Source: Sporopachydermia quercuum (Eukaryota; Ascomycota; Sporopachydermiomycetes; Sporopachydermiales; Sporopachydermiaceae). From it: a DNA stretch of 64,000 nt. The translations under genes were made by a program, and so were the position numbers. The stretch spans positions 992,001-1,056,000 of the forward strand of contig BCGN01000005.1 in NCBI GenBank assembly GCA_001599295.1, given 5' to 3'. The stretch's first letter is position 1; each line of letters starts with the position of its first letter. Positions 1 to 64,000 of this stretch are shown one piece after another. Under the pieces are notes generated by a model. It saw nothing but the letters and a program-made list of their open reading frames with translations, was not told the origin of the DNA and searched no databases.

Positions 1-654
1 GAACAACGAGTCCTTATTACGAAGAAGAGGTGTGATCAATCAATCAAAACATTAATGAATAGCTAATCAATAAAAATAAATAGTTACCCGCAAATAGTAT
101 CATCTCCGAAATTAAATGAGGAGCTATTTTTATGACATCTGATATTGTAGAGGATTATTTGACTCTAACGTTTTGTTTTTCGACATATGATTTTCGGATC
201 TCTGTGCTTTATAGACACTTGACTCCAACCAATTTTCTACTATGTAAATCAACTAATCTTTTTACTTTTATTCATATTGCATACAGTTTTTTATAATTAT
301 AACAGATTGTTAATGAGTGGATTTTCACCGGTTCCTTGAAGTAGAAAATTTATCCTGACATTCCTAAAAGGTCAGGTTTCATCTCGGGACAATCTTGTAT
401 GTCCGACAAATGTGAGATGGGTACGACAACTTAGTATTTATTGATTATATGATCATGTAGTTTCTATGAATTGAACATCTTGATCAAGCTGAACCACAAC
501 TATTGAGCATAATATTGAAAGTAAACAAATAATATATGCTCTTACCTTGGATTAATTTTCAGTTTGATGACAAAAGAGTATTAGGGCGGACCTTAGTTCA
601 ACCATGAAGCTATGCCACAATTGGACAATCTAAAAAAAGAATACGATCGGCTCA
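1..654. other. Intergenic, window edge; 5' leader of dynactin p24-like gene
   Basis: AT-rich sequence with no convincing exon on either strand. A 16-codon upstream frame starts at the ATG at 612, overlaps the main start at 655 by a few bases and ends with the TGA at 660-662. It could lower translation of the downstream gene. Nothing else is recognised here. Confidence 0.4.
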
Positions 655-1263
655 ATGGATGAGTCAATCAAAACCTTGAACAGGCGGATCAGCTTGTTAG
701 AACTAGGTGTGGTTTCTGCTGATCAATCCGCGGTGTCACAACCGCCGAAGAGCTCAATTTTATCACTGCTCAATTTAATTCTAAAGAAAATAGATAAGAT
801 AAGCTCTTCGTTACCTGCTATTGAGCTCTTCATAGAGAAGCTAAATGAAGTTGAGCCTGGACTGTGGAAAGAAGTAACCGAGCCAGAATCAAAGACCAAA
901 AAGGACATAATGGAAGAGCCATTGAACTCATTGAAGCTTAAGGAGGTCAAGAATAAAGCCTACGTTTTGGAGTCGCTTGAGCCGCTAATAAAATTGTTGC
1001 GTGATGATTTCATTCAATTCCCAGAAATGGGTAATCTTCCGCCTTTGTTACAATTGGCTGGTAGCCTCTCTTTAATATCTGAACTCTTGAATGAGTTAGA
1101 GACTGTAGTAAGAAAATTAATTATGAGATCACTACTAGTACTCGAAGTTTTTTTGGAGAAGATTGTTGTAGAGGAGAACGATTTCTGGAATTCAACAGTT
1201 GACAGTTTTTCCAATTTGGCATTACGAATCAGCGCTATTGAACAAAACTGTGAAGACAGCTGA
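655..1263 (+). CDS. Dynactin p24 subunit-like protein (Ldb18/DCTN3 family)
   Basis: This 202-residue, largely helical protein fits the dynactin p22/p24 family in length and pattern. It has an N-terminal heptad segment (about residues 3-17, LNRRISLLELGV), a middle helix resembling the IEDL...LDPE region of human DCTN3 (residues about 45-70), and long amphipathic helices in the C-terminal half. In this family the protein is a structural part of the dynactin shoulder, which supports dynein-driven nuclear migration. The match is by pattern and remembered family sequence, not by search. The start at 655 is the first ATG of the open frame. A short overlapping upstream frame (612-662) precedes it. 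It could instead be an unrelated coiled-coil protein. Confidence 0.55.
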   Translation: MDESIKTLNRRISLLELGVVSADQSAVSQPPKSSILSLLNLILKKIDKISSSLPAIELFIEKLNEVEPGLWKEVTEPESKTKKDIMEEPLNSLKLKEVKNKAYVLESLEPLIKLLRDDFIQFPEMGNLPPLLQLAGSLSLISELLNELETVVRKLIMRSLLVLEVFLEKIVVEENDFWNSTVDSFSNLALRISAIEQNCEDS

Positions 1264-2138
1264 GTTACTTAGATATACTCTTTGAAGAAGCTAAAGCATT
1301 GCTGACTTTACTGGAGACACTATGAATATGAGCTGAGCAGTTTATCAAATACTCACTACATTGGTCACACTTACAACTATATAGATGCCGTACCCTATCT
1401 GGAGATTTGCCAGTTGTGTGGATTTTGCTAAAAAGCTTTATAATTGCTTAATAACCACTGCAGAATCTTGATAATTCTTATCACACTGATAAGTAGCAAT
1501 TTTTGTTCCAAGGGCTTTAATCGAAATGTCAGAGAACACATTTGGCACATCATGACTTCCTCGGTGTCCTACATTGATTGGTGTTCCGCTTTCACTTACA
1601 CAGCACACTGCATAATCTTGTTCTGAATGCACAAATATATCTATTAAATATATTATAAGTTGACTTCCGAAGCAAATATTTGCCTTATCTTTTTGTCCTT
1701 CTTATCGGATAATGCTGAGAGAAAAGACAATTGATATATCACGTGATTCTTGTCCCATTTTACCCTTCCTTGTCAGTTAGACTGATGAAATTTTTTAATA
1801 CCTTCGATTAGTCAGTTAGTCTAAGAGTATGTCCTTATACCACAGGTAAGTAAAAAAGACTTTATAATGGACAGATAGATATGTTTCCATTGCTATATTG
1901 AACGTTATTGAGCTACACAATTTTTAGCTGGTTAGTTGGCTTAGTTATTGAAGCTATAAATGAGGTGTTGTAGTGTAGAAGAGTCGCACTTCTTAGCAAA
2001 GACTCTGGTTTCCTCACCTCAACCTGAATATTTACTGTACCATGCTAGAAGAAACTGACTTCAAGTTTGATACAACCAAAAATTAAAATCAGATAATTAA
2101 ACATCATTGTCAACTTTAGCAACCATATTTAACAAGTA
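1264..2138. other. Intergenic region between p24-like gene and MTU1
   Basis: No supported gene. A perfect TCACGTGA palindrome lies at 1739-1746. An ATG followed 17 bases later by a GTAAGT donor (1829-1851) can be joined to an acceptor at 1927, but this gives only 20 residues, so I do not call it. Confidence 0.4.
1739..1746. promoter_or_regulatory. CACGTG E-box palindrome
   Basis: TCACGTGA is a perfect 8-bp palindrome about 390 bases upstream of the MTU1 start. In yeasts this core is bound by basic helix-loop-helix factors such as Cbf1, Pho4 and Tye7. Which factor would act here, and whether any does, cannot be seen from the sequence. Confidence 0.3.
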
Positions 2139-3518
2139 ATGCTTACTTCAGTAAGGTTTAATACTTTGGTTGTAAGAACTAGAGCATTTTCATTAAATAC
2201 ACTACAAATCAGACGACTTCAGCATGATTTACCTAATACAGAGTACTACACTCATATCACAGCACCAATGGAACAGAATTTAGCACTCAAGGAAGTGAAT
2301 AAAAGTTTTGAATACAGGAAGGCATTGGATCTCATTTTCAGCTCGCAGTCAAGCTCATCATCAACAGATAAAGATATCTACGTTCAACCAACGCCAAGAG
2401 AAAACGATCAAATAATAGTAGCAATGTCCTCTGGTGTAGACTCTTCCGTAACAGCAGCTTTGATGAAAGCGAAATATAAAAATGTGAAAGGTGTTTATAT
2501 GTGTAACTGGGAATCCGGATCCAGATGTACAGAAGCTGAATGGTATGACGTTCAAGCTGTTTGCCAGAAACTCAGTATTGAATGTCAACGTGTGAACTTT
2601 GAGAAAGATTATTGGGTAAGCGTATTTGAACCAATGCTCGAGGCTTACTCTCAAGGTTTAACTCCAAATCCTGATGTTAGTTGTAATCGATTTATCAAAT
2701 TTGGTGCACTAATGAATTACTTACAGTCGACCACGGATAACTCAAACTGGTGGTTAGCTACTGGTCATTATTCTAGAATTCTTACTAATTCTTTTACTAG
2801 GAGAAATTATCTGATGCGTGGATTATTTCAACGCAAGGATCAATCATACTATTTATCCAGCGTTGACAAAAACATCCTGAGGCGAACACTGTTGCCATTG
2901 GGACATTTAACGAAACCTCAAGTGCGGAGATTGGCTGTTGACTTTGACTTACCTACTGCTATGAAACCTGATTCGCAAGGATTATGTTTTGTTTCTCAGA
3001 ATCAAGATTATAGAAAATTCCGTGATTTCCTCGCCGAGTATATCTCACCTAAACCAGGTAATATAGTCACACAAGACGGAGAGATATTGGGCCAGCATAA
3101 TGGCCTTTGGCATGCGACAGTTGGCCAGAAAAGTGGAGTATGTGCTCCCCAAGGCAATCCCAAGTTTAAAGGTTCTTGGTTCACCAGTAAGAAAAATTAT
3201 GAAACTAACGAACTTATCGTGGTGAAAGGTAGAGATAACCTGGAGCTTTTCAGTAATCAAGTGGAAGCGATTAATTGGTCTTGGTTATGCGAAGAAGATG
3301 AAATTGAAGCTCTCAGATTTAAGAAGCGTTTGACATTTCAATATAGATCTTTGCAGGGTCCCATAGAAGTTAAGAATCTGGAGTTCAATGATAAGGAAAA
3401 GAAGAATATACTAATCAGTTGTAAGAGTGCCTGTAGAGCTATAGCGCCTGGTCAAAACGCTGTTTTGTATGATGGTGAGAAAGTTCTGGGTAGCGGAATG
3501 ATCGTTAATGCTTATTAA
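2139..3518 (+). CDS. MTU1: Mitochondrial tRNA 2-thiouridylase (Mtu1/Slm3)
   Basis: This enzyme puts sulphur on the wobble uridine (s2U34) of mitochondrial tRNAs for Lys, Glu and Gln. The 459-residue protein starts with an Arg-rich, acid-free leader (about residues 1-29) typical of a mitochondrial presequence. The ATP-binding PP-loop is at 97-103 (SSGVDSS, with Ser in place of the first Gly, as I recall for yeast Slm3). The nucleophilic Cys182 sits in TPNPDVSCNRFIKFG. The second catalytic Cys283 sits in PDSQGLCFV. A C-terminal beta-barrel region follows. A second in-frame ATG at residue 44 lies after the leader. It faces the next gene convergently. No introns are needed. Confidence 0.97.
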   Translation: MLTSVRFNTLVVRTRAFSLNTLQIRRLQHDLPNTEYYTHITAPMEQNLALKEVNKSFEYRKALDLIFSSQSSSSSTDKDIYVQPTPRENDQIIVAMSSGVDSSVTAALMKAKYKNVKGVYMCNWESGSRCTEAEWYDVQAVCQKLSIECQRVNFEKDYWVSVFEPMLEAYSQGLTPNPDVSCNRFIKFGALMNYLQSTTDNSNWWLATGHYSRILTNSFTRRNYLMRGLFQRKDQSYYLSSVDKNILRRTLLPLGHLTKPQVRRLAVDFDLPTAMKPDSQGLCFVSQNQDYRKFRDFLAEYISPKPGNIVTQDGEILGQHNGLWHATVGQKSGVCAPQGNPKFKGSWFTSKKNYETNELIVVKGRDNLELFSNQVEAINWSWLCEEDEIEALRFKKRLTFQYRSLQGPIEVKNLEFNDKEKKNILISCKSACRAIAPGQNAVLYDGEKVLGSGMIVNAY

Positions 3519-4069
3519 AGTTTATTTCGATAGGTAATAACATGAGGTTTACACGGCAATATTGAATCTGTAGGAGATTCAACATAGGTTTTGATGATCA
3601 TTCTTAGTAACAAGATTTGATACAAATTGCATATAGATTAGAATAAACTTGTAAAATAGACACATCCAATTGCGAAACCAAATGGAGTTTTAATAATTCG
3701 TACAGTCGCTGATACTTCTTTCTACGTTGTAGCTTTGTAAAGATTATCAGGATCAAAAATAACAGTAACATTTTAAACAGGAAGCAGAGCAGGAAAAGCC
3801 AATAGTGGTTAATATAAAGATCATCTTTAACTCTCAATAGTGGAAATTGGTCCTTGATCTAACCCATTAGGCGGTGATCTCTATTTTAAGTTTGCTCTCG
3901 TTCTTCATAATCAATAAATACAAGTATGTGTCATTACAAGATACAGTTAGAAGACCATGTATATAAGGTAAATAAATCAGACTTCTTCAATTGATTCTAC
4001 ATAAACCTCCTATTTTCTCCCATATAAATGATCCCTTGTCAATACACATCCCATGAAACTAATGCAAAT
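3519..4069. other. Convergent intergenic region
   Basis: This separates MTU1 from the converging YNL058C-like gene and should hold both 3' ends. A hydrophobic 77-codon frame on the minus strand (3604-3837) starts only with TTG and is not called. Confidence 0.4.
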
Positions 4070-5272
4070 TCAATCCTCGAATATCTTTTCCAAGTAAACA
4101 CTGGGAATTATTCTACTGCCTCTTCCTCTCCTTTGATATGACTCCGCTACAGAATTAATATTTGATTCTTCGGATTCGCTGTATAGATCAGTTTGAGGAC
4201 TAGCCCCAACCCTAGAGTTATCATCTGTTAGTATCGAACCAGGTTCATCTCCACTAGGATCAAGGGTGGAATAATAACCAGCAGGCAAGTAAGAACTTGA
4301 AGGGCGAGCTTTCGCCATAGTTCCAGATATCACCGAAGAGTTCAGTGCGCCAGTGTTGAGGATATCAACTGTAGGTGAAATATACATTGATCCAGTATAA
4401 CCAGGTGCTCCAGAGACTGTGGTATTATTACCAACACCTGAGTCCGGATTCAAAGTGGAAAACGGAACCTGCCCTGCGTTATCAAAGCTGATGTTTGAAG
4501 TGTCATAGAATGAGGCATTTGGGTTCACTTTATTCATAAGCTCAAATGCAGAAGAACTTCGTCTCGTTAGATGTGTACCTCCCAAAGTAAGATCCTTCAT
4601 TTCAGCATTAAAAGGAGCGTCATCTGCAGAGTTATATAAAGTTCTTTTTGATGACTTCTTCAATTGAGACCGTAGTATCATGGCAACAGCAAATCTCCAT
4701 ACAAGTAATGCTACTAATAAACCTCCAATGATGGATCCAACTGCAATGAAAATTGTTCCCGCAGGGTATGTTGTTGTGTAAATGAAAGGATTATTTTGTG
4801 CAGCTGGTATAACTATGCTTGGCGCAGTATAACTTGAAGATGTAGTTAAGGTAGGCAATCCAGGCATACTACTGCTAGCAGATTCTGAAGTAACTGAGGG
4901 CAAAACACCTGTACCAGTACTAGTTTGACTTCCTCCACCTGTGATAGTTACTGTTGAAGCAGTTTTGGAAGTTGTTCCTGATGATGACGAAGCGGATGAC
5001 TCTTCTGTTGTCTCTGAGGCCTGTGTTTCTGTTGTTCCTTCTTGCGAGGAGGACGGTGCAGATGTAGCGGTTGTTAAAGCAGGAAGTCCTTCTGTTTCCG
5101 TACTTGATTGATCGTTGTTATTGTTGTTAGTGCTTGTATTTTGGTCATCGTTATTGTTACTGCTGTTATCATTGTCATTTTGACTGCTATCGTCACTGCT
5201 TTGACCCATCACTAGATGGGCCATCACAACTACTGGAAAAAGAGCTCTATGATTTGCGACACCCATTATCAT
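4070..5272 (-). CDS. Ser/Thr-rich single-pass plasma-membrane protein, Prm5/YNL058C-like
   Basis: The 400-residue protein has a type-I layout. A short hydrophobic N-terminus (about 11-23) can serve as signal peptide. A Ser/Thr/Asn-rich, probably O-mannosylated ectodomain spans about 24-160. A junction reads PFIYTTTYPAGTIFIAVGS, followed by a membrane span at about 172-200, a basic stop-transfer patch, and a roughly 190-residue cytosolic tail. The YPxGTxFIAVG junction and layout recall S. cerevisiae Prm5 and YNL058C, proteins linked to cell-wall integrity or mating. Position supports this: the next two genes are OCA2-like and porin, as in S. cerevisiae. The function is not established. Two start codons lie two residues apart (M1, M3). 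Confidence 0.75.
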   Translation of the reverse strand: MIMGVANHRALFPVVVMAHLVMGQSSDDSSQNDNDNSSNNNDDQNTSTNNNNNDQSSTETEGLPALTTATSAPSSSQEGTTETQASETTEESSASSSSGTTSKTASTVTITGGGSQTSTGTGVLPSVTSESASSSMPGLPTLTTSSSYTAPSIVIPAAQNNPFIYTTTYPAGTIFIAVGSIIGGLLVALLVWRFAVAMILRSQLKKSSKRTLYNSADDAPFNAEMKDLTLGGTHLTRRSSSAFELMNKVNPNASFYDTSNISFDNAGQVPFSTLNPDSGVGNNTTVSGAPGYTGSMYISPTVDILNTGALNSSVISGTMAKARPSSSYLPAGYYSTLDPSGDEPGSILTDDNSRVGASPQTDLYSESEESNINSVAESYQRRGRGSRIIPSVYLEKIFED

Positions 5273-6043
5273 CAGATTTCACTCTACCTTAATATCAATG
5301 ATTACCCCTAAAATTACCAGTATTGATAACTGGTTATGTGACATATATCGAAGCTCTACCTACATAGAATGTTCTTCTCAACATCTACAAAGCCTATTTG
5401 TCATTCATGTATATTCTTGTTCATGTATATTTTTGTCCAGATCAGAAAAAATTCGTAGCCCAAAATAGACTGAAATGGGCAATGATTTAGAGTTTAGATG
5501 GCTCTCTTATTGTGTTTTTCCATATCCACAATTCATACATAGTGAGATGTGTGGAGTGAGTTAGCTTCACACGCCGAATTTGAAAATTCATTGGGCAATG
5601 ACAGGAAATGAAAAACCAATCAATGGTTTAATTATCGGGCTTTGCAATTTGTTATAGAAAGGTTAAGAAATAGAATTTGCAAGTTCTTGGGAAGTTTCAA
5701 TATTATGTGTATTATACATAAGTTAACACATAATGATCACTTGTTCTCATGCACGTCACGTGTAATTATGGGTTTCGGAGATGATGGACATCCTGAATAT
5801 ATTCCGATCTTATGCTCATGAGTCTGTCACGTTTCTGCTCAGCTGTCAATTCCTCCCGATGAGGCTTCACACACATTTCATCATTCATTTGTCAAAAAAC
5901 GCTCACTAGCAAAACGTAAAAATCCTAGGAGGACACTCATTGGAAAATTAATGAGGTTAGGATGCTTTCGGTTTCTAGATAGTATCTAAATTTGAAAAAA
6001 AGTTAGTTCTATTAACAGATGCAATCAATGAATATCTAACAAA
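5273..6043. promoter_or_regulatory. Divergent promoter region, YNL058C-like / OCA2-like
   Basis: About 770 bases separate the two divergent starts. A TCACGTG E-box lies at 5756-5762. No exon or small gene is recognised. The divergent arrangement of this pair matches S. cerevisiae. Confidence 0.45.
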
Positions 6044-6736
6044 ATGAAGGATCATCAGATTCTGATATCACAATCACACATCAACCTTCCAGAGTTGAGG
6101 ACGAATCAAAAGAAAAAGATTATGGTGCCTCCAATCAACTTTTCAGTTATTGAAGATCAAATATATCGAAGTGGACATCCAGTTCCAATAAATTTTCCTT
6201 TTCTAGAAACGTTGAAACTCAAAACAGTGATCTATTTGAGTGAGAAGCCGAAGGAGTCAAAGAAAGAAAAAGACGGGAAGAAGGAATCAAAAGATAGAAG
6301 CAAGAAGGAAATTCAAGCTGGATACCGTGAGTGGGCTAATAATAATGGAATCGCTATTCATGATATTGAGCTGGAAGCAGTTAAAGAGCCTTTTTTCTAC
6401 TCTGGNGGGCCGGAGCAATTACCAGGTGAGCATAAACAGGAAACACACAAAGCTGTGGAGAAAGCATTGACTTTATTAGTTGATAAAAGGAATTTTCCTA
6501 TACTTGTTCACTCGGATAAAGGGAAACACCGTGTTGGAATGTTGGTAGCTATAATGCGGAAATTATTACAGGGCTGGTGTTTAAGCGGGATATTTGATGA
6601 GTATACAAAATTCTCGCTAGGCAAGAGTGATGTGGATAATGAATTTATTGAGTGGTTTGAATGTATAATTGAATGTGACGAAAGGNACTTGCCTGATTTT
6701 GTCCGAATAGATGATCCATTGGGTAATGATAAATAA
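6044..6736 (+). CDS. OCA2: Oca2-like atypical tyrosine-phosphatase-fold protein (Siw14/Oca family)
   Basis: The 230-residue protein has the Siw14/Oca phosphatase layout: PPINFSVIEDQIYRSGHPVPINFPFL near the N-terminus (29-53), LKTVIYLSEKP (59-69), and a P-loop region VHSDKGKHRVG (155-165). In active members the P-loop reads HCxxGxxR. Here the nucleophile position is Ser157, so phosphatase activity is unlikely. As I recall, Oca2 of S. cerevisiae is also a divergent member of the Oca complex. A Lys/Glu-rich insert (about 70-90) breaks the fold early. Two ambiguous bases fall in the gene; the one at about 6406 still encodes Gly. Neighbours on both sides match the S. cerevisiae OCA2 locus. Residue 1 may be upstream of the functional start; Met27 precedes the conserved block. 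Confidence 0.85.
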   Translation: MKDHQILISQSHINLPELRTNQKKKIMVPPINFSVIEDQIYRSGHPVPINFPFLETLKLKTVIYLSEKPKESKKEKDGKKESKDRSKKEIQAGYREWANNNGIAIHDIELEAVKEPFFYSXGPEQLPGEHKQETHKAVEKALTLLVDKRNFPILVHSDKGKHRVGMLVAIMRKLLQGWCLSGIFDEYTKFSLGKSDVDNEFIEWFECIIECDERXLPDFVRIDDPLGNDK

Positions 6737-7073
6737 GGTCTTCTTAAAATTTTTTTTTTTTGCTTTTTCTTTTTTCTTGAGACATTTGTAAGAGAATGGT
6801 TTGCTATTTTATATTTGGACGGCACAAGTTGTAAGTTCATTGATATGAAAAGGAATGCATTTCGAAATCTAANGCTTTGTGCTAAATAACAAGACTCATT
6901 GCTAAACTGTAAGATAAGACCCAATCTGGCTTCTGAGATGACTAAACGGTTTTTAAGTACTGCCACTACCGAAACGTAACTACAGCCTATACGAATATAA
7001 TGGGATACAAAAAGAAACAATGTTTGAGATATCTGTTGCATTATCAGCAAACAATTTGCTATACTCGATCTGT
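6737..7073. terminator. Convergent 3' region of OCA2-like gene and porin
   Basis: Holds the ends of two convergent genes. A T-rich tract at about 6750-6780 follows the OCA2-like stop. A long antisense frame over the OCA2-like 3' end (6508-7050) has no protein-like features and is not called. Confidence 0.35.
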
Positions 7074-7922
7074 TTAAGCAGCGAAAGACAATGAGAGACC
7101 TAACTTGTGGGAAGGTTCATTAAGTCTTAAGGCATTGAAAGAGGCACCAAGNCCAAGTGTGACACCAGGTCTGAGAACTTGGTTGTAAGCAACGCTGGCA
7201 ATACCTTGATCATTGATCTTACCCTTGACAAAGGCAGAGGAGTCCAAAACGTACTTGGAAGCCAATTCGATACCAACAGCATTGGAGGTAGCAGAATCCC
7301 AAGTAGCCTTTGCACCAGCTTCGACACCGGGCTTAACAGCGTGGTAGTAGGCAGCAGAGAAAACGCTCAAATTGTTATTGGCAGCAACGGATAAAGTGTA
7401 TAAAGGATGGATATAACCAAAAGCACCAGAATACTTAGAAACCTTAGAAGCGGAAATATCATAACCGACTTCAGCACCAGCAACAAATCCGTCATGGGCA
7501 ACGGAGAAGTCTCCAGTGAAAGTTCCCTTGAGGAGATCAAAGAAGGCTCTAGAGTTCAATGATGGTTGAGCGAAGAATAAGTTGAGCTTAGCATTCTTAG
7601 CACCAGTGGGGATGAATGAGGTGGCAAATTCAGCCTTGAAACCTGGAGTGAGAGCATCAGCGATTTCAAACTTGGTGTCCAAAACATTGGCACTAGTCCA
7701 GCCTTGAGTCAATGAAAGACCAGTGGCCTTATCAGTGTACTTGGCCTCAACATTACCAGAGATAGTACCATCCTTTGGAGATGATTTACCCTTGACAGCG
7801 AAAGTAACACCATTAGGAGCTTTGGTCTTGACGTCTAAAGCGGCAGTGGACAGGTGGTAGAAGTCTTTGTTCAACAAGTCGTTGGACTTCTTGGAAATAT
7901 CGGAATAAGCAGGAGGGGCCAT
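7074..7922 (-). CDS. POR1: Mitochondrial outer-membrane porin (VDAC)
   Basis: The 282-residue length is that of fungal VDAC. The protein begins MAPPAYSDISKKSNDLLNKDFYH, the usual N-terminal helix, and continues with alternating amphipathic strands of a 19-strand beta-barrel. It ends with the typical LGLSLSFAA strand. The protein forms the anion-selective channel that lets metabolites cross the outer mitochondrial membrane. One ambiguous base at about 7152 affects one residue near the C-terminus. Codon use is strongly biased, as expected of an abundant protein. It converges with the OCA2-like gene, as in S. cerevisiae. Confidence 0.98.
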   Translation of the reverse strand: MAPPAYSDISKKSNDLLNKDFYHLSTAALDVKTKAPNGVTFAVKGKSSPKDGTISGNVEAKYTDKATGLSLTQGWTSANVLDTKFEIADALTPGFKAEFATSFIPTGAKNAKLNLFFAQPSLNSRAFFDLLKGTFTGDFSVAHDGFVAGAEVGYDISASKVSKYSGAFGYIHPLYTLSVAANNNLSVFSAAYYHAVKPGVEAGAKATWDSATSNAVGIELASKYVLDSSAFVKGKINDQGIASVAYNQVLRPGVTLXLGASFNALRLNEPSHKLGLSLSFAA

Positions 7923-9829
7923 TGTGATCGGTTTGACGAGTTCGAATAAATATCAATTCAATGGTAACACAAACAAAATATTCTGTTATTTTTGTGATAA
8001 TTTTTAACAACTAATTATTAGTATGATGATGTAGTAGGAAGATGTAGATAAGAAGAACTAATTGCCATTGAGAGTTATATTGGGAAATCAATGGCTATTT
8101 TCAAGTCAATTGATGGAGAAATTCAACAATCTCTTAAAGTTTATAGATTTTGAAGTTTAAATGTGAGGTCCACGAATAAGAAGCCATTAACATGACATTT
8201 ATATGACAAGGGGAGTTTTCTATAGGCCTAGTTGAAACATTCTCTGACTTTAAGGGTTAATTCTGCAGGACATTTTCGCAAAGGGAGACATGACGTGTCA
8301 AGAAGTTGTGAGACCTTGTGACCCACAGACCCTTGAGAGAGGCATAATAAATTATAGTTGTTGGAACTTGAGAGTCATTTCAAAACTTATTAGGAATATT
8401 TACATTCTGATTAAGACAAAACCCATAAAACTGGGGGATGTATTGCGTATAACGAAGGATGTAACATCGAGCATAGGACATACATTAAACTGCATACAGA
8501 CAAAGCAAGTATGAAAACCAATGAAAGTGGAGAATAGTCATTGATCCAATTGTCAAGAATTAGAAGTAACAAAACAATAATTTTGCCAATTGTGTACAAA
8601 AATATTGGGGCACTCGTTTAACTCGCTTCTTCAATAGTTTTCCTTTTCAATCTGAAAACTTCCACTTCTCTCTCCTAGTTGGGATTGGGTTTTCATGTAC
8701 GCAGAATTCGACAGATTTCACACTAGCGTACAGGGAATAGTTCGTAATTATCCCGATGATCTAATCATTTTTGTATTTTTCTATCAGCCAGCTCCTACAG
8801 TTTTCTGCTTGAAGAAAATTGATAATGGTTCTCATGAGTATCTGGTAGTTGAATCAATATTTATTATTTGCTAGTTAGTAACTAAAGCGCTGTCTATACA
8901 TAATAAACAGAAGATCTTGTTCCTCATTGTTTTATATTTGAACCCAAATTTTATCGCCAAATCACATGAAAGAAAGTAAGTATGATGTGATGAGTNGAGA
9001 TATAAACTCAACAATTTGCTTCTTATTTTGGTTATGTCATTGAGGTTACAATACATTACATATAAAAAAAATCATCTAACAGTTCCGTAATAAGATTATT
9101 TAATTCTTACACAATAGTAAGTATTACATTAGTGCATTTATTCCAGTAACTGAAGAAGAATATGGAGACTCCGCCCCTCATCAAAATTTCCAAAACCCCG
9201 AGAGTTTTCGTCAGAGGGGTCTGAGCTCAAAGGGTAATAATGAGAATGCAAAAATCTTGCATATCCTTGCATTATACCTCGTGTCTGGAAAATGATTTAT
9301 AGTGTATTGATGAACTAAGATATTATTGAAATTGAATTTGTATGCAATATGGTGCGCAACGTGCTCCATGAGGATGACATGTGCAAATTGGTCTAGTATA
9401 TATATAGGGCTTTTATTTAATCGGCTAAAGAGTATTTGATAGTGCCATCAGGATAGCTCAAATTCTTAACACTAAAGAACTAAAAAAATATCGAACTTGA
9501 CGATTCAGGATCTATCGTATTTAGGTAGTGAGAGTTTCTAATTACTTGAACTGTAATTGAGATCGTTTTAATTCTGATTATTCATTCACCTTGTTGACAG
9601 CGTGGACTGTGGCCATGTTCAAATACTGGCTTACTTTTGAGATCAATGTATGTAGGGCATCACAATAACCAGGAACCGCCACTACGTTTACATTAAGATG
9701 GGCTATTACATCGTAAACATCCCTCCTCACTGGTTAATTTGTTTTCTACTCATCATATATGTGGCAATAGCCACATAATTTGGAATTGTAACAGTTCAAA
9801 AGTAATCTTCCAAAAGTTAGTTACTTCTC
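7923..9829. other. 1.9-kb intergenic region upstream of POR1
   Basis: Contains the POR1 promoter and the 3' end of YAF9. No homologous gene is recognised. A 74-codon ATG frame on the plus strand (8290-8514) and short minus-strand frames lack recognisable features. A minus-strand TTACTAAC at about 8874 resembles a branch point but has no convincing exon around it. One ambiguous base lies near 8996. Confidence 0.4.
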
Positions 9830-10676
9830 TCAGCTACTCAACGCTGCTTTTTCTTTTAACAAATTAGTGATTTTATCCTTCTGAGTCTGGATCTGCTCGT
9901 AGATTTTATCCATGCCAGCAGAAATTCTGTCAAGTTCTTCATTCTCTGTTTGAATTGCAAATTTCACTCCTTCCTTCCGTTTTTCGGGTAACAGCACAGG
10001 ATGTTTTGTCATGACCTCAAAAAATTCTTCTGTGGGTTCGTTGAATACAACCTCATCGTAATAAATACTCTCAACCACACCAGTCCTACTTGTAGCTATA
10101 TTGCTAGTAACTTCCTCTAAATTATTAGGTAATTCATGACTTTTGCCTTCTTCTTTTTTCATGCTTGCTAGACCAGTTGAGCCTGGAATATATGGATGCA
10201 ACTTTAAATGATGATACACAGTCAAGTTCTTTTCGCTAGCTTCTGGCACGAAAAATATACGAATCGTTATTTCGAATTCACCCCAACCGGTTTCTGTCAC
10301 TTCAAATGGTGGAGCATCAATAGTCCGCAGAGAATTGACGTAAGTGTCGTGTAGTTTGAATACAACTTTCTTGACAAATGGTGTCAAATCCCCACCACAA
10401 GGATCTCGAACGAAAATAGTCCAGCTGTGTGTATGATCGGGTGGTGTATCTTTAGGTCTTTTGGAATGATCACTTGGTAGAGGAGTTGCTGTATTACCAA
10501 AGATAATTGGTCTTGATATTGAGATATTCTATTGTGTCGAAGTTAGTAGTCTTATCAAACCTTTCTTTGAAGTTGTTTTTCATGATTCATTGCTTACTAT
10601 TCAGTGTTCATGATAGTAGGAGACAATACCGTTGTCTCATGTTTTAACTTACTTTCACCCTTTTAGCTGGTGCCAT
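9830..10676 (-). CDS. YAF9: YEATS-domain protein Yaf9 (NuA4/SWR1 subunit), spliced
   Basis: Two exons: 10676-10653 and 10528-9830, giving 240 residues. The first exon encodes only MAPAKRVK. The intron starts GTAAGT and has TACTAAC shortly before its AATAG acceptor. The joined N-terminus reads VKNISISRPIIFGNTATP, followed by the YEATS core with HTHSWTIFVRDP, VVFKLHDTY and TETGWGEFEI, then FNEPTEEFF. A C-terminal coiled coil (about 205-238) follows. In S. cerevisiae Yaf9 is a shared subunit of NuA4 acetyltransferase and the SWR1 remodeller and reads acylated histone H3. The next gene is divergent and is the same neighbour as in S. cerevisiae. Confidence 0.96.
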
Positions 10677-11588
10677 TATATAATTCCTAATTCCTAATTT
10701 CGCGTTTAAGATAATAATATAAATTCTCTGTATGATAGCTTGGTACAAATCTTACAGTGACAATAATTATTTGTGTGAATTCTTATCAACAATCTTGGAA
10801 AAGTTGTTTTTTCTTCGCATTTTAGTGATTATAATGTATAGATGAAGAATTACCCGGGTAGTTACTGCAATCTCATGCATACTTTCGCGCAGAAGACATC
10901 ACATGCACTATAGTTGCATAGTTGCATTCATGTATTCAGGTCTTGATTTTCAATAGAATAAAAATATCATGAATAATTGCCAGAGAAAGCTTTAAGAAGA
11001 TTCTATTTTCTTGTTTAATGCGCTCTGATATTCCTTTTATAGTCTGTTTTTGCTTCTGGGGTTTTCTTTTTTCAATCATTGCATTTTCCTGAGCTCGACA
11101 ATTAAGGCGAGAATGATCCAAATCCCACAACAAGCCATGTATAGTTTTATGCATTGGTACCATTCTTATTTAAAAAGTCCAGTTATTCCAATTATTATTG
11201 AATATTCTTGAAACTATCTAAGTAGAACCATCGAGATTGAGATACCTTTTTTACTTTATTATCTATAAAGTGGCTCCCAATAGCTTTACTAGCATCAATT
11301 ATCTATCAATTGGACAACTTAGTTCATCCCATCGTAATCAACACTCCCTAAATGCACATGGCTGCAGTAACCTGCAGTCACCTGCAGGTCCCTAATACAA
11401 ATAAGTTGTTTAGTATTATGCTTCCCACATTTTTGTTTGTTGACTTACCCATTCATTTTGTTTCAAATCGGCTAAAAGAGATAAGTATATATGTATCAAC
11501 TCTTTGAAGATTCCATTTTGAGTTATCAAATAAAAGCAGAGATTCTCTGGAAAAGCGACAAAATAGGCAATGAAATCCACCAGCAAAA
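10677..11588. promoter_or_regulatory. Divergent promoter region, YAF9 / YNL108C-like
   Basis: About 0.9 kb. It holds three CTGCAG sites at exact 10-bp spacing (11362-11387). A 75-codon minus-strand frame (10936-11163) looks spurious. Confidence 0.4.
11362..11387. repeat. Three CTGCAG sites with 10-bp period
   Basis: CTGCAG occurs at 11362, 11372 and 11382, one helical turn apart, about 200 bases upstream of the YNL108C-like start. The spacing suggests either a short tandem duplication or a cluster of one factor's sites on one DNA face. Confidence 0.6.
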
Positions 11589-13197
11589 ATGGTGATAAAG
11601 AGGATTTACTTTGCTAGGGTAAGCACAATCCCAATTCACTAAAAGAGGTGATGATGAGCTAAAGATAAGAGATAATACTAACCAATATGAATTGACTTAT
11701 AGCATGGTTACCGATCCAATTGGCTGCCAGAACCTCATCCAGAGTCTCCTACAGGAATTGATGGTGATCCACCTTTAGCACCCCATGGTTTAGAACAAGC
11801 AGAAGAACTAGCAAGCTTCCTAAAAAATAGTCTAGANCCTAAGCCAGAAAGAATTTACTCTTCACCTTTTTATCGCTGTTTGCAAACAGCAGAACCAACT
11901 GCAAAAGCTCTTGGGTTACCTATATATATTGAAAGAGGAATTGGGTAAGATTATCTCTTTGGATCCTCTAATTGATTTATGGTGATTTTGTTATTAATTT
12001 TACTGTTTTGAATCTAGTGAATGGTATAGACCAGAGAGAGTGTCGATTCCAGCGCGTGAGTATTAATTGGAACCCCACGAATCGTGGATGGGATAAATTG
12101 CTGTTTGATATGGATATTGGAGAACATCGAAAATAGAGAGCATTAACAAGTTTTAAAGCGGCTTCTGAAACAAGGTTAAAAGAGCTGTTTCCTTTGATAG
12201 ATTTGGCATATGAATCAGTGGAAATACCGTCCTTGCAAGGCGAAGATGAAGATGCAGTATTGGCAAGGTCTAAAAGAGCAATGACAAAACTACTACAGAA
12301 ACATAAAACTGACCCAGAATTATCCCATATAGAGACAGTTTTGATTTTCTGTCATGCTGGTTCATTATTATCATGTGGACTAGCTTTATTGAGAGCTCAT
12401 ACTATGCAAGATAGACCTAAGGGAGTAGGTGTGATTAGTCTTTATGGACCCGAAGGCCAAATAAGAACTGGTACTTGCGCGTTAGCTGCTTTTGATTTAG
12501 TCGAAGAACTAGATGATGGACTGGGAACGTGGAAGATGACTATGAACGGAAACGTTGATTACTTATCTGGTGGAGAAGAAATGCATTGGGAGATTGAAAG
12601 CGCGGTCGAAGCAGGTTCTGAAGAAGATATAAAAGCAAGAACAAGGAAAAAAGAAGAAGAAGAAAGAAAACAACAATCAGATGGTCATCGTGGGGAAACC
12701 AGTGATAATGATAGCGAAGAAGACGAGTACCAAGTATGTAAAATGATTTGAACATTTATACTCTTATATCAGACAGATCTAACAGATGTTAGGATGTTTA
12801 TGTGACTGTTGATATCCCATTACCAGAGGAGTTTAGCCGTAAAGTCAATCTTGGTCATTTAGAAGGTAATAGCAAAGACTCCAAAAGCAAATGGAAAAAT
12901 TTCACCCCAAGTAGTACCATGGAGATGACAGGGTTTGATAACGGAACACCTTATTTTCGTATTGATGAAGGTGTGTTCAAAGGAGAGTGGAGAAATTTGA
13001 TAGGAACAGAATTGATATTCAATGAAGAAGGTGAAGTAGTAGGAATGTCTCGTGAACGAATAGGGTTAGTTGGTAGTGAAGAAAAGGATTCGGAAGAGGA
13101 TAATCAAATACAAGGGAGTGGGTTGATAGGGAAGGCCAAGGTGGTAGCTGAACAGAAAAAGATAAGAGATCAAACAAATATTCAAACAGCTAATTAG
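11589..13197 (+). CDS. TFC7: Histidine-phosphatase-fold protein, TFIIIC tau55/YNL108C-like, five exons
   Basis: Exons 11589-11618, 11703-11944, 12018-12055, 12141-12733 and 12793-13197 give 435 residues. The N-terminus [21 protein letters not shown] holds the RHG phosphate-binding motif (10-12). [38 protein letters not shown] and the second-half FCHAGS follow. The C-terminal domain has [22 protein letters not shown]. These match S. cerevisiae YNL108C and its paralog Tfc7, the tau55 subunit of RNA polymerase III factor TFIIIC. A single ancestral copy probably serves the tau55 role here, so the symbol is tentative. Introns 1 and 4 have good signals. Intron 3 (GTGAGT donor) keeps frame and the conserved IPAP only with a GAG acceptor at 12140, which is unusual. 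One ambiguous base lies near 11837. Confidence 0.9.
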
Positions 13198-14022
13198 TTA
13201 GTTGATTGCAACTAATTAGCTAATGTGCACATAACAAAATGACACTGATTTCTAGATATATTTCTATATCGACTTATCAAATTAGCTGATGTATTCGATT
13301 ATGTAATCATTCAGAATCAATACTTCTGGTGTCAATGATCTGCAACGATAAGCATTTGAAAACATGGATTAGTTATTTATTCAAATTTAATACCGTAGTA
13401 AGTGGTAAGTAGTAAGAGTTTTCATTATTTGTTTTTGGTTGATGCAGGATGGTTATTGTAGCTCAAATTCAAAGAATGGGGTGTGGATGAGGAGTTCTCT
13501 AACAGTGAGCCTATATAGCTTAGTAAGCATGTGATTTCCGTTATTTCGATGTTCCATAGGGCATTTTTTCCGTAGTGGGAAAAAATGACGCAGCACATTG
13601 ACATCCTTCCTTTATCGAAAGCTCTTAAAATGCACAGGTTACAAATAAGAGCTTGACTTCTAGATATTAATTGTATTCAATGTTTTCTGCGCTATCTTAA
13701 ATTACATAANCTGTACTGAAAATTTGAACTTACTGATGTTAGTTTGATTCTTCAGACCAGAACTATATCGGAAATAATCTGTATTATTATCTCCGAAACG
13801 TTTATGCCTTCCAACTGCGTTTATTCACATAGCGCCATCAGCTTTTTAATGACTTAACCACTTTTGTAGGCAATTGTCCCTCCCTATTGTAAGATACAAT
13901 TGCTCATGNTTGCTACTTAGTTCTTGTTTGTTAACGCTGAAACAGTTTTAGCGGGTTCTTTTAGACTATAAATAAAAGACTAGTTGAGCTGTCGTATCCT
14001 AATCTCAATTCAACTTAGCATT
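13198..14022. promoter_or_regulatory. Intergenic region upstream of CCS1
   Basis: About 0.8 kb without a recognisable gene. It contains two isolated ambiguous bases (near 13710 and 13909) and the CCS1 promoter. A possible TATA-like TATAAATA lies at about 13967, some 55 bases before the CCS1 start codon. Confidence 0.35.
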
Positions 14023-14828
14023 ATGAGTGTTGGAGTATCTAGTTTCAAGGTATGATAGAGGATTGTTTGATTTTTTTTATTNCAAATCAATCAGTCGGAA
14101 GATAGAGACGTTGGAAAAATTTACTAACCATGGAAATTATACAGGCTGTTTACGCGGTACCCTTAGAATGTGGTGGGTGCGTTGACAGTGTTGCACAAGC
14201 ACTTAAAGAAGTACATGGTGTGCAGAAGTTTGACATCAACTTGAAAGATCAAGTTGTGATGGTTGAAGGTACTGCACCACCTACCAGTATAACAAAACAA
14301 TTACAAGATATTGGCAAAGACGCTATTCTCAGGGGCAGTGGAACTCAAAATTCTGCTGCAGTTTGTATTTTAGAATCGTTCAAAGATGAAGATCTTGAGG
14401 CCCCTATCAAAGGATTAGCTAGAATCGTCTCTGTAGGAAACGGGCAAAGTGTTATAGATTTGTCTTTGAATGGTGTGCCAAAAGGAAAATATTATCCTTC
14501 CATTCATACCGCTGGTGATTTGTCTAGAGGAGCTCTAAGCACAGGACCTACTAGAGTTAGGCTTCCTGAGATTGTTGTAGAAGATAAAAGTGATACTAGA
14601 GAAGGTTTATTCAAAGGACAATGCTTTTTCGAGGAGAAACTAAACATTTCCGATATCATCGGGAGAAGTATTGTTATTAGTGATGCTAATGGTATCAGTG
14701 ACGAAAGTTTAGTTGGTGTGATTGCCCGATCTGCCGGAGTTTGGCAGAATGATAAGCAGGTATGCAGTTGTAGTGGTAAGACTGTCTGGGAAGAAAGACG
14801 GGATGCTGTTGCTAAAGGTATCAATTAG
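14023..14828 (+). CDS. CCS1: Copper chaperone for superoxide dismutase, spliced
   Basis: Exons 14023-14049 and 14145-14828 give 236 residues. Exon 1 encodes MSVGVSSFK. The intron starts GTATGA and has TACTAAC then ACAG. Domain I is Atx1-like with a copper-binding CxxC (Cys18, Cys21 in ECGGC). Domain II (about 80-200) is SOD-like. Domain III ends with the CxC pair (Cys216, Cys218) in VCSCSGKTVWEERRDA, used for copper transfer and disulphide formation in Sod1. An in-frame ATG (14130) lies directly after the branch point inside the intron, so unspliced RNA could still give a protein differing only in its first residues. Confidence 0.96.
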
Positions 14829-18912
<4,084 letters not shown>

Positions 18913-20690
18913 GTGCGATGCAGATTATGAATAATGTTTATTTCTTTTATAAATGTATTCTCCACGTCTGTTTGAGCAATGTTATTTATTATATAATATA
19001 TGAAAGAAGTATTAAATTGTAATCAAATAGGATCCGGCTTAGTTTTATAATATTCCAAACAAAGTAATACCCATCTTAATATGTATTATAAATATATATT
19101 GGAAAAATGTAGTCTAACAAGGAACATATATTTTATACTTGGCCTTGTTTCAACTCTGTATGTGTTAATCAACAGCATATACGTTAGCAAATCAATCCGT
19201 TCCTTCTACGATTACCTGTTATTAGAATAGTATATTACATTTACTCACGTATCCATCTAGTTACTCTGAGGTTTCAATACAAAATTGTTGGAGCTGATGC
19301 TTTTTAATACAGAGGAAAAATTGTACTAGACGATGAGCGAAAGAGGTTTCTTAGATGCACCATCTATTGCGTAGGTTCCCTTTACACTTTCTTTATTCTC
19401 ATCTATAATAAACAAGGATAAAACTGGTTTTAGTACAATTCCGTACAAAGAAGTGAGGTTCTTCTTTCCGATCTTCTATGTTTGTATCCAAAAGGGGTAA
19501 ATTGAGATAACTGTATAAAGGAAGTGTTGGTTTCATCATGTGCTGAATGAAAAAAAGATGCTTCATGAGTCGATAGCTCTGGCAATTGAGTTTTGATTAG
19601 GGTCAGGGACTCTAGAAAGGATCAAAAACAATAAGGCTACTAAATGTATACAAATTGAAGATATGCAGAAGCAATTACCCTATGTAACAAACAATCAAAA
19701 AAGAGTTGCGTATTTAATGCCTATATACAATCTTCTATCTTACATGTATCCAACGCATGAAAATACATCTTTTCCACCACATGGGTACTCGCCTATGGGC
19801 TAACCAAGCCAACGCTTGATCTCCAGCGATCAGATTTCCGAAATGTACTGAAAGGTGTTTAATTATCAATGGTAGTTTTAAGCTTCTTACATTTTCAAGA
19901 GCAGTGTACTTGCAATTGAAAGAGGTTCAGGGCTCTAGTTATTTTCTAGTCATTGAAAGAACAGGAATGGTTGTATCTATCAACCAAATGTACAGGCAGA
20001 CAAGTAATTTCTGCGATTGAATAGAACTATGTCCATGTTTTGAGAGAAGAGGCAACAATCGCTTGTTCATAGTCAACATATCCAACTATTCATATATATA
20101 GTTTTTAATTTATATACTTTCGTCAGTATTCAAGCATAACAATGCAAATAGCTTCAACTGCAATTCTTTAATAAGTATCTCCCAACTGCATAATAATGCT
20201 TTTATACGTATCTATCGCATATTAATGCATTATGTGCATAAATTTACATGCTCATTATAACCTATTTCTGTGTTGAGTTTCATCACTAAAAAACACTTTT
20301 CTAGTTGCAGTTGAAAACCTCAACTCTCCTCAGCAAAAGTTTGCCTCAAAAATGCGAACTCTTAGAATGCAATGAGGGCCTAATCAAATTAAGGCTTTTT
20401 ATTCCTCCTTGGCTGAATATCTCGTTTATTTTTCAACTGAAAACTGAAGAAATTTTCGCTTGGTGACAGTATTTCTTTAATAATCCATTGTTTAATAGAT
20501 TGATTGATAATATCGAAAAGCTTTGTTAGTTAATTATAGTCTACTTACAACTATCTGACGTTAGTGTTGTAAAAGGTATTATTATTGGTTGATTAAACTA
20601 CACAGTAACAGTAATTATCACTGATAGTACTGGTTGGACCGAGAGTTAAAAAGGTATCTTCTTCTACTATATTCGTTTGGTAGAATCAAA
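18913..20690. other. 1.8-kb intergenic region between GAPDH and NAP1
   Basis: No gene recognised. Two copies of a TGCATAAT..ATGCA-type motif lie at 20187-20200 and 20226-20240, about 450-500 bases before the NAP1 start. The rest is AT-rich sequence without coding signal. Confidence 0.4.
20187..20240. promoter_or_regulatory. Two TGCATAAT-type palindromic motifs upstream of NAP1
   Basis: TGCATAATAATGCT at 20187 and TGCATTATGTGCATAA at 20226 share the inverted TGCAT/ATGCA half-sites seen in several other upstream regions of this window. A bound factor is inferred only from recurrence. Confidence 0.35.
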
Positions 20691-22010
20691 ATGTCTGAAC
20701 CTATTCGTAATAAACGATTGGGTGAATTAGCTGAGGCACCTACTCCTCAGAATACACCTGCTGCTGCCTCTTCTTCGTACTTGAGGCAAGCCCATCCAAC
20801 GGTTGCCACAATCCAAGAGGAAGGATCATCAGCTTCGGCCACTTTAGCTGCTGCTGCTAATAATCCACAATTGCTTTCTTTAATCGAAGGAAAATTAGGA
20901 ACTCTTATTGGCAAGGATTCTGGATATATTTCATCATTACCTAAGCCGATCCAAAAGAGAATCAAGGGCCTAAAGGGTCTTATGTCTAAGCAACTAGAAC
21001 TTGAGATTGCATTTCAAAAAGAAGTTTCTGAATTAGAGCGAAAATATGCAAAGAAGTTTGAACCTTTATACGAGCATCGTTCCAATATCATCAATGGAGA
21101 TGAAGAACCAACAGAAGAAGAAGTTACCGCCGGAAAGGAACTAGATGCTGAAGAACATGAAGATGAAGATGACGAAGCAAGTGCTAGTGCTAGTTCTAAG
21201 TCTGAAGAAGATAATGGCTCTGATAATGAGGATAGTGAAGATGGTGAAAAGAAAGCCAGTGTTAATGATATAAAGGGTATCCCCAATTTCTGGGAAACTG
21301 CAATTATGAATATGCCAACTTTGAGTAACATTGTTACTGACAGAGATATTGAAGTTCTGAAATATCTTGCTGACATTAAGCTAGATTATCCAGAAAATGC
21401 CGAAGGATTTTCTCTTATATTTGTTTTCAATGAAAATCCATTCTTCACTAACAAGACTTTGGCTAAATCATACTATTATCAAGATGAATTGGAATACTCA
21501 GGAGATTATATGTACGATCATGCTGAAGGAGAAGAAATCAACTGGATTTCTAATGAAACTAATGTTACAGTAACCATAGAGAAACGGAAACAAAGAAATA
21601 AGCACACAAAGGCCACTAGAACCGTGGAAAAGATCACTCCTGCGGAATCATTCTTCAACTTTTTTAATCCACCAAAGATTCCTGGAAAGGAGGAAAAAGA
21701 TGATGAGGATGAAGATAATGAAGAAGAAGACGGAGAATTTGATGTTTATTTGGAAGAAAAACTGGAAATGGATTATCAAATTGGAGAGGAAATCAAAGAC
21801 AAGTTAATCCCCAGAGCAATTGACTGGTTCACAGGTGATGCTCTTGAATATGAAGAGCGATTTGATGGTGAAGAGTTTGGCGACGAGGGTGATGATTACG
21901 ATGATGATAGTGAAGGGGATACTGATGATGNCGATGATGATGAGGAAGACAATGATGATGGAGAAGCCACTGCCAAGAAGACCGATCCTGCTGAATGTAA
22001 ACAATCTTGA
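20691..22010 (+). CDS. NAP1: Nucleosome assembly protein 1
   Basis: This histone chaperone for H2A-H2B also acts in nuclear import and with mitotic cyclin. The 439-residue protein, counted from the ATG at 20691, has the NAP fold: a dimerisation helix (about 90-125), GIPNFWETAIMNMP, and LKYLADIKLDYPENAEGFSLIFVF. NPFFTNKTLAKSYYY and AESFFNFFNPPKIP follow. The C-terminal tail is strongly acidic (Asp/Glu repeats from about 385), as in the family. The frame is open upstream to 20634 but only from a TTG, so the ATG start is preferred. One ambiguous base is in the acidic tail near 21931. Confidence 0.97.
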   Translation: MSEPIRNKRLGELAEAPTPQNTPAAASSSYLRQAHPTVATIQEEGSSASATLAAAANNPQLLSLIEGKLGTLIGKDSGYISSLPKPIQKRIKGLKGLMSKQLELEIAFQKEVSELERKYAKKFEPLYEHRSNIINGDEEPTEEEVTAGKELDAEEHEDEDDEASASASSKSEEDNGSDNEDSEDGEKKASVNDIKGIPNFWETAIMNMPTLSNIVTDRDIEVLKYLADIKLDYPENAEGFSLIFVFNENPFFTNKTLAKSYYYQDELEYSGDYMYDHAEGEEINWISNETNVTVTIEKRKQRNKHTKATRTVEKITPAESFFNFFNPPKIPGKEEKDDEDEDNEEEDGEFDVYLEEKLEMDYQIGEEIKDKLIPRAIDWFTGDALEYEERFDGEEFGDEGDDYDDDSEGDTDDXDDDEEDNDDGEATAKKTDPAECKQS

Positions 22011-22376
22011 ATAGCAGTTTTAATGAGAAGTAGGTCCATAATGATAACAGCTTTTTATAACCTATTGTCATGCCTGGTCACTTGTTGATTTATTGATCGT
22101 TTTAAAACCAACATTTCGTTGGTTATATCTAATATACTTATTCCTTTACAGTTTTATTCACTGGATGTTTCTGTACGTATGATTCGAAATAGTGATTGCA
22201 TAGAAAGTGCTGTGTCATTAAGACTCATATATGATTACCATGAATGGGATATGAATTATATGAATTATATGCATAATTTAGACGCATCTCTTCTGCTCTA
22301 TCTACACTAATAGTCAATCAATACACTAATATATGAACTTGAACCTGGAAAGAATCTGAAAGTAGCTGCTGTCTTT
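22011..22376. terminator. Convergent 3' region of NAP1 and NOP53
   Basis: Contains both gene ends. A short ATATGAATT-type tandem (about 22251-22275) gives a spurious Met-Asn-Tyr repeat in one frame. No gene is called. Confidence 0.35.
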
Positions 22377-23699
22377 TTATTTGAAATCTTTGTAAGTCCA
22401 TTTTTCCACAACCTTTGGTGTGTATCTTCTTCTTTTAGCCACTTTGACTCTAGCCTCGATTAGACCTCTATCTTGAAGACTCCTAAATCGATCTCTAGTT
22501 AGATTTCCTTCAGGTTTGAGACGTCTAAGAGAATCAGCGAGTTCATCTGACAGTTTGACTTCCAATTGCTCTTCCATCGGGTTATATTTAGAAAGCTTCA
22601 TCTTTTTCTTTTTCTTGTCCGTCTTCGACGTCTTAGTGGCAGCATTATTGGTATCTTCTTTTAATAATTCATGTAAGTTATGCAAATCAGTAAGTTGTTT
22701 CTTGACCGCTTTTAATTGTTGACTCAATTTCTCTAACTGAACAACTCGAGATTCCTTATTTCTTTCTTTCTGAGTTTTTCGTTTCACTTCAACTGGTCTA
22801 TTAACTGATAATTTCTCGGAAACGTCTTCTTTGAGATCTTCAGAGCTCTCCACTTCTTCATCCAAATCATCGGCCTTATTGATAGCCATATCATCACCGT
22901 CTGGTAATTGATCAATTAATGACTGGATCTGTTCCCTATATGCTTCCAATTCTTCCATTTTATCCACTCTAGATTTTTCCTTCAGGTATTCCGTTTGCAG
23001 CAACTTTTGCCATTCCTCAAAGGAAGGATTATATGACTTACCAGCATGAGGTAATTCCACCGCCCTGCTGTTGATTTTCTCCGAAATTTTCTCTGGCCCT
23101 CTTTTCATGGTTTCTGGAATGACAGTCTTTTTCTTGTTGCTGACACTATGAAACAGTATGGCTTTCTTTTCTTTGGCGCTGAGCTTTAGAGATTTATTTT
23201 TTCCTATATCTAGCAACGTTCTGGTGATTTCTGGTAAGAGGTTACTAGCATTTGTTCTCACTTTTTTTGAAATCACATCATCATTATCGTTATCACCCCA
23301 AGCATCGTACACTGGTGTAGCTATAATTCCATCCTTCTCATAAACAGCTTTCGCTGAGCCACCATCTTTGATACCAGCAACTCTTAGAAGCCTGTCTAGG
23401 TCTTTTCGCGACGCTGCTTTCTTCTTTTGCTTCAGATGATTCAATGCTGGAACGGCACTTCGTTTGGCAAGAATTTCTTGAGCTTTCAGAGGTTTAATTT
23501 TTCTTTTCACTTTAATCGAAAAGTCACCTTCAGTATCGATAGTGAATAAGTCAGATGATGAGATTGATTCCACATCTTGTTTGCCGATTGTTCTTTCTTC
23601 TTCGCGAGCTTCTTCTATACCGATTTCGATATCTTGGATATCAATATTCTTCCTCCATGCTCTTTTTCCCTTTCGGGATGGTTGTACTTTGTTTGACAT
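22377..23699 (-). CDS. NOP53: Ribosome biogenesis protein Nop53
   Basis: The 440-residue, Lys/Glu-rich nucleolar protein begins MSNKVQPSRKGKRAWRKNID, the family hallmark. LFTID at 51-55 in SSDLFTIDTEGDF fits the arch-interacting motif by which Nop53 brings the helicase Mtr4 and the exosome to pre-60S particles for 7S to 5.8S rRNA processing. A coiled, acidic and basic middle and a basic C-terminus (RDRFRSLQDRGLIEARVKVAKRRR) complete it. The frame stays open 15 codons upstream but starts with TTG there, so the ATG at 23699 is used. POC4-like is the next gene, near NOP53 also in S. cerevisiae. Confidence 0.93.
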   Translation of the reverse strand: MSNKVQPSRKGKRAWRKNIDIQDIEIGIEEAREEERTIGKQDVESISSSDLFTIDTEGDFSIKVKRKIKPLKAQEILAKRSAVPALNHLKQKKKAASRKDLDRLLRVAGIKDGGSAKAVYEKDGIIATPVYDAWGDNDNDDVISKKVRTNASNLLPEITRTLLDIGKNKSLKLSAKEKKAILFHSVSNKKKTVIPETMKRGPEKISEKINSRAVELPHAGKSYNPSFEEWQKLLQTEYLKEKSRVDKMEELEAYREQIQSLIDQLPDGDDMAINKADDLDEEVESSEDLKEDVSEKLSVNRPVEVKRKTQKERNKESRVVQLEKLSQQLKAVKKQLTDLHNLHELLKEDTNNAATKTSKTDKKKKKMKLSKYNPMEEQLEVKLSDELADSLRRLKPEGNLTRDRFRSLQDRGLIEARVKVAKRRRYTPKVVEKWTYKDFK

Positions 23700-24199
23700 T
23701 CTTGATGTGATTAATCTACCTTGAGAAGTTATGTGCTGATTCAATGAACAGAACCCCCAATAGAAAAGTACACAATGTCGAAATACAAAGAAATGAAGAG
23801 GGCAATATTACTCCTTTTTCTTCCATGCATACTATACTGCTTCTATTCTCACAATCTCATTCCTCACACTTATCAAAAGAATTTTTTTTGCTAACAAAAA
23901 TTAATTTTGTATGTGATAAGTATGGAATTACCCGGATATGGTAAATTACTGATTATGTAAACAAGCTAATATATAATAATGTAATCAGATAATGGCTCGT
24001 GAGAAAAGTGCTATGTGAATCAATCAATTATGACAAAGAATAGACACCATAATCAAAAGCGAAGAGGCATGAATGGGTGGAAGGAATTAAATGTAACAGA
24101 CAGGGCATTCATGATGGTCATATTACAGAAGTCTGGAAAGCGGTATTATACATTGACGCTATAATGGATCTTTTGTCTTCTTCTCGAGATCAACTTCAG
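23700..24199. promoter_or_regulatory. Promoter region of NOP53
   Basis: About 500 bases lie between the NOP53 start and the 3' end of the POC4-like gene, both on the minus strand. A short T-rich tract is near 23885. No gene is recognised. Confidence 0.35.
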
Positions 24200-24679
24200 T
24201 TATTCATGTGCACTATTCAACCGTTCAGCAACGAATGAAATAATTGCTGATGTTTCAGCGATACCATCTCCCTGCGCTCGAAATCCAGATAAACCTACGT
24301 AAACTGGGACACCAGAATTTTTGCAGATCATTGTAGATAATCTGATAGCTAAATCAATTGTTGATTCTTCCTGGAAAAGATTAGTTGTATAGATCTCCTT
24401 AGAGTGTGGCTGTAAGTGAATAAATTGTTAGTACTTAATATCACTTCTGGTAGTATGTATTATAAATATTATTAGCCACATCTTCATTATGATATTATCA
24501 CATACATTTTGAATAGCGTAAACATAACTTGATAAGTCTGATTGAATCCCGTTGGTGTTGATAATCACTTTAATTGGCCCTTTTGACTGCTTTCTCTTGG
24601 GAACAGTTAGGAGTATATGAAGCGGTTTCTCATTGGAGTCAGTGATTGTTGTCTTGATTGTTGTCAGGTATTTGGACAT
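24200..24679 (-). CDS. POC4: Proteasome assembly chaperone Poc4/PSMG4-like, spliced
   Basis: Exons 24679-24506 and 24409-24200 give 127 residues. The intron has GTATGT, TACTAAC and an ACAG acceptor, all strong. Exon 1 encodes MSKYLTTIKTTITDSNEKPLH and a beta-rich half ending YVYAIQN. Exon 2 gives PHSKEIYTTNLFQEES, an amphipathic helix with LAIRLSTMICKNSGVPVYVGLS, then ISFVAERLNSAHE. Size and the C-terminal pattern (RLs...K..G.PVYV, then a terminal helix) suit the Pac4/Poc4 family, which pairs with Poc3 to guide alpha-ring assembly of the 20S proteasome. Proximity to NOP53 matches the S. cerevisiae locus of POC4. The gene is certain; the name is an inference. Confidence 0.7.
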
Positions 24680-25166
24680 TGTTGATATTTGGTTCCCAAA
24701 ACTGAATTGAACCTACTGACTAGATCACAATAGTCCTCTAGTTATATTATCAATATTATATTTATAATTATTGGTAACGGCTAATTGATGAAATATAGTT
24801 AAAAGTTATACGGTTCATTCATTCCATTTGTTGAAAGAATAAAGTCGACAATGAAGTGAAGGATAATTTCGAAAGCTATTTTTTAATTTTCATATGCATA
24901 CTGTGCTTATCTCTATTAGCATTCTTAATGATCCTTTTAATGGACATGTCTGAAAATGCATGCAACTCATTTCTGAACAACTTTGTATTCATTTTACCTA
25001 TTATTTTTCAATGATTACGGTTATTGGAGTACCTACCTTTAGGATTAATTAACTTGCCTTTTACTTATTTGTTATTAACTAAATTCAACTCATTTGTGCA
25101 GTGAGAGGACCGGCGTTGACTTGTTTATTTACTCAAACTTGTGTAACACTAATTCTCAAACGTTCT
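24680..25166. promoter_or_regulatory. Divergent promoter region, POC4-like / DFR1
   Basis: About 490 bases. Near the DFR1 side, TATTAACTAAA followed by TTTGTGCAG (about 25070-25100) looks like the end of an intron, so DFR1 may have a 5'-UTR intron or an upstream exon. I find no convincing donor. Confidence 0.35.
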
Positions 25167-25880
25167 ATGATCAAATCAACCATAATAATGACAAGCGAAT
25201 TTGCAAAGAAACCGTTGACCCTTATTGTTGCAGTAGCAGTTCCATCTTTAACTATTGGGAAAAATGGAGGTCTACCATGGAGACTAAGACAAGAAATGAA
25301 ATACTTCAAGCAAGTAACGATTGGGCCTCTCAAGCAAGGTGGTCCTCGTAATGCCGTTATCATGGGTAGAACTACCTGGGAATCAATTCCACCGAAATTC
25401 AGACCGTTGGATAGTCGTGTAAACGTTGTGTTGAGCCGACAGAAGACACCTAGCGAGATATCAGATATTATTCTCAAGGAAAATTCACCTGTACTATTCT
25501 CGAATTCATTAGATAGTGCATTAAAACAACTTGAATTGTTTCAAAACAAATCCTCAAGAAATATAGAGAAAATATTTGTTATTGGAGGATCACAAATTTA
25601 TAAAGACGCCATGAATCATCCTCAAACTAAACACCTGCTAATTACTGAAATATATAAAGAAATCCCGGATGGTGACAAATTTTTTGAGAACTTCAATTGG
25701 ACACCAGTCGGCAGTAAGCAAGAAGCAACCTTTGAATTAAAAACCGATGGTAGAAACTGGAATAGACTCTCAGATGATAGATTGAGAGAGTTTGTTGGCG
25801 AGCATGTGGAAATTCCTGACGGTAATATCGTTGAGGGGGATTATGAGTATAAATATACACTATGGGAGGTGAGTGAATAA
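25167..25880 (+). CDS. DFR1: Dihydrofolate reductase
   Basis: This enzyme reduces dihydrofolate to tetrahydrofolate with NADPH. From the ATG at 25167 the protein has 237 residues; a second in-frame ATG at 25188 gives 230 and has the better start context. IGKNGGLPWRLRQEMKYF carries the LPW substrate loop and catalytic Glu43. The NADPH-binding segments NAVIMGRTTWESIPPKFRPL and FVIGGSQIY follow. The C-terminus ends with a beta strand typical of the fold. It is slightly longer than S. cerevisiae Dfr1 (211). The frame is open upstream to an intron-like CAG at 25100, so the N-terminus is uncertain. Confidence 0.95.
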   Translation: MIKSTIIMTSEFAKKPLTLIVAVAVPSLTIGKNGGLPWRLRQEMKYFKQVTIGPLKQGGPRNAVIMGRTTWESIPPKFRPLDSRVNVVLSRQKTPSEISDIILKENSPVLFSNSLDSALKQLELFQNKSSRNIEKIFVIGGSQIYKDAMNHPQTKHLLITEIYKEIPDGDKFFENFNWTPVGSKQEATFELKTDGRNWNRLSDDRLREFVGEHVEIPDGNIVEGDYEYKYTLWEVSE

Positions 25881-26019
25881 ATTGTTGTAAAAAACTATTA
25901 GAATTTACCCTTGTATTACACCTCAAAAAGTGTCAAATTGTCTCACGTTATATTATAATCAATCTCTAATCTAATCTACTCTAAACACAAAACATAATTC
26001 AGTAACCCAAAAGAGCGTG

Positions 26020-28044
26020 TCACATCTTGTGACAGCACGAAGAGGCATCCTGGGTAGTTATCTCTGATGTTGTATTGTTAACTAAAACGGATTTATTGAA
26101 CTTTGGATTTGATTGAGGAACATCCAAAGCAGGATTCTTCTCGAAAAAGTTGACAGGAAAAATATGAATTTGATGCATTTCTACGGGCATAACAGGGAAA
26201 TCTTCTGGTCTAGGAACATGTGTAAACCCTAAAGTAGCCCAAACAACAATATCTTCATTTCTAACATTATCAACACCATTAGCCCATTTAGCTAACCCAG
26301 TATCACCGTGCGATTGATTTGTAAATTCACCAGCAGCATATAAAGTATCATCAGCATACTTAGTGACCCAATAAGGCTTAGTAGCAAACTTTGCTCTTTT
26401 AACGTTAAATGATTCAGGGTCAGCAATTATTCCTTGAGCAGCTGGGACTTTGATTCTGTAGCCAACAGGTCGTTTTGAGATTGCGTTGATCTTTGATTCA
26501 TTTATAACAGTAAAAGATCTCGCGGTAGATGGGGAAGCATCACAAGATCCTGCTTTCTCAACGTAGTGCCGGTTGGTGATGTAACCTACCTTGTAAGGGT
26601 TTTCAGGAGAATCAGTAGGCATTGGAACAGCATCATCATAAACTAGAGTGTTCTTTTGACCATCAANGGCAGTATCAAATCGGAATGAAAGTAAATGCTG
26701 ATGATAAGCTGCCATAACACCAGGACCGACATTGGTACCCCATGGAACAACGACACCATCGTCAATTGGCATTGTTGATAGGATACCGGTTGCCCTGATT
26801 TGAATTGTAATACCAGCAGCTTGATCAAAAATATACTCAACAATGTATTCATAATTGGAAACAGTTGCAATACTTTGAACAACTAACTCTCTTCTTCTGG
26901 TGACATAAGCTCTTTCATTTCTATAGTTAACATGCTTCATTAACAAGCCATTATCTTGTTCGTGAAGACATACAATTGAATCCAATAAAGCAGGATCACC
27001 ATTAGCGCGGATTCTATGTCCATCAAAATAATGAATATAGCCAAGACAATCACATCCAAGCTTCAATTGATTAGCGCAAATTCCAAATCCAACATCACCT
27101 AAATCAAAAGCTTGCTTTCTATGGAAAGGCGCTCTTGGATCACCATATGGGACAGTCATTTCTGACAAAGACATTCTGTAGAAGACATCTCTTCCGTCAA
27201 AGGTAACGTCGTATAAGACACAACCTTCTCTTGTATTTGTAGATACTCTGAATTTCCATTTTTGCCATTCAACAACATTATCCTTGACCGAAAAGGAAGG
27301 ACCCTCTGCTTGTTCAACAGTCAATGGCTTTAATGGTCTTTCTGGCTCAGATATGAGTTGCTTATGATACTCAACAGCTTTGTAACCAGGATAGGGTTGA
27401 GTTGGAACAGTAGTGCTATCAGCACCTCCTGGCAAAAAATCCATTCTAACAAATTCCTTTGTTAGAGCATCGAAGACAGGAGAAAACTTTAAAGGTAACG
27501 AGTAGTGGTTTGCTTCAGGATGATCGACCTTCAGATACATATAGTGCTGAAGAAGGTATCGGTCTTCATTGTCATCATCTGTTCCATAAATCCAAGGATC
27601 AGAAATAACTTCGTATCCGGGAGGAAGCTTGAGTTTTTTGACTTCAGCCAAAACAAGTGGATGAGAAAGACAGGCAGCCTCGTGTTCAATGATATCATCT
27701 GGTTGGGCAGGACCAACGACACCTTTGGGAAGTGTTGTAGAGAGAATAAGATGTTTAGCAACTGTATTTACAATTGCTTTGTGAAGTAGAGTATCACCAA
27801 TAACGTTGTACAATACTGAAACAGTTCTTGGAACTGATGGTAAAGGTTGACCATGCCTTTCAGCAGAGATGTATTTCAACATCTTAGCTTTGGGAGGATC
27901 ATTTCTTTCAATGAATCTGAAGTGAATCTTTGATTGAGGATGATTGTCCTTTACTAACTTGGAACATAATTTGATCTCCTCTGGATGAAGAGGAGCGAAA
28001 GGATGTAAAGCTGCAATCTCCGCAGTGGTAGCTACTGATGCCAT
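26020..28044 (-). CDS. Copper-containing primary amine oxidase
   Basis: The 674-residue enzyme oxidises primary amines to aldehydes with ammonia and hydrogen peroxide, letting yeasts use amines as nitrogen source. The tyrosine converted to topaquinone is Tyr398 in SNYEYIVEY. The catalytic base is Asp341 in IHYFDGH. Copper ligands are His448 and His450 (YHQHLLSF) and His609 in FTHVPRPEDFP. Two N-terminal domains (about 15-225) precede the large beta-sandwich. The C-terminus has SSCC like Ogataea (Hansenula) amine oxidase. No clear PTS1 or N-terminal PTS2 is visible, although yeast relatives are peroxisomal. One ambiguous base is near 26667. Confidence 0.96.
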   Translation of the reverse strand: MASVATTAEIAALHPFAPLHPEEIKLCSKLVKDNHPQSKIHFRFIERNDPPKAKMLKYISAERHGQPLPSVPRTVSVLYNVIGDTLLHKAIVNTVAKHLILSTTLPKGVVGPAQPDDIIEHEAACLSHPLVLAEVKKLKLPPGYEVISDPWIYGTDDDNEDRYLLQHYMYLKVDHPEANHYSLPLKFSPVFDALTKEFVRMDFLPGGADSTTVPTQPYPGYKAVEYHKQLISEPERPLKPLTVEQAEGPSFSVKDNVVEWQKWKFRVSTNTREGCVLYDVTFDGRDVFYRMSLSEMTVPYGDPRAPFHRKQAFDLGDVGFGICANQLKLGCDCLGYIHYFDGHRIRANGDPALLDSIVCLHEQDNGLLMKHVNYRNERAYVTRRRELVVQSIATVSNYEYIVEYIFDQAAGITIQIRATGILSTMPIDDGVVVPWGTNVGPGVMAAYHQHLLSFRFDTAXDGQKNTLVYDDAVPMPTDSPENPYKVGYITNRHYVEKAGSCDASPSTARSFTVINESKINAISKRPVGYRIKVPAAQGIIADPESFNVKRAKFATKPYWVTKYADDTLYAAGEFTNQSHGDTGLAKWANGVDNVRNEDIVVWATLGFTHVPRPEDFPVMPVEMHQIHIFPVNFFEKNPALDVPQSNPKFNKSVLVNNTTSEITTQDASSCCHKM

Positions 28045-29868
28045 GACCTAGAGACCGTATGAATTGAATAGTTTCCTGAATACTTTTTGTTGATGGATCA
28101 ATAATAGTTAGAACTTCAACTTTTGTCTAATTCGAATTAAAATTCCGAATATAACTATCTGCTACTGCCAATTTTCTAAAACTAGTCAACAAGAATGCAC
28201 GAATCGTCCAGTGAGTTATACCAAAAATTTGCTGGTAGAGAATGGTAAAATCAATTAATAAAGAGAACAATCACTTTATCAAATTTATCAATTGTATACT
28301 CACTGTCGCTATTTCCAAAACCGGTAATGCCTATCTACTTTTGAAAGATCCGAAATTTCTAACTTGGTTGATAAAGACAGATCAGATTGTAAAGTTTTTC
28401 CTATAAAATGATTTGATTACTCTTGATCAATGACAATATTGGGAATGTCAACTGTTTATATACCTCAAGCATATCGCCGTCAGAGAAACTTTTACCAAAA
28501 TAACACTATTTTGAGAGTTATTCTGTTACACCATTTTATACACAAATTCGACCTGGAAATTTGTGTATAGTATAGTATATCCAGTAAAAGAAATACAAAG
28601 CAGTACATTAGTAATTTTACCGCTGTTCATGAAGTTGATAACATCAACGTCCCATTAAATCATTATCAAGAACTATTCTACTTTAACTTACCAGTGCATG
28701 CAAATTCTTATCAAATAGAAGTTAGTATTGATAGTTTCGAGCTTCTTGGCTTTCATAGATAAGATTTCAGAAATTACAGTAAATAGAGAAGCAACGGGAT
28801 TAGAAATTATCTGAACTAAAATAAAGTTATAGTGAGAAATCTCGATTAGAGTTAAGAGGATGCATCAAATAGAAAAATATACCCAAAATGGAAAATATGG
28901 CGATTATCAGGAGGGGAGATGCATGTGACAGTGAGCAACTGCCCATTGATTGAAAACTGTTTTTTTAACAAAAAGTATCAAACAACGGGCAGATGCTCAC
29001 TGTTAGAATTAAAGAGGAAATTATTTGACAGAGAGAATAAATATGAGTAATTGGCATTAAGTAGTTAGAGTATTGCTTTGTAATTTGTTCCAACCCAAAT
29101 TCCACAACCGACATTGTTACCCGATATGGAAGAATCTATTTGGATTAGGGTTTCAGCCAAACTCTGGTTAGAATGTATTCGGGTACCATTAATGATCTAC
29201 TTGGTTAACTTAACTCTTAAAATGATACTAGGTGGTTAACAAATGAAACAGATATCTTGATAAAATGGCTGTCAGGCTGAAGGGAATGTAATAGGGTAAT
29301 TGCGGTTATTTTTGGTTGGCATGGATCAACACTTTATGATAGTTCTATTTGCAATGGAAAAATGTATATTGACACATAGTTCATTGGATCTGGTGTCTAA
29401 CAAATAGTTGTTTGATAACAGAAACATGATTCCCAGAACAAAGTGCTGTTCTTTCAAAGGTAGTGTTGTCTTCCTTTCATTCGTTCAATGAACTGTGTAC
29501 TCTTCCTCAATTAACTGTGTACTGTGTACTCTTCCTGCTTTGCTCTGAGAATTACCTCTCAATTGATTATAGGTCGATCCTTCCTAAATAGGAAGTAATG
29601 GATGAAGATGCTTTGTGCAATAAATCACAATCGAAGCGAGACCTCAAGTCCCGTCAGTGATTTCAAACCTGATATATCACAAACTGTTTGATGATGTTTG
29701 TTCTTGTTCGTTACGTCGTTAATATTGTTAGAAGTTGCATTTAATGGATTGGAGTGCTACATAAAGTAACAAACCAATAATTAAATAATATCTAGCGATA
29801 GTCGAATTGTTCTAAAAGCGCAGTAGAAGGAATAAGAGATAATAGGCAACAAGCTTTTTATCGATTGC
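28045..29868. other. 1.8-kb intergenic region upstream of amine oxidase
   Basis: No gene recognised. It holds a 20-bp imperfect inverted repeat (28929-29002). It also holds a direct repeat of ACTGTGTACTCTTCCT (about 29491 and 29520) and a minus-strand TACTAAC / AG / 15-nt / GTAAGT arrangement at 28686-28727. That arrangement could be part of a spliced 5' leader of the amine oxidase. Confidence 0.4.
28929..29002. repeat. Imperfect inverted repeat (hairpin)
   Basis: Two 20-base arms (28929-28948 and 28983-29002) pair with two mismatches across a 34-base AT-rich loop. The arms are far more GC-rich than their surroundings. No flanking duplication or transposase is seen. It may be a structured leader or terminator element, or the remnant of a small inverted-repeat element. 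Confidence 0.7.
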
Positions 29869-30687
29869 ATGATTAGTGTTGATACCCAAAAAAGTTCCAA
29901 AATGAATTGCCAGAGGCTGAATACGAATTCAAAGAATTCTCAACAAAGATATAAGATATCCATTTATATAAAACCCAACCTTCAAAGAAAAATTTACAGT
30001 GTTGATCAGCTGTTGAATTTACGGAATTATAAAAGCTCGTATGCTCAACAAAAGCTTGCGATACAGCATCGAGCTCTAGAAGAATTACACCAAATGATAA
30101 ATACCCACAAACTGTATAACGCATACCCTTTTGTTCTACTGTTCTCTTCGAAGTGTTCNGTTTGGTATATTCATGAGTACTAACCAAAAAAATCTATCAC
30201 TAGACAATTCGAACGGAATCTCAAGACTGAGAGTGCTGTTTCTTTCGGTTGTGATGAAAATGAAGTAAAGTACGTTGACTTAGATGAAAACAGCTTATAT
30301 ACTGATTATAGAGGTGATACCCAATTTCTGAGGGGACTTCAACATAANAATGTGAATTTCTACCCAATGGAAAACAATGTGCGAGATTATTTAGGAAGAA
30401 GCAACAGAGCTTCCTTCGCAAGTAGACCTCGTCAGTTAGATTATACCCTAGATCATGTTTACCAATATCCGACATCAAATCAGGCAATGTACACAATTAA
30501 TAGAATGGATCCTATCACAGTTGGTTTTGAAAATCGAGAAAATAAACAAATACCATTGCCAAACTATCTCCATCCTGTGAGACATCGGGAACAGCCTGTT
30601 AATTGGGGTCACAATAGCTTAATTACTTATTCTAAGGATTCTCACCTGGTATTACCCCAAGATGGAATGTTCTATATGTATCTTTAG
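29869..30687 (+). CDS. Unknown protein, spliced
   Basis: I do not recognise this gene. Exons 29869-30113 and 30204-30687 give 242 residues. The intron carries GTATAA, TACTAACC and a CACTAG acceptor; an alternative donor GTATGC about 75 bases upstream is also in phase. The protein is polar, rich in Asn, Tyr and Arg, with no membrane span. It includes ENEVKYVDLDENSLYTDYRG, FYPMENNVRDYLGRSNRAS and DYTLDHVYQYPTSNQAMYTIN. After the TAG stop the same frame stays open for another 56 codons (to 30858), with a hydrophobic stretch KKAFIGLLGLGVAYCSS. Either a further intron or read-through could extend the protein. Two ambiguous bases fall here. Confidence 0.55.
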
Positions 30688-31263
30688 TATGAATTACATC
30701 ATCACCATCTCAAAAATCAGTTATTCAAAAAGGCTTTTATCGGATTATTGGGGCTAGGTGTGGCTTACTGTAGCTCTACCTGTCAATGCTCGTACGAAGC
30801 AATGTTTAATGATCACTTATATCTTGCTATTTTACTTGATAATCATACAAAAGCTTAAAGTGCAGGTACAATATAGTGTTATATATTCTATTTCAATGAA
30901 TTTTCTATATAGTCAATTATTCATCAACATCATATCATGTTTATTGATCCGATTTTTATTCATTCTTATCTATCTTCCTATTTAAAACTTGACGTAATCA
31001 TTAAAATTGTTATCGATGCCTCAGTTTTTGGAGGGGGTCTCGTACTATCTGAGTTCGCTGCGCACAAAGTGAAAAATCGAAATTCTCAACCAACACGCAA
31101 ACGGAAACCAGTTTGTATGCCATACGTAGCATCAAAGGCTCAGCAAAGTGAGGTTCAAAGAATAATGAGTACAATGAAATGATCTATTATATAAATTAAT
31201 AGCTGTGAGAACTAGACGGTATAGTACTGGGGAAAAAGTAATTTTACAAGAATCAATATCAAT
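30688..31263 (+). other. Open in-frame continuation and small frame between unknown gene and SEC62
   Basis: The frame of the preceding gene continues from 30688 to a TAA at 30856-30858. A separate ATG frame in the same register, 30937-31182, encodes 81 residues with a hydrophobic N-terminus and a basic C-terminal half (KNRNSQPTRKRKPVCMPYV). It may be a small gene, a 3' exon of the upstream gene, or chance. No function is recognised. Confidence 0.3.
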
Positions 31264-32331
31264 ATGGCCGAAGGAAAAGATTCACATGCACATTGCAAGG
31301 ATGGTAAGTGTAACGATGGCCATTCTCATAGTACACCAGCGCCAGCACCTCCACAAACGCCAGCAGCAATCGCTATTGCGAAATTTCTGCGAAGACACAA
31401 GGGGTTGAAGCAAAGAAAAGGATTGTTTAATGGAAGAGAAGTAGATTTTTTTCGGGCTAAACGGGCTATTAGAGTATTGAATTCCTCTGAATACGAAAAG
31501 CTATCGTCAAATCCTAAAAGTGGTTGCCCTAGAATTCGTACAACGCCAACAGATTCTAAATCCATCAAGCAAAATGACAACGGGCCTGTGCAAATTGCTG
31601 ATGATTTAATTTCTTTGTTAATAAGAAGTAACATTCTCTATCGCGTGAGGAAGATTGAGGACATAGAAGAAATCAAACAACGGGGTCTACCTAATGTTCG
31701 ACATAAGCCTAATCTGGATGCTCCACCTAAGCAGGCAACAGCTGTGAAATTTTTAGACATGTCGGATGCTAAAAACAAAAACATCAGACTAACTCCACAG
31801 GCTGCTGCAATGGGAGTGGAACTTTTGGACGAGAATGAATATTTTATCTGGAACTATGAGCCAGTTAATGTGCTGAATATTTTTTATGGTATACTATTAG
31901 TTGTTGGTATTTTCACGGTTATATTATTCCCATTATGGCCAAGGAAAATGAGAACAGGTGCTTATTATCTTTCATGGGGTTTNTTAGGCTTATTGGGACT
32001 ATTTTTTGTTGTGGCTATCATCAGACTCATTCTTTATCTCATTATTCTTGTTGCCACTAGAAAAGGTTTCTGGCTATTCCCTAATTTGTTTGCAGACGTT
32101 GGAATTATTGATAGCTTCAAGCCTCTCTATAGCTGGGATGGAGAAGAGGATAAAGGTGACACAACTGGTAAATCTAAGAAGTCAACCTCGAAGACCACCA
32201 AAGTTCCTGCTTCGTCTGAAAGCCCAGCTCTGGCTACCGCCGAACTATCAACAGCTAAAACTACCGGCACTTCAACCTCAGATACGAAAGCGAATTCTCG
32301 CCAAGTTGTTTTAGAAGAGTTAGACGAGTGA
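31264..32331 (+). CDS. SEC62: ER translocon subunit Sec62
   Basis: This is an integral ER membrane protein of the Sec62/63 complex for post-translational translocation. The 355-residue protein has a cytosolic basic N-domain (IAKFLRRHKGLKQRKGLFNGREVDFFRAKR, about 38-68), which binds Sec63. Two membrane spans follow (about 204-225 and 241-263), then the conserved GFWLFPNLFADVGIIDSFKPLYSW and a Ser/Thr/Lys-rich cytosolic tail. The first 23 residues are rich in His and Cys (SHAHCKDGKCNDGHSHS), which is not a general family feature. One ambiguous base lies in TM2 near 31983. Confidence 0.95.
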   Translation: MAEGKDSHAHCKDGKCNDGHSHSTPAPAPPQTPAAIAIAKFLRRHKGLKQRKGLFNGREVDFFRAKRAIRVLNSSEYEKLSSNPKSGCPRIRTTPTDSKSIKQNDNGPVQIADDLISLLIRSNILYRVRKIEDIEEIKQRGLPNVRHKPNLDAPPKQATAVKFLDMSDAKNKNIRLTPQAAAMGVELLDENEYFIWNYEPVNVLNIFYGILLVVGIFTVILFPLWPRKMRTGAYYLSWGXLGLLGLFFVVAIIRLILYLIILVATRKGFWLFPNLFADVGIIDSFKPLYSWDGEEDKGDTTGKSKKSTSKTTKVPASSESPALATAELSTAKTTGTSTSDTKANSRQVVLEELDE

Positions 32332-33030
32332 TCAACGAGGCCATTAATGGAATTAATGAAATTTGTTTCAATAGATCAATAATATGTCCTTTTTTCATTG
32401 CCTTGTATTGTTCCTTATTAGTTTGCTCATAATCCTGTTACATATAAAATTAAAAACGTACTGCACAAATATGCATAGATATGTCGTATCCATTTAAGAT
32501 TTTAGTTACATGTCTTCCAGTAGTAAACTCTTGACATCAACTATTTAACTATGTGGATTGTTAGCCTCTCCTAGACGGTTTATATATTTCCTGGGGCATT
32601 TATTGACTATGTTTATATATTGAAGTAAACTTGTTGTGAATAATTCTCGCAGACTTTGCATTAATACGTATACTTTTTAGGCAATCTTTAGACACTCTTT
32701 TAGGAGTACCCTGTTATCAGTGGAACATCTACTAGGAGTAGCCAGTCATCAGGGCAATATCAGCATTTGGATCCTGCCCTCAAAGAAATTGGTAGATCGA
32801 TTGAAATTAGAATATTCCCAAACACTGCTGATATCAACAAAGCACCTTATCAGAACAGGATTTTATTGAATATCTTTTTAAAGATTTTATTGAAATCACA
32901 ACGCTCAACATATATATGAAGTCAACGGAGAGGACTCCCGTTGATAATAACTCATAGTCATAATATGATCTAGGAACTGACTGGATCAACACTTAATTGC
33001 ATTACTTTTTTTGATGTAAAGAAATTTTGA
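32332..33030. other. Intergenic region SEC62-FMP30
   Basis: About 700 bases between tandem genes. It contains an imperfect 20-bp direct repeat with 32-bp period (32701-32752). No gene is recognised. Confidence 0.4.
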
Positions 33031-34377
33031 ATGAATTTATTAGATACAATCATGTCAGTCTTCAGGAAAACTGGGTTGGGGATTGTAGCGGCCTATGCTT
33101 CCTACAAGGCATACATCATGATCCAGACGAAACTTGAGATCTCCAGGAGAACACATGAAGAAGAAATGAGACTATTAGAGAACAGCGGTTTAAAATTCCC
33201 TAATAGAACATATGGATCTATGACTATTGGCGGCCGATTTGAGAATCCGTTTCCTGAATATCGACCTCAGACATTGTTTGAATTTTTTTATTGCCGTATC
33301 CATGAATTTTTTGAGCCTAGACCTAGAGGTGGAATTCCATTTGACAATGAGACACTAAGAAAGCTTTTACCGATCTTCACACCTGATTATGAGCTCTTGT
33401 TTTCACAGCTGAATAACAAAACAGAAAATAATTCTACATTAAACGAAAAGGAGAGCGAATCGTTACCACCCGCAAGAGATAGACTAAATCTTACCTGGAT
33501 TGGACAGAGTTGTGCCTATGTGCAGATTGGGCAGTTGAGTATATTGACAGATCCTATCTTTGAGAACTATTTGATGCATCATAGACTCGGACCCAAACGA
33601 GTCACGCCAGCCCCCTGTCAAATCAAAGATTTACCAAAAATTGACTATGTATTTGTCTCCCACGACCATCCTGATCATTTAGAAGAAGAATCTATAGCAA
33701 AGATTGGCAATGAAGCTATGTGGATAGTTCCTGTAGGTATTCGCCATTTCCTGAATAAACGAGGAATCTATAAGGTTGCCGAACTAGATTGGTGGGAGAG
33801 AATGGAGCTACCCAGCAATAATATGAGTGGTGGAATCGGAACAGGAACGGGAAATGATGATAAATTTGAAGTTGTATGTACCCCAGCTATGCATTGGTCT
33901 GGAAGATACATTCTTGATACCAACAGATCACTATGGTGCTCATTTTTAGTATTGAGAAATGGGCAACCAATTTTTTTCCACGCTGGAGACACTGGTTATG
34001 CTAAAGAAGTTTTCTCTGGAATCAAACAAATATATGGTGGTGGATGTAAAGTTGCTATGATTCCATGTGGATCATATGAACCAGCATGGCACCAAAAGCC
34101 TCGTCATGTTAATCCTTCAGAAGCCATACAAATAATGCAAGATTTGGAAGCTAAGAAAATGATCGGTGTCCATTGGGGTACTTTTGTGCTGAGTAGCGAG
34201 AATTTTCTGGCCCCTAAGAGTCAACTGGAAAGATTAGCATCTTTGAAAGATAGTAAGAATAGCATTTTGGCACCTGAATTTGGTCGTACTATGGTATTTG
34301 ATATAAGTGATGATCGTGACAGCCATACAGAGTCTAAGAAGTTAGTTAGAGATGGGAAAACATGGTTGATTAGGTGA
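33031..34377 (+). CDS. FMP30: Mitochondrial NAPE-hydrolysing phospholipase D-like protein Fmp30
   Basis: This is a metallo-beta-lactamase-fold phosphodiesterase. In S. cerevisiae Fmp30 acts on N-acylphosphatidylethanolamine and supports mitochondrial inner-membrane lipid balance. The 448-residue protein has an N-terminal hydrophobic, positively charged segment (about 10-32) suited to inner-membrane anchoring. The core begins LTWIGQSCAYVQIGQLSILTDPIF. The zinc motif HDHPDH spans 211-216, followed by CTPAMHWSGRYILDTN, FFHAGDTGY and GVHWGTF, all typical of NAPE-PLD. The length matches Fmp30 (about 468). It converges with the PanB gene. Confidence 0.94.
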   Translation: MNLLDTIMSVFRKTGLGIVAAYASYKAYIMIQTKLEISRRTHEEEMRLLENSGLKFPNRTYGSMTIGGRFENPFPEYRPQTLFEFFYCRIHEFFEPRPRGGIPFDNETLRKLLPIFTPDYELLFSQLNNKTENNSTLNEKESESLPPARDRLNLTWIGQSCAYVQIGQLSILTDPIFENYLMHHRLGPKRVTPAPCQIKDLPKIDYVFVSHDHPDHLEEESIAKIGNEAMWIVPVGIRHFLNKRGIYKVAELDWWERMELPSNNMSGGIGTGTGNDDKFEVVCTPAMHWSGRYILDTNRSLWCSFLVLRNGQPIFFHAGDTGYAKEVFSGIKQIYGGGCKVAMIPCGSYEPAWHQKPRHVNPSEAIQIMQDLEAKKMIGVHWGTFVLSSENFLAPKSQLERLASLKDSKNSILAPEFGRTMVFDISDDRDSHTESKKLVRDGKTWLIR

Positions 34378-34721
34378 TAATTGATAGTATATGAGAAATT
34401 AAAATATGAATAAGTACCGTCTGCCGAAGTATGGGATGTTCTATAGATCTTAGATAGAGGAAAGTATTTCTTCTTTCTCATTATAAAGTTTGCAGCAATC
34501 AGAAGATTCAGTGGTTTGAGTAGCATACAGTAGCATACAGTAGCATATATATTACTAACTATCTTGAGGGGAGTATATACATGAAACGCATTTTTTCAAC
34601 TACAATCTCAACCAATTCTATTTACATGTCATAATCCTTTCAAAGTCGTATGCGCATCCATCAACTTATCTTATTGAGATTGTCTCATCGTCATATGGTA
34701 GGCATAAAACAATTTTCTCCT
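34378..34721. terminator. Convergent 3' region FMP30 / ECM31
   Basis: Contains the two gene ends and a TAGCATACAG tandem (2.6 copies, 10-bp period, 34521-34547). No gene is recognised. Confidence 0.4.
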
Positions 34722-35762
34722 TCAGATATTTTTCTCACTCTCTACCAACTTTATGAATTGTTCCACTTCTTCATCTTTTGTAACATAACAATACTCTTTG
34801 GAAGGGAATTCCTTTGTTTTAACTTCATCACAATATTGTTTGATCGCTTCAGTATGGGTTTTGAGCATATTTGAATACTTCTTCAAGAACTTCGGTGTGA
34901 AACCTCTGAATCCCCCTAACATGTCAAGCTGAACCAATACTTGACCACTAGTACCAGGGCCAGCCCCAATTCCAATAATTGGAATAGATAGTTGTTTGGT
35001 GATAATTTCAGCAATCTTATCAGGAACGGCCTCGAGAACGATTAATGAGCAGCCTGCTGCTTGTAATGCTAAAGCATCTTCAAGAACACTCATAGCAGTT
35101 CGAGCTGTTTTCCCTTGAACCCTGAATCCACCAAGAGAGCTTTGACGTTGTGGAGTTAAACCAATATGACCAACCACAGGGATTCCAAACTGAGTCAACC
35201 TGGAAATCGTAGGAACCAATTCTTTGCCACCTTCAATTTTGATAGCCTCGGCTCTACCACGTTTAATCATAGCAATTGCAGATTGGACAGCCTGTTCTAC
35301 CGATTGCTCATATGAGCCAAAAGGCAAGTCAGTGACAAGAAAAGCTTTCTTGACACCTCTTGATACTGCCTTAGAAACAAAGATCATTTCATCTAAAGAG
35401 ATTTCATTAGTCGATTCATAGCCTAAGGATACCATAGCTAAAGAATCCCCTACTAAGATCATCTCAACACCCGCCTGATCTGCAATTAACCCCGAGATAT
35501 AGTCGTGGGCAGTCAATACAGTTATAGGTTCATTGTTCTTCTTTAGCTTCTGTAAATCCCTAATAGTAACCTTTTTTCTTGAATCATATGTTGTTGCTAT
35601 ATCTGAGCCTCCTTGGGAGGCATAATGCGAATATCGCACTTGATTTGCCTGACTTACAGATCCTGAAGATGCCTTGATCCACGTTCTATTTCTCGGCAAA
35701 CTAACTGATAATTTGCAGATACTCGATCTAGTTATTACGCCAATTCGAATGGTTCGAAACAT
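34722..35762 (-). CDS. ECM31: Ketopantoate hydroxymethyltransferase (PanB)
   Basis: This catalyses the first committed step of pantothenate and coenzyme A synthesis, adding a hydroxymethyl group from methylene-tetrahydrofolate to alpha-ketoisovalerate. The 346-residue protein starts with an Arg/Ser-rich leader (about 1-52), probably mitochondrial. The TIM-barrel follows: TVLTAHDYISGLIADQAGVEMILVGDSLAMV (Mg-binding Asp in GDSL), LVTDLPFGSY, VGHIGLTPQ, and LEAVPD with the catalytic Glu. IIGIGAGPGTSGQVLV closes the barrel. It is slightly longer than S. cerevisiae Ecm31 because of the leader. Confidence 0.97.
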   Translation of the reverse strand: MFRTIRIGVITRSSICKLSVSLPRNRTWIKASSGSVSQANQVRYSHYASQGGSDIATTYDSRKKVTIRDLQKLKKNNEPITVLTAHDYISGLIADQAGVEMILVGDSLAMVSLGYESTNEISLDEMIFVSKAVSRGVKKAFLVTDLPFGSYEQSVEQAVQSAIAMIKRGRAEAIKIEGGKELVPTISRLTQFGIPVVGHIGLTPQRQSSLGGFRVQGKTARTAMSVLEDALALQAAGCSLIVLEAVPDKIAEIITKQLSIPIIGIGAGPGTSGQVLVQLDMLGGFRGFTPKFLKKYSNMLKTHTEAIKQYCDEVKTKEFPSKEYCYVTKDEEVEQFIKLVESEKNI

Positions 35763-37136
35763 TGCAATTGACTCTATTAAATTACTATTTATGGATATGG
35801 TGATCTATCTTTTCACCTATATGCTTGCTTTCCTTTGCTAGCAATTTGTTTTGAAGTGGAGATACGACAATGGTTAGCACTCTAATGTACGGCGATTAAG
35901 GCGATCTATCTTTTTTTTCCCTTCCTCAAGAAATTGGTCTATAATTCTATATTTTCTTTTCTTCAATTCACATATGGTTTTTATAATGAGTCATAGCCAG
36001 CTAGCAAGCTTATGAGGAAATCAGAGTATTTGTCTCGATATTGAACTAACTACTATTGCAATCATATGCCCGTTTTTCAGGATTGAACTTCCTATCTTTC
36101 TCTCTGACTCATCCACACCTTCGAGAAACTATTAGATCTTTCCTCAGATTCGTCAATAACCAGAACACCAAACACATATAATGGAGAATATTTCACTGTT
36201 CCAATTTGTTCGTTTATTCTTCCTCGCTTAGACTATTTTGAGAACTTTTCCCCGCTGGAAAAATATGCAGAAACACATCAATGCATTATTGTGCATTAAA
36301 GGGGGTTATCAGAAGAATACTGGAAGGCAATTTTCATGTTTTAACGATTACGTAATGCGAAACTGTGATTAGAAATCTTCCTTCATTAATGAATAACTGC
36401 CGAGGTAAAGATTTACTGGTGAAGCGCATATGAAGAACACAAATGATGAAGAGAGCATATCAGATAGCTGACAATTATAAATAAGTAACCCAGATAGAGA
36501 TGCTATTTAAATTTTTTGAGATTATCATAAATGTAAATGCCCTGATTGCAGTATTTTTTGTTTATTATCTCTTTTAAACGAATAGTTAACTCGCTATATG
36601 AGTCGTTGATTTATTATTTGTATACGCATGTACCCCCTGTTAGCATTTTACTGTATGGGTGTTTCTACCACGCGATAGACCTAAACCAACCCGAAACAAT
36701 CATTTCAATCATGGGATCATGCTTGAAGTCAAAGTCACATAGCCTTCGCGAAACCCCATAATTTTGCTTCTTCTTTCGTCTATTCTAACACTTTTTCTAC
36801 ATAATAGACATAGCATGTACACTAATAGCTAATACAATCGGGTATCCTCGGAACTTTAAAACCTGATTTCGGAAACAGATAAAGAAAGGAAATTAAACGA
36901 TCAAGGCAGCCTTTTATCCACTATTGAATCCACTGGGTATTAGAACTTGGGGAAAAGTAAAAATTAGAGATTGAAAGGCCTTGAATCATTTTGTTATACT
37001 CAGACAAACATCTTTCCAGTTGCAGCAAGCTATATCTTGGGATAAAGTACAGTAGGCCACTAATTGATTGAATACCGTATCATCACCACCTTCGTCAGTT
37101 TATTTTTGCATAGTTACGAAAAAAAAGTCTCACAAA
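35763..37136. promoter_or_regulatory. Divergent promoter region, ECM31 / EHT1-like
   Basis: About 1.4 kb. A TGCATTATTGTGCAT palindromic motif lies at 36282-36296. A 71-codon frame (36546-36761) starts with TTG and looks spurious. No gene is recognised. Confidence 0.4.
36282..36296. promoter_or_regulatory. TGCATTAT-type palindromic motif
   Basis: TGCATTATTGTGCAT is an inverted repeat of TGCA half-sites, related to the motifs at 20187, 20226, 49523 and 55997. A regulatory role is inferred only from recurrence in intergenic DNA. Confidence 0.3.
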
Positions 37137-38528
37137 ATGTTTGGTTGGGGTTTCAGAGGAACCGTCAATGTGTCAAGATCATTGCACACGGTTTCTATAC
37201 CGTTGAAGAGTTCTGAAAGCAGTGAAGAAACCGATAAACTAACAAATAAAATACAACTCCATCAATTCGTTGAACAATACGTACCTGAACTTAAAAACAA
37301 GAACAGATTTTCATTGGTACCTTATCTTTTCAATGGTCATTTACAAAGTATTTATAGTTCTAAGGGAGATTTCTCTAACATCTACAAAGTCCATTATGGT
37401 CGTGTAATTCTTGAATTTTCTGATGGTGGTTCAACTACAGCAGATTTCGTTATCTCTAAACCAGAATCGAAAGAGGAATGGGATAAAGCTGCCGAATACC
37501 AACCAAAGGAAGGATTGCCAAAACTTCACCCTAGAACCAGATATCTCAGACCTGAAGAAATTGATGATCTATATAGTGGATTTGCCGGTGACGATAAGCC
37601 ATTTTTAGTAATTATTCATGGGCTTGCTGGTGGATCTCATGAACCTCAAATTCGAGCTTTTGGTGAAAGAATGACCGAAAAGTATGACTTCAATTGTGTC
37701 GTTCTTAACTTGAGAGGATGTGCTAGATCAAAGCTTACAAATGCCAAACTACAATGTGGCGCTTCTACAGATGATATTAGAGAATTCATGAACAAGCTTA
37801 CCTCTAAGTATCCTCATAAGAAGTTTTATGGTATTGGATTCAGTTTTGGTGGTACAATATTGGCAAACTATGTCGGACAAGAAGCAGAAAACTGTCCTTT
37901 CAGTGCTGCTGTTACTGTTTCTAATCCTTGGGACTTAATTGTTTCTTCCTTGTATGTTGTGAATAGCTACTTGGGTAGAAAGATTTATGGTCCTTTGATG
38001 TCTTTCTTCTTATATAAGCTTGTAAAGAGTAATTATGCAGTTTTGAAAGAAGGAAATGAAGAATATTCACATTTGGTAGAAGAAACCGAAGATCCTTCAG
38101 TTCATTCTAAAGGATTTTTCGATCCTGAAATTGCAAAGAACATGAAAACAATTCCTGAATTTGATAACAGATTCACTGCTCCTTTATATGGATTTTTATC
38201 AGCGAACGATTATTATAGAAAATGCGCAAGTATTAATAATTTTGGAAGAATTAAAATTCCTCTACTTTCAATCAATGCTGTTGATGACCCTGTTGTTGGT
38301 CCTGATGCTTTACCATTAGAGGAAGCAAAAGCTAATCCTTATACTTATGTTGTTGCTACTGATATTGGTGGCCATTTAGGATGGTTTCAACCAGGCGGTA
38401 AAGTTTGGTATGTTGATCCAGTTACTGATTTCTTCAATGCTTTTCATAATAAGATTGATCATGATTCGAAACTTGAGTTTTCTCATTACATCCGAACCTG
38501 TGAATTTGATGGACTCAAGTTTCATTGA
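37137..38528 (+). CDS. Alpha/beta hydrolase, Eht1/Eeb1/YMR210W family
   Basis: The family includes yeast ethyl-ester-forming alcohol acyltransferases (Eht1, Eeb1) and the monoacylglycerol lipase YMR210W. From the ATG at 37137 there are 463 residues; the frame extends upstream only from a TTG. Conserved blocks are VPYLFNGHLQSIY, YGRVILEFSDGG and the oxyanion-loop HGLAGGSHEPQIR (161-173). NLRGCARSKLT and the nucleophile elbow GFSFGG (Ser236) follow. The acid Asp is in AVDDPVVGPD and the His in DIGGHLGWF. The N-terminus (MFGWGFRGTVNVSRSLHTV) could be a weak membrane or mitochondrial leader. Substrate choice among family members cannot be told. Confidence 0.92.
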   Translation: MFGWGFRGTVNVSRSLHTVSIPLKSSESSEETDKLTNKIQLHQFVEQYVPELKNKNRFSLVPYLFNGHLQSIYSSKGDFSNIYKVHYGRVILEFSDGGSTTADFVISKPESKEEWDKAAEYQPKEGLPKLHPRTRYLRPEEIDDLYSGFAGDDKPFLVIIHGLAGGSHEPQIRAFGERMTEKYDFNCVVLNLRGCARSKLTNAKLQCGASTDDIREFMNKLTSKYPHKKFYGIGFSFGGTILANYVGQEAENCPFSAAVTVSNPWDLIVSSLYVVNSYLGRKIYGPLMSFFLYKLVKSNYAVLKEGNEEYSHLVEETEDPSVHSKGFFDPEIAKNMKTIPEFDNRFTAPLYGFLSANDYYRKCASINNFGRIKIPLLSINAVDDPVVGPDALPLEEAKANPYTYVVATDIGGHLGWFQPGGKVWYVDPVTDFFNAFHNKIDHDSKLEFSHYIRTCEFDGLKFH

Positions 38529-38754
38529 GGTCACTATATTTTGATAGTATAGATAGTATAGACTCAGTATATAGTATGTGTTAAGTATACAGTAATAGAT
38601 TTAATTTTCTTATTTCTGCTTGTTAGTAGTGTTAGAATGAGTTTATTAATTGAACGATACATGCGATAATGATTCCATACACAAGGGATCCACAGTTCCA
38701 TCGCTACTATTGTCAATATGAGGTCTTTTTATGGAATTATATAGTTATGCATTT

Positions 38755-41061
38755 TCAAACAATGATCTCGGTCGATCTTGATGGCAGAAAATTGAATCCA
38801 TCATCAATAACCATTGTAGGTAATGATGTCTCAAAAGCACTGCTGTTATAAGACCTTGGTGAGTTATTGGATCTAATAGACCGTTGATAGTTTGGATATT
38901 CAGTCTCTGAACCATAGAATGAGCTATCTGCTGATGAAACGGATAATCTATTAACACGTTTTCTGTTAAGACTCCCTCGTTTTATCTTTCTAGAACTTGT
39001 AATCCTTGTTTGATTCCCACTGACAGTTGAGTTGGATACTGATGTAGTAGTTGAAGGTGCTGAAGTTGATGGATTTGGCGTATGACCCATCGCTGAAGAT
39101 GGGATCTTTCTTGAACTCGATATACTAGATGTATTCCCATTATTGGTAATGGGAGATGGTAATGGTGGTAAAGGTCTATTGAGATTCGCATTATTGATCG
39201 AAGACTTTTTGCTTTGTGGCTCATCTTTGAGCATATTAGTTGATTTTGGTTGCAATGGTTGCTCTATTAGTTGTGGAGACGTTGTTGGTATCAACATATA
39301 TGCTGCGATTGGTGTTGGTACAAAATTTGTGAANTCTTCAATGCTATTACGTGTATTGTGTTTAGTTGGTAGATCATTTGATAAGTTTTCATGTATCGAT
39401 TGTTGGGTTTGAAATAGTTGCATAGGTGTATCAGGACCCTCCATTCTCACATCATCATTTCTAGTATTTGGATCTTTATTATCTGAATCTCTTCTATTGC
39501 TTCCTTTCTTATCTTTATTACTTCCACTATCATCATTTCCTTCATCATCCTCATTATTGCTATTATCATCAGGCAAGGTGCTGAAGAAACGTGCCATATT
39601 TTCTTCTTCTCGGGCTATAGCTGCCAGCTTCATATGTAATTTAATTCTTCTACCTAATACAACTCCTAAGCACCTATTCCATAGATGAAGAGCAGCCTGG
39701 TCAATATTGGAGTTGGATTCCCCTGGAATTCCCCGTTTCAAAGGTTTAAAATTAGAAGCATATATATCAGAGGGGTTGAAGTCTTTGGATGTCCCCATTC
39801 CTGAAGTACCAACAGCTGGTGCTTCTTGGTCTGCCGAGTTCATCTCACGAACGATTGAAGCCTTGTCTACAGGTTCAGATTGATTATTATATCTTTTCAT
39901 GGAATTTGATTTCTTTGACCATTTGTCATGGGTTGGGACAAATCCTTCAAACTGTGACCGTTTACCATTTCTTTGCCTTTTCATGAATTTGAGCTCCGCC
40001 TCTTTTACAAAATCCTCATATGTTGCAGGAGAAAGTAAATCAATTCCTCCAGTTGAGGAATCCATTACATATTTAACATAGTCCATATTCAGTCGTGGCT
40101 TGTCACTAAACACAAGGTCATGCTTATGAACTTGATAAGCTGTTATTAAATGAGGAGCAATAGACCTTACGACTTCTCTGTCATAAGCTAATCCAAGTTC
40201 CATTTCAAAATGGTTATATAGCTGAGCTCGAGATTTGAATGACGATTTAATTGATTTCTGTCTTTTCGCTCTTTGTGAGGGCATCATTAACCGATTATAT
40301 TTTCTTCTTGATACAGTTTTTGCTCTTGTTGGTTTACGACGTGCTGATTGGGCACTTTCTGAAATACTACCAGANACTCTTCGTTTTGTCATAGATGAAA
40401 TCCTTTCTGGCGATCTAGAATGTTGATTTTTCTGTTGAGCCGATTTTGGCCCTCTTAGTGTTGCATTAGCATCAATCAAAGCGGGATTAGTATTTTGTGA
40501 TTTTGTTTTGGCTTTAGCTTTATGTCCATAACATGCTGCCTGAGAATGTAGATAATCACCAACATCTGAAAAAACATCANTACAATATTCATCAGAAGAT
40601 ACAGTATTTTTGGAATCAATGGAGTTAGATGATGGCACCAATAGATTATTTTGATTGAAATTCGTGTTTTTGTTGTACCCTTTCCAGTCTTTTGGTGATT
40701 CTGACTGTCTTCTGTTGGTCATTGGGGAGTTTGTTATTATTGGAACATTGTCAATAAAATCAGCAATCACTGAAGATTTCTTTTGTTTGGACTTTTGTTC
40801 AGGAGGCATATCATCTGGATGGCTATGGTTATATCTGCTGTTTGTTTGGAGCGGTCTAGGGATCAGTGGAGTTGAAGGTCGTTTAATGGGCGAACGCTTG
40901 TTTGCAGGAAATGGAGAAGACATAGTAGGAGGTGTACAATAACCACTTATGCTGTCACTACTATTGTTTGTTTCTTGTGACGGAGGAAATATTATTTGTT
41001 TATTGCTAGTTGTTGTGACAGTTGAGTCGACTTGGCCAGTCCAATTAGATCGTTCGATCAT
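38755..41061 (-). CDS. Large low-complexity protein of unknown function
   Basis: I do not recognise this gene. From the ATG at 41061 it has 768 residues; the frame runs 22 codons further upstream from a TTG. Long Ser/Asn/Pro/Lys-rich disordered stretches flank two folded-looking parts. One is helical and basic (QRAKRQKSIKSSFKSRAQ, then NHFEMELGLAYDREVVRSIA, IDLLSPATYEDFVKEAELKF). The other is shorter (ALHLWNRCLGVVLGRRIKLH) and followed by an acidic Asp/Asn run. The C-terminal third is Ser/Pro-rich with KIKRGSLNRKRVNRLS. Basic clusters suggest a nuclear regulator, but this is a guess. Several ambiguous bases fall here. Confidence 0.8.
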   Translation of the reverse strand: MIERSNWTGQVDSTVTTTSNKQIIFPPSQETNNSSDSISGYCTPPTMSSPFPANKRSPIKRPSTPLIPRPLQTNSRYNHSHPDDMPPEQKSKQKKSSVIADFIDNVPIITNSPMTNRRQSESPKDWKGYNKNTNFNQNNLLVPSSNSIDSKNTVSSDEYCXDVFSDVGDYLHSQAACYGHKAKAKTKSQNTNPALIDANATLRGPKSAQQKNQHSRSPERISSMTKRRXSGSISESAQSARRKPTRAKTVSRRKYNRLMMPSQRAKRQKSIKSSFKSRAQLYNHFEMELGLAYDREVVRSIAPHLITAYQVHKHDLVFSDKPRLNMDYVKYVMDSSTGGIDLLSPATYEDFVKEAELKFMKRQRNGKRSQFEGFVPTHDKWSKKSNSMKRYNNQSEPVDKASIVREMNSADQEAPAVGTSGMGTSKDFNPSDIYASNFKPLKRGIPGESNSNIDQAALHLWNRCLGVVLGRRIKLHMKLAAIAREEENMARFFSTLPDDNSNNEDDEGNDDSGSNKDKKGSNRRDSDNKDPNTRNDDVRMEGPDTPMQLFQTQQSIHENLSNDLPTKHNTRNSIEXFTNFVPTPIAAYMLIPTTSPQLIEQPLQPKSTNMLKDEPQSKKSSINNANLNRPLPPLPSPITNNGNTSSISSSRKIPSSAMGHTPNPSTSAPSTTTSVSNSTVSGNQTRITSSRKIKRGSLNRKRVNRLSVSSADSSFYGSETEYPNYQRSIRSNNSPRSYNSSAFETSLPTMVIDDGFNFLPSRSTEIIV

Positions 41062-42575
41062 GTTGTAGTGAGTTGAACACCAATAAGGTAGCGGCGTGTA
41101 GTCTGTCAGACACTTGAAGGTCACCAAAATTCTGTTTTTGTAATTTTTCTAGCAGTTGCAATTTTGCTGTGATTTAGCTAACGGAGTAGAAGTTTTCGGC
41201 TCAGTTATCTCCAAAAAAAGTGAAAGAACTAGTGAATATCTCTATGGCGGAAGGTCAACATGGTTGATTCTGGGAGAAGGGGTGGGAAGAGGACTATTAA
41301 AAGAGAAATCCAGAAAGCAATAGGAAGCTACAAAGCTTATAAATGAGATCTTCAAATCTTCCAAGACACTAATTGCCTATTATTCAGGAATTTTGTCATC
41401 CAATCATCAGAACAATAGATTGATGGATGGCTGGTTAAAACTGAAAATTTCAATTACAATACCTTTTAAGGATATTGTGAGTCATTAGAGTGAGATTGAT
41501 GAGTGAATCATATTTCCTGATTTGGATGAACAGGGTTTTATGCACCAGCCATTTCGCTTGCAGGAAGAGGAATACATGTTGGATCTTTGGATTTCTGGGA
41601 AAAGGGACAATTAATAGAGTTTCGCGTTCTCGCGTTCATTTCTAAACTTTAATTTAAGTTAGATGAAAGGATAATTACTCTGTCGTGTCAAAAAAGACGG
41701 ATAATACAGGTTGGAAAGTTATCATTAGGTAAACTACAAGTGACAATTATCAGCAATAAAAGTACGATAAAATAATGGATTTAGTGCGTGATTGAGATCG
41801 AATTGTGGTTCCCCTTATATAGGAATGGCTAGATTTAGTTATAAATAGGGAACCTGTGTGTGTTGGTTCCATTGAGTTGACTTTGAACGTCAACATCTGT
41901 AGATGGACGATTGATTCATTATATCTGACAAAGGAGGTCCAATACCAAGAACATAGAAGAAAGGATCAACATTTCAATGTGTTGGTAGGATGTTTCGCTT
42001 ACATTTACATGCCAGGGGTGTCCCAACATAAATTCTAAATAATCATCACATGTGATCGATTTTGACATCAAACAACATAACATACATGACAATCAATAGG
42101 TCTCTCATCATACTCCATTAGATGCTGAAATCAGTTCACCAATGATGAATATCGACATTCAATATTTAATACATATAACATTCATAGAGATAAGTGAATA
42201 ATAGACATATATATATCTATTCTCTGCCTTTGTCGATCATCTAGTAAATGAGACGAAACTATACACCCTCCGAAATGTAGCGTTACCCGGATACCAAAGG
42301 TACAGCAGATCGATCGATCGATAGGTTCCCTCTGTACCATTGCCATGTTTTCCTTATGTAAATTGCGATTTCCCAACTGATATCTGAATGGTTAACGAGT
42401 TAGATTGTTTTTTTTTTTTTTTTTTTTTTTTGGTTAAAGCAGTGTTTTCGTGTTGATTGAATGTTGATCCATCCAACTTAATATTACACAAACATCTAAT
42501 TGGTTAGTTAGAGATACAATTGATATCAAACCTCTAAGGTAGAATCATCATTAGTAAACATCAATAGGTACCATA
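41062..42575. promoter_or_regulatory. Divergent promoter region, unknown gene / TPM1
   Basis: About 1.5 kb. It contains a GATC tandem (42308-42322) and a run of 24 T (42408-42431) some 145 bases before the TPM1 start, of the kind that keeps nucleosomes off yeast promoters. Short frames here start with TTG and are not called. Confidence 0.45.
42408..42431 (+). promoter_or_regulatory. Poly(dT) tract of 24 bases
   Basis: An uninterrupted T24 lies 145 bases upstream of the tropomyosin start codon. Poly(dA:dT) tracts exclude nucleosomes in yeast promoters, and this is the longest in the window. Confidence 0.55.
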
Positions 42576-43176
42576 ATGGATAAGCTTAAGGAAGTAAGTA
42601 TTATCAGTATTGCCTTGATTTATCGTGCATCAATTAATAGTTTTGCGTGTTTTTGAGAGAAGAGTTCATTGTGATGAGTATATACATGGAACTAACAAGA
42701 TTGTTTAGAAAATCGCTAATCTCAAGCTTGATGCTGAGAATGCTCAAGAAAAGGCTGAAGAAGCCCTCAGTAAGGTCAAAGAGTTAGAACAAGAAAACCT
42801 ACAAAAGGATCAAGAAATTGAAGCTTTGAACAGAAAGAACCAAGTTTTAGAACAACAACTTGAAGAATTGGAATCAAAGATTGCCGATAATAAACCTATC
42901 TTAGAAGAACACTCTTCCTTGAANTCTCACAATGACAATCATGTTAAGAAGATTCAGGAATTAGAAGAGACTTTAGAAGAAGTTGAAGCTCAATTAAAGG
43001 GCTCTACTAACAAGGTGAGAGAGCTAGATATTAAGGCAGAACAAGCTGAGAAGAAAGTTGTTTCTTTGAAACAAGAAAATGAAGCATGGGAACAAAAATT
43101 CGAAGAACTGTCTGAAAAGTACGCTGCTGCCAAGGCCGAATTGGAAGAGATATCTCAACAATTGGAATCTATTTAA
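42576..43176 (+). CDS. TPM1: Tropomyosin, spliced
   Basis: Exons 42576-42593 (MDKLKE) and 42709-43176 give 161 residues, the length of S. cerevisiae Tpm2. The intron has GTAAGT, AACTAAC and a TTTAG acceptor. The whole protein is a heptad coiled coil: KIANLKLDAENAQEKAEEAL, then LEQENLQKDQEIEALNRKNQ, and it ends AKAELEEISQQLESI. Tropomyosin binds along formin-made actin cables used for polarised transport and cytokinesis. The stop is TAA followed by CTAG, and the same frame then stays open for 122 codons. EOS1 lies downstream on the same strand, as in S. cerevisiae. One ambiguous base is near 42924. Confidence 0.96.
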
Positions 43177-43545
43177 CTAGATTCTTTATTGTCATCTAGT
43201 TTCGATCTTGCTGATAGTTCAAATGAAGCTATAAATGAAAATAGAAGTTCTATTGCTGAAATACCATTAGATGATGAGAGAGTTTTCCGACTTGATCCTC
43301 TTCATCTATTTCCTCTATTTCGTATCAACTTGTGGAAATATTGTACAAGAGGTTTCAAAATGAGCAAAATATCCTTGTTAATTTATAAAGCTTCAATCAA
43401 TAGATTGTCTGCTATACCTTTAGGTCTATTAGGTCTCATATCTATTGTCTGGTTTCCGGGATATTGCGGTGAAATTTTTGTTATTGTTCTACTCTTTTAT
43501 TATTTATGTGTATCATTTAGTATTAACAAGCGAACTCAAATATAA
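43177..43545 (+). CDS. In-frame 122-codon extension after the tropomyosin stop, two-TM tail
   Basis: Directly after the tropomyosin TAA the frame continues CTA GAT TCT and runs 122 codons to the TAA at 43543-43545. The encoded sequence is protein-like: an acidic, Ser/Asn-rich linker, RVFRLDPLHLFPLFRINLWK, then two hydrophobic segments (LSAIPLGLLGLISIVWF and EIFVIVLLFYYLCVSF) and a short basic end. The only in-frame ATG (43360) would miss the first half. It may be made by stop read-through, or by splicing out the stop: a GTACGC donor at 43119 and a CTAG acceptor at 43199 are in phase. It could also be a separate gene or a relic. I recognise no family. Confidence 0.4.
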   Translation, partial: LDSLLSSSFDLADSSNEAINENRSSIAEIPLDDERVFRLDPLHLFPLFRINLWKYCTRGFKMSKISLLIYKASINRLSAIPLGLLGLISIVWFPGYCGEIFVIVLLFYYLCVSFSINKRTQI

Positions 43546-45572
43546 TTTAGCATCAATCTATGATTAAATCCTCAATTATAATGTACATTAAGTTATCCAA
43601 TTCAGACAACTCACGTTCTTTATTGTCAGTATTTCATGGATCTAATTCATTCTGACTAGTGTACAAAGTATATTCCACTTTTGAAAGAATATTTGGCCTA
43701 TATTGAAAGATCAACACTCATTATCAACTCTAACCTAGTTAAATATATGTAAATCTTCATAAGCTTGTACTATCGGCTCTATAACGTCAAATTACCATTC
43801 AATTGAATCGGTTTACCTTTTCTTTGTTCATGCAAATACCAAATTACACATTAAATGAAACTTCGTTCAATTTCAGCACCAGTCCCAATGTAGCAGATAA
43901 GTACATTAGTTGGAATATTGGATGCTTTCACTGATAGAAGTGGAGATATTATAGAAGTTGGGCGTTTATAAGTTTTGACAATAACTGGTGCCTAGTTTGG
44001 ATGCTCAGTTGACTATTGACAGGACACTTTATTCCTTTATTATGAGAGTAATTCAATCGTAATGAATTAAGTGGAAGCATGATACCAGGATTTTACCTTT
44101 ATTTGACTGAGCTCATCTAACTAATTATCTACAACTATTGGTCAGAAGATTTCATTGGTTTTATTAGAAAGATAAATAAGTATAAAGAATAAATATTGAT
44201 TTGATGCAATTTTTCTTCAAATTACTAGATTGTCTGTTTCTCTCATTCAACTGATATAATCTCTTACGTACGCCTAGAAGATTTAATCATATTAATTTAA
44301 TTATTTCATCTTAGAAAAATTAGCGAGTTGATCAATCGTACTTGAAGATGTGTGTTCGGTATTTGACACTATAGCATCTGAAATCTCCCAAAGTCAAGGA
44401 TTTGACTATGGTTATGGGCTCACCGCATTAGTTGGAAATATCAAAAAATGAAACAAGAATTTTTATTTAAATGCACTGACTCAATTGCAATCAGATAAAT
44501 GATTGGAAAATACTTTCCTTTTACCACCGTTTTCGTTTCGTTTCGTTTCGTTTCTTTCAATATTTGGGACTATCCGTATAAGATACTGGCAGGTATTCTC
44601 ATTATATTCCCATTACTAGACTATCATTAGTGCGTGCAGCTCCCAGTTATTTATGTGTTACATCATAAACTAGATAACGTTTCATCTTTCAATTGATCAA
44701 TAATATCATCTTCCAATAAACTAATGTAAGCAAGCCCCTACATTGGGTAATTAACTCTTTGCTGTCACATAATTGCAAACTCCCACAACATATATATACA
44801 CATGCATTCTTCTCTCATATCTTGTTGGTTGCCAACCTGATTACGCACTTATTACACCACACCTCTCCCCAGCTCCATCAACTTCCTTGGGCTCCACGAC
44901 ATCAATCGCTAATTAAAGAAAGCGCACAATCCTAAACTGAAACTAGTTAATAATATCTGCGTTGAGAACCTAAGGTGTAAGTGCATCGATTAAGGGCATC
45001 GTCAAACTTTACTGAAAATTTCTCGTTGATCCATATTCGGTAAGTATCTGCATATTTGTGCATATTAGGAAGATTGTGGCACAATAAGAAATGTGCCCAG
45101 TCACAAAAAACGATTTGAACGTTGGTTATGTAGATATTCTATAAGGAGAAGGTATGTCAGACGAAGGAGAANGAAAGAAAGGTATATGATTTGTTATTGA
45201 TTGCTCTGGTAAGGAAATTTTACATCTAACAGTAATCTTAAAATTTATCTAGAATTTTCATCCCTGGGTTAACTGTGCTTAAAAGGAGTAATTTTTATTG
45301 CACGAGAGTTTTAATGCAAAAGTCGAGCTCTAGTTCTGCGTGTCAAGCATAGAAGCCGTTATAATCACAGACGATACTCTGATCTGTGGTTTCAAAGAAT
45401 AATAGTTTTATCTGCATTGGAGTAGTTACTACAAGTGCAGATTAGAGAAGCGACGACGGTCAGCAGTTGAACATTGCTACATAATAGTTGTAGAGTGGTC
45501 AGGAGGAGCAACTGAATATTCTTGTTCATTCTGAGCATTAGCTAAACAGAAAAGAAATTGTAGAAGACTATC
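43546..45572. other. 2-kb intergenic region upstream of EOS1
   Basis: No gene recognised. It holds a TTTCG pentamer tandem (44531-44550) and a TGCATATTTGTGCA inverted repeat (45049-45062). A short upstream frame begins with the ATG at 45154 and runs into a GTATAT donor-like site. With an acceptor at about 45252 it would give only 16 residues, so a spliced leader with an upstream frame is possible but unproven. Confidence 0.4.
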
Positions 45573-46907
45573 ATGACGATGACACTTGCCAACCCCAGAC
45601 TTGATGCTTCTATATATGTATCTTCATTTTCTGATTCCGAAGATTATGATGATGATCAGACTTCTCACAGGAACGTTCGAAATAGACATAGATCGTATAA
45701 TAGATCATTGAATGGGTCCACCATATTTCCTGACAGTTCCAACAACGCGAATCAGAACTCAAGACTGAAAAAGACCAGACAACTCAGCGGTCACAGCAGA
45801 AGGTCATCTAATAATGGCTTGAAAACAACACAATCTCCGGACTATTGTGATGACCCCCCTGATTATAATCAGATAGTTAGCTGTTCATCAACACCATCGT
45901 ATGAACATACTGTCAGAGCAATTAGCTTTTCTGAGAACAGTGCAAGATATGTCACAAGCAATGGGGTCTCTATTTCATCGCCTGCTAGTTTTGTTAACCT
46001 TGCAGCTCAGAGGAGGGCTAGTAATCTAAATCCGAATGCCATTATCGATGTGGACTTAGATGAAAGCCTATCTAGAGATCACAACATTAGGTACATCCAA
46101 GCTTATAATCAAACAACTTCCTCTGAACCAACCAGTGTAAATATAAGTTCCTCTACCAGTGTTTTACCTGAATTGGATCGAATTCCGTCTTATGCTGAAT
46201 CAACGAATACAACCTCTCAACTGAATGTCCTCGAAGCATCTCCTGAACTACCATCTTTATCACTAACGTCATCCTCATCATCCACTAATAAGATCAACTC
46301 GTACATGTCTAAACGGGAACGATTCATTTTGAAGGCATGTCTAGCTATAACTCTTATTCCATCTTTTACTGGATCTTGTAGTTGTATGAACCAGGCATAT
46401 CAGATATACAAAGCTACCAGGAAATCTTCAGAGTCATCGCTTTTTGTTACACCATTGACGGAAGCTCGGACATCAGAGTATTTACTAGCTGTTGTGTGGA
46501 CAATTGTATGCGGATATCTTTCATACTCTGTACTGAAGGGTCTGATAGTAAGATGGATTTTGACATATTCAGTGCCTGCAACTATTGTGCGGGCTTTAGT
46601 GTGTTCAATGGGTTATTTCATTCTGTGTCATGCTTTAGTGGAAATTCTTTCTGCAGATAGGAATTACCTGCTACAAACTTGGATTCTCATTGCATGTATA
46701 TTGACATGTGCTTTTATCGTTCAGGATTATGTTACAAGTAGTATTAAAAGNAATGATTCAAGCAAGAAGAAGAATAGATCAGTTGATTTGTATAATATAG
46801 CAGTGTTTGCCGTGGTTCCAGTTGGTCTTGCAAGTTTCTTAACCATGATTGGTCTGATAAGGACGTTGATGATTATGAGATTAGAAATTTATACGGAGAA
46901 GTCTTAG
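45573..46907 (+). CDS. EOS1: Multi-pass ER protein Eos1 (N-glycosylation, oxidative stress)
   Basis: The first about 245 of 444 residues are Ser/Asn-rich and disordered. From about 250 the conserved Eos1 domain follows: SKRERFILKACLAITLIP, SEYLLAVVWTIVCGYLSYSV, LKGLIVRWILTYSVPATIVR, TWILIACILTCAFIVQDYV and VFAVVPVGLASFLTMIGLIR. It has about four to five membrane spans. Eos1 is an ER membrane protein needed for normal N-glycosylation and hydrogen-peroxide tolerance in S. cerevisiae. Its position downstream of TPM1 on the same strand matches that species. The identification rests on remembered family features plus synteny. One ambiguous base is near 46751. Confidence 0.88.
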   Translation: MTMTLANPRLDASIYVSSFSDSEDYDDDQTSHRNVRNRHRSYNRSLNGSTIFPDSSNNANQNSRLKKTRQLSGHSRRSSNNGLKTTQSPDYCDDPPDYNQIVSCSSTPSYEHTVRAISFSENSARYVTSNGVSISSPASFVNLAAQRRASNLNPNAIIDVDLDESLSRDHNIRYIQAYNQTTSSEPTSVNISSSTSVLPELDRIPSYAESTNTTSQLNVLEASPELPSLSLTSSSSSTNKINSYMSKRERFILKACLAITLIPSFTGSCSCMNQAYQIYKATRKSSESSLFVTPLTEARTSEYLLAVVWTIVCGYLSYSVLKGLIVRWILTYSVPATIVRALVCSMGYFILCHALVEILSADRNYLLQTWILIACILTCAFIVQDYVTSSIKXNDSSKKKNRSVDLYNIAVFAVVPVGLASFLTMIGLIRTLMIMRLEIYTEKS

Positions 46908-47774
46908 TGATGATCATTACTTTGAACTTGATTAATTTCTAGAGCAATTATCACTGATTCTGTATGATGGGTGAACGGATAAGTGTACTATAGGTTTTGG
47001 TTCTGGGGTACTTAATTTTAATAAATAATTAATATACTTATACCTTTTACTTGCTTTTTGATCATTGTTGGACATAGTTAAAACATCAGAAAAACTTTAG
47101 ATCAATAGCACAGATATATGTAAGTTACTTGAGGGAAGAATAAACTATAATTTATGAAATAAGACTATGGGACTACTACTTCATTGTCTTTAGATTCAGA
47201 CCTATTTCCATGCTTATGAATAACATCTTAGTCTCTCTATAGAGAGTACTGACACTCTCAGAAAACAAAAAGAATGTAAAAAAAAAATAAATAATTAATG
47301 ATCCTGATCAGATAAAAATGAATAGATTAGTTAACGTAATCTTAGTTGTAAATACTATCCTTATTAGGAAAGTGGCTGTAAGCTCTAAAATTTAATAAAT
47401 AAATGGGGAACCATAATAGGAAGGTGAAATAAGGTATATCTAAGTTTATGTCTTAAGCCAAGTACTTCTTAGTAAAATATACTCCACTTAGAAGTCTTGA
47501 TTGACACCTTTTCTGGATTGAAAAAGAAAAAAGAAAAAAAGAAAAAAAAAAAATGAAAGCAAAAAAGGNAAAAAGAGTATTCTAATCCGCTTGAAAATCT
47601 TTATCTGAGCAACTTCAAGAGACAATCATATTTTTAAGAATGTAGTTCAATGGTAGAACATCGGTTTTCAGCTCCGCATTACATATTCAAAACTCTAATC
47701 TAATCTACATGCAATCGATATTCAATAGGACAGCAACATTATGCCTCTCTTTTCCTTTCATCAACAATTTGCCC
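46908..47774. other. Convergent intergenic region EOS1 / TGT
   Basis: Holds both gene ends, a purine-only A/G tract (about 47517-47577, with one ambiguous base), and a tRNA-like relic (listed separately). No protein gene is recognised. Confidence 0.4.
47636..47707 (+). pseudogene. Degraded tRNA-like sequence resembling mitochondrial tRNA-Trp(UCA)
   Basis: AAGAATG then TA, an intact D-arm (GTTC AATGGTA GAAC) and an anticodon-loop-like GGTTTTCAG with TCA at 47668-47670 match the first half of a fungal mitochondrial tRNA-Trp. The anticodon stem pairs over only about three bases, the T-arm (CATATTCAAAACTCTAAT) is decayed, and the acceptor 3' strand pairs poorly. This looks like a nuclear copy of mitochondrial DNA or a decayed tRNA gene. 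A chance match cannot be excluded. Confidence 0.4.
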
Positions 47775-49197
<1,423 letters not shown>

Positions 49198-50258
49198 TAT
49201 TCTCATTAATCAACAAATACTGATAACTTTAGTTCTAACTTGGGTAAGTGAATGTTGATAACATAACATAATCTACACTGCTATTGAAATGCACATGCCC
49301 TTCTGAAATCCAAATCTTCTTTAAGTGATAGGAGTCAATAGCGGGAATCAACTGTTCTTTTGGGCTGAATATGTATTGCTAAATTGAATTTACTATTCAA
49401 TATTCTCTGGTTAGTCGATACATAAATGTATAATGACTGCTATGAATTGTGGGCTTTTCCTTTGAAGTTTTCGCTTCACATGAATAATTTTTCAGTTCAT
49501 GGTAAAGAATAGTTAAAGTTAATGCATAATTATGCAGATGGTGTGGAAACTATGTGATGACAATTTCATAGTAGAAAAGAAATATAATAAAGAGTTGGCT
49601 GAGATGATAATTGGTTCAGCAAATTTAAATTTCATTAAGATAACTTCAAAGTGTCATTATCGGTAGAAATATTTTTTTATTTTATTTTGGATACCCTTGT
49701 TTCATTTTCATATTGAAGCTTGAAGAAGAGATTGATCACCCCGTATCACATCCAACCTAACAAACAATTAGAGAACCAGCAGTACCATTGGATTACCTAA
49801 TTATATAAAACGTACTAAGTGTAATGCTTGAACTTCGTTATTCCCCAGCGGCCATTTTCGTGGCTCAAAAATATATATATATTTTTTAAATTTTTTTTTT
49901 TTGATTGTTGATATATATAAATATTAATTATTATACGTCCCATCAAGACTCTATTATATCAAATTCCATTTTTATGAATTTTAAATCACTGAAAGTTGGT
50001 TTCTATTGCTTCGATATCTGACTATCATAACCTCTTTCGGAGCTTGAAAGTATAACCTCCGGAATCACTTAACTTACTATATGTTTCAAAAAGCTTCAAG
50101 ACAAAAGAAAAGTTCTGTATCTATTGCTAATTCATTACCAAAATAACAATAGAGACTAATGGAAAATGCTAAAAATTCCTTTCAAGCATACTATCATCCG
50201 AAATTTTTGCAAACTTATATTTTGATCCAAGGAAAAAATCATTTCAACAGTCTGTGAG
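49198..50258. promoter_or_regulatory. Divergent promoter region, TGT / ELP4
   Basis: About 1 kb. It contains the perfect palindrome TGCATAATTATGCA (49523-49536) and an AT-alternating then T-rich tract (about 49870-49925) typical of yeast promoters. No gene is recognised. Confidence 0.45.
49523..49536. promoter_or_regulatory. Perfect 14-bp palindrome TGCATAATTATGCA
   Basis: This is the exact form of a motif that recurs with small changes at 20187, 20226, 36282, 45049, 55997 and 58725. It lies between divergent TGT and ELP4. Binding by a dimeric factor is an inference. Confidence 0.45.
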
Positions 50259-51566
50259 ATGTCTTTCAAGCGAAGAGGAGAAGCGATCACACCCTCCGGG
50301 TTACCATCAGGGAGTCCTATCCCTAACAGGAGACGTGCACCGATTGCAACCAGAGGAATACCTACAAATATTGCCGGAGGAATAGTCGGAGAAAATTCAA
50401 CAATACCAAATTCTAAGCCAGCTCATTTAGATGCTCATCCAGGTATTAGGGCTTCCATTCTCACTTCACAGCCTACTACTTCCACAGGTACAGGTGACTT
50501 AGACAAGTTGTTAGGACACTCAGGATTACCACTGGGTTCCATGCTCCTTGTAGAAGAAACAGGGTCAACTGATTTTGCAAGTGTACTCCTTAGGTGTTTT
50601 GGATCCCAGGGAGTCATTCAAGCAAGGATTTCTCCAAAAGTTCCAAAGACTCACGTCATAGTGGTAGGTACAGATCAATCATGGGGAAGAGAACTACCTG
50701 GTATATATAAAGGGAAAAAAGAAGGAAAGAAGGAGGCAATTAAGGAAACCGAGTCGAAAACAACTGTTCAAAATATTCTTGATTCCGCCAATAGTACAAG
50801 AAAAGATAATCCTCAACAGAATGATGGACTGAAGATTGCTTGGCGATACAGACTTAAGAAGGATGGTACTAGTCAGGAGAACGAAGACATCAATGCCAAT
50901 TATCCCTACTATACTAATAATTTTGATGTCACAACTAGATTAGTTCCTGCACCTAGTCCAGAAGAAATCACATTCATAACCGTGAACTTTAATCCTTTAG
51001 CTAATTTGATACCAAGTAGAAAGAATAATAATGGAGTTGAATCTACCAACAAATTTTTTAAAGAAACAATCGCCAAAATAAGTTATATGTGTGCCCGAAA
51101 CAGTTCAGCCGTTTTCAGAGTTATTATTCCTCATGTAATAAATCCTACAGTTCAACAGAGCGACGTTACCATTCCTTCAGTGCTTATTCCTTTTATTCAT
51201 AATTTAAGATCGTTAACTAAGAAGTATCATAACGTAACAGTGATAGGTTCGCTAAACACTGAGCTGTATTCTAGACAGACAGGCTTAGTAGCATCCCTTG
51301 AGAATTTATTTGATGGAGTAATAGAGCTAGAACCGTTTTCTGAACCTTTACTCAAAATGATGGAAAGGGTGGATCCTAAGAATATAAAACAAGGATTGGT
51401 CCATGTATTAAAGCTACCTGAACTATCAGACAGAGGGCAAATGGTTAAAAGAATGAGTGAATTTGCTTTTAGAACCGGTAAAAGTAAATTTGAGATTGAA
51501 GAATGGAGTATTCCTATAGATGAAGGTGAAGTTGAGTCATCAGCGGATAAGTCATTGGAGTATTAA
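50259..51566 (+). CDS. ELP4: Elongator subunit Elp4
   Basis: Elp4 forms the RecA-like hexamer (Elp4-5-6) of Elongator, which makes the cm5/mcm5 modification on wobble uridine of cytosolic tRNAs. The 435-residue protein starts MSFKRRGEA like the S. cerevisiae protein. It continues TSQPTTSTGTGDLDKLLGHSGLPLGSMLLVEE, GRELPGIYKG, ESKTTVQNIL and LKIAWRYRL. FDVTTRLVPAP, QGLVHVLKLPELSDRG and KFEIEEWSIPIDEGE close the domain. The degenerate P-loop is typical. No intron is needed. TAN1, another tRNA-modification gene, follows on the same strand. Confidence 0.97.
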   Translation: MSFKRRGEAITPSGLPSGSPIPNRRRAPIATRGIPTNIAGGIVGENSTIPNSKPAHLDAHPGIRASILTSQPTTSTGTGDLDKLLGHSGLPLGSMLLVEETGSTDFASVLLRCFGSQGVIQARISPKVPKTHVIVVGTDQSWGRELPGIYKGKKEGKKEAIKETESKTTVQNILDSANSTRKDNPQQNDGLKIAWRYRLKKDGTSQENEDINANYPYYTNNFDVTTRLVPAPSPEEITFITVNFNPLANLIPSRKNNNGVESTNKFFKETIAKISYMCARNSSAVFRVIIPHVINPTVQQSDVTIPSVLIPFIHNLRSLTKKYHNVTVIGSLNTELYSRQTGLVASLENLFDGVIELEPFSEPLLKMMERVDPKNIKQGLVHVLKLPELSDRGQMVKRMSEFAFRTGKSKFEIEEWSIPIDEGEVESSADKSLEY

Positions 51567-52333
51567 TGATGGAATGGAAAAAATCTGAAAATACTGTCAC
51601 AGTCAGTCAGAGATTTTGACAATCTTTTTCTATATTTCATTGTACGCAACTAGTATATGAAATGAACAATGCATTCAGAAAGAGGAGCAAAAAGCCAGGA
51701 AGACTGTACCTACCAAATGAACGGAACATAAATGAAACGAATGTTAAATGTTTGATGCTTTATGATCTAAAGAAATGGAACAACTATATACCCTATTGGT
51801 GTATATCTTCCATAAGGATTCCATCTAAAAGATACGATAGATATAAGGCTAGATTGATTCAGAACTACTGAAGAATGGGATCTTTAAATACGTTACTTCA
51901 AAGAGAACTTAATAGAGCACCCACATTTTTTCAGAGTCATAATTTTCATGTATTAGAACATATTTGACGTAATAGTTAAAATATCATAGTCCAATTATTA
52001 TATGTATTTTGTCCAACACTATTTAACATAGATAAAACTAGTAGTTTACATAAGTCAAATTGGAATGATCATATTAAGTTTGCAACTGGCATAGACATAC
52101 AGTTTTGTGCATTCACACTTTAATCATTTTTTGTTCTATCTAAACATATTTTCTTCTGCCTTTGCTTTTGCTTTCTACCATTTTTTGTCAGAATAAAATA
52201 TTATATTTGACAATTGCTAGATTTGTTACCTAAAAGAAATATAATAATTTTGCCCCATCTTTAGTTCACAGCTTGTAGGCAATAATTTTTGGTTGCTGTC
52301 TAAAAGAACAAGCTCTGATAATTTCTAGCAAAA
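51567..52333. other. Intergenic region ELP4-TAN1
   Basis: About 770 bases. A 69-codon ATG frame (51662-51871), rich in Lys, Arg and Tyr, has no recognised relative and is only a weak candidate gene. The remainder is AT-rich. Confidence 0.35.
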
Positions 52334-53591
52334 ATGGGTAAAAGGAGTCGAAATGGAGATTCTGGTTCCCGTAAGAAATCAAAGGTCAGTACTATCTTGA
52401 AGTATCAATATAAGGGCATTCAACATCGATATTGCCGTTAGAAGTTTTCTGTAGCAAAAGCTGACCACATTATGTAGTTTTCCAAAGGTGGTGCTAAGAT
52501 GGTTGAGCCTGGAATGTTTGGTATATATGCCACATGTGCCAGACATAAAGAACAACAGTGTAAAAAAGAGTTAAAAGATTTTCTAACTCAGGTACGTTTT
52601 GTGAACTGCAGATATTTAATAGTATATGCNAAAAAGGAAAATATGGTGGATTTCCAATAATCCAGTGCTGGCAACTTGAACTTACTAACACATTCCACTA
52701 TTTACAGAAGTTTGAAGAGTATTACGAAGAAGAAATCAAAGCATCATCAACTACAGAAGAGGAACCTGAAACAGGCAAACAATCAATTGAAGATGAAATT
52801 GCAAAAGAGCTACAAGAGTTACAGAAACAGCCTATGAGTAAAAGTGAACCTATATCATTTATAGATTTAGGATGTGAATGCGTTGTTTTTGTTAGAACGA
52901 GGAAACCAATTAGACCTGCGGAATTTGTTCAAAGGATTTGTCGTGAAGCAGCTACCAGTAAAATCAAAACCACTCGCTATACTCAAAGACTTATTCCGAT
53001 TACAAAGTCTGCATCTGCAAGTCCCGAAGAGTTGAAGAAACTTGCTTTAAGCGTCATAGCACCTCATTTCCATGCTGAGGACCAAGAACCAAAGAAGGTA
53101 AGTAATAGCCTGATAAGATCTATCTATCTGCAAACATTAACAATAGCAAATGTATAGCATAAGTCATCAGCACTCTTTTACTTGGGAATACATACTAACA
53201 GTATTATCTTCTTCAATTGTGATAGTTCGCAATTCATACTGTGATTAGAAACCATAATATATTTACAAGGGACGAGATAATTAGGACAGTTGCTGAATGT
53301 GTAGGCAACAACCATGGTCATAAGGTTGATCTGAAAAACTACGATAAGCTGATTATTGTTGAATGTTTCAAGGCAAACATTGGTATGAGCGTGGTTGACG
53401 AGTTTGATTCTTTACAGAGGTTCAATTTACAGTCTTTGTTTGATAAAGCCACAGAGAGCAAGGAGAATACGCAACCAGAAGCCAATAGTTCAATCAAACA
53501 GGGAGACAATGAAGACAGAATAGAAAATAGAGACAATGAAAAAGAGGAAACAGAAGTAGCCACGGATGGTAGTGCAGCAAGAAAAGTGTGA
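52334..53591 (+). CDS. TAN1: tRNA acetyltransferase adaptor Tan1 (THUMP domain), four exons
   Basis: Exons 52334-52384, 52478-52591, 52708-53097 and 53226-53591 give 306 residues. Introns 2 and 3 have clear TACTAAC branch points; intron 1 has GTCAGT and a less typical branch. Tan1 binds tRNA-Ser and tRNA-Leu through its THUMP domain and directs Kre33 (NAT10) to make N4-acetylcytidine-12. Conserved blocks are MGKRSRNGD, FGIYATCARHKEQQC, PISFIDLGCECVVFVRTRKPI, TTRYTQRLIPIT and IAPHFH. FAIHTVIRNHN, HKVDLKNYDKLIIVECFK and NIGMSVVD follow. The acidic, Asn/Glu-rich tail is variable in the family. Confidence 0.96.
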
Positions 53592-54160
53592 GAAAAGGAA
53601 GAAAAAGCAAACAGAACAGTCTTTGAAAACCAGGAAAAGGACTCACATTGAGTTGGATACATCTTAATTAGAATCGAATATGAAATGGTTAAACTTTTGT
53701 AAGTCTCAATGTAATAATATTACTTTATGTATATTACCTTTCTTTAGCATTTTGATGATCGTGCAACCATTAGACATAACCATTGTAAAAAACAATGTCA
53801 CAGCACATTGAGAATAATTACTGGAGAGCGCTCGATGTTCTATTAATATAACAAATGTCTATTGAAAGAAAATTGATGATTTATCTCGAACATGACAAGT
53901 ATACTTATTTTCGCTATCAACTTATTATTCATTTATATAATTGCCAACGCTGCTTTTGACCATACCTTTGATAGGGCTCGCAATAATAACATCTCGTTCA
54001 GTCAGATGCTGTAATATCAAATCATCTTNCATATCTTATTGAATCAACATTCTATAGCGCCATAGTTTCTGCCATCTATTAATCAACGTTAGCTTTCCAA
54101 CCAAAACAAATGAGCCATAAATGCTACCATTTTAACTCAACATGAATCTTTCACATAGAT
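53592..54160. terminator. Convergent 3' region TAN1 / EMC4
   Basis: About 570 bases with both gene ends and one ambiguous base near 54029. Nothing else is recognised. Confidence 0.35.
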
Positions 54161-55278
54161 TCATATACATACGGTCACAGAGTTCTCCCAAGCTAGCCAA
54201 TCACTTCTTGTATTTGGCAACAGACCCATTTTATTTAGCTTCCAAACACCAACAGCCATATTCAATAAATTGAAAAGAATAAATGCATAAACTGCTGTAT
54301 CAACCTGACCGTTGAAACTGTCGATCTCTCTTGCTGCTATTGATTTCTTTGATTTCAATCCTGCTTTCGATTTATAAAACCTCGTGAACTGTTGTTTTGG
54401 TTTCATTAGTTGTTTCAATGGATTCCAAAAGACAGTAAGAGTCATCATAATAGGAATTAACTGTAGTGAATTACCTGACATGAAAGACATTATGAGGTTC
54501 ATTGGGATTCTAGGTAATAGTTAGAATTAGCACTGCATTGGACAACTACCGCCCTGATATTTTAACCGCATTTGATAGGTGTTCTGTATCTCATACAGAA
54601 TGAAAAATACTTACTGTTTTGCAGGTGCTATTGCTAGTTCCCATGCTTTCTGTTTAGATGAAATGTGAAGTTAGCAGCTGACTATTAAAGATTCCCATCG
54701 CTGTTGTCATTTGAGAAGGAAGAAAATAGATAGTAGAAGTAGAAGCTCATCATAAAGATATAAAATAAAAGCACAGTACAACTCGAGATACCTGTGCTAG
54801 CAACATGATCTCAATCCTTATCTTGCGATGGCAGGAAAAACTATAACTTACCTTTACTACTAGTTCATCATTTGATGGTCCTTCCTTCAATGATTTTGAT
54901 GAAGATGCCTTTTTAACTGTTAGTACATAATGAAATGATGCAACCTATACCATTGTAATTGAAAATAATACTTTCAATATCTTTCTTACCTTTGAGTTGT
55001 TATCAACTTTGAACGCTGGAGGCTTAGCTACCACTGTAGCTGATTTACTACCACATATTTGTTAATACCTGATACTCCCTACCATAGAAGATACTTAGAT
55101 ACTTCGTGTAATTTTGTTTATGGGTGAACATCGTAAGATCAATTGCTTTTCCATCATAATTCAAATAGCCTCTGCTTATCATATACTCATATGATTACCA
55201 AAGTACATACAATAGTTTCGGTGGATTTGTTAGATATGTGTACCATTCAGCGGGAGATTGTTGAGAAACCTCTGACAT
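54161..55278 (-). CDS. EMC4: ER membrane complex subunit 4, five exons
   Basis: Exons 55278-55211, 55047-54990, 54908-54852, 54649-54615 and 54509-54161 give 188 residues (S. cerevisiae about 190). All donors are GTATGT, GTAAGA or GTAAGT. TACTAACA or similar precedes the acceptors, and every junction keeps frame. Four exons are only 35-68 nt. The protein reads MSEVSQQSPAEWYTYL at the start, then KKAWELAIAPAKQIPMNLIM, SFMSGNSLQLIPIMMTLTVF, and NMAVGVWKLNKMGLLPNTRSDWLAWE, all family signatures. EMC inserts tail-anchored and multipass proteins into the ER membrane; Emc4 has two to three membrane segments near its cytosolic entry. Confidence 0.95.
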
Positions 55279-56198
55279 TGCGATGTGACTGATGGATGAC
55301 CGGAGAAGATATGTAGCCACTGGACAAACTATGCAATAATAAAATTCTGAAGATATCACGACAATTGATGCCTAAGCTAATATGATTTCCCAAGTATTAT
55401 ATAAACCTGATTCAATATTAACAGTTATAAATTAATATCGACGGTACGTCATTCCATGGTTAGCTGGGAATCATTATTTCTGACTGTACAAAGCTGAAAG
55501 TGAGAAACAGCGTCTTATTTCAGGGTAAAGATCTTGAGACAATTGTAAGGTTGAAGTAGGTTCGACATAGGGTTGGTTGGGGCCATTGCGGGAAGGAAGG
55601 CTAATGAAAAGTAAGAATAACTATATTTCTGATAAATCAAACAAGAGTGAGCAGGATATTAGTAGTAGTATATGAAAGTTCATGTTTCTCAGAGAAGTGG
55701 GTGTTCTCGCATGGGTAAAAGCTGAAGAATTGCATCCAAAGCAAATAGTATGCCATTAGATTTTATATGCAGTATCTTTGCATATCCAACAGCTATTACT
55801 AGGGAGGGATTATACAACAACAACGAACTAAAGTATCGTAAAAAGTTCCATATCATTTGAATATTTTTTCTAGCCCCTAGTTGATACTGTACAGGAACCA
55901 GCCGCTCACCCATTTCCAAATTGTTACAAGATACATACCAATCATTCTCATCTTGATATTGCGGTCTATTATTTAAGTTTGATCAACAGACTAACATGCA
56001 TAATAACGCATATTGACAGTGAAGCTTAAAGCTAGAAGCTCAGATTTACAAGAAGCCTGAAAATCAATTGCTTTTTATGATAATTCACTATTTTAAAAGA
56101 CAATTCATAAGTAGCAAGTCCTTTTCAACGGATATGAAAATTCGCCTTTCGTTCATCCAGCCTTTATTTTTTATAGTAACCAATTCACATATAGCAAA
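55279..56198. promoter_or_regulatory. Divergent promoter region, EMC4 / POP7
   Basis: About 0.9 kb. It contains a TGCATAATAACGCA motif (55997-56010). A 74-codon minus-strand frame with an ATG (55913-55689) encodes a fairly hydrophobic, protein-like sequence (YFSSLLLYNPSLVIAVGYAK) but has no recognised relative. I treat it as a weak candidate only. Confidence 0.35.
55997..56010. promoter_or_regulatory. TGCATAATAACGCA motif
   Basis: One base off the symmetric TGCATAAT-ATGCA form, about 190 bases upstream of the POP7 start. Part of the recurring intergenic motif family of this window. Confidence 0.3.
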
Positions 56199-56967
56199 AT
56201 GTCGGAACGAGTAAAGAAACGGTCTAAAGTTAAAGGTAAGAATCTATTTGAAGGAAGACATGAGCCAAATGCGATTGATCGAGCAAGGTGAAACATATAT
56301 CATGAACAATGAATTTTCATTATATGACCTTAGTACTGTTCAATGTCAGTGCGCTGCTATTTATATACTGCTTGTGTTTTTTTTTCCGAATTCTCTCACT
56401 CAACACCTGCAGTTGTTGTCGTTAACCGAGGGATAGATGCAGTATACTCTTCGTGACTTTTACTAACATTTTACCATAGGAAGTAAGTTAATCAAACATT
56501 CAGTGCCACGTAAATTCACACCAGATTCAAATGTTATATATATAAAATGGAGCTCCCCACTTATATCAATTGTGAAGAAATGTGACAAAGTACTTGCGAA
56601 ACGGTCAAAAAGTAATAAATCAAACACAGTTCAAGTGTGCGCAATGGGGAGAGCAATTGATAAAGCATTGCAAGTTGCAAGTTATTTCAGGGAATTAAGT
56701 GACGACAAGAACCTGAAAAGAAGAGCTACCACCAAATATAAAGTGATGGTCAAAACGGGAACAGTGAAAGTTATTGACGAGTTTGTTAAAAATGAGGAAG
56801 GTAATGTTCTAGAAAATGTTCAGGATACTGCNATGACCGATGGCGTTGACAATACTAATAACAATAATACTGGCGAAAACAAGGAGGAAGAGGAAGAAGA
56901 TGATAACATCCTGAGTAAACGCATGGTTAGTAAAGTAGTGATTGATATTCGGTCTCTGGACAAGTAG
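56199..56967 (+). CDS. POP7: RNase P/MRP subunit Pop7 (Rpp20, Alba-like), spliced
   Basis: Exons 56199-56235 and 56480-56967 give 174 residues. The intron (GTAAGA, TACTAACA, CATAG) is 244 nt. The protein starts MSERVKKRSKVKGSKLIKHS. It has the Alba fold: NVIYIKWSSPLISIVKKCDKV, then VQVCAMGRAIDKALQVASYF, then YKVMVKTGTVKVIDEFV, and a terminal KRMVSKVVIDIRSL. Pop7 pairs with Pop6 to bind the P3 domain of RNase P and RNase MRP RNA and is also found with telomerase RNA. An acidic, Asn-rich insert (about 125-155) makes it longer than S. cerevisiae Pop7 (140). One ambiguous base is near 56832. Confidence 0.92.
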
Positions 56968-57526
56968 CTGGACAAGTAGCATGGCGAAGGATCAAAGCAT
57001 AGAATAGTACCAAAGTATATGTGGGTGGGATAAATAACGTGCTTGTATGGTTAGGTCGGATGCAAAGATGAAGATAATTGAATTACAAAATAATAGCGAA
57101 TAAAGGAGTGTATGAAATAACTGGTGATACTAAAGAGTAAGCAAAACGTATTATATGATGATGGGAAAGGAGAGAAATATCGACAATAGGTACAGTAAGC
57201 CTATGGTACTACACCAAATGAATAATTGCGTTTAATATCGAAGAAACACACACATTTGAGTCAAGATAATGCTGAGCTGATTTATTTGAAGCTGGAAAGT
57301 AGTTCGCTACCACTTTTAGAGGAAACATGACGATTTATAAACCACCAACATCACGTCGTCACAACTGTTTCTAATGATCAGAACTACAACACCAATCACA
57401 TAAGATAAAAGTTCATAACACATTAAATTATTATATAAATCTATTTACAACCATATTATACAAGAAAAATAAACAGGAGCAATACTGCATCATTGCCATT
57501 ATAAAATGAATTCTACCCTCATAGTT
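56968..57526. terminator. Convergent 3' region of POP7 and the following gene
   Basis: About 560 bases, AT-rich, no gene recognised. Confidence 0.35.
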
Positions 57527-58340
57527 TCATTTCAAACGATCTAAACATCTCTTCTTGACATCAGTAAAGTCATCACGTTCGGATTCATATAATTTCCTCA
57601 ATCGTTTATCTTCAATAACACTCAGTTCATTCTCAAAGATCTCCACAGCAAACTTACACACTTCTTCACATTGTTGATATTTTCCTAAGAAATACAGCCG
57701 TTCAGCAGCGTGCCTGATATCTGATCGTATTATTTTCGACACCAGAATTTCTTCTCTTGGAAAATCACGATAATTTAATTCAGTAAATTTCTAGTGACGT
57801 TAGTAAGAGGAGTTAATGAAATGGTAAAAACGAATGGTTAACCTGTAATATAAACCATAGTGCGTATGAGTGTGTATAGAGAGGATAACTGGATCGAGCT
57901 GAGCACTGAATTATCTGTCATCATCATGAATATTGTGCAAGGTGTTCATTTGTAGAGCATAATTCAATCATCGTCATAATCTCACAAAAAAGAAGGCATC
58001 ACAAAGTAAATACTTCGATATAGAGCATTTTCTCTCAAATTTTTTCAAATCCTAGATACTAGCAAGTCGTACTTACATTTAGAGTATTGATTCTTGGGCC
58101 TATAGATGCAAAGATAGTTTTCTGAATTACAAAGTCATCCTCTGACTGGCCTTTTCTTTGCTTTGCAACTTTACTTCCTCTATTTGTTCTTGGCAACTGT
58201 GTTTGACTACACTCTTGAGCATTTTCCTTTCCATTAATTGAGCCATCTGACGATGAGTTGATATCAAGAGTTTCCAGTATGGTCAACTGAGAGACAACTG
58301 TTTCTGCGCTTACTCCAGTGATTGAATTATCAGAGCTCAT
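57527..58340 (-). CDS. Small helical protein of unknown function, spliced
   Basis: I do not recognise the gene. Exons 58340-58077 and 57790-57527 give 175 residues. The 286-nt intron has GTAAGT, TACTAAC and a CACTAG acceptor, so the splice is well supported. The N-terminal about 60 residues are Ser/Asn-rich and disordered, followed by a basic patch (RTNRGSKVAKQRKGQ). The C-terminal half is helical: LNYRDFPREEILVSKIIRSD, then AAERLYFLGKYQQCEEVCKF. This resembles a single tetratricopeptide-like helix pair (YFLGKYQQCEEV). It may be a conserved fungal protein, but I assign no role. Confidence 0.75.
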
Positions 58341-59607
58341 TTCTGTAGATTTAGTCGATACCTCACTCTTACGATAATCTAGTTTTTGTATTGTTGTAGT
58401 TACTTATAGTTATATTTATGATGTATAATAGGAAAATACCTGTCTGTAGTAGTGGTTTGTATACTAAGAAATGAAAAGTTAACTGAACTAATGGTATCTG
58501 ATAGGTAATACTAGTCTGTTCAGCAAACACTCGCGCTGCTCACCATATACAGCTACTGAACACTCTACCGTTCATGGGTATAGTAGCACAATCCGCAGTA
58601 TTATTATTCTGTTGTTAATCGCTCATTGGATACCTGAAGGAAAGAAAAGTTTCACCCTCAGACAGTAGAAAATAATTTATCTTCATGATGTGCGAGTATT
58701 TAATTTGTAGGGTTTGCATGATTTATGCATATACTTTAAACCATATTCTGGAAGAGTGTTAGAAGGACAAGTTTGAATGATGATATGTTCTGCATCGATT
58801 TCAAGATTTGTTCTCTAATGCTATTACCACCAGTTTCATTTATTTTTACAATTTCGAAGCCGTGATCTTTTTTTTCTTTCTTTTCTTTTCTTTTCTCTGT
58901 ATGTTGATTATCTATGAATACGTAATTTGCGATTGGGGATAAACTAAGTTTCACTTTGCACAATCTATGCGTAGAATGCATGTGATTTATTCAGTTAGCA
59001 TTAGAAAATCACCTACGGCTCAACATATATTTAAACAATATTGTTCTCATTCTCTGCAACAATTGAAATAACCTACAGAGAGTTAAAATTGAGCATAAGT
59101 AATTATTACAGCTTTCACTTATAATCCATCATAATTTTCTCCTGGTCTCCACATTATCTGATTATTACAATTTGGGAGACAGCATAATCTTAATCTACCT
59201 ATCTACAATAGATGTCGCGTGAGTATCAGCAAAATTTGAATTCAAACATGAAAGCTTCTCGACGACCGGATTGAATAACTATCCCTGGAAAGAAGTAGTT
59301 TACAGTGCGGTGAAATTCATATTCAAACACTGGTGGTACAACATATATGCATTCGATAGAGTGAAGTGTACCGTTGTATATTGTAGAACAGATGATCAGA
59401 AAGGACTAAGTGCTAAATCAATGTCACACTTGTTTCTGTTATATTCCTCATGATTAAAGGACTGTAGCCATATTTGAAATTTATAAAGGTCCATTACAAA
59501 AGTCATTATTATCGTTGAAGTACTGTGTTAAAAACTGTATAGAAATCTTGTCTTCCTTACCTTTATTTACACCATCAATATATTTATCCAACTAGATCAC
59601 ATTTACC
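58341..59607. other. Intergenic region upstream of the small unknown gene
   Basis: About 1.3 kb between two minus-strand genes. An 81-codon ATG frame on the minus strand (58981-58736) includes a Lys/Glu run encoded by a purine tract and is not convincing. A TGCATGATTTATGCA motif lies at 58725-58739. Nothing else is recognised. Confidence 0.4.
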
Positions 59608-62600
59608 TTATCCCATATCAATATCACCATCACTATCATCATAACTATCATAACTATTACTGGTGTTCGTTGGCGCTGTTTCATTGCCAATAGAACTGGT
59701 ACTCTCATCGTCATCATCATCGTAGAATCCATCGTTCTTATAACCTAATACAATCGCATTAGGATTCATGATATAATTATGACTGATATCCTGTTTTGTT
59801 TCATCATCTGAAGTTCTTCCTAAAAGTTTCTTCCATTCTGTTTCAGTTGTATTCACGATGTCATCCATATAATCTGTCCACGAGGCATTCTTATTGAATA
59901 TGCATTGTATTTCCTGGACCACTTTGATAAACTGTTCTGATACTGCCCTTCTATTGTAAAGTTTTTTATCTTCATTATTGTTATTATCATTGAGCTCGTC
60001 GAACTCATCGTTATCATAGTCCTCTTCTTCCTCTTCACCTTCCAGATCTGACTCTAACCCTAGATCTATCAGCCGCTGTTTCTTAGTCTTCTCAATACTG
60101 AGAAATTCACCAATTGACATATAAAAGGATTGTAACTGATTGGATAGAACATGTATCATTCCACCATATGAGTATTCCTCTCTGCCATCATTCGACTTTT
60201 GAAATTCATTATTATCTCTGTATAATTTCAATATTTCATTGAGAATATCAACTCTCGAAAATAGATCAAGCTGCAAGTAAACAGTGAAGTTGTAGAATCC
60301 CGTCACAAGAAATATATCTTCATGAGCTTCATGCTTCATAATTGAATTATCAGAACTCACTGCATTGGCACTGGCATCTTCATCTTCCATAACTAATCGT
60401 TTATAATCCTCTTGAATCATCATAATGTCATCCAAAAGCGATGTGGACAATACTTCAGAGATGAACCCCAGGATGGATGAGTGGAGGAGATCAGAGTAAG
60501 GATGTAATCCTATTAGGTTGACAAGTGTTGATAGGAAGTTAGATACAAAGAATTGACATTTCAATAAATCACCTTTAGTCAACGGAGAAGGAATTGATAT
60601 TTTTGAATAGAGAGTGGACGAGAGGATATTTGTTAGCTCTGTGGAAGANNAAAAACAGCTGATCGAACTGTTAGACTTTTTAGTATCGTTGATTATAAAG
60701 CTGTCTTTTACATTTTTTTGCTGAGAAGAGCGATTGAATAAACGATAATAAACGCTGTCAAGAAATATGTCGTTGAGATAAAGAGTATTTGATAAGCTGA
60801 AAACTCGCGTGAGAAAAACAATAATGCGGTATTTCAAATAAATCTCGCCATTACTATACCTACCAATTGTAGACTCATTTGAAGTATCAGCATGTTGATT
60901 GGCATTGTTGTATGGTTTAACTGTTAGCGTTCCATTCATAGCAGATCCAATACTATCAAAATCATGACTGGACCTCTTATTCTTCCAANGTAAAAACTCA
61001 TCACCATTCATCTGTAGCAAGGAAAAGAATACAGAAAGGAGCCCGGAAATGGTTTCGATGAAATAGCCAACATAAACCAAATAGTCATTCACTTCATCCT
61101 CTAAATCTTCCAACTCCAAACTATCATGGGGACTGATTTGATTATGATGAGTGTTATGAGATATGTCCTCCGGTGCAATATTGCTGGAGATGTTATTGTT
61201 GGAAGAAATCGTGTGAAGCGAATCATTTTCATTACCTCTATTTTTAGTCGAAAACCCCATGCCAGTACTCGAATGGCTATTGATATCAATCCTTTTATGA
61301 CCTTCAGCAACTCCTTGATCACTCATTCGTCTATTCAGATTGTTATCTAAAACAATGGTAAAATCAATCTGGGAGTTTAGTTTTTCAACCATTTCAATTC
61401 CAACAACAAAGATTTCTAATCCATGAGTCATAATTAAGGAATNAGTNACCATTGCTTCTAGTAATACCCGTACAGTGGTTTTGTCAAATAAATGCCTTAG
61501 TACCAGCGATTGAGAGTTTGTATTAGTAGTGCTGGATTCATTCATGTTGCTGTTCCCAAAGTTTGGATTGCTACTATTATTATTCGTAGAGCTTTCATCG
61601 CCAGGAATGTTAGAAACCAGACCGATAATAAACTCTCTAATGTTCAGTTGATAGGTTTTTGAGTTATTTTTGGGAAAAATTAGATTCTGAATCAGTTTCT
61701 CAACAAGGCACTCGTCATCATAGAGATATTTAGCTATGTTGATCTCTATATCGACATCTGATTCTTCAAAGTTATGTCTACAATCAAGAGACAATATTCT
61801 AAACAATGTTTTCGCAACTGCTTCATTATCCAGACGATAAATAAACTTATTAGCTACGTTGAGTCTTGATGTCGCAACAGAAGTAGGCATAATTATTGAA
61901 TTCGAAAATGAACTTCCAGTTAATATGCTGGCGCCGGTATAGCCTGAAAAAATATCACTTTTTCTAGTAGAAGACTCATCTTTATCATCTTTACTATTGA
62001 TAATATGATTATAGAAAGCCAGTTCAAACTCTTCGGATGAATCATCAATCAATCTATCTAATATCAAAGCAAATGATTTCAATGGTGGGTAGAAGTGCGC
62101 GCTAAGCAATTCAAATAGTGCAACAAAACACTCTTTATTACTCAGGAGTAGTGATTGAATCGACATTCGAAGATGTTCCTGTGTGCTGTAACCATATGTT
62201 GATGAAAAGTTTGCTAATAATATACTTGTTGCTAATTTTGCATTCTTGAGGATTGTGAGTTTGGACTCGCTTGGTGGAGCTTCTATCGCTGGTGATACAT
62301 CTTGAGATGTAAGAGGATTAATTGAATTACTTGACCAGCTAGGATCGTATTCCAGCTCCACATCACTGTCATAATTATTAGAAGTGTTCAGACTATCATT
62401 GACGGTACCTTCTTTGTGCGCTTTCTCTTCATGTGCATTTTCTTTAAGCCCATTGAATCTATATTCAATTTCGTCATTGTCAATATCCGGCTCTGAGATC
62501 CGTTCAAGTCCATTCTCATCTTTTAGTTGAAATATCTTTTCAGAATCACCGTTACTCTCTTCGTTCTCATTTTCATTCTTAAATTCGTCTGGAAATGATT

Positions 62601-63024
62601 CTAGATGGTTATAAGCATAATGATCGATGTCAAAATCAGCTTTTTTTATAATATTCAACAAGTGCATAATAGTATTTGGATCTGAAATTAACTCTTCTAA
62701 TTGAGTCTTTTCATATAAAACTTCTCTGCTTTTAGCTGGCAATTGACTCAAGCTGGAACTAGAGTAATTTTTCTGGCTATTAGTACTAAATGCAGCACCA
62801 AAATTAGAGCTTATGTGTTCATTCAATATATTTGGCGATGAAAAATCATAGCTCAGCTCTTCGTCTTCATCATCATAGTTTTCATTTTCAGTTTCTTGAA
62901 ACTCCTTGGGACAAGGTAACAACGCCTGTTGTATGTTTAAGAGCTTGCATACTGTTTGAAGATCTACTTCTTGTGAGTCAAACAGCTTTCTTACTCTTGC
63001 TATACTGAATATTCGAGATTGCAT
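59608..63024 (-). CDS. Sit4-associated protein (SAPS family, Sap155/185/190-like)
   Basis: SAPS proteins are regulatory partners of the PP6-type phosphatase Sit4, acting in cell-cycle entry, TOR signalling and, with Elongator, tRNA modification. The 1138-residue protein starts MQSRIFSIARVRKLFDSQEV in place of the usual leucine-rich lead-in. Helical repeats follow in SAPS order: KNAKLATSILLANFSSTYGY, RLDNEAVAKTLFRILSLDC, CLVEKLIQNLIF, LVLRHLFDKTTVRVLLEAM, EVNDYLVYVGYFIETISGLL, YLKYRIIVFLTRVFSL and LVNLIGLHPYSDLLHSSILG. Acidic, Asn/Ser-rich inserts separate these blocks, and the C-terminus is Asp-rich. The match is by pattern order with S. cerevisiae Sap190. Several ambiguous bases fall here. 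Confidence 0.82.
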   Translation of the reverse strand: MQSRIFSIARVRKLFDSQEVDLQTVCKLLNIQQALLPCPKEFQETENENYDDEDEELSYDFSSPNILNEHISSNFGAAFSTNSQKNYSSSSLSQLPAKSREVLYEKTQLEELISDPNTIMHLLNIIKKADFDIDHYAYNHLESFPDEFKNENENEESNGDSEKIFQLKDENGLERISEPDIDNDEIEYRFNGLKENAHEEKAHKEGTVNDSLNTSNNYDSDVELEYDPSWSSNSINPLTSQDVSPAIEAPPSESKLTILKNAKLATSILLANFSSTYGYSTQEHLRMSIQSLLLSNKECFVALFELLSAHFYPPLKSFALILDRLIDDSSEEFELAFYNHIINSKDDKDESSTRKSDIFSGYTGASILTGSSFSNSIIMPTSVATSRLNVANKFIYRLDNEAVAKTLFRILSLDCRHNFEESDVDIEINIAKYLYDDECLVEKLIQNLIFPKNNSKTYQLNIREFIIGLVSNIPGDESSTNNNSSNPNFGNSNMNESSTTNTNSQSLVLRHLFDKTTVRVLLEAMXTXSLIMTHGLEIFVVGIEMVEKLNSQIDFTIVLDNNLNRRMSDQGVAEGHKRIDINSHSSTGMGFSTKNRGNENDSLHTISSNNNISSNIAPEDISHNTHHNQISPHDSLELEDLEDEVNDYLVYVGYFIETISGLLSVFFSLLQMNGDEFLXWKNKRSSHDFDSIGSAMNGTLTVKPYNNANQHADTSNESTIGRYSNGEIYLKYRIIVFLTRVFSLSNTLYLNDIFLDSVYYRLFNRSSQQKNVKDSFIINDTKKSNSSISCFXSSTELTNILSSTLYSKISIPSPLTKGDLLKCQFFVSNFLSTLVNLIGLHPYSDLLHSSILGFISEVLSTSLLDDIMMIQEDYKRLVMEDEDASANAVSSDNSIMKHEAHEDIFLVTGFYNFTVYLQLDLFSRVDILNEILKLYRDNNEFQKSNDGREEYSYGGMIHVLSNQLQSFYMSIGEFLSIEKTKKQRLIDLGLESDLEGEEEEEDYDNDEFDELNDNNNNEDKKLYNRRAVSEQFIKVVQEIQCIFNKNASWTDYMDDIVNTTETEWKKLLGRTSDDETKQDISHNYIMNPNAIVLGYKNDGFYDDDDDESTSSIGNETAPTNTSNSYDSYDDSDGDIDMG

Positions 63025-64000
63025 TGTGAGTAGAATATTTTGAGAACGGAAAGATTGTTCGAATGTGCCTTATGATATAGATGTCTATGAAGTTGCAACA
63101 GAGAATACAATTATAATTTGACTGTGAGCTTGAGATCTGAGAAAGCTAATGAAATCATAATACGAGGTTAAACGCTAATCGCCAAACTATCTCCAAGAAA
63201 ATTAACAACAAAGTAATAACTAATTTCTGCTTGATTTCTGATTATGAAAAGCAAAACAAGAATTGCACATAAAAAGTGATACGACGACGGCGGAAGAAAA
63301 TCAGGCGTGAGAGTTGTTGGTTCAGGCGTTAGTTAATTCATTGGCTGGCATCATACTAAACAAATCGATGGTATGAATGAAACAAGATACCTTATGATGA
63401 CTAGTTGATATAACGAACATACAATGTCCTGAACAGTAGAGTTGATTGTCAAACTAGATAAAAATTATAAGTCTTGAGGTGTTTATTTTGATCTGCACGA
63501 CGATCCAGCGTTATGTGAGCGGTAATATGTGGTTATTGTTAGAACTTCCGTTCTTGATTGTACAGCATCGCCTGGTTGTTGGTGTTGGTTGATATGTGCT
63601 GTGACGTTCCCAAAGAAAATTATTGGCTCAAGCAGCTATGAAGCAGGACTAGATATATCTAGATACAATATTAGTAACAAAATCGAATACTGGCCACTAA
63701 AAATAGCGTATCCAAATAACAAATCAACGTATTTATGTGAACCAGTCTAGTACTCGTTGATGAGGTGAGGAGGAAAAATATAGAATGTGAAGAACGAAAA
63801 AATAATATAAAGTTAAAATTGAAAACACCTACATATTTGCGCACATCAATGCATTCCACAGTTGAAGTGGTTCAATGTGATCGGTATTATTTTAGTATGA
63901 TGTCGTTAAAAGTCGTTTTGATTATGAAACACATAACGAGATAAATTGTAGTAGAGCTATCCTTAAAATTTTAATTTAATGTATTGAAAGTCCACTTTTA
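63025..64000. other. Window edge upstream of the SAPS gene
   Basis: About 1 kb of AT-rich sequence, presumably the SAPS-gene promoter and more. A 73-codon frame (63529-63750) starts with GTG and is not called. No other gene is recognised. Confidence 0.35.

What the first reader, a model, noticed from the sequence alone, without database searches (positions are those of the whole stretch)
42709..43545. Tropomyosin frame stays open for 122 codons past its stop, encoding a two-TM tail
The last tropomyosin codon is followed by TAA CTAG, and the same frame then runs 122 codons to the next stop. With about 7% stop codons expected per codon in DNA this AT-rich, such a run by chance is of order 1 in 10,000. 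The encoded tail is protein-like (acidic linker, then RLDPLHLFPLF, then two hydrophobic segments) but lacks a start for its first half. CUA after a stop codon is a known leaky read-through context, best described for UGA. An in-phase donor/acceptor pair (GTACGC at 43119, CTAG at 43199) could instead remove the stop. Either route would give a membrane-anchored tropomyosin isoform, which I have not seen described.
Basis: partly seen in the sequence, partly recalled or inferred. Interest (0 to 1): 0.75.

Follow-up and report, generated by a model that had tools for sequence, protein, structure and literature searches.

The report
Coding-like membrane tail behind yeast tropomyosin
In a yeast, the DNA just after the tropomyosin gene's stop signal looks partly like real protein-coding sequence ending in two membrane segments, so the cell might make a second, membrane-anchored tropomyosin, but no RNA or protein evidence shows that it does.

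Summary
A complete tropomyosin gene (161 aa) ends at TAA 43174-43176, and the frame then stays open for 122 codons. None of 94 other gene ends has such a run (longest 66); simulated chance is 2.7e-4. The first half of the tail, which has no ATG, carries a codon signal like real exons: 0 of 93 other gene ends reach its score or frame contrast. By the same model the second half is not distinguishable from non-coding DNA; judged only against other membrane-like segments, it leans to coding. So the tail is probably coding, or was recently. The only in-phase splice partner found with a branch-like match is tropomyosin.

The route is unresolved. UAA in this context is not known to be leaky, and the splice pair is weak: 16 of 93 control genes have one like it. 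No relative of the tail was found in the collections searched. One related tropomyosin of unnamed source runs 14 codons past the stop position, with slight similarity (P about 0.02). A membrane-anchored tropomyosin is a live hypothesis, not a finding. Chance, a relic and a separate gene remain possible.

The parts
42576..42593 (+). tropomyosin exon 1, ATG GAT AAG CTT AAG GAA (MDKLKE)
   Evidence: read; the relative P0001 also begins MDKLKE
42594..42708 (+). tropomyosin intron: GTAAGT ... ACTAAC ... TTTAG, 115 nt
42709..43176 (+). tropomyosin exon 2 (155 codons) with TAA stop 43174-43176
   Evidence: PF00261 E 1e-31; ends flush with the 161-residue tropomyosin chain 8puz_A; P0002 as listed ends at the same residue
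43177..43545 (+). in-frame open tail, 122 codons plus TAA; acidic linker then two hydrophobic segments
43180..43299 (+). segment of the tail with the strongest coding signal (12.6 bits)
   Evidence: 43201-43293, picked after seeing the track, is matched in codon score by 1 of 197 non-genic open frames
43393..43506 (+). two TM-like windows (SINRLSAIPLGLLGLISIV, WFPGYCGEIFVIVLLFYYL)
   Evidence: hydropathy and TM-codon comparison
43360..43545 (+). 61-codon ATG-started ORF inside the tail (context CAAAATGAGC)
   Evidence: possible independent small protein
43119..43199 (+). candidate alternative intron, GTACGC ... TTTAAC ... CTAG, 81 nt; would remove the last tropomyosin residues and the stop
   Evidence: not better than chance
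45573..46907 (+). next gene on this strand with a family match, EOS1
   Evidence: PF12326 E 7.6e-37

Best explanation
The tail is a genuine protein-coding 3' extension of the tropomyosin gene. A minority of products bypass the TAA, either by splicing out 43119-43199 or by ribosomes reading through UAA, and carry an acidic linker plus a two-pass membrane anchor. The main product stays the ordinary 161-aa soluble tropomyosin. Shown: a complete tropomyosin ending at the usual place, an open frame, and a coding-like signal in the first half of that frame. Inferred: that it is expressed, that it is joined to tropomyosin, the route (I lean slightly to splicing), and that the hydrophobic segments sit in a membrane.
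For: Open run P 2.7e-4 and 0 of 94 other gene ends as long. First-half codon score and frame contrast exceed 93 of 93 other gene ends. With a model trained without window genes, 5 of 197 non-genic open frames reach the first half's score, 0 of 197 its synonymous score and 8 of 197 its positional frame score; several of the seven top frames listed look like real exons (my reading). Maximal segment 12.6 bits against at most 7.4 in 93 controls (stops cost 8 bits there, so part of this is the open frame itself). The two TM-like windows score +2.5 and +1.7 bits; 7.2% and 7.8% of chance TM windows and 58% and 69% of real ones do as well. The best segment starts at codon 2 of the tail, leaving little room for a separate promoter and start, although the first 8 codons add only 0.4 bits. 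Of donors GTA[ACT]G[TC] or GTGAG[TC] in 41601-43176 there are two, tropomyosin's own and 43119; as tropomyosin donors only the latter is in phase with a YAG acceptor in 43177-43300. A relative's tropomyosin runs past the stop position with a residue pattern like the tail's start (P 0.019 fixed register, 0.066 with one residue of slack).
Against: No relative of the tail in the collections searched. By the general codon model the second half looks non-coding: 113 of 197 non-genic frames score as high or higher, and for the whole tail 27 of 197 do, while 97% of 58 held-out coding windows score higher than the tail; 3 of 93 gene ends reach the 122-codon score. (EOS1, itself a membrane protein, is also low: 5th percentile of coding.) UAA in this context is not known to be leaky. 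The splice pair is chance-level and would cut off tropomyosin residues that relatives keep. P0002 as listed ends at the stop position. The downstream RNA hairpin is not unusual (z -1.37, 18 of 200 shuffles as good). The first TATATA/TATGTA/TACATA motif lies beyond the tail at 43746, but 27 of 92 controls are as far.
Confidence: 0.45

Rival explanations
1. The tail is (part of) a separate small membrane-protein gene with its own transcript, starting at the ATG at 43360 or at a non-AUG or unrecognised start further up, and merely abuts tropomyosin in frame.
For: ATG at 43360 has an A-rich context. In-frame placement costs only a factor of three by chance (my arithmetic).
Against: The strongest coding signal lies before the first ATG (43180-43299). 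The only ATG-started first exon found that does not start at tropomyosin's ATG is 40 nt long, uses the same weak donor, and pairs with acceptors without a branch match (which tested two donor patterns only). There is almost no room for a promoter.
Confidence: 0.2
2. The tail is a decaying relic of a former coding sequence (an old gene end or extension of tropomyosin), no longer translated.
For: Coding signal without a usable start; no relatives found; weak signal in the second half.
Against: No stop in 122 codons, so it would have to be young; no second copy found in the genome.
Confidence: 0.15
3. Chance: an open run in 3' untranslated DNA whose composition happens to look coding.
For: About one run this long per genome of thousands of genes is expected at P 2.7e-4 (my arithmetic), and the finding was picked because it stood out. 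The second half is not distinguishable from non-coding by the general model. TM-like segments are not rare in such DNA: 4.4% of simulated tails have two.
Against: The first half's codon signal is conditional on the open frame and still extreme: P 0.0005 (2 of 4000) against simulated stop-free frames, 0 of 93 gene ends.
Confidence: 0.15

Closest known systems
Ascomycete tropomyosin (S. cerevisiae Tpm1/Tpm2, S. pombe Cdc8)
   Same: A 161-aa coiled coil ending flush with the 161-residue chain 8puz_A, molecule name Tropomyosin (that it is S. pombe Cdc8 is recalled); Pfam PF00261.
   Different: Known yeast tropomyosins are soluble and have no membrane tail (recalled; no such isoform stood out in the listings, where one search listed 20 of 316 papers).
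Programmed stop-codon readthrough, UGA-CUA(G) type (fungal metabolic enzymes, mammalian MDH1, LDHB, AQP4; passages)
   Same: CUAG follows the stop, and a protein-like in-frame extension follows.
   Different: The stop is UAA, not UGA, preceded by U; UAA lowered readthrough in the fungal tests.
Alternative splicing giving two proteins from one gene in fungi (SKI7/HBS1, PMC3597508, listing and start of abstract only)
   Same: One gene, two products through optional splicing, is the kind of mechanism proposed.
   Different: Here the donor and branch site are non-consensus and no junction has been seen.
Recently gained C-termini in Saccharomyces (PMC4494051, passages), which include TPM2
   Same: Shows that a yeast tropomyosin C-terminus can change within a species.
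   Different: That case, in two strains, is a frameshift replacing 42 residues with 45, not an extension behind an intact stop; no membrane anchor is mentioned in the passages seen.

Membership tests
Tropomyosin (PF00261) | Tropomyosin profile match over the coiled coil | tested here: met
   E 1e-31, 110.7 bits, cut-off 38.6
Tropomyosin (PF00261) | Usual fungal length and C-terminal end | tested here: met
   161 aa; query 6-154 aligns to 12-160 of a 161-residue chain; P0002 as listed ends at the same residue; P0001 runs on 14 residues
Programmed readthrough of the UGA-CUA type | UGA stop codon | tested here: not met
   stop is TAA
Programmed readthrough of the UGA-CUA type | CUA(G) directly after the stop | tested here: met
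   TAACTAG
Programmed readthrough (any type) | Coding signature beyond the stop | tested here: met
   first half only by the general codon model; second half only against other TM-like windows
Programmed readthrough (any type) | Conservation of stop context and downstream frame in relatives | tested here: inconclusive
   only P0001 and P0002 found; P0001 lacks a stop at that position and runs 14 codons, P0002 as listed ends there
Programmed readthrough (any type) | Translation past the stop observed | not testable with these tools
   no ribosome profiling or proteomics
Alternative intron spanning the stop | Consensus donor, branch and acceptor | tested here: not met
   GTACGC donor and TTTAAC branch are non-consensus; acceptor CTAG acceptable; 16 of 93 controls have such an in-phase pair
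Alternative intron spanning the stop | Spliced reads | not testable with these tools
   no RNA data

The most novel reading that the evidence does not exclude
A budding yeast with one tropomyosin gene makes two tropomyosins from it: the ordinary soluble one and, by bypassing the stop, one carrying a two-pass membrane anchor that could tether actin cables to a membrane.
Probability: 0.3. Interest if true: 0.85.

Novelty: new variant of a known kind. Interest (0 to 1): 0.55.

Why it matters
How actin cables are attached to membranes in yeast, and how one tropomyosin gene could serve several filament populations, are open questions (general knowledge, not from a call). A membrane-anchored tropomyosin would be a direct physical link. 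It would also be an example, in a cellular gene, of a long extension behind UAA or of an optional intron spanning the stop, in an intron-poor group. The first test is simple: one RT-PCR.

Tried and rejected
Reassigned stop codon: rejected. Among 93 other gene ends none reaches the tail's score or contrast past its stop over 61 codons, and TAA, TGA and TAG all serve as gene ends (37, 32 and 24 of 93).

Sequencing error making a false stop: unlikely, since the stop sits where tropomyosins end.

EOS1 fragment: rejected. An EOS1 gene lies 2.4 kb downstream and the tail has no Pfam match up to E 10 (HMMER's filters drop most weak matches).

Alternative splicing from tropomyosin's own first donor: no YAG acceptor of the right phase in 43177-43300 (up to 43364, shows only non-YAG ones).

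RNA structure at the stop: z -1.37, not unusual. No Rfam match at gathering threshold in 41200-45600.

Structure prediction of the tail from one sequence: mean pLDDT 56.9, too low for a fold search, so none was run.

That it is a yeast is inferred from its genes.

Full report
What is there. At 42576-43176 is a complete tropomyosin gene: exon 1 MDKLKE, a 115-nt intron with GTAAGT, ACTAAC and TTTAG, and exon 2 of 155 codons ending at TAA. It matches PF00261 at E 1e-31. With 161 residues it ends flush with the 161-residue tropomyosin chain 8puz_A, and P0002, a relative from the protein collection, ends as listed at the same residue. It is the only tropomyosin found in the genome: the second hit is a 26%-identical piece of a 2248-codon open frame. 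The next gene on this strand with a family match, 2.4 kb on, is EOS1 (PF12326). I recall that TPM1 and EOS1 are also neighbours in S. cerevisiae; this was not checked here.

The open tail. After TAA 43174-43176 the frame is open for 122 codons to TAA 43543-43545. In 94 other gene ends from 264 kb the mean run is 11.6 codons and the longest 66. A Markov model of the non-coding DNA gives 2.7e-4 for 122 or more; among 13,325 stop-to-stop runs in non-genic DNA 4 are as long. Over a whole genome about one such run past a stop is expected by chance (my arithmetic), so length alone does not settle it.

Coding signal. I trained a codon model on 75 genes against 106 kb of non-genic DNA less the 4.4-kb stretch holding the tail. 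Scored on the 61 codons after the stop, tropomyosin's tail exceeds 93 of 93 other gene ends, both in score and in contrast with the other two frames. Over 122 codons, 3 of 93 reach its score and 0 of 93 its contrast. Against 4000 simulated stop-free frames, P is 0.0005 for the first half, 0.34 for the second and 0.002 for the whole. Among 197 non-genic open frames of 61 codons or more, 5 reach the first half's score and 0 its contrast. With window genes left out of training, of the same 197 frames 5, 0 and 8 reach the first half in codon score, synonymous score and positional frame score; 113, 32 and 60 reach the second half; 27, 5 and 21 reach the whole. Several of the seven top frames listed there look like real exons (my reading). 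For 43201-43293, chosen after seeing the track, the counts are 1, 2 and 1. The best segment is 43180-43299 with 12.6 bits; the highest of 93 controls is 7.4, though stops cost 8 bits in that test, so it partly restates the open frame. Taken whole, the tail scores low for coding: 97% of 58 held-out coding windows score higher, and it lies at the 3rd percentile of 298 coding windows, with EOS1 at the 5th.

The membrane half. The general model penalises hydrophobic residues. Against TM-like windows only (64 from genes, 167 from non-genic frames), the tail's two windows, 43393-43506, score +2.5 and +1.7 bits; 7.2% and 7.8% of chance windows and 58% and 69% of real ones do as well. The control windows were scored by a model trained on themselves, which spreads the two groups apart; the tail was not in the training set. 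Two TM-like windows occur in 4.4% of simulated tails, so the hydropathy itself is weak evidence.

Relatives. No relative of the tail was found in 5.8 billion proteins (10 candidates, none at E 10 or better), Pfam, PDB, viral contigs (9 pattern matches, none confirmed) or elsewhere in the genome. The protein collection holds few such organisms: only P0001 and P0002 match tropomyosin at E 0.001, so absence means little. P0001, 59-61% identical to this tropomyosin, reads 14 codons past the position of the stop, WDTPDSRRFDGFRR. The tail begins LDSLLSSSFDLADS. The similarity in that register has P 0.019 by shuffling, 0.066 with one residue of slack, and 1.1% of 2881 chance-frame pieces score as well. 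It is a lead only. P0001's DNA could not be fetched.

Routes. (1) Readthrough: the context is ATT TAA CTA G. The published motif in fungi is UGA followed by CU, and UAG or UAA lowered readthrough (PMC4207609, passages). UAA is given as the stop with least readthrough (PMC12233894, passages). The RNA hairpin downstream is unremarkable. (2) Splicing: the donor GTACGC at 43119 and acceptor CTAG at 43199 are in phase, as are the acceptors ending at 43217 and 43244. By the two donor patterns used, the only other donor in 41601-43176 is tropomyosin's own. Yet 16 of 93 control gene ends have an in-phase pair of this type, and the branch box is only YTNAY. (3) A separate gene: the first ATG is at 43360, behind the strongest coding signal, and no good first exon was found.

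Verdict. The tail is probably coding or was so recently, and tropomyosin is its most likely partner. Whether the joined protein is made is not shown. The literature searches for such an isoform (held library only; 3, 1, 0, 316 and 5 papers, of the 316 only 20 listed) showed nothing that describes one in titles, starts of abstracts or the passages read in PMC4494051 and PMC12440208.

Noticed in passing
47775-48755 (-): Queuine tRNA-ribosyltransferase, catalytic-subunit-like (PF01702, E 1e-117), with a short further match just upstream at C5:1040850-1040969 (window 48850-48969, one TAA inside) and a second TGT match at C3:1738822-1739226 (E 6.8e-18). As recalled, S. cerevisiae lacks queuosine in tRNA, so this yeast's equipment may interest specialists.
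   Followed up: partly
43005-43011: A perfect TACTAAC branch box inside tropomyosin exon 2, followed by a CTAG ending at 43028; using it with the gene's own donor would shift the frame (my count).
   Followed up: partly
30 single positions across the window: N letters, nearly all isolated, perhaps masked heterozygous sites of a diploid; none lies in the tail.
   Followed up: no
26020-28044 (-): Copper amine oxidase, far closer to PDB chain 3loy_A (836 bits) than to the next solved enzymes, named peroxisomal amine oxidases (about 370-380 bits).
   Followed up: no
43546-45572: A 2-kb gap between the tail and EOS1 in which stop-free 31-codon windows score at most about +0.11 bits per codon, with no Rfam match.
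   Followed up: partly
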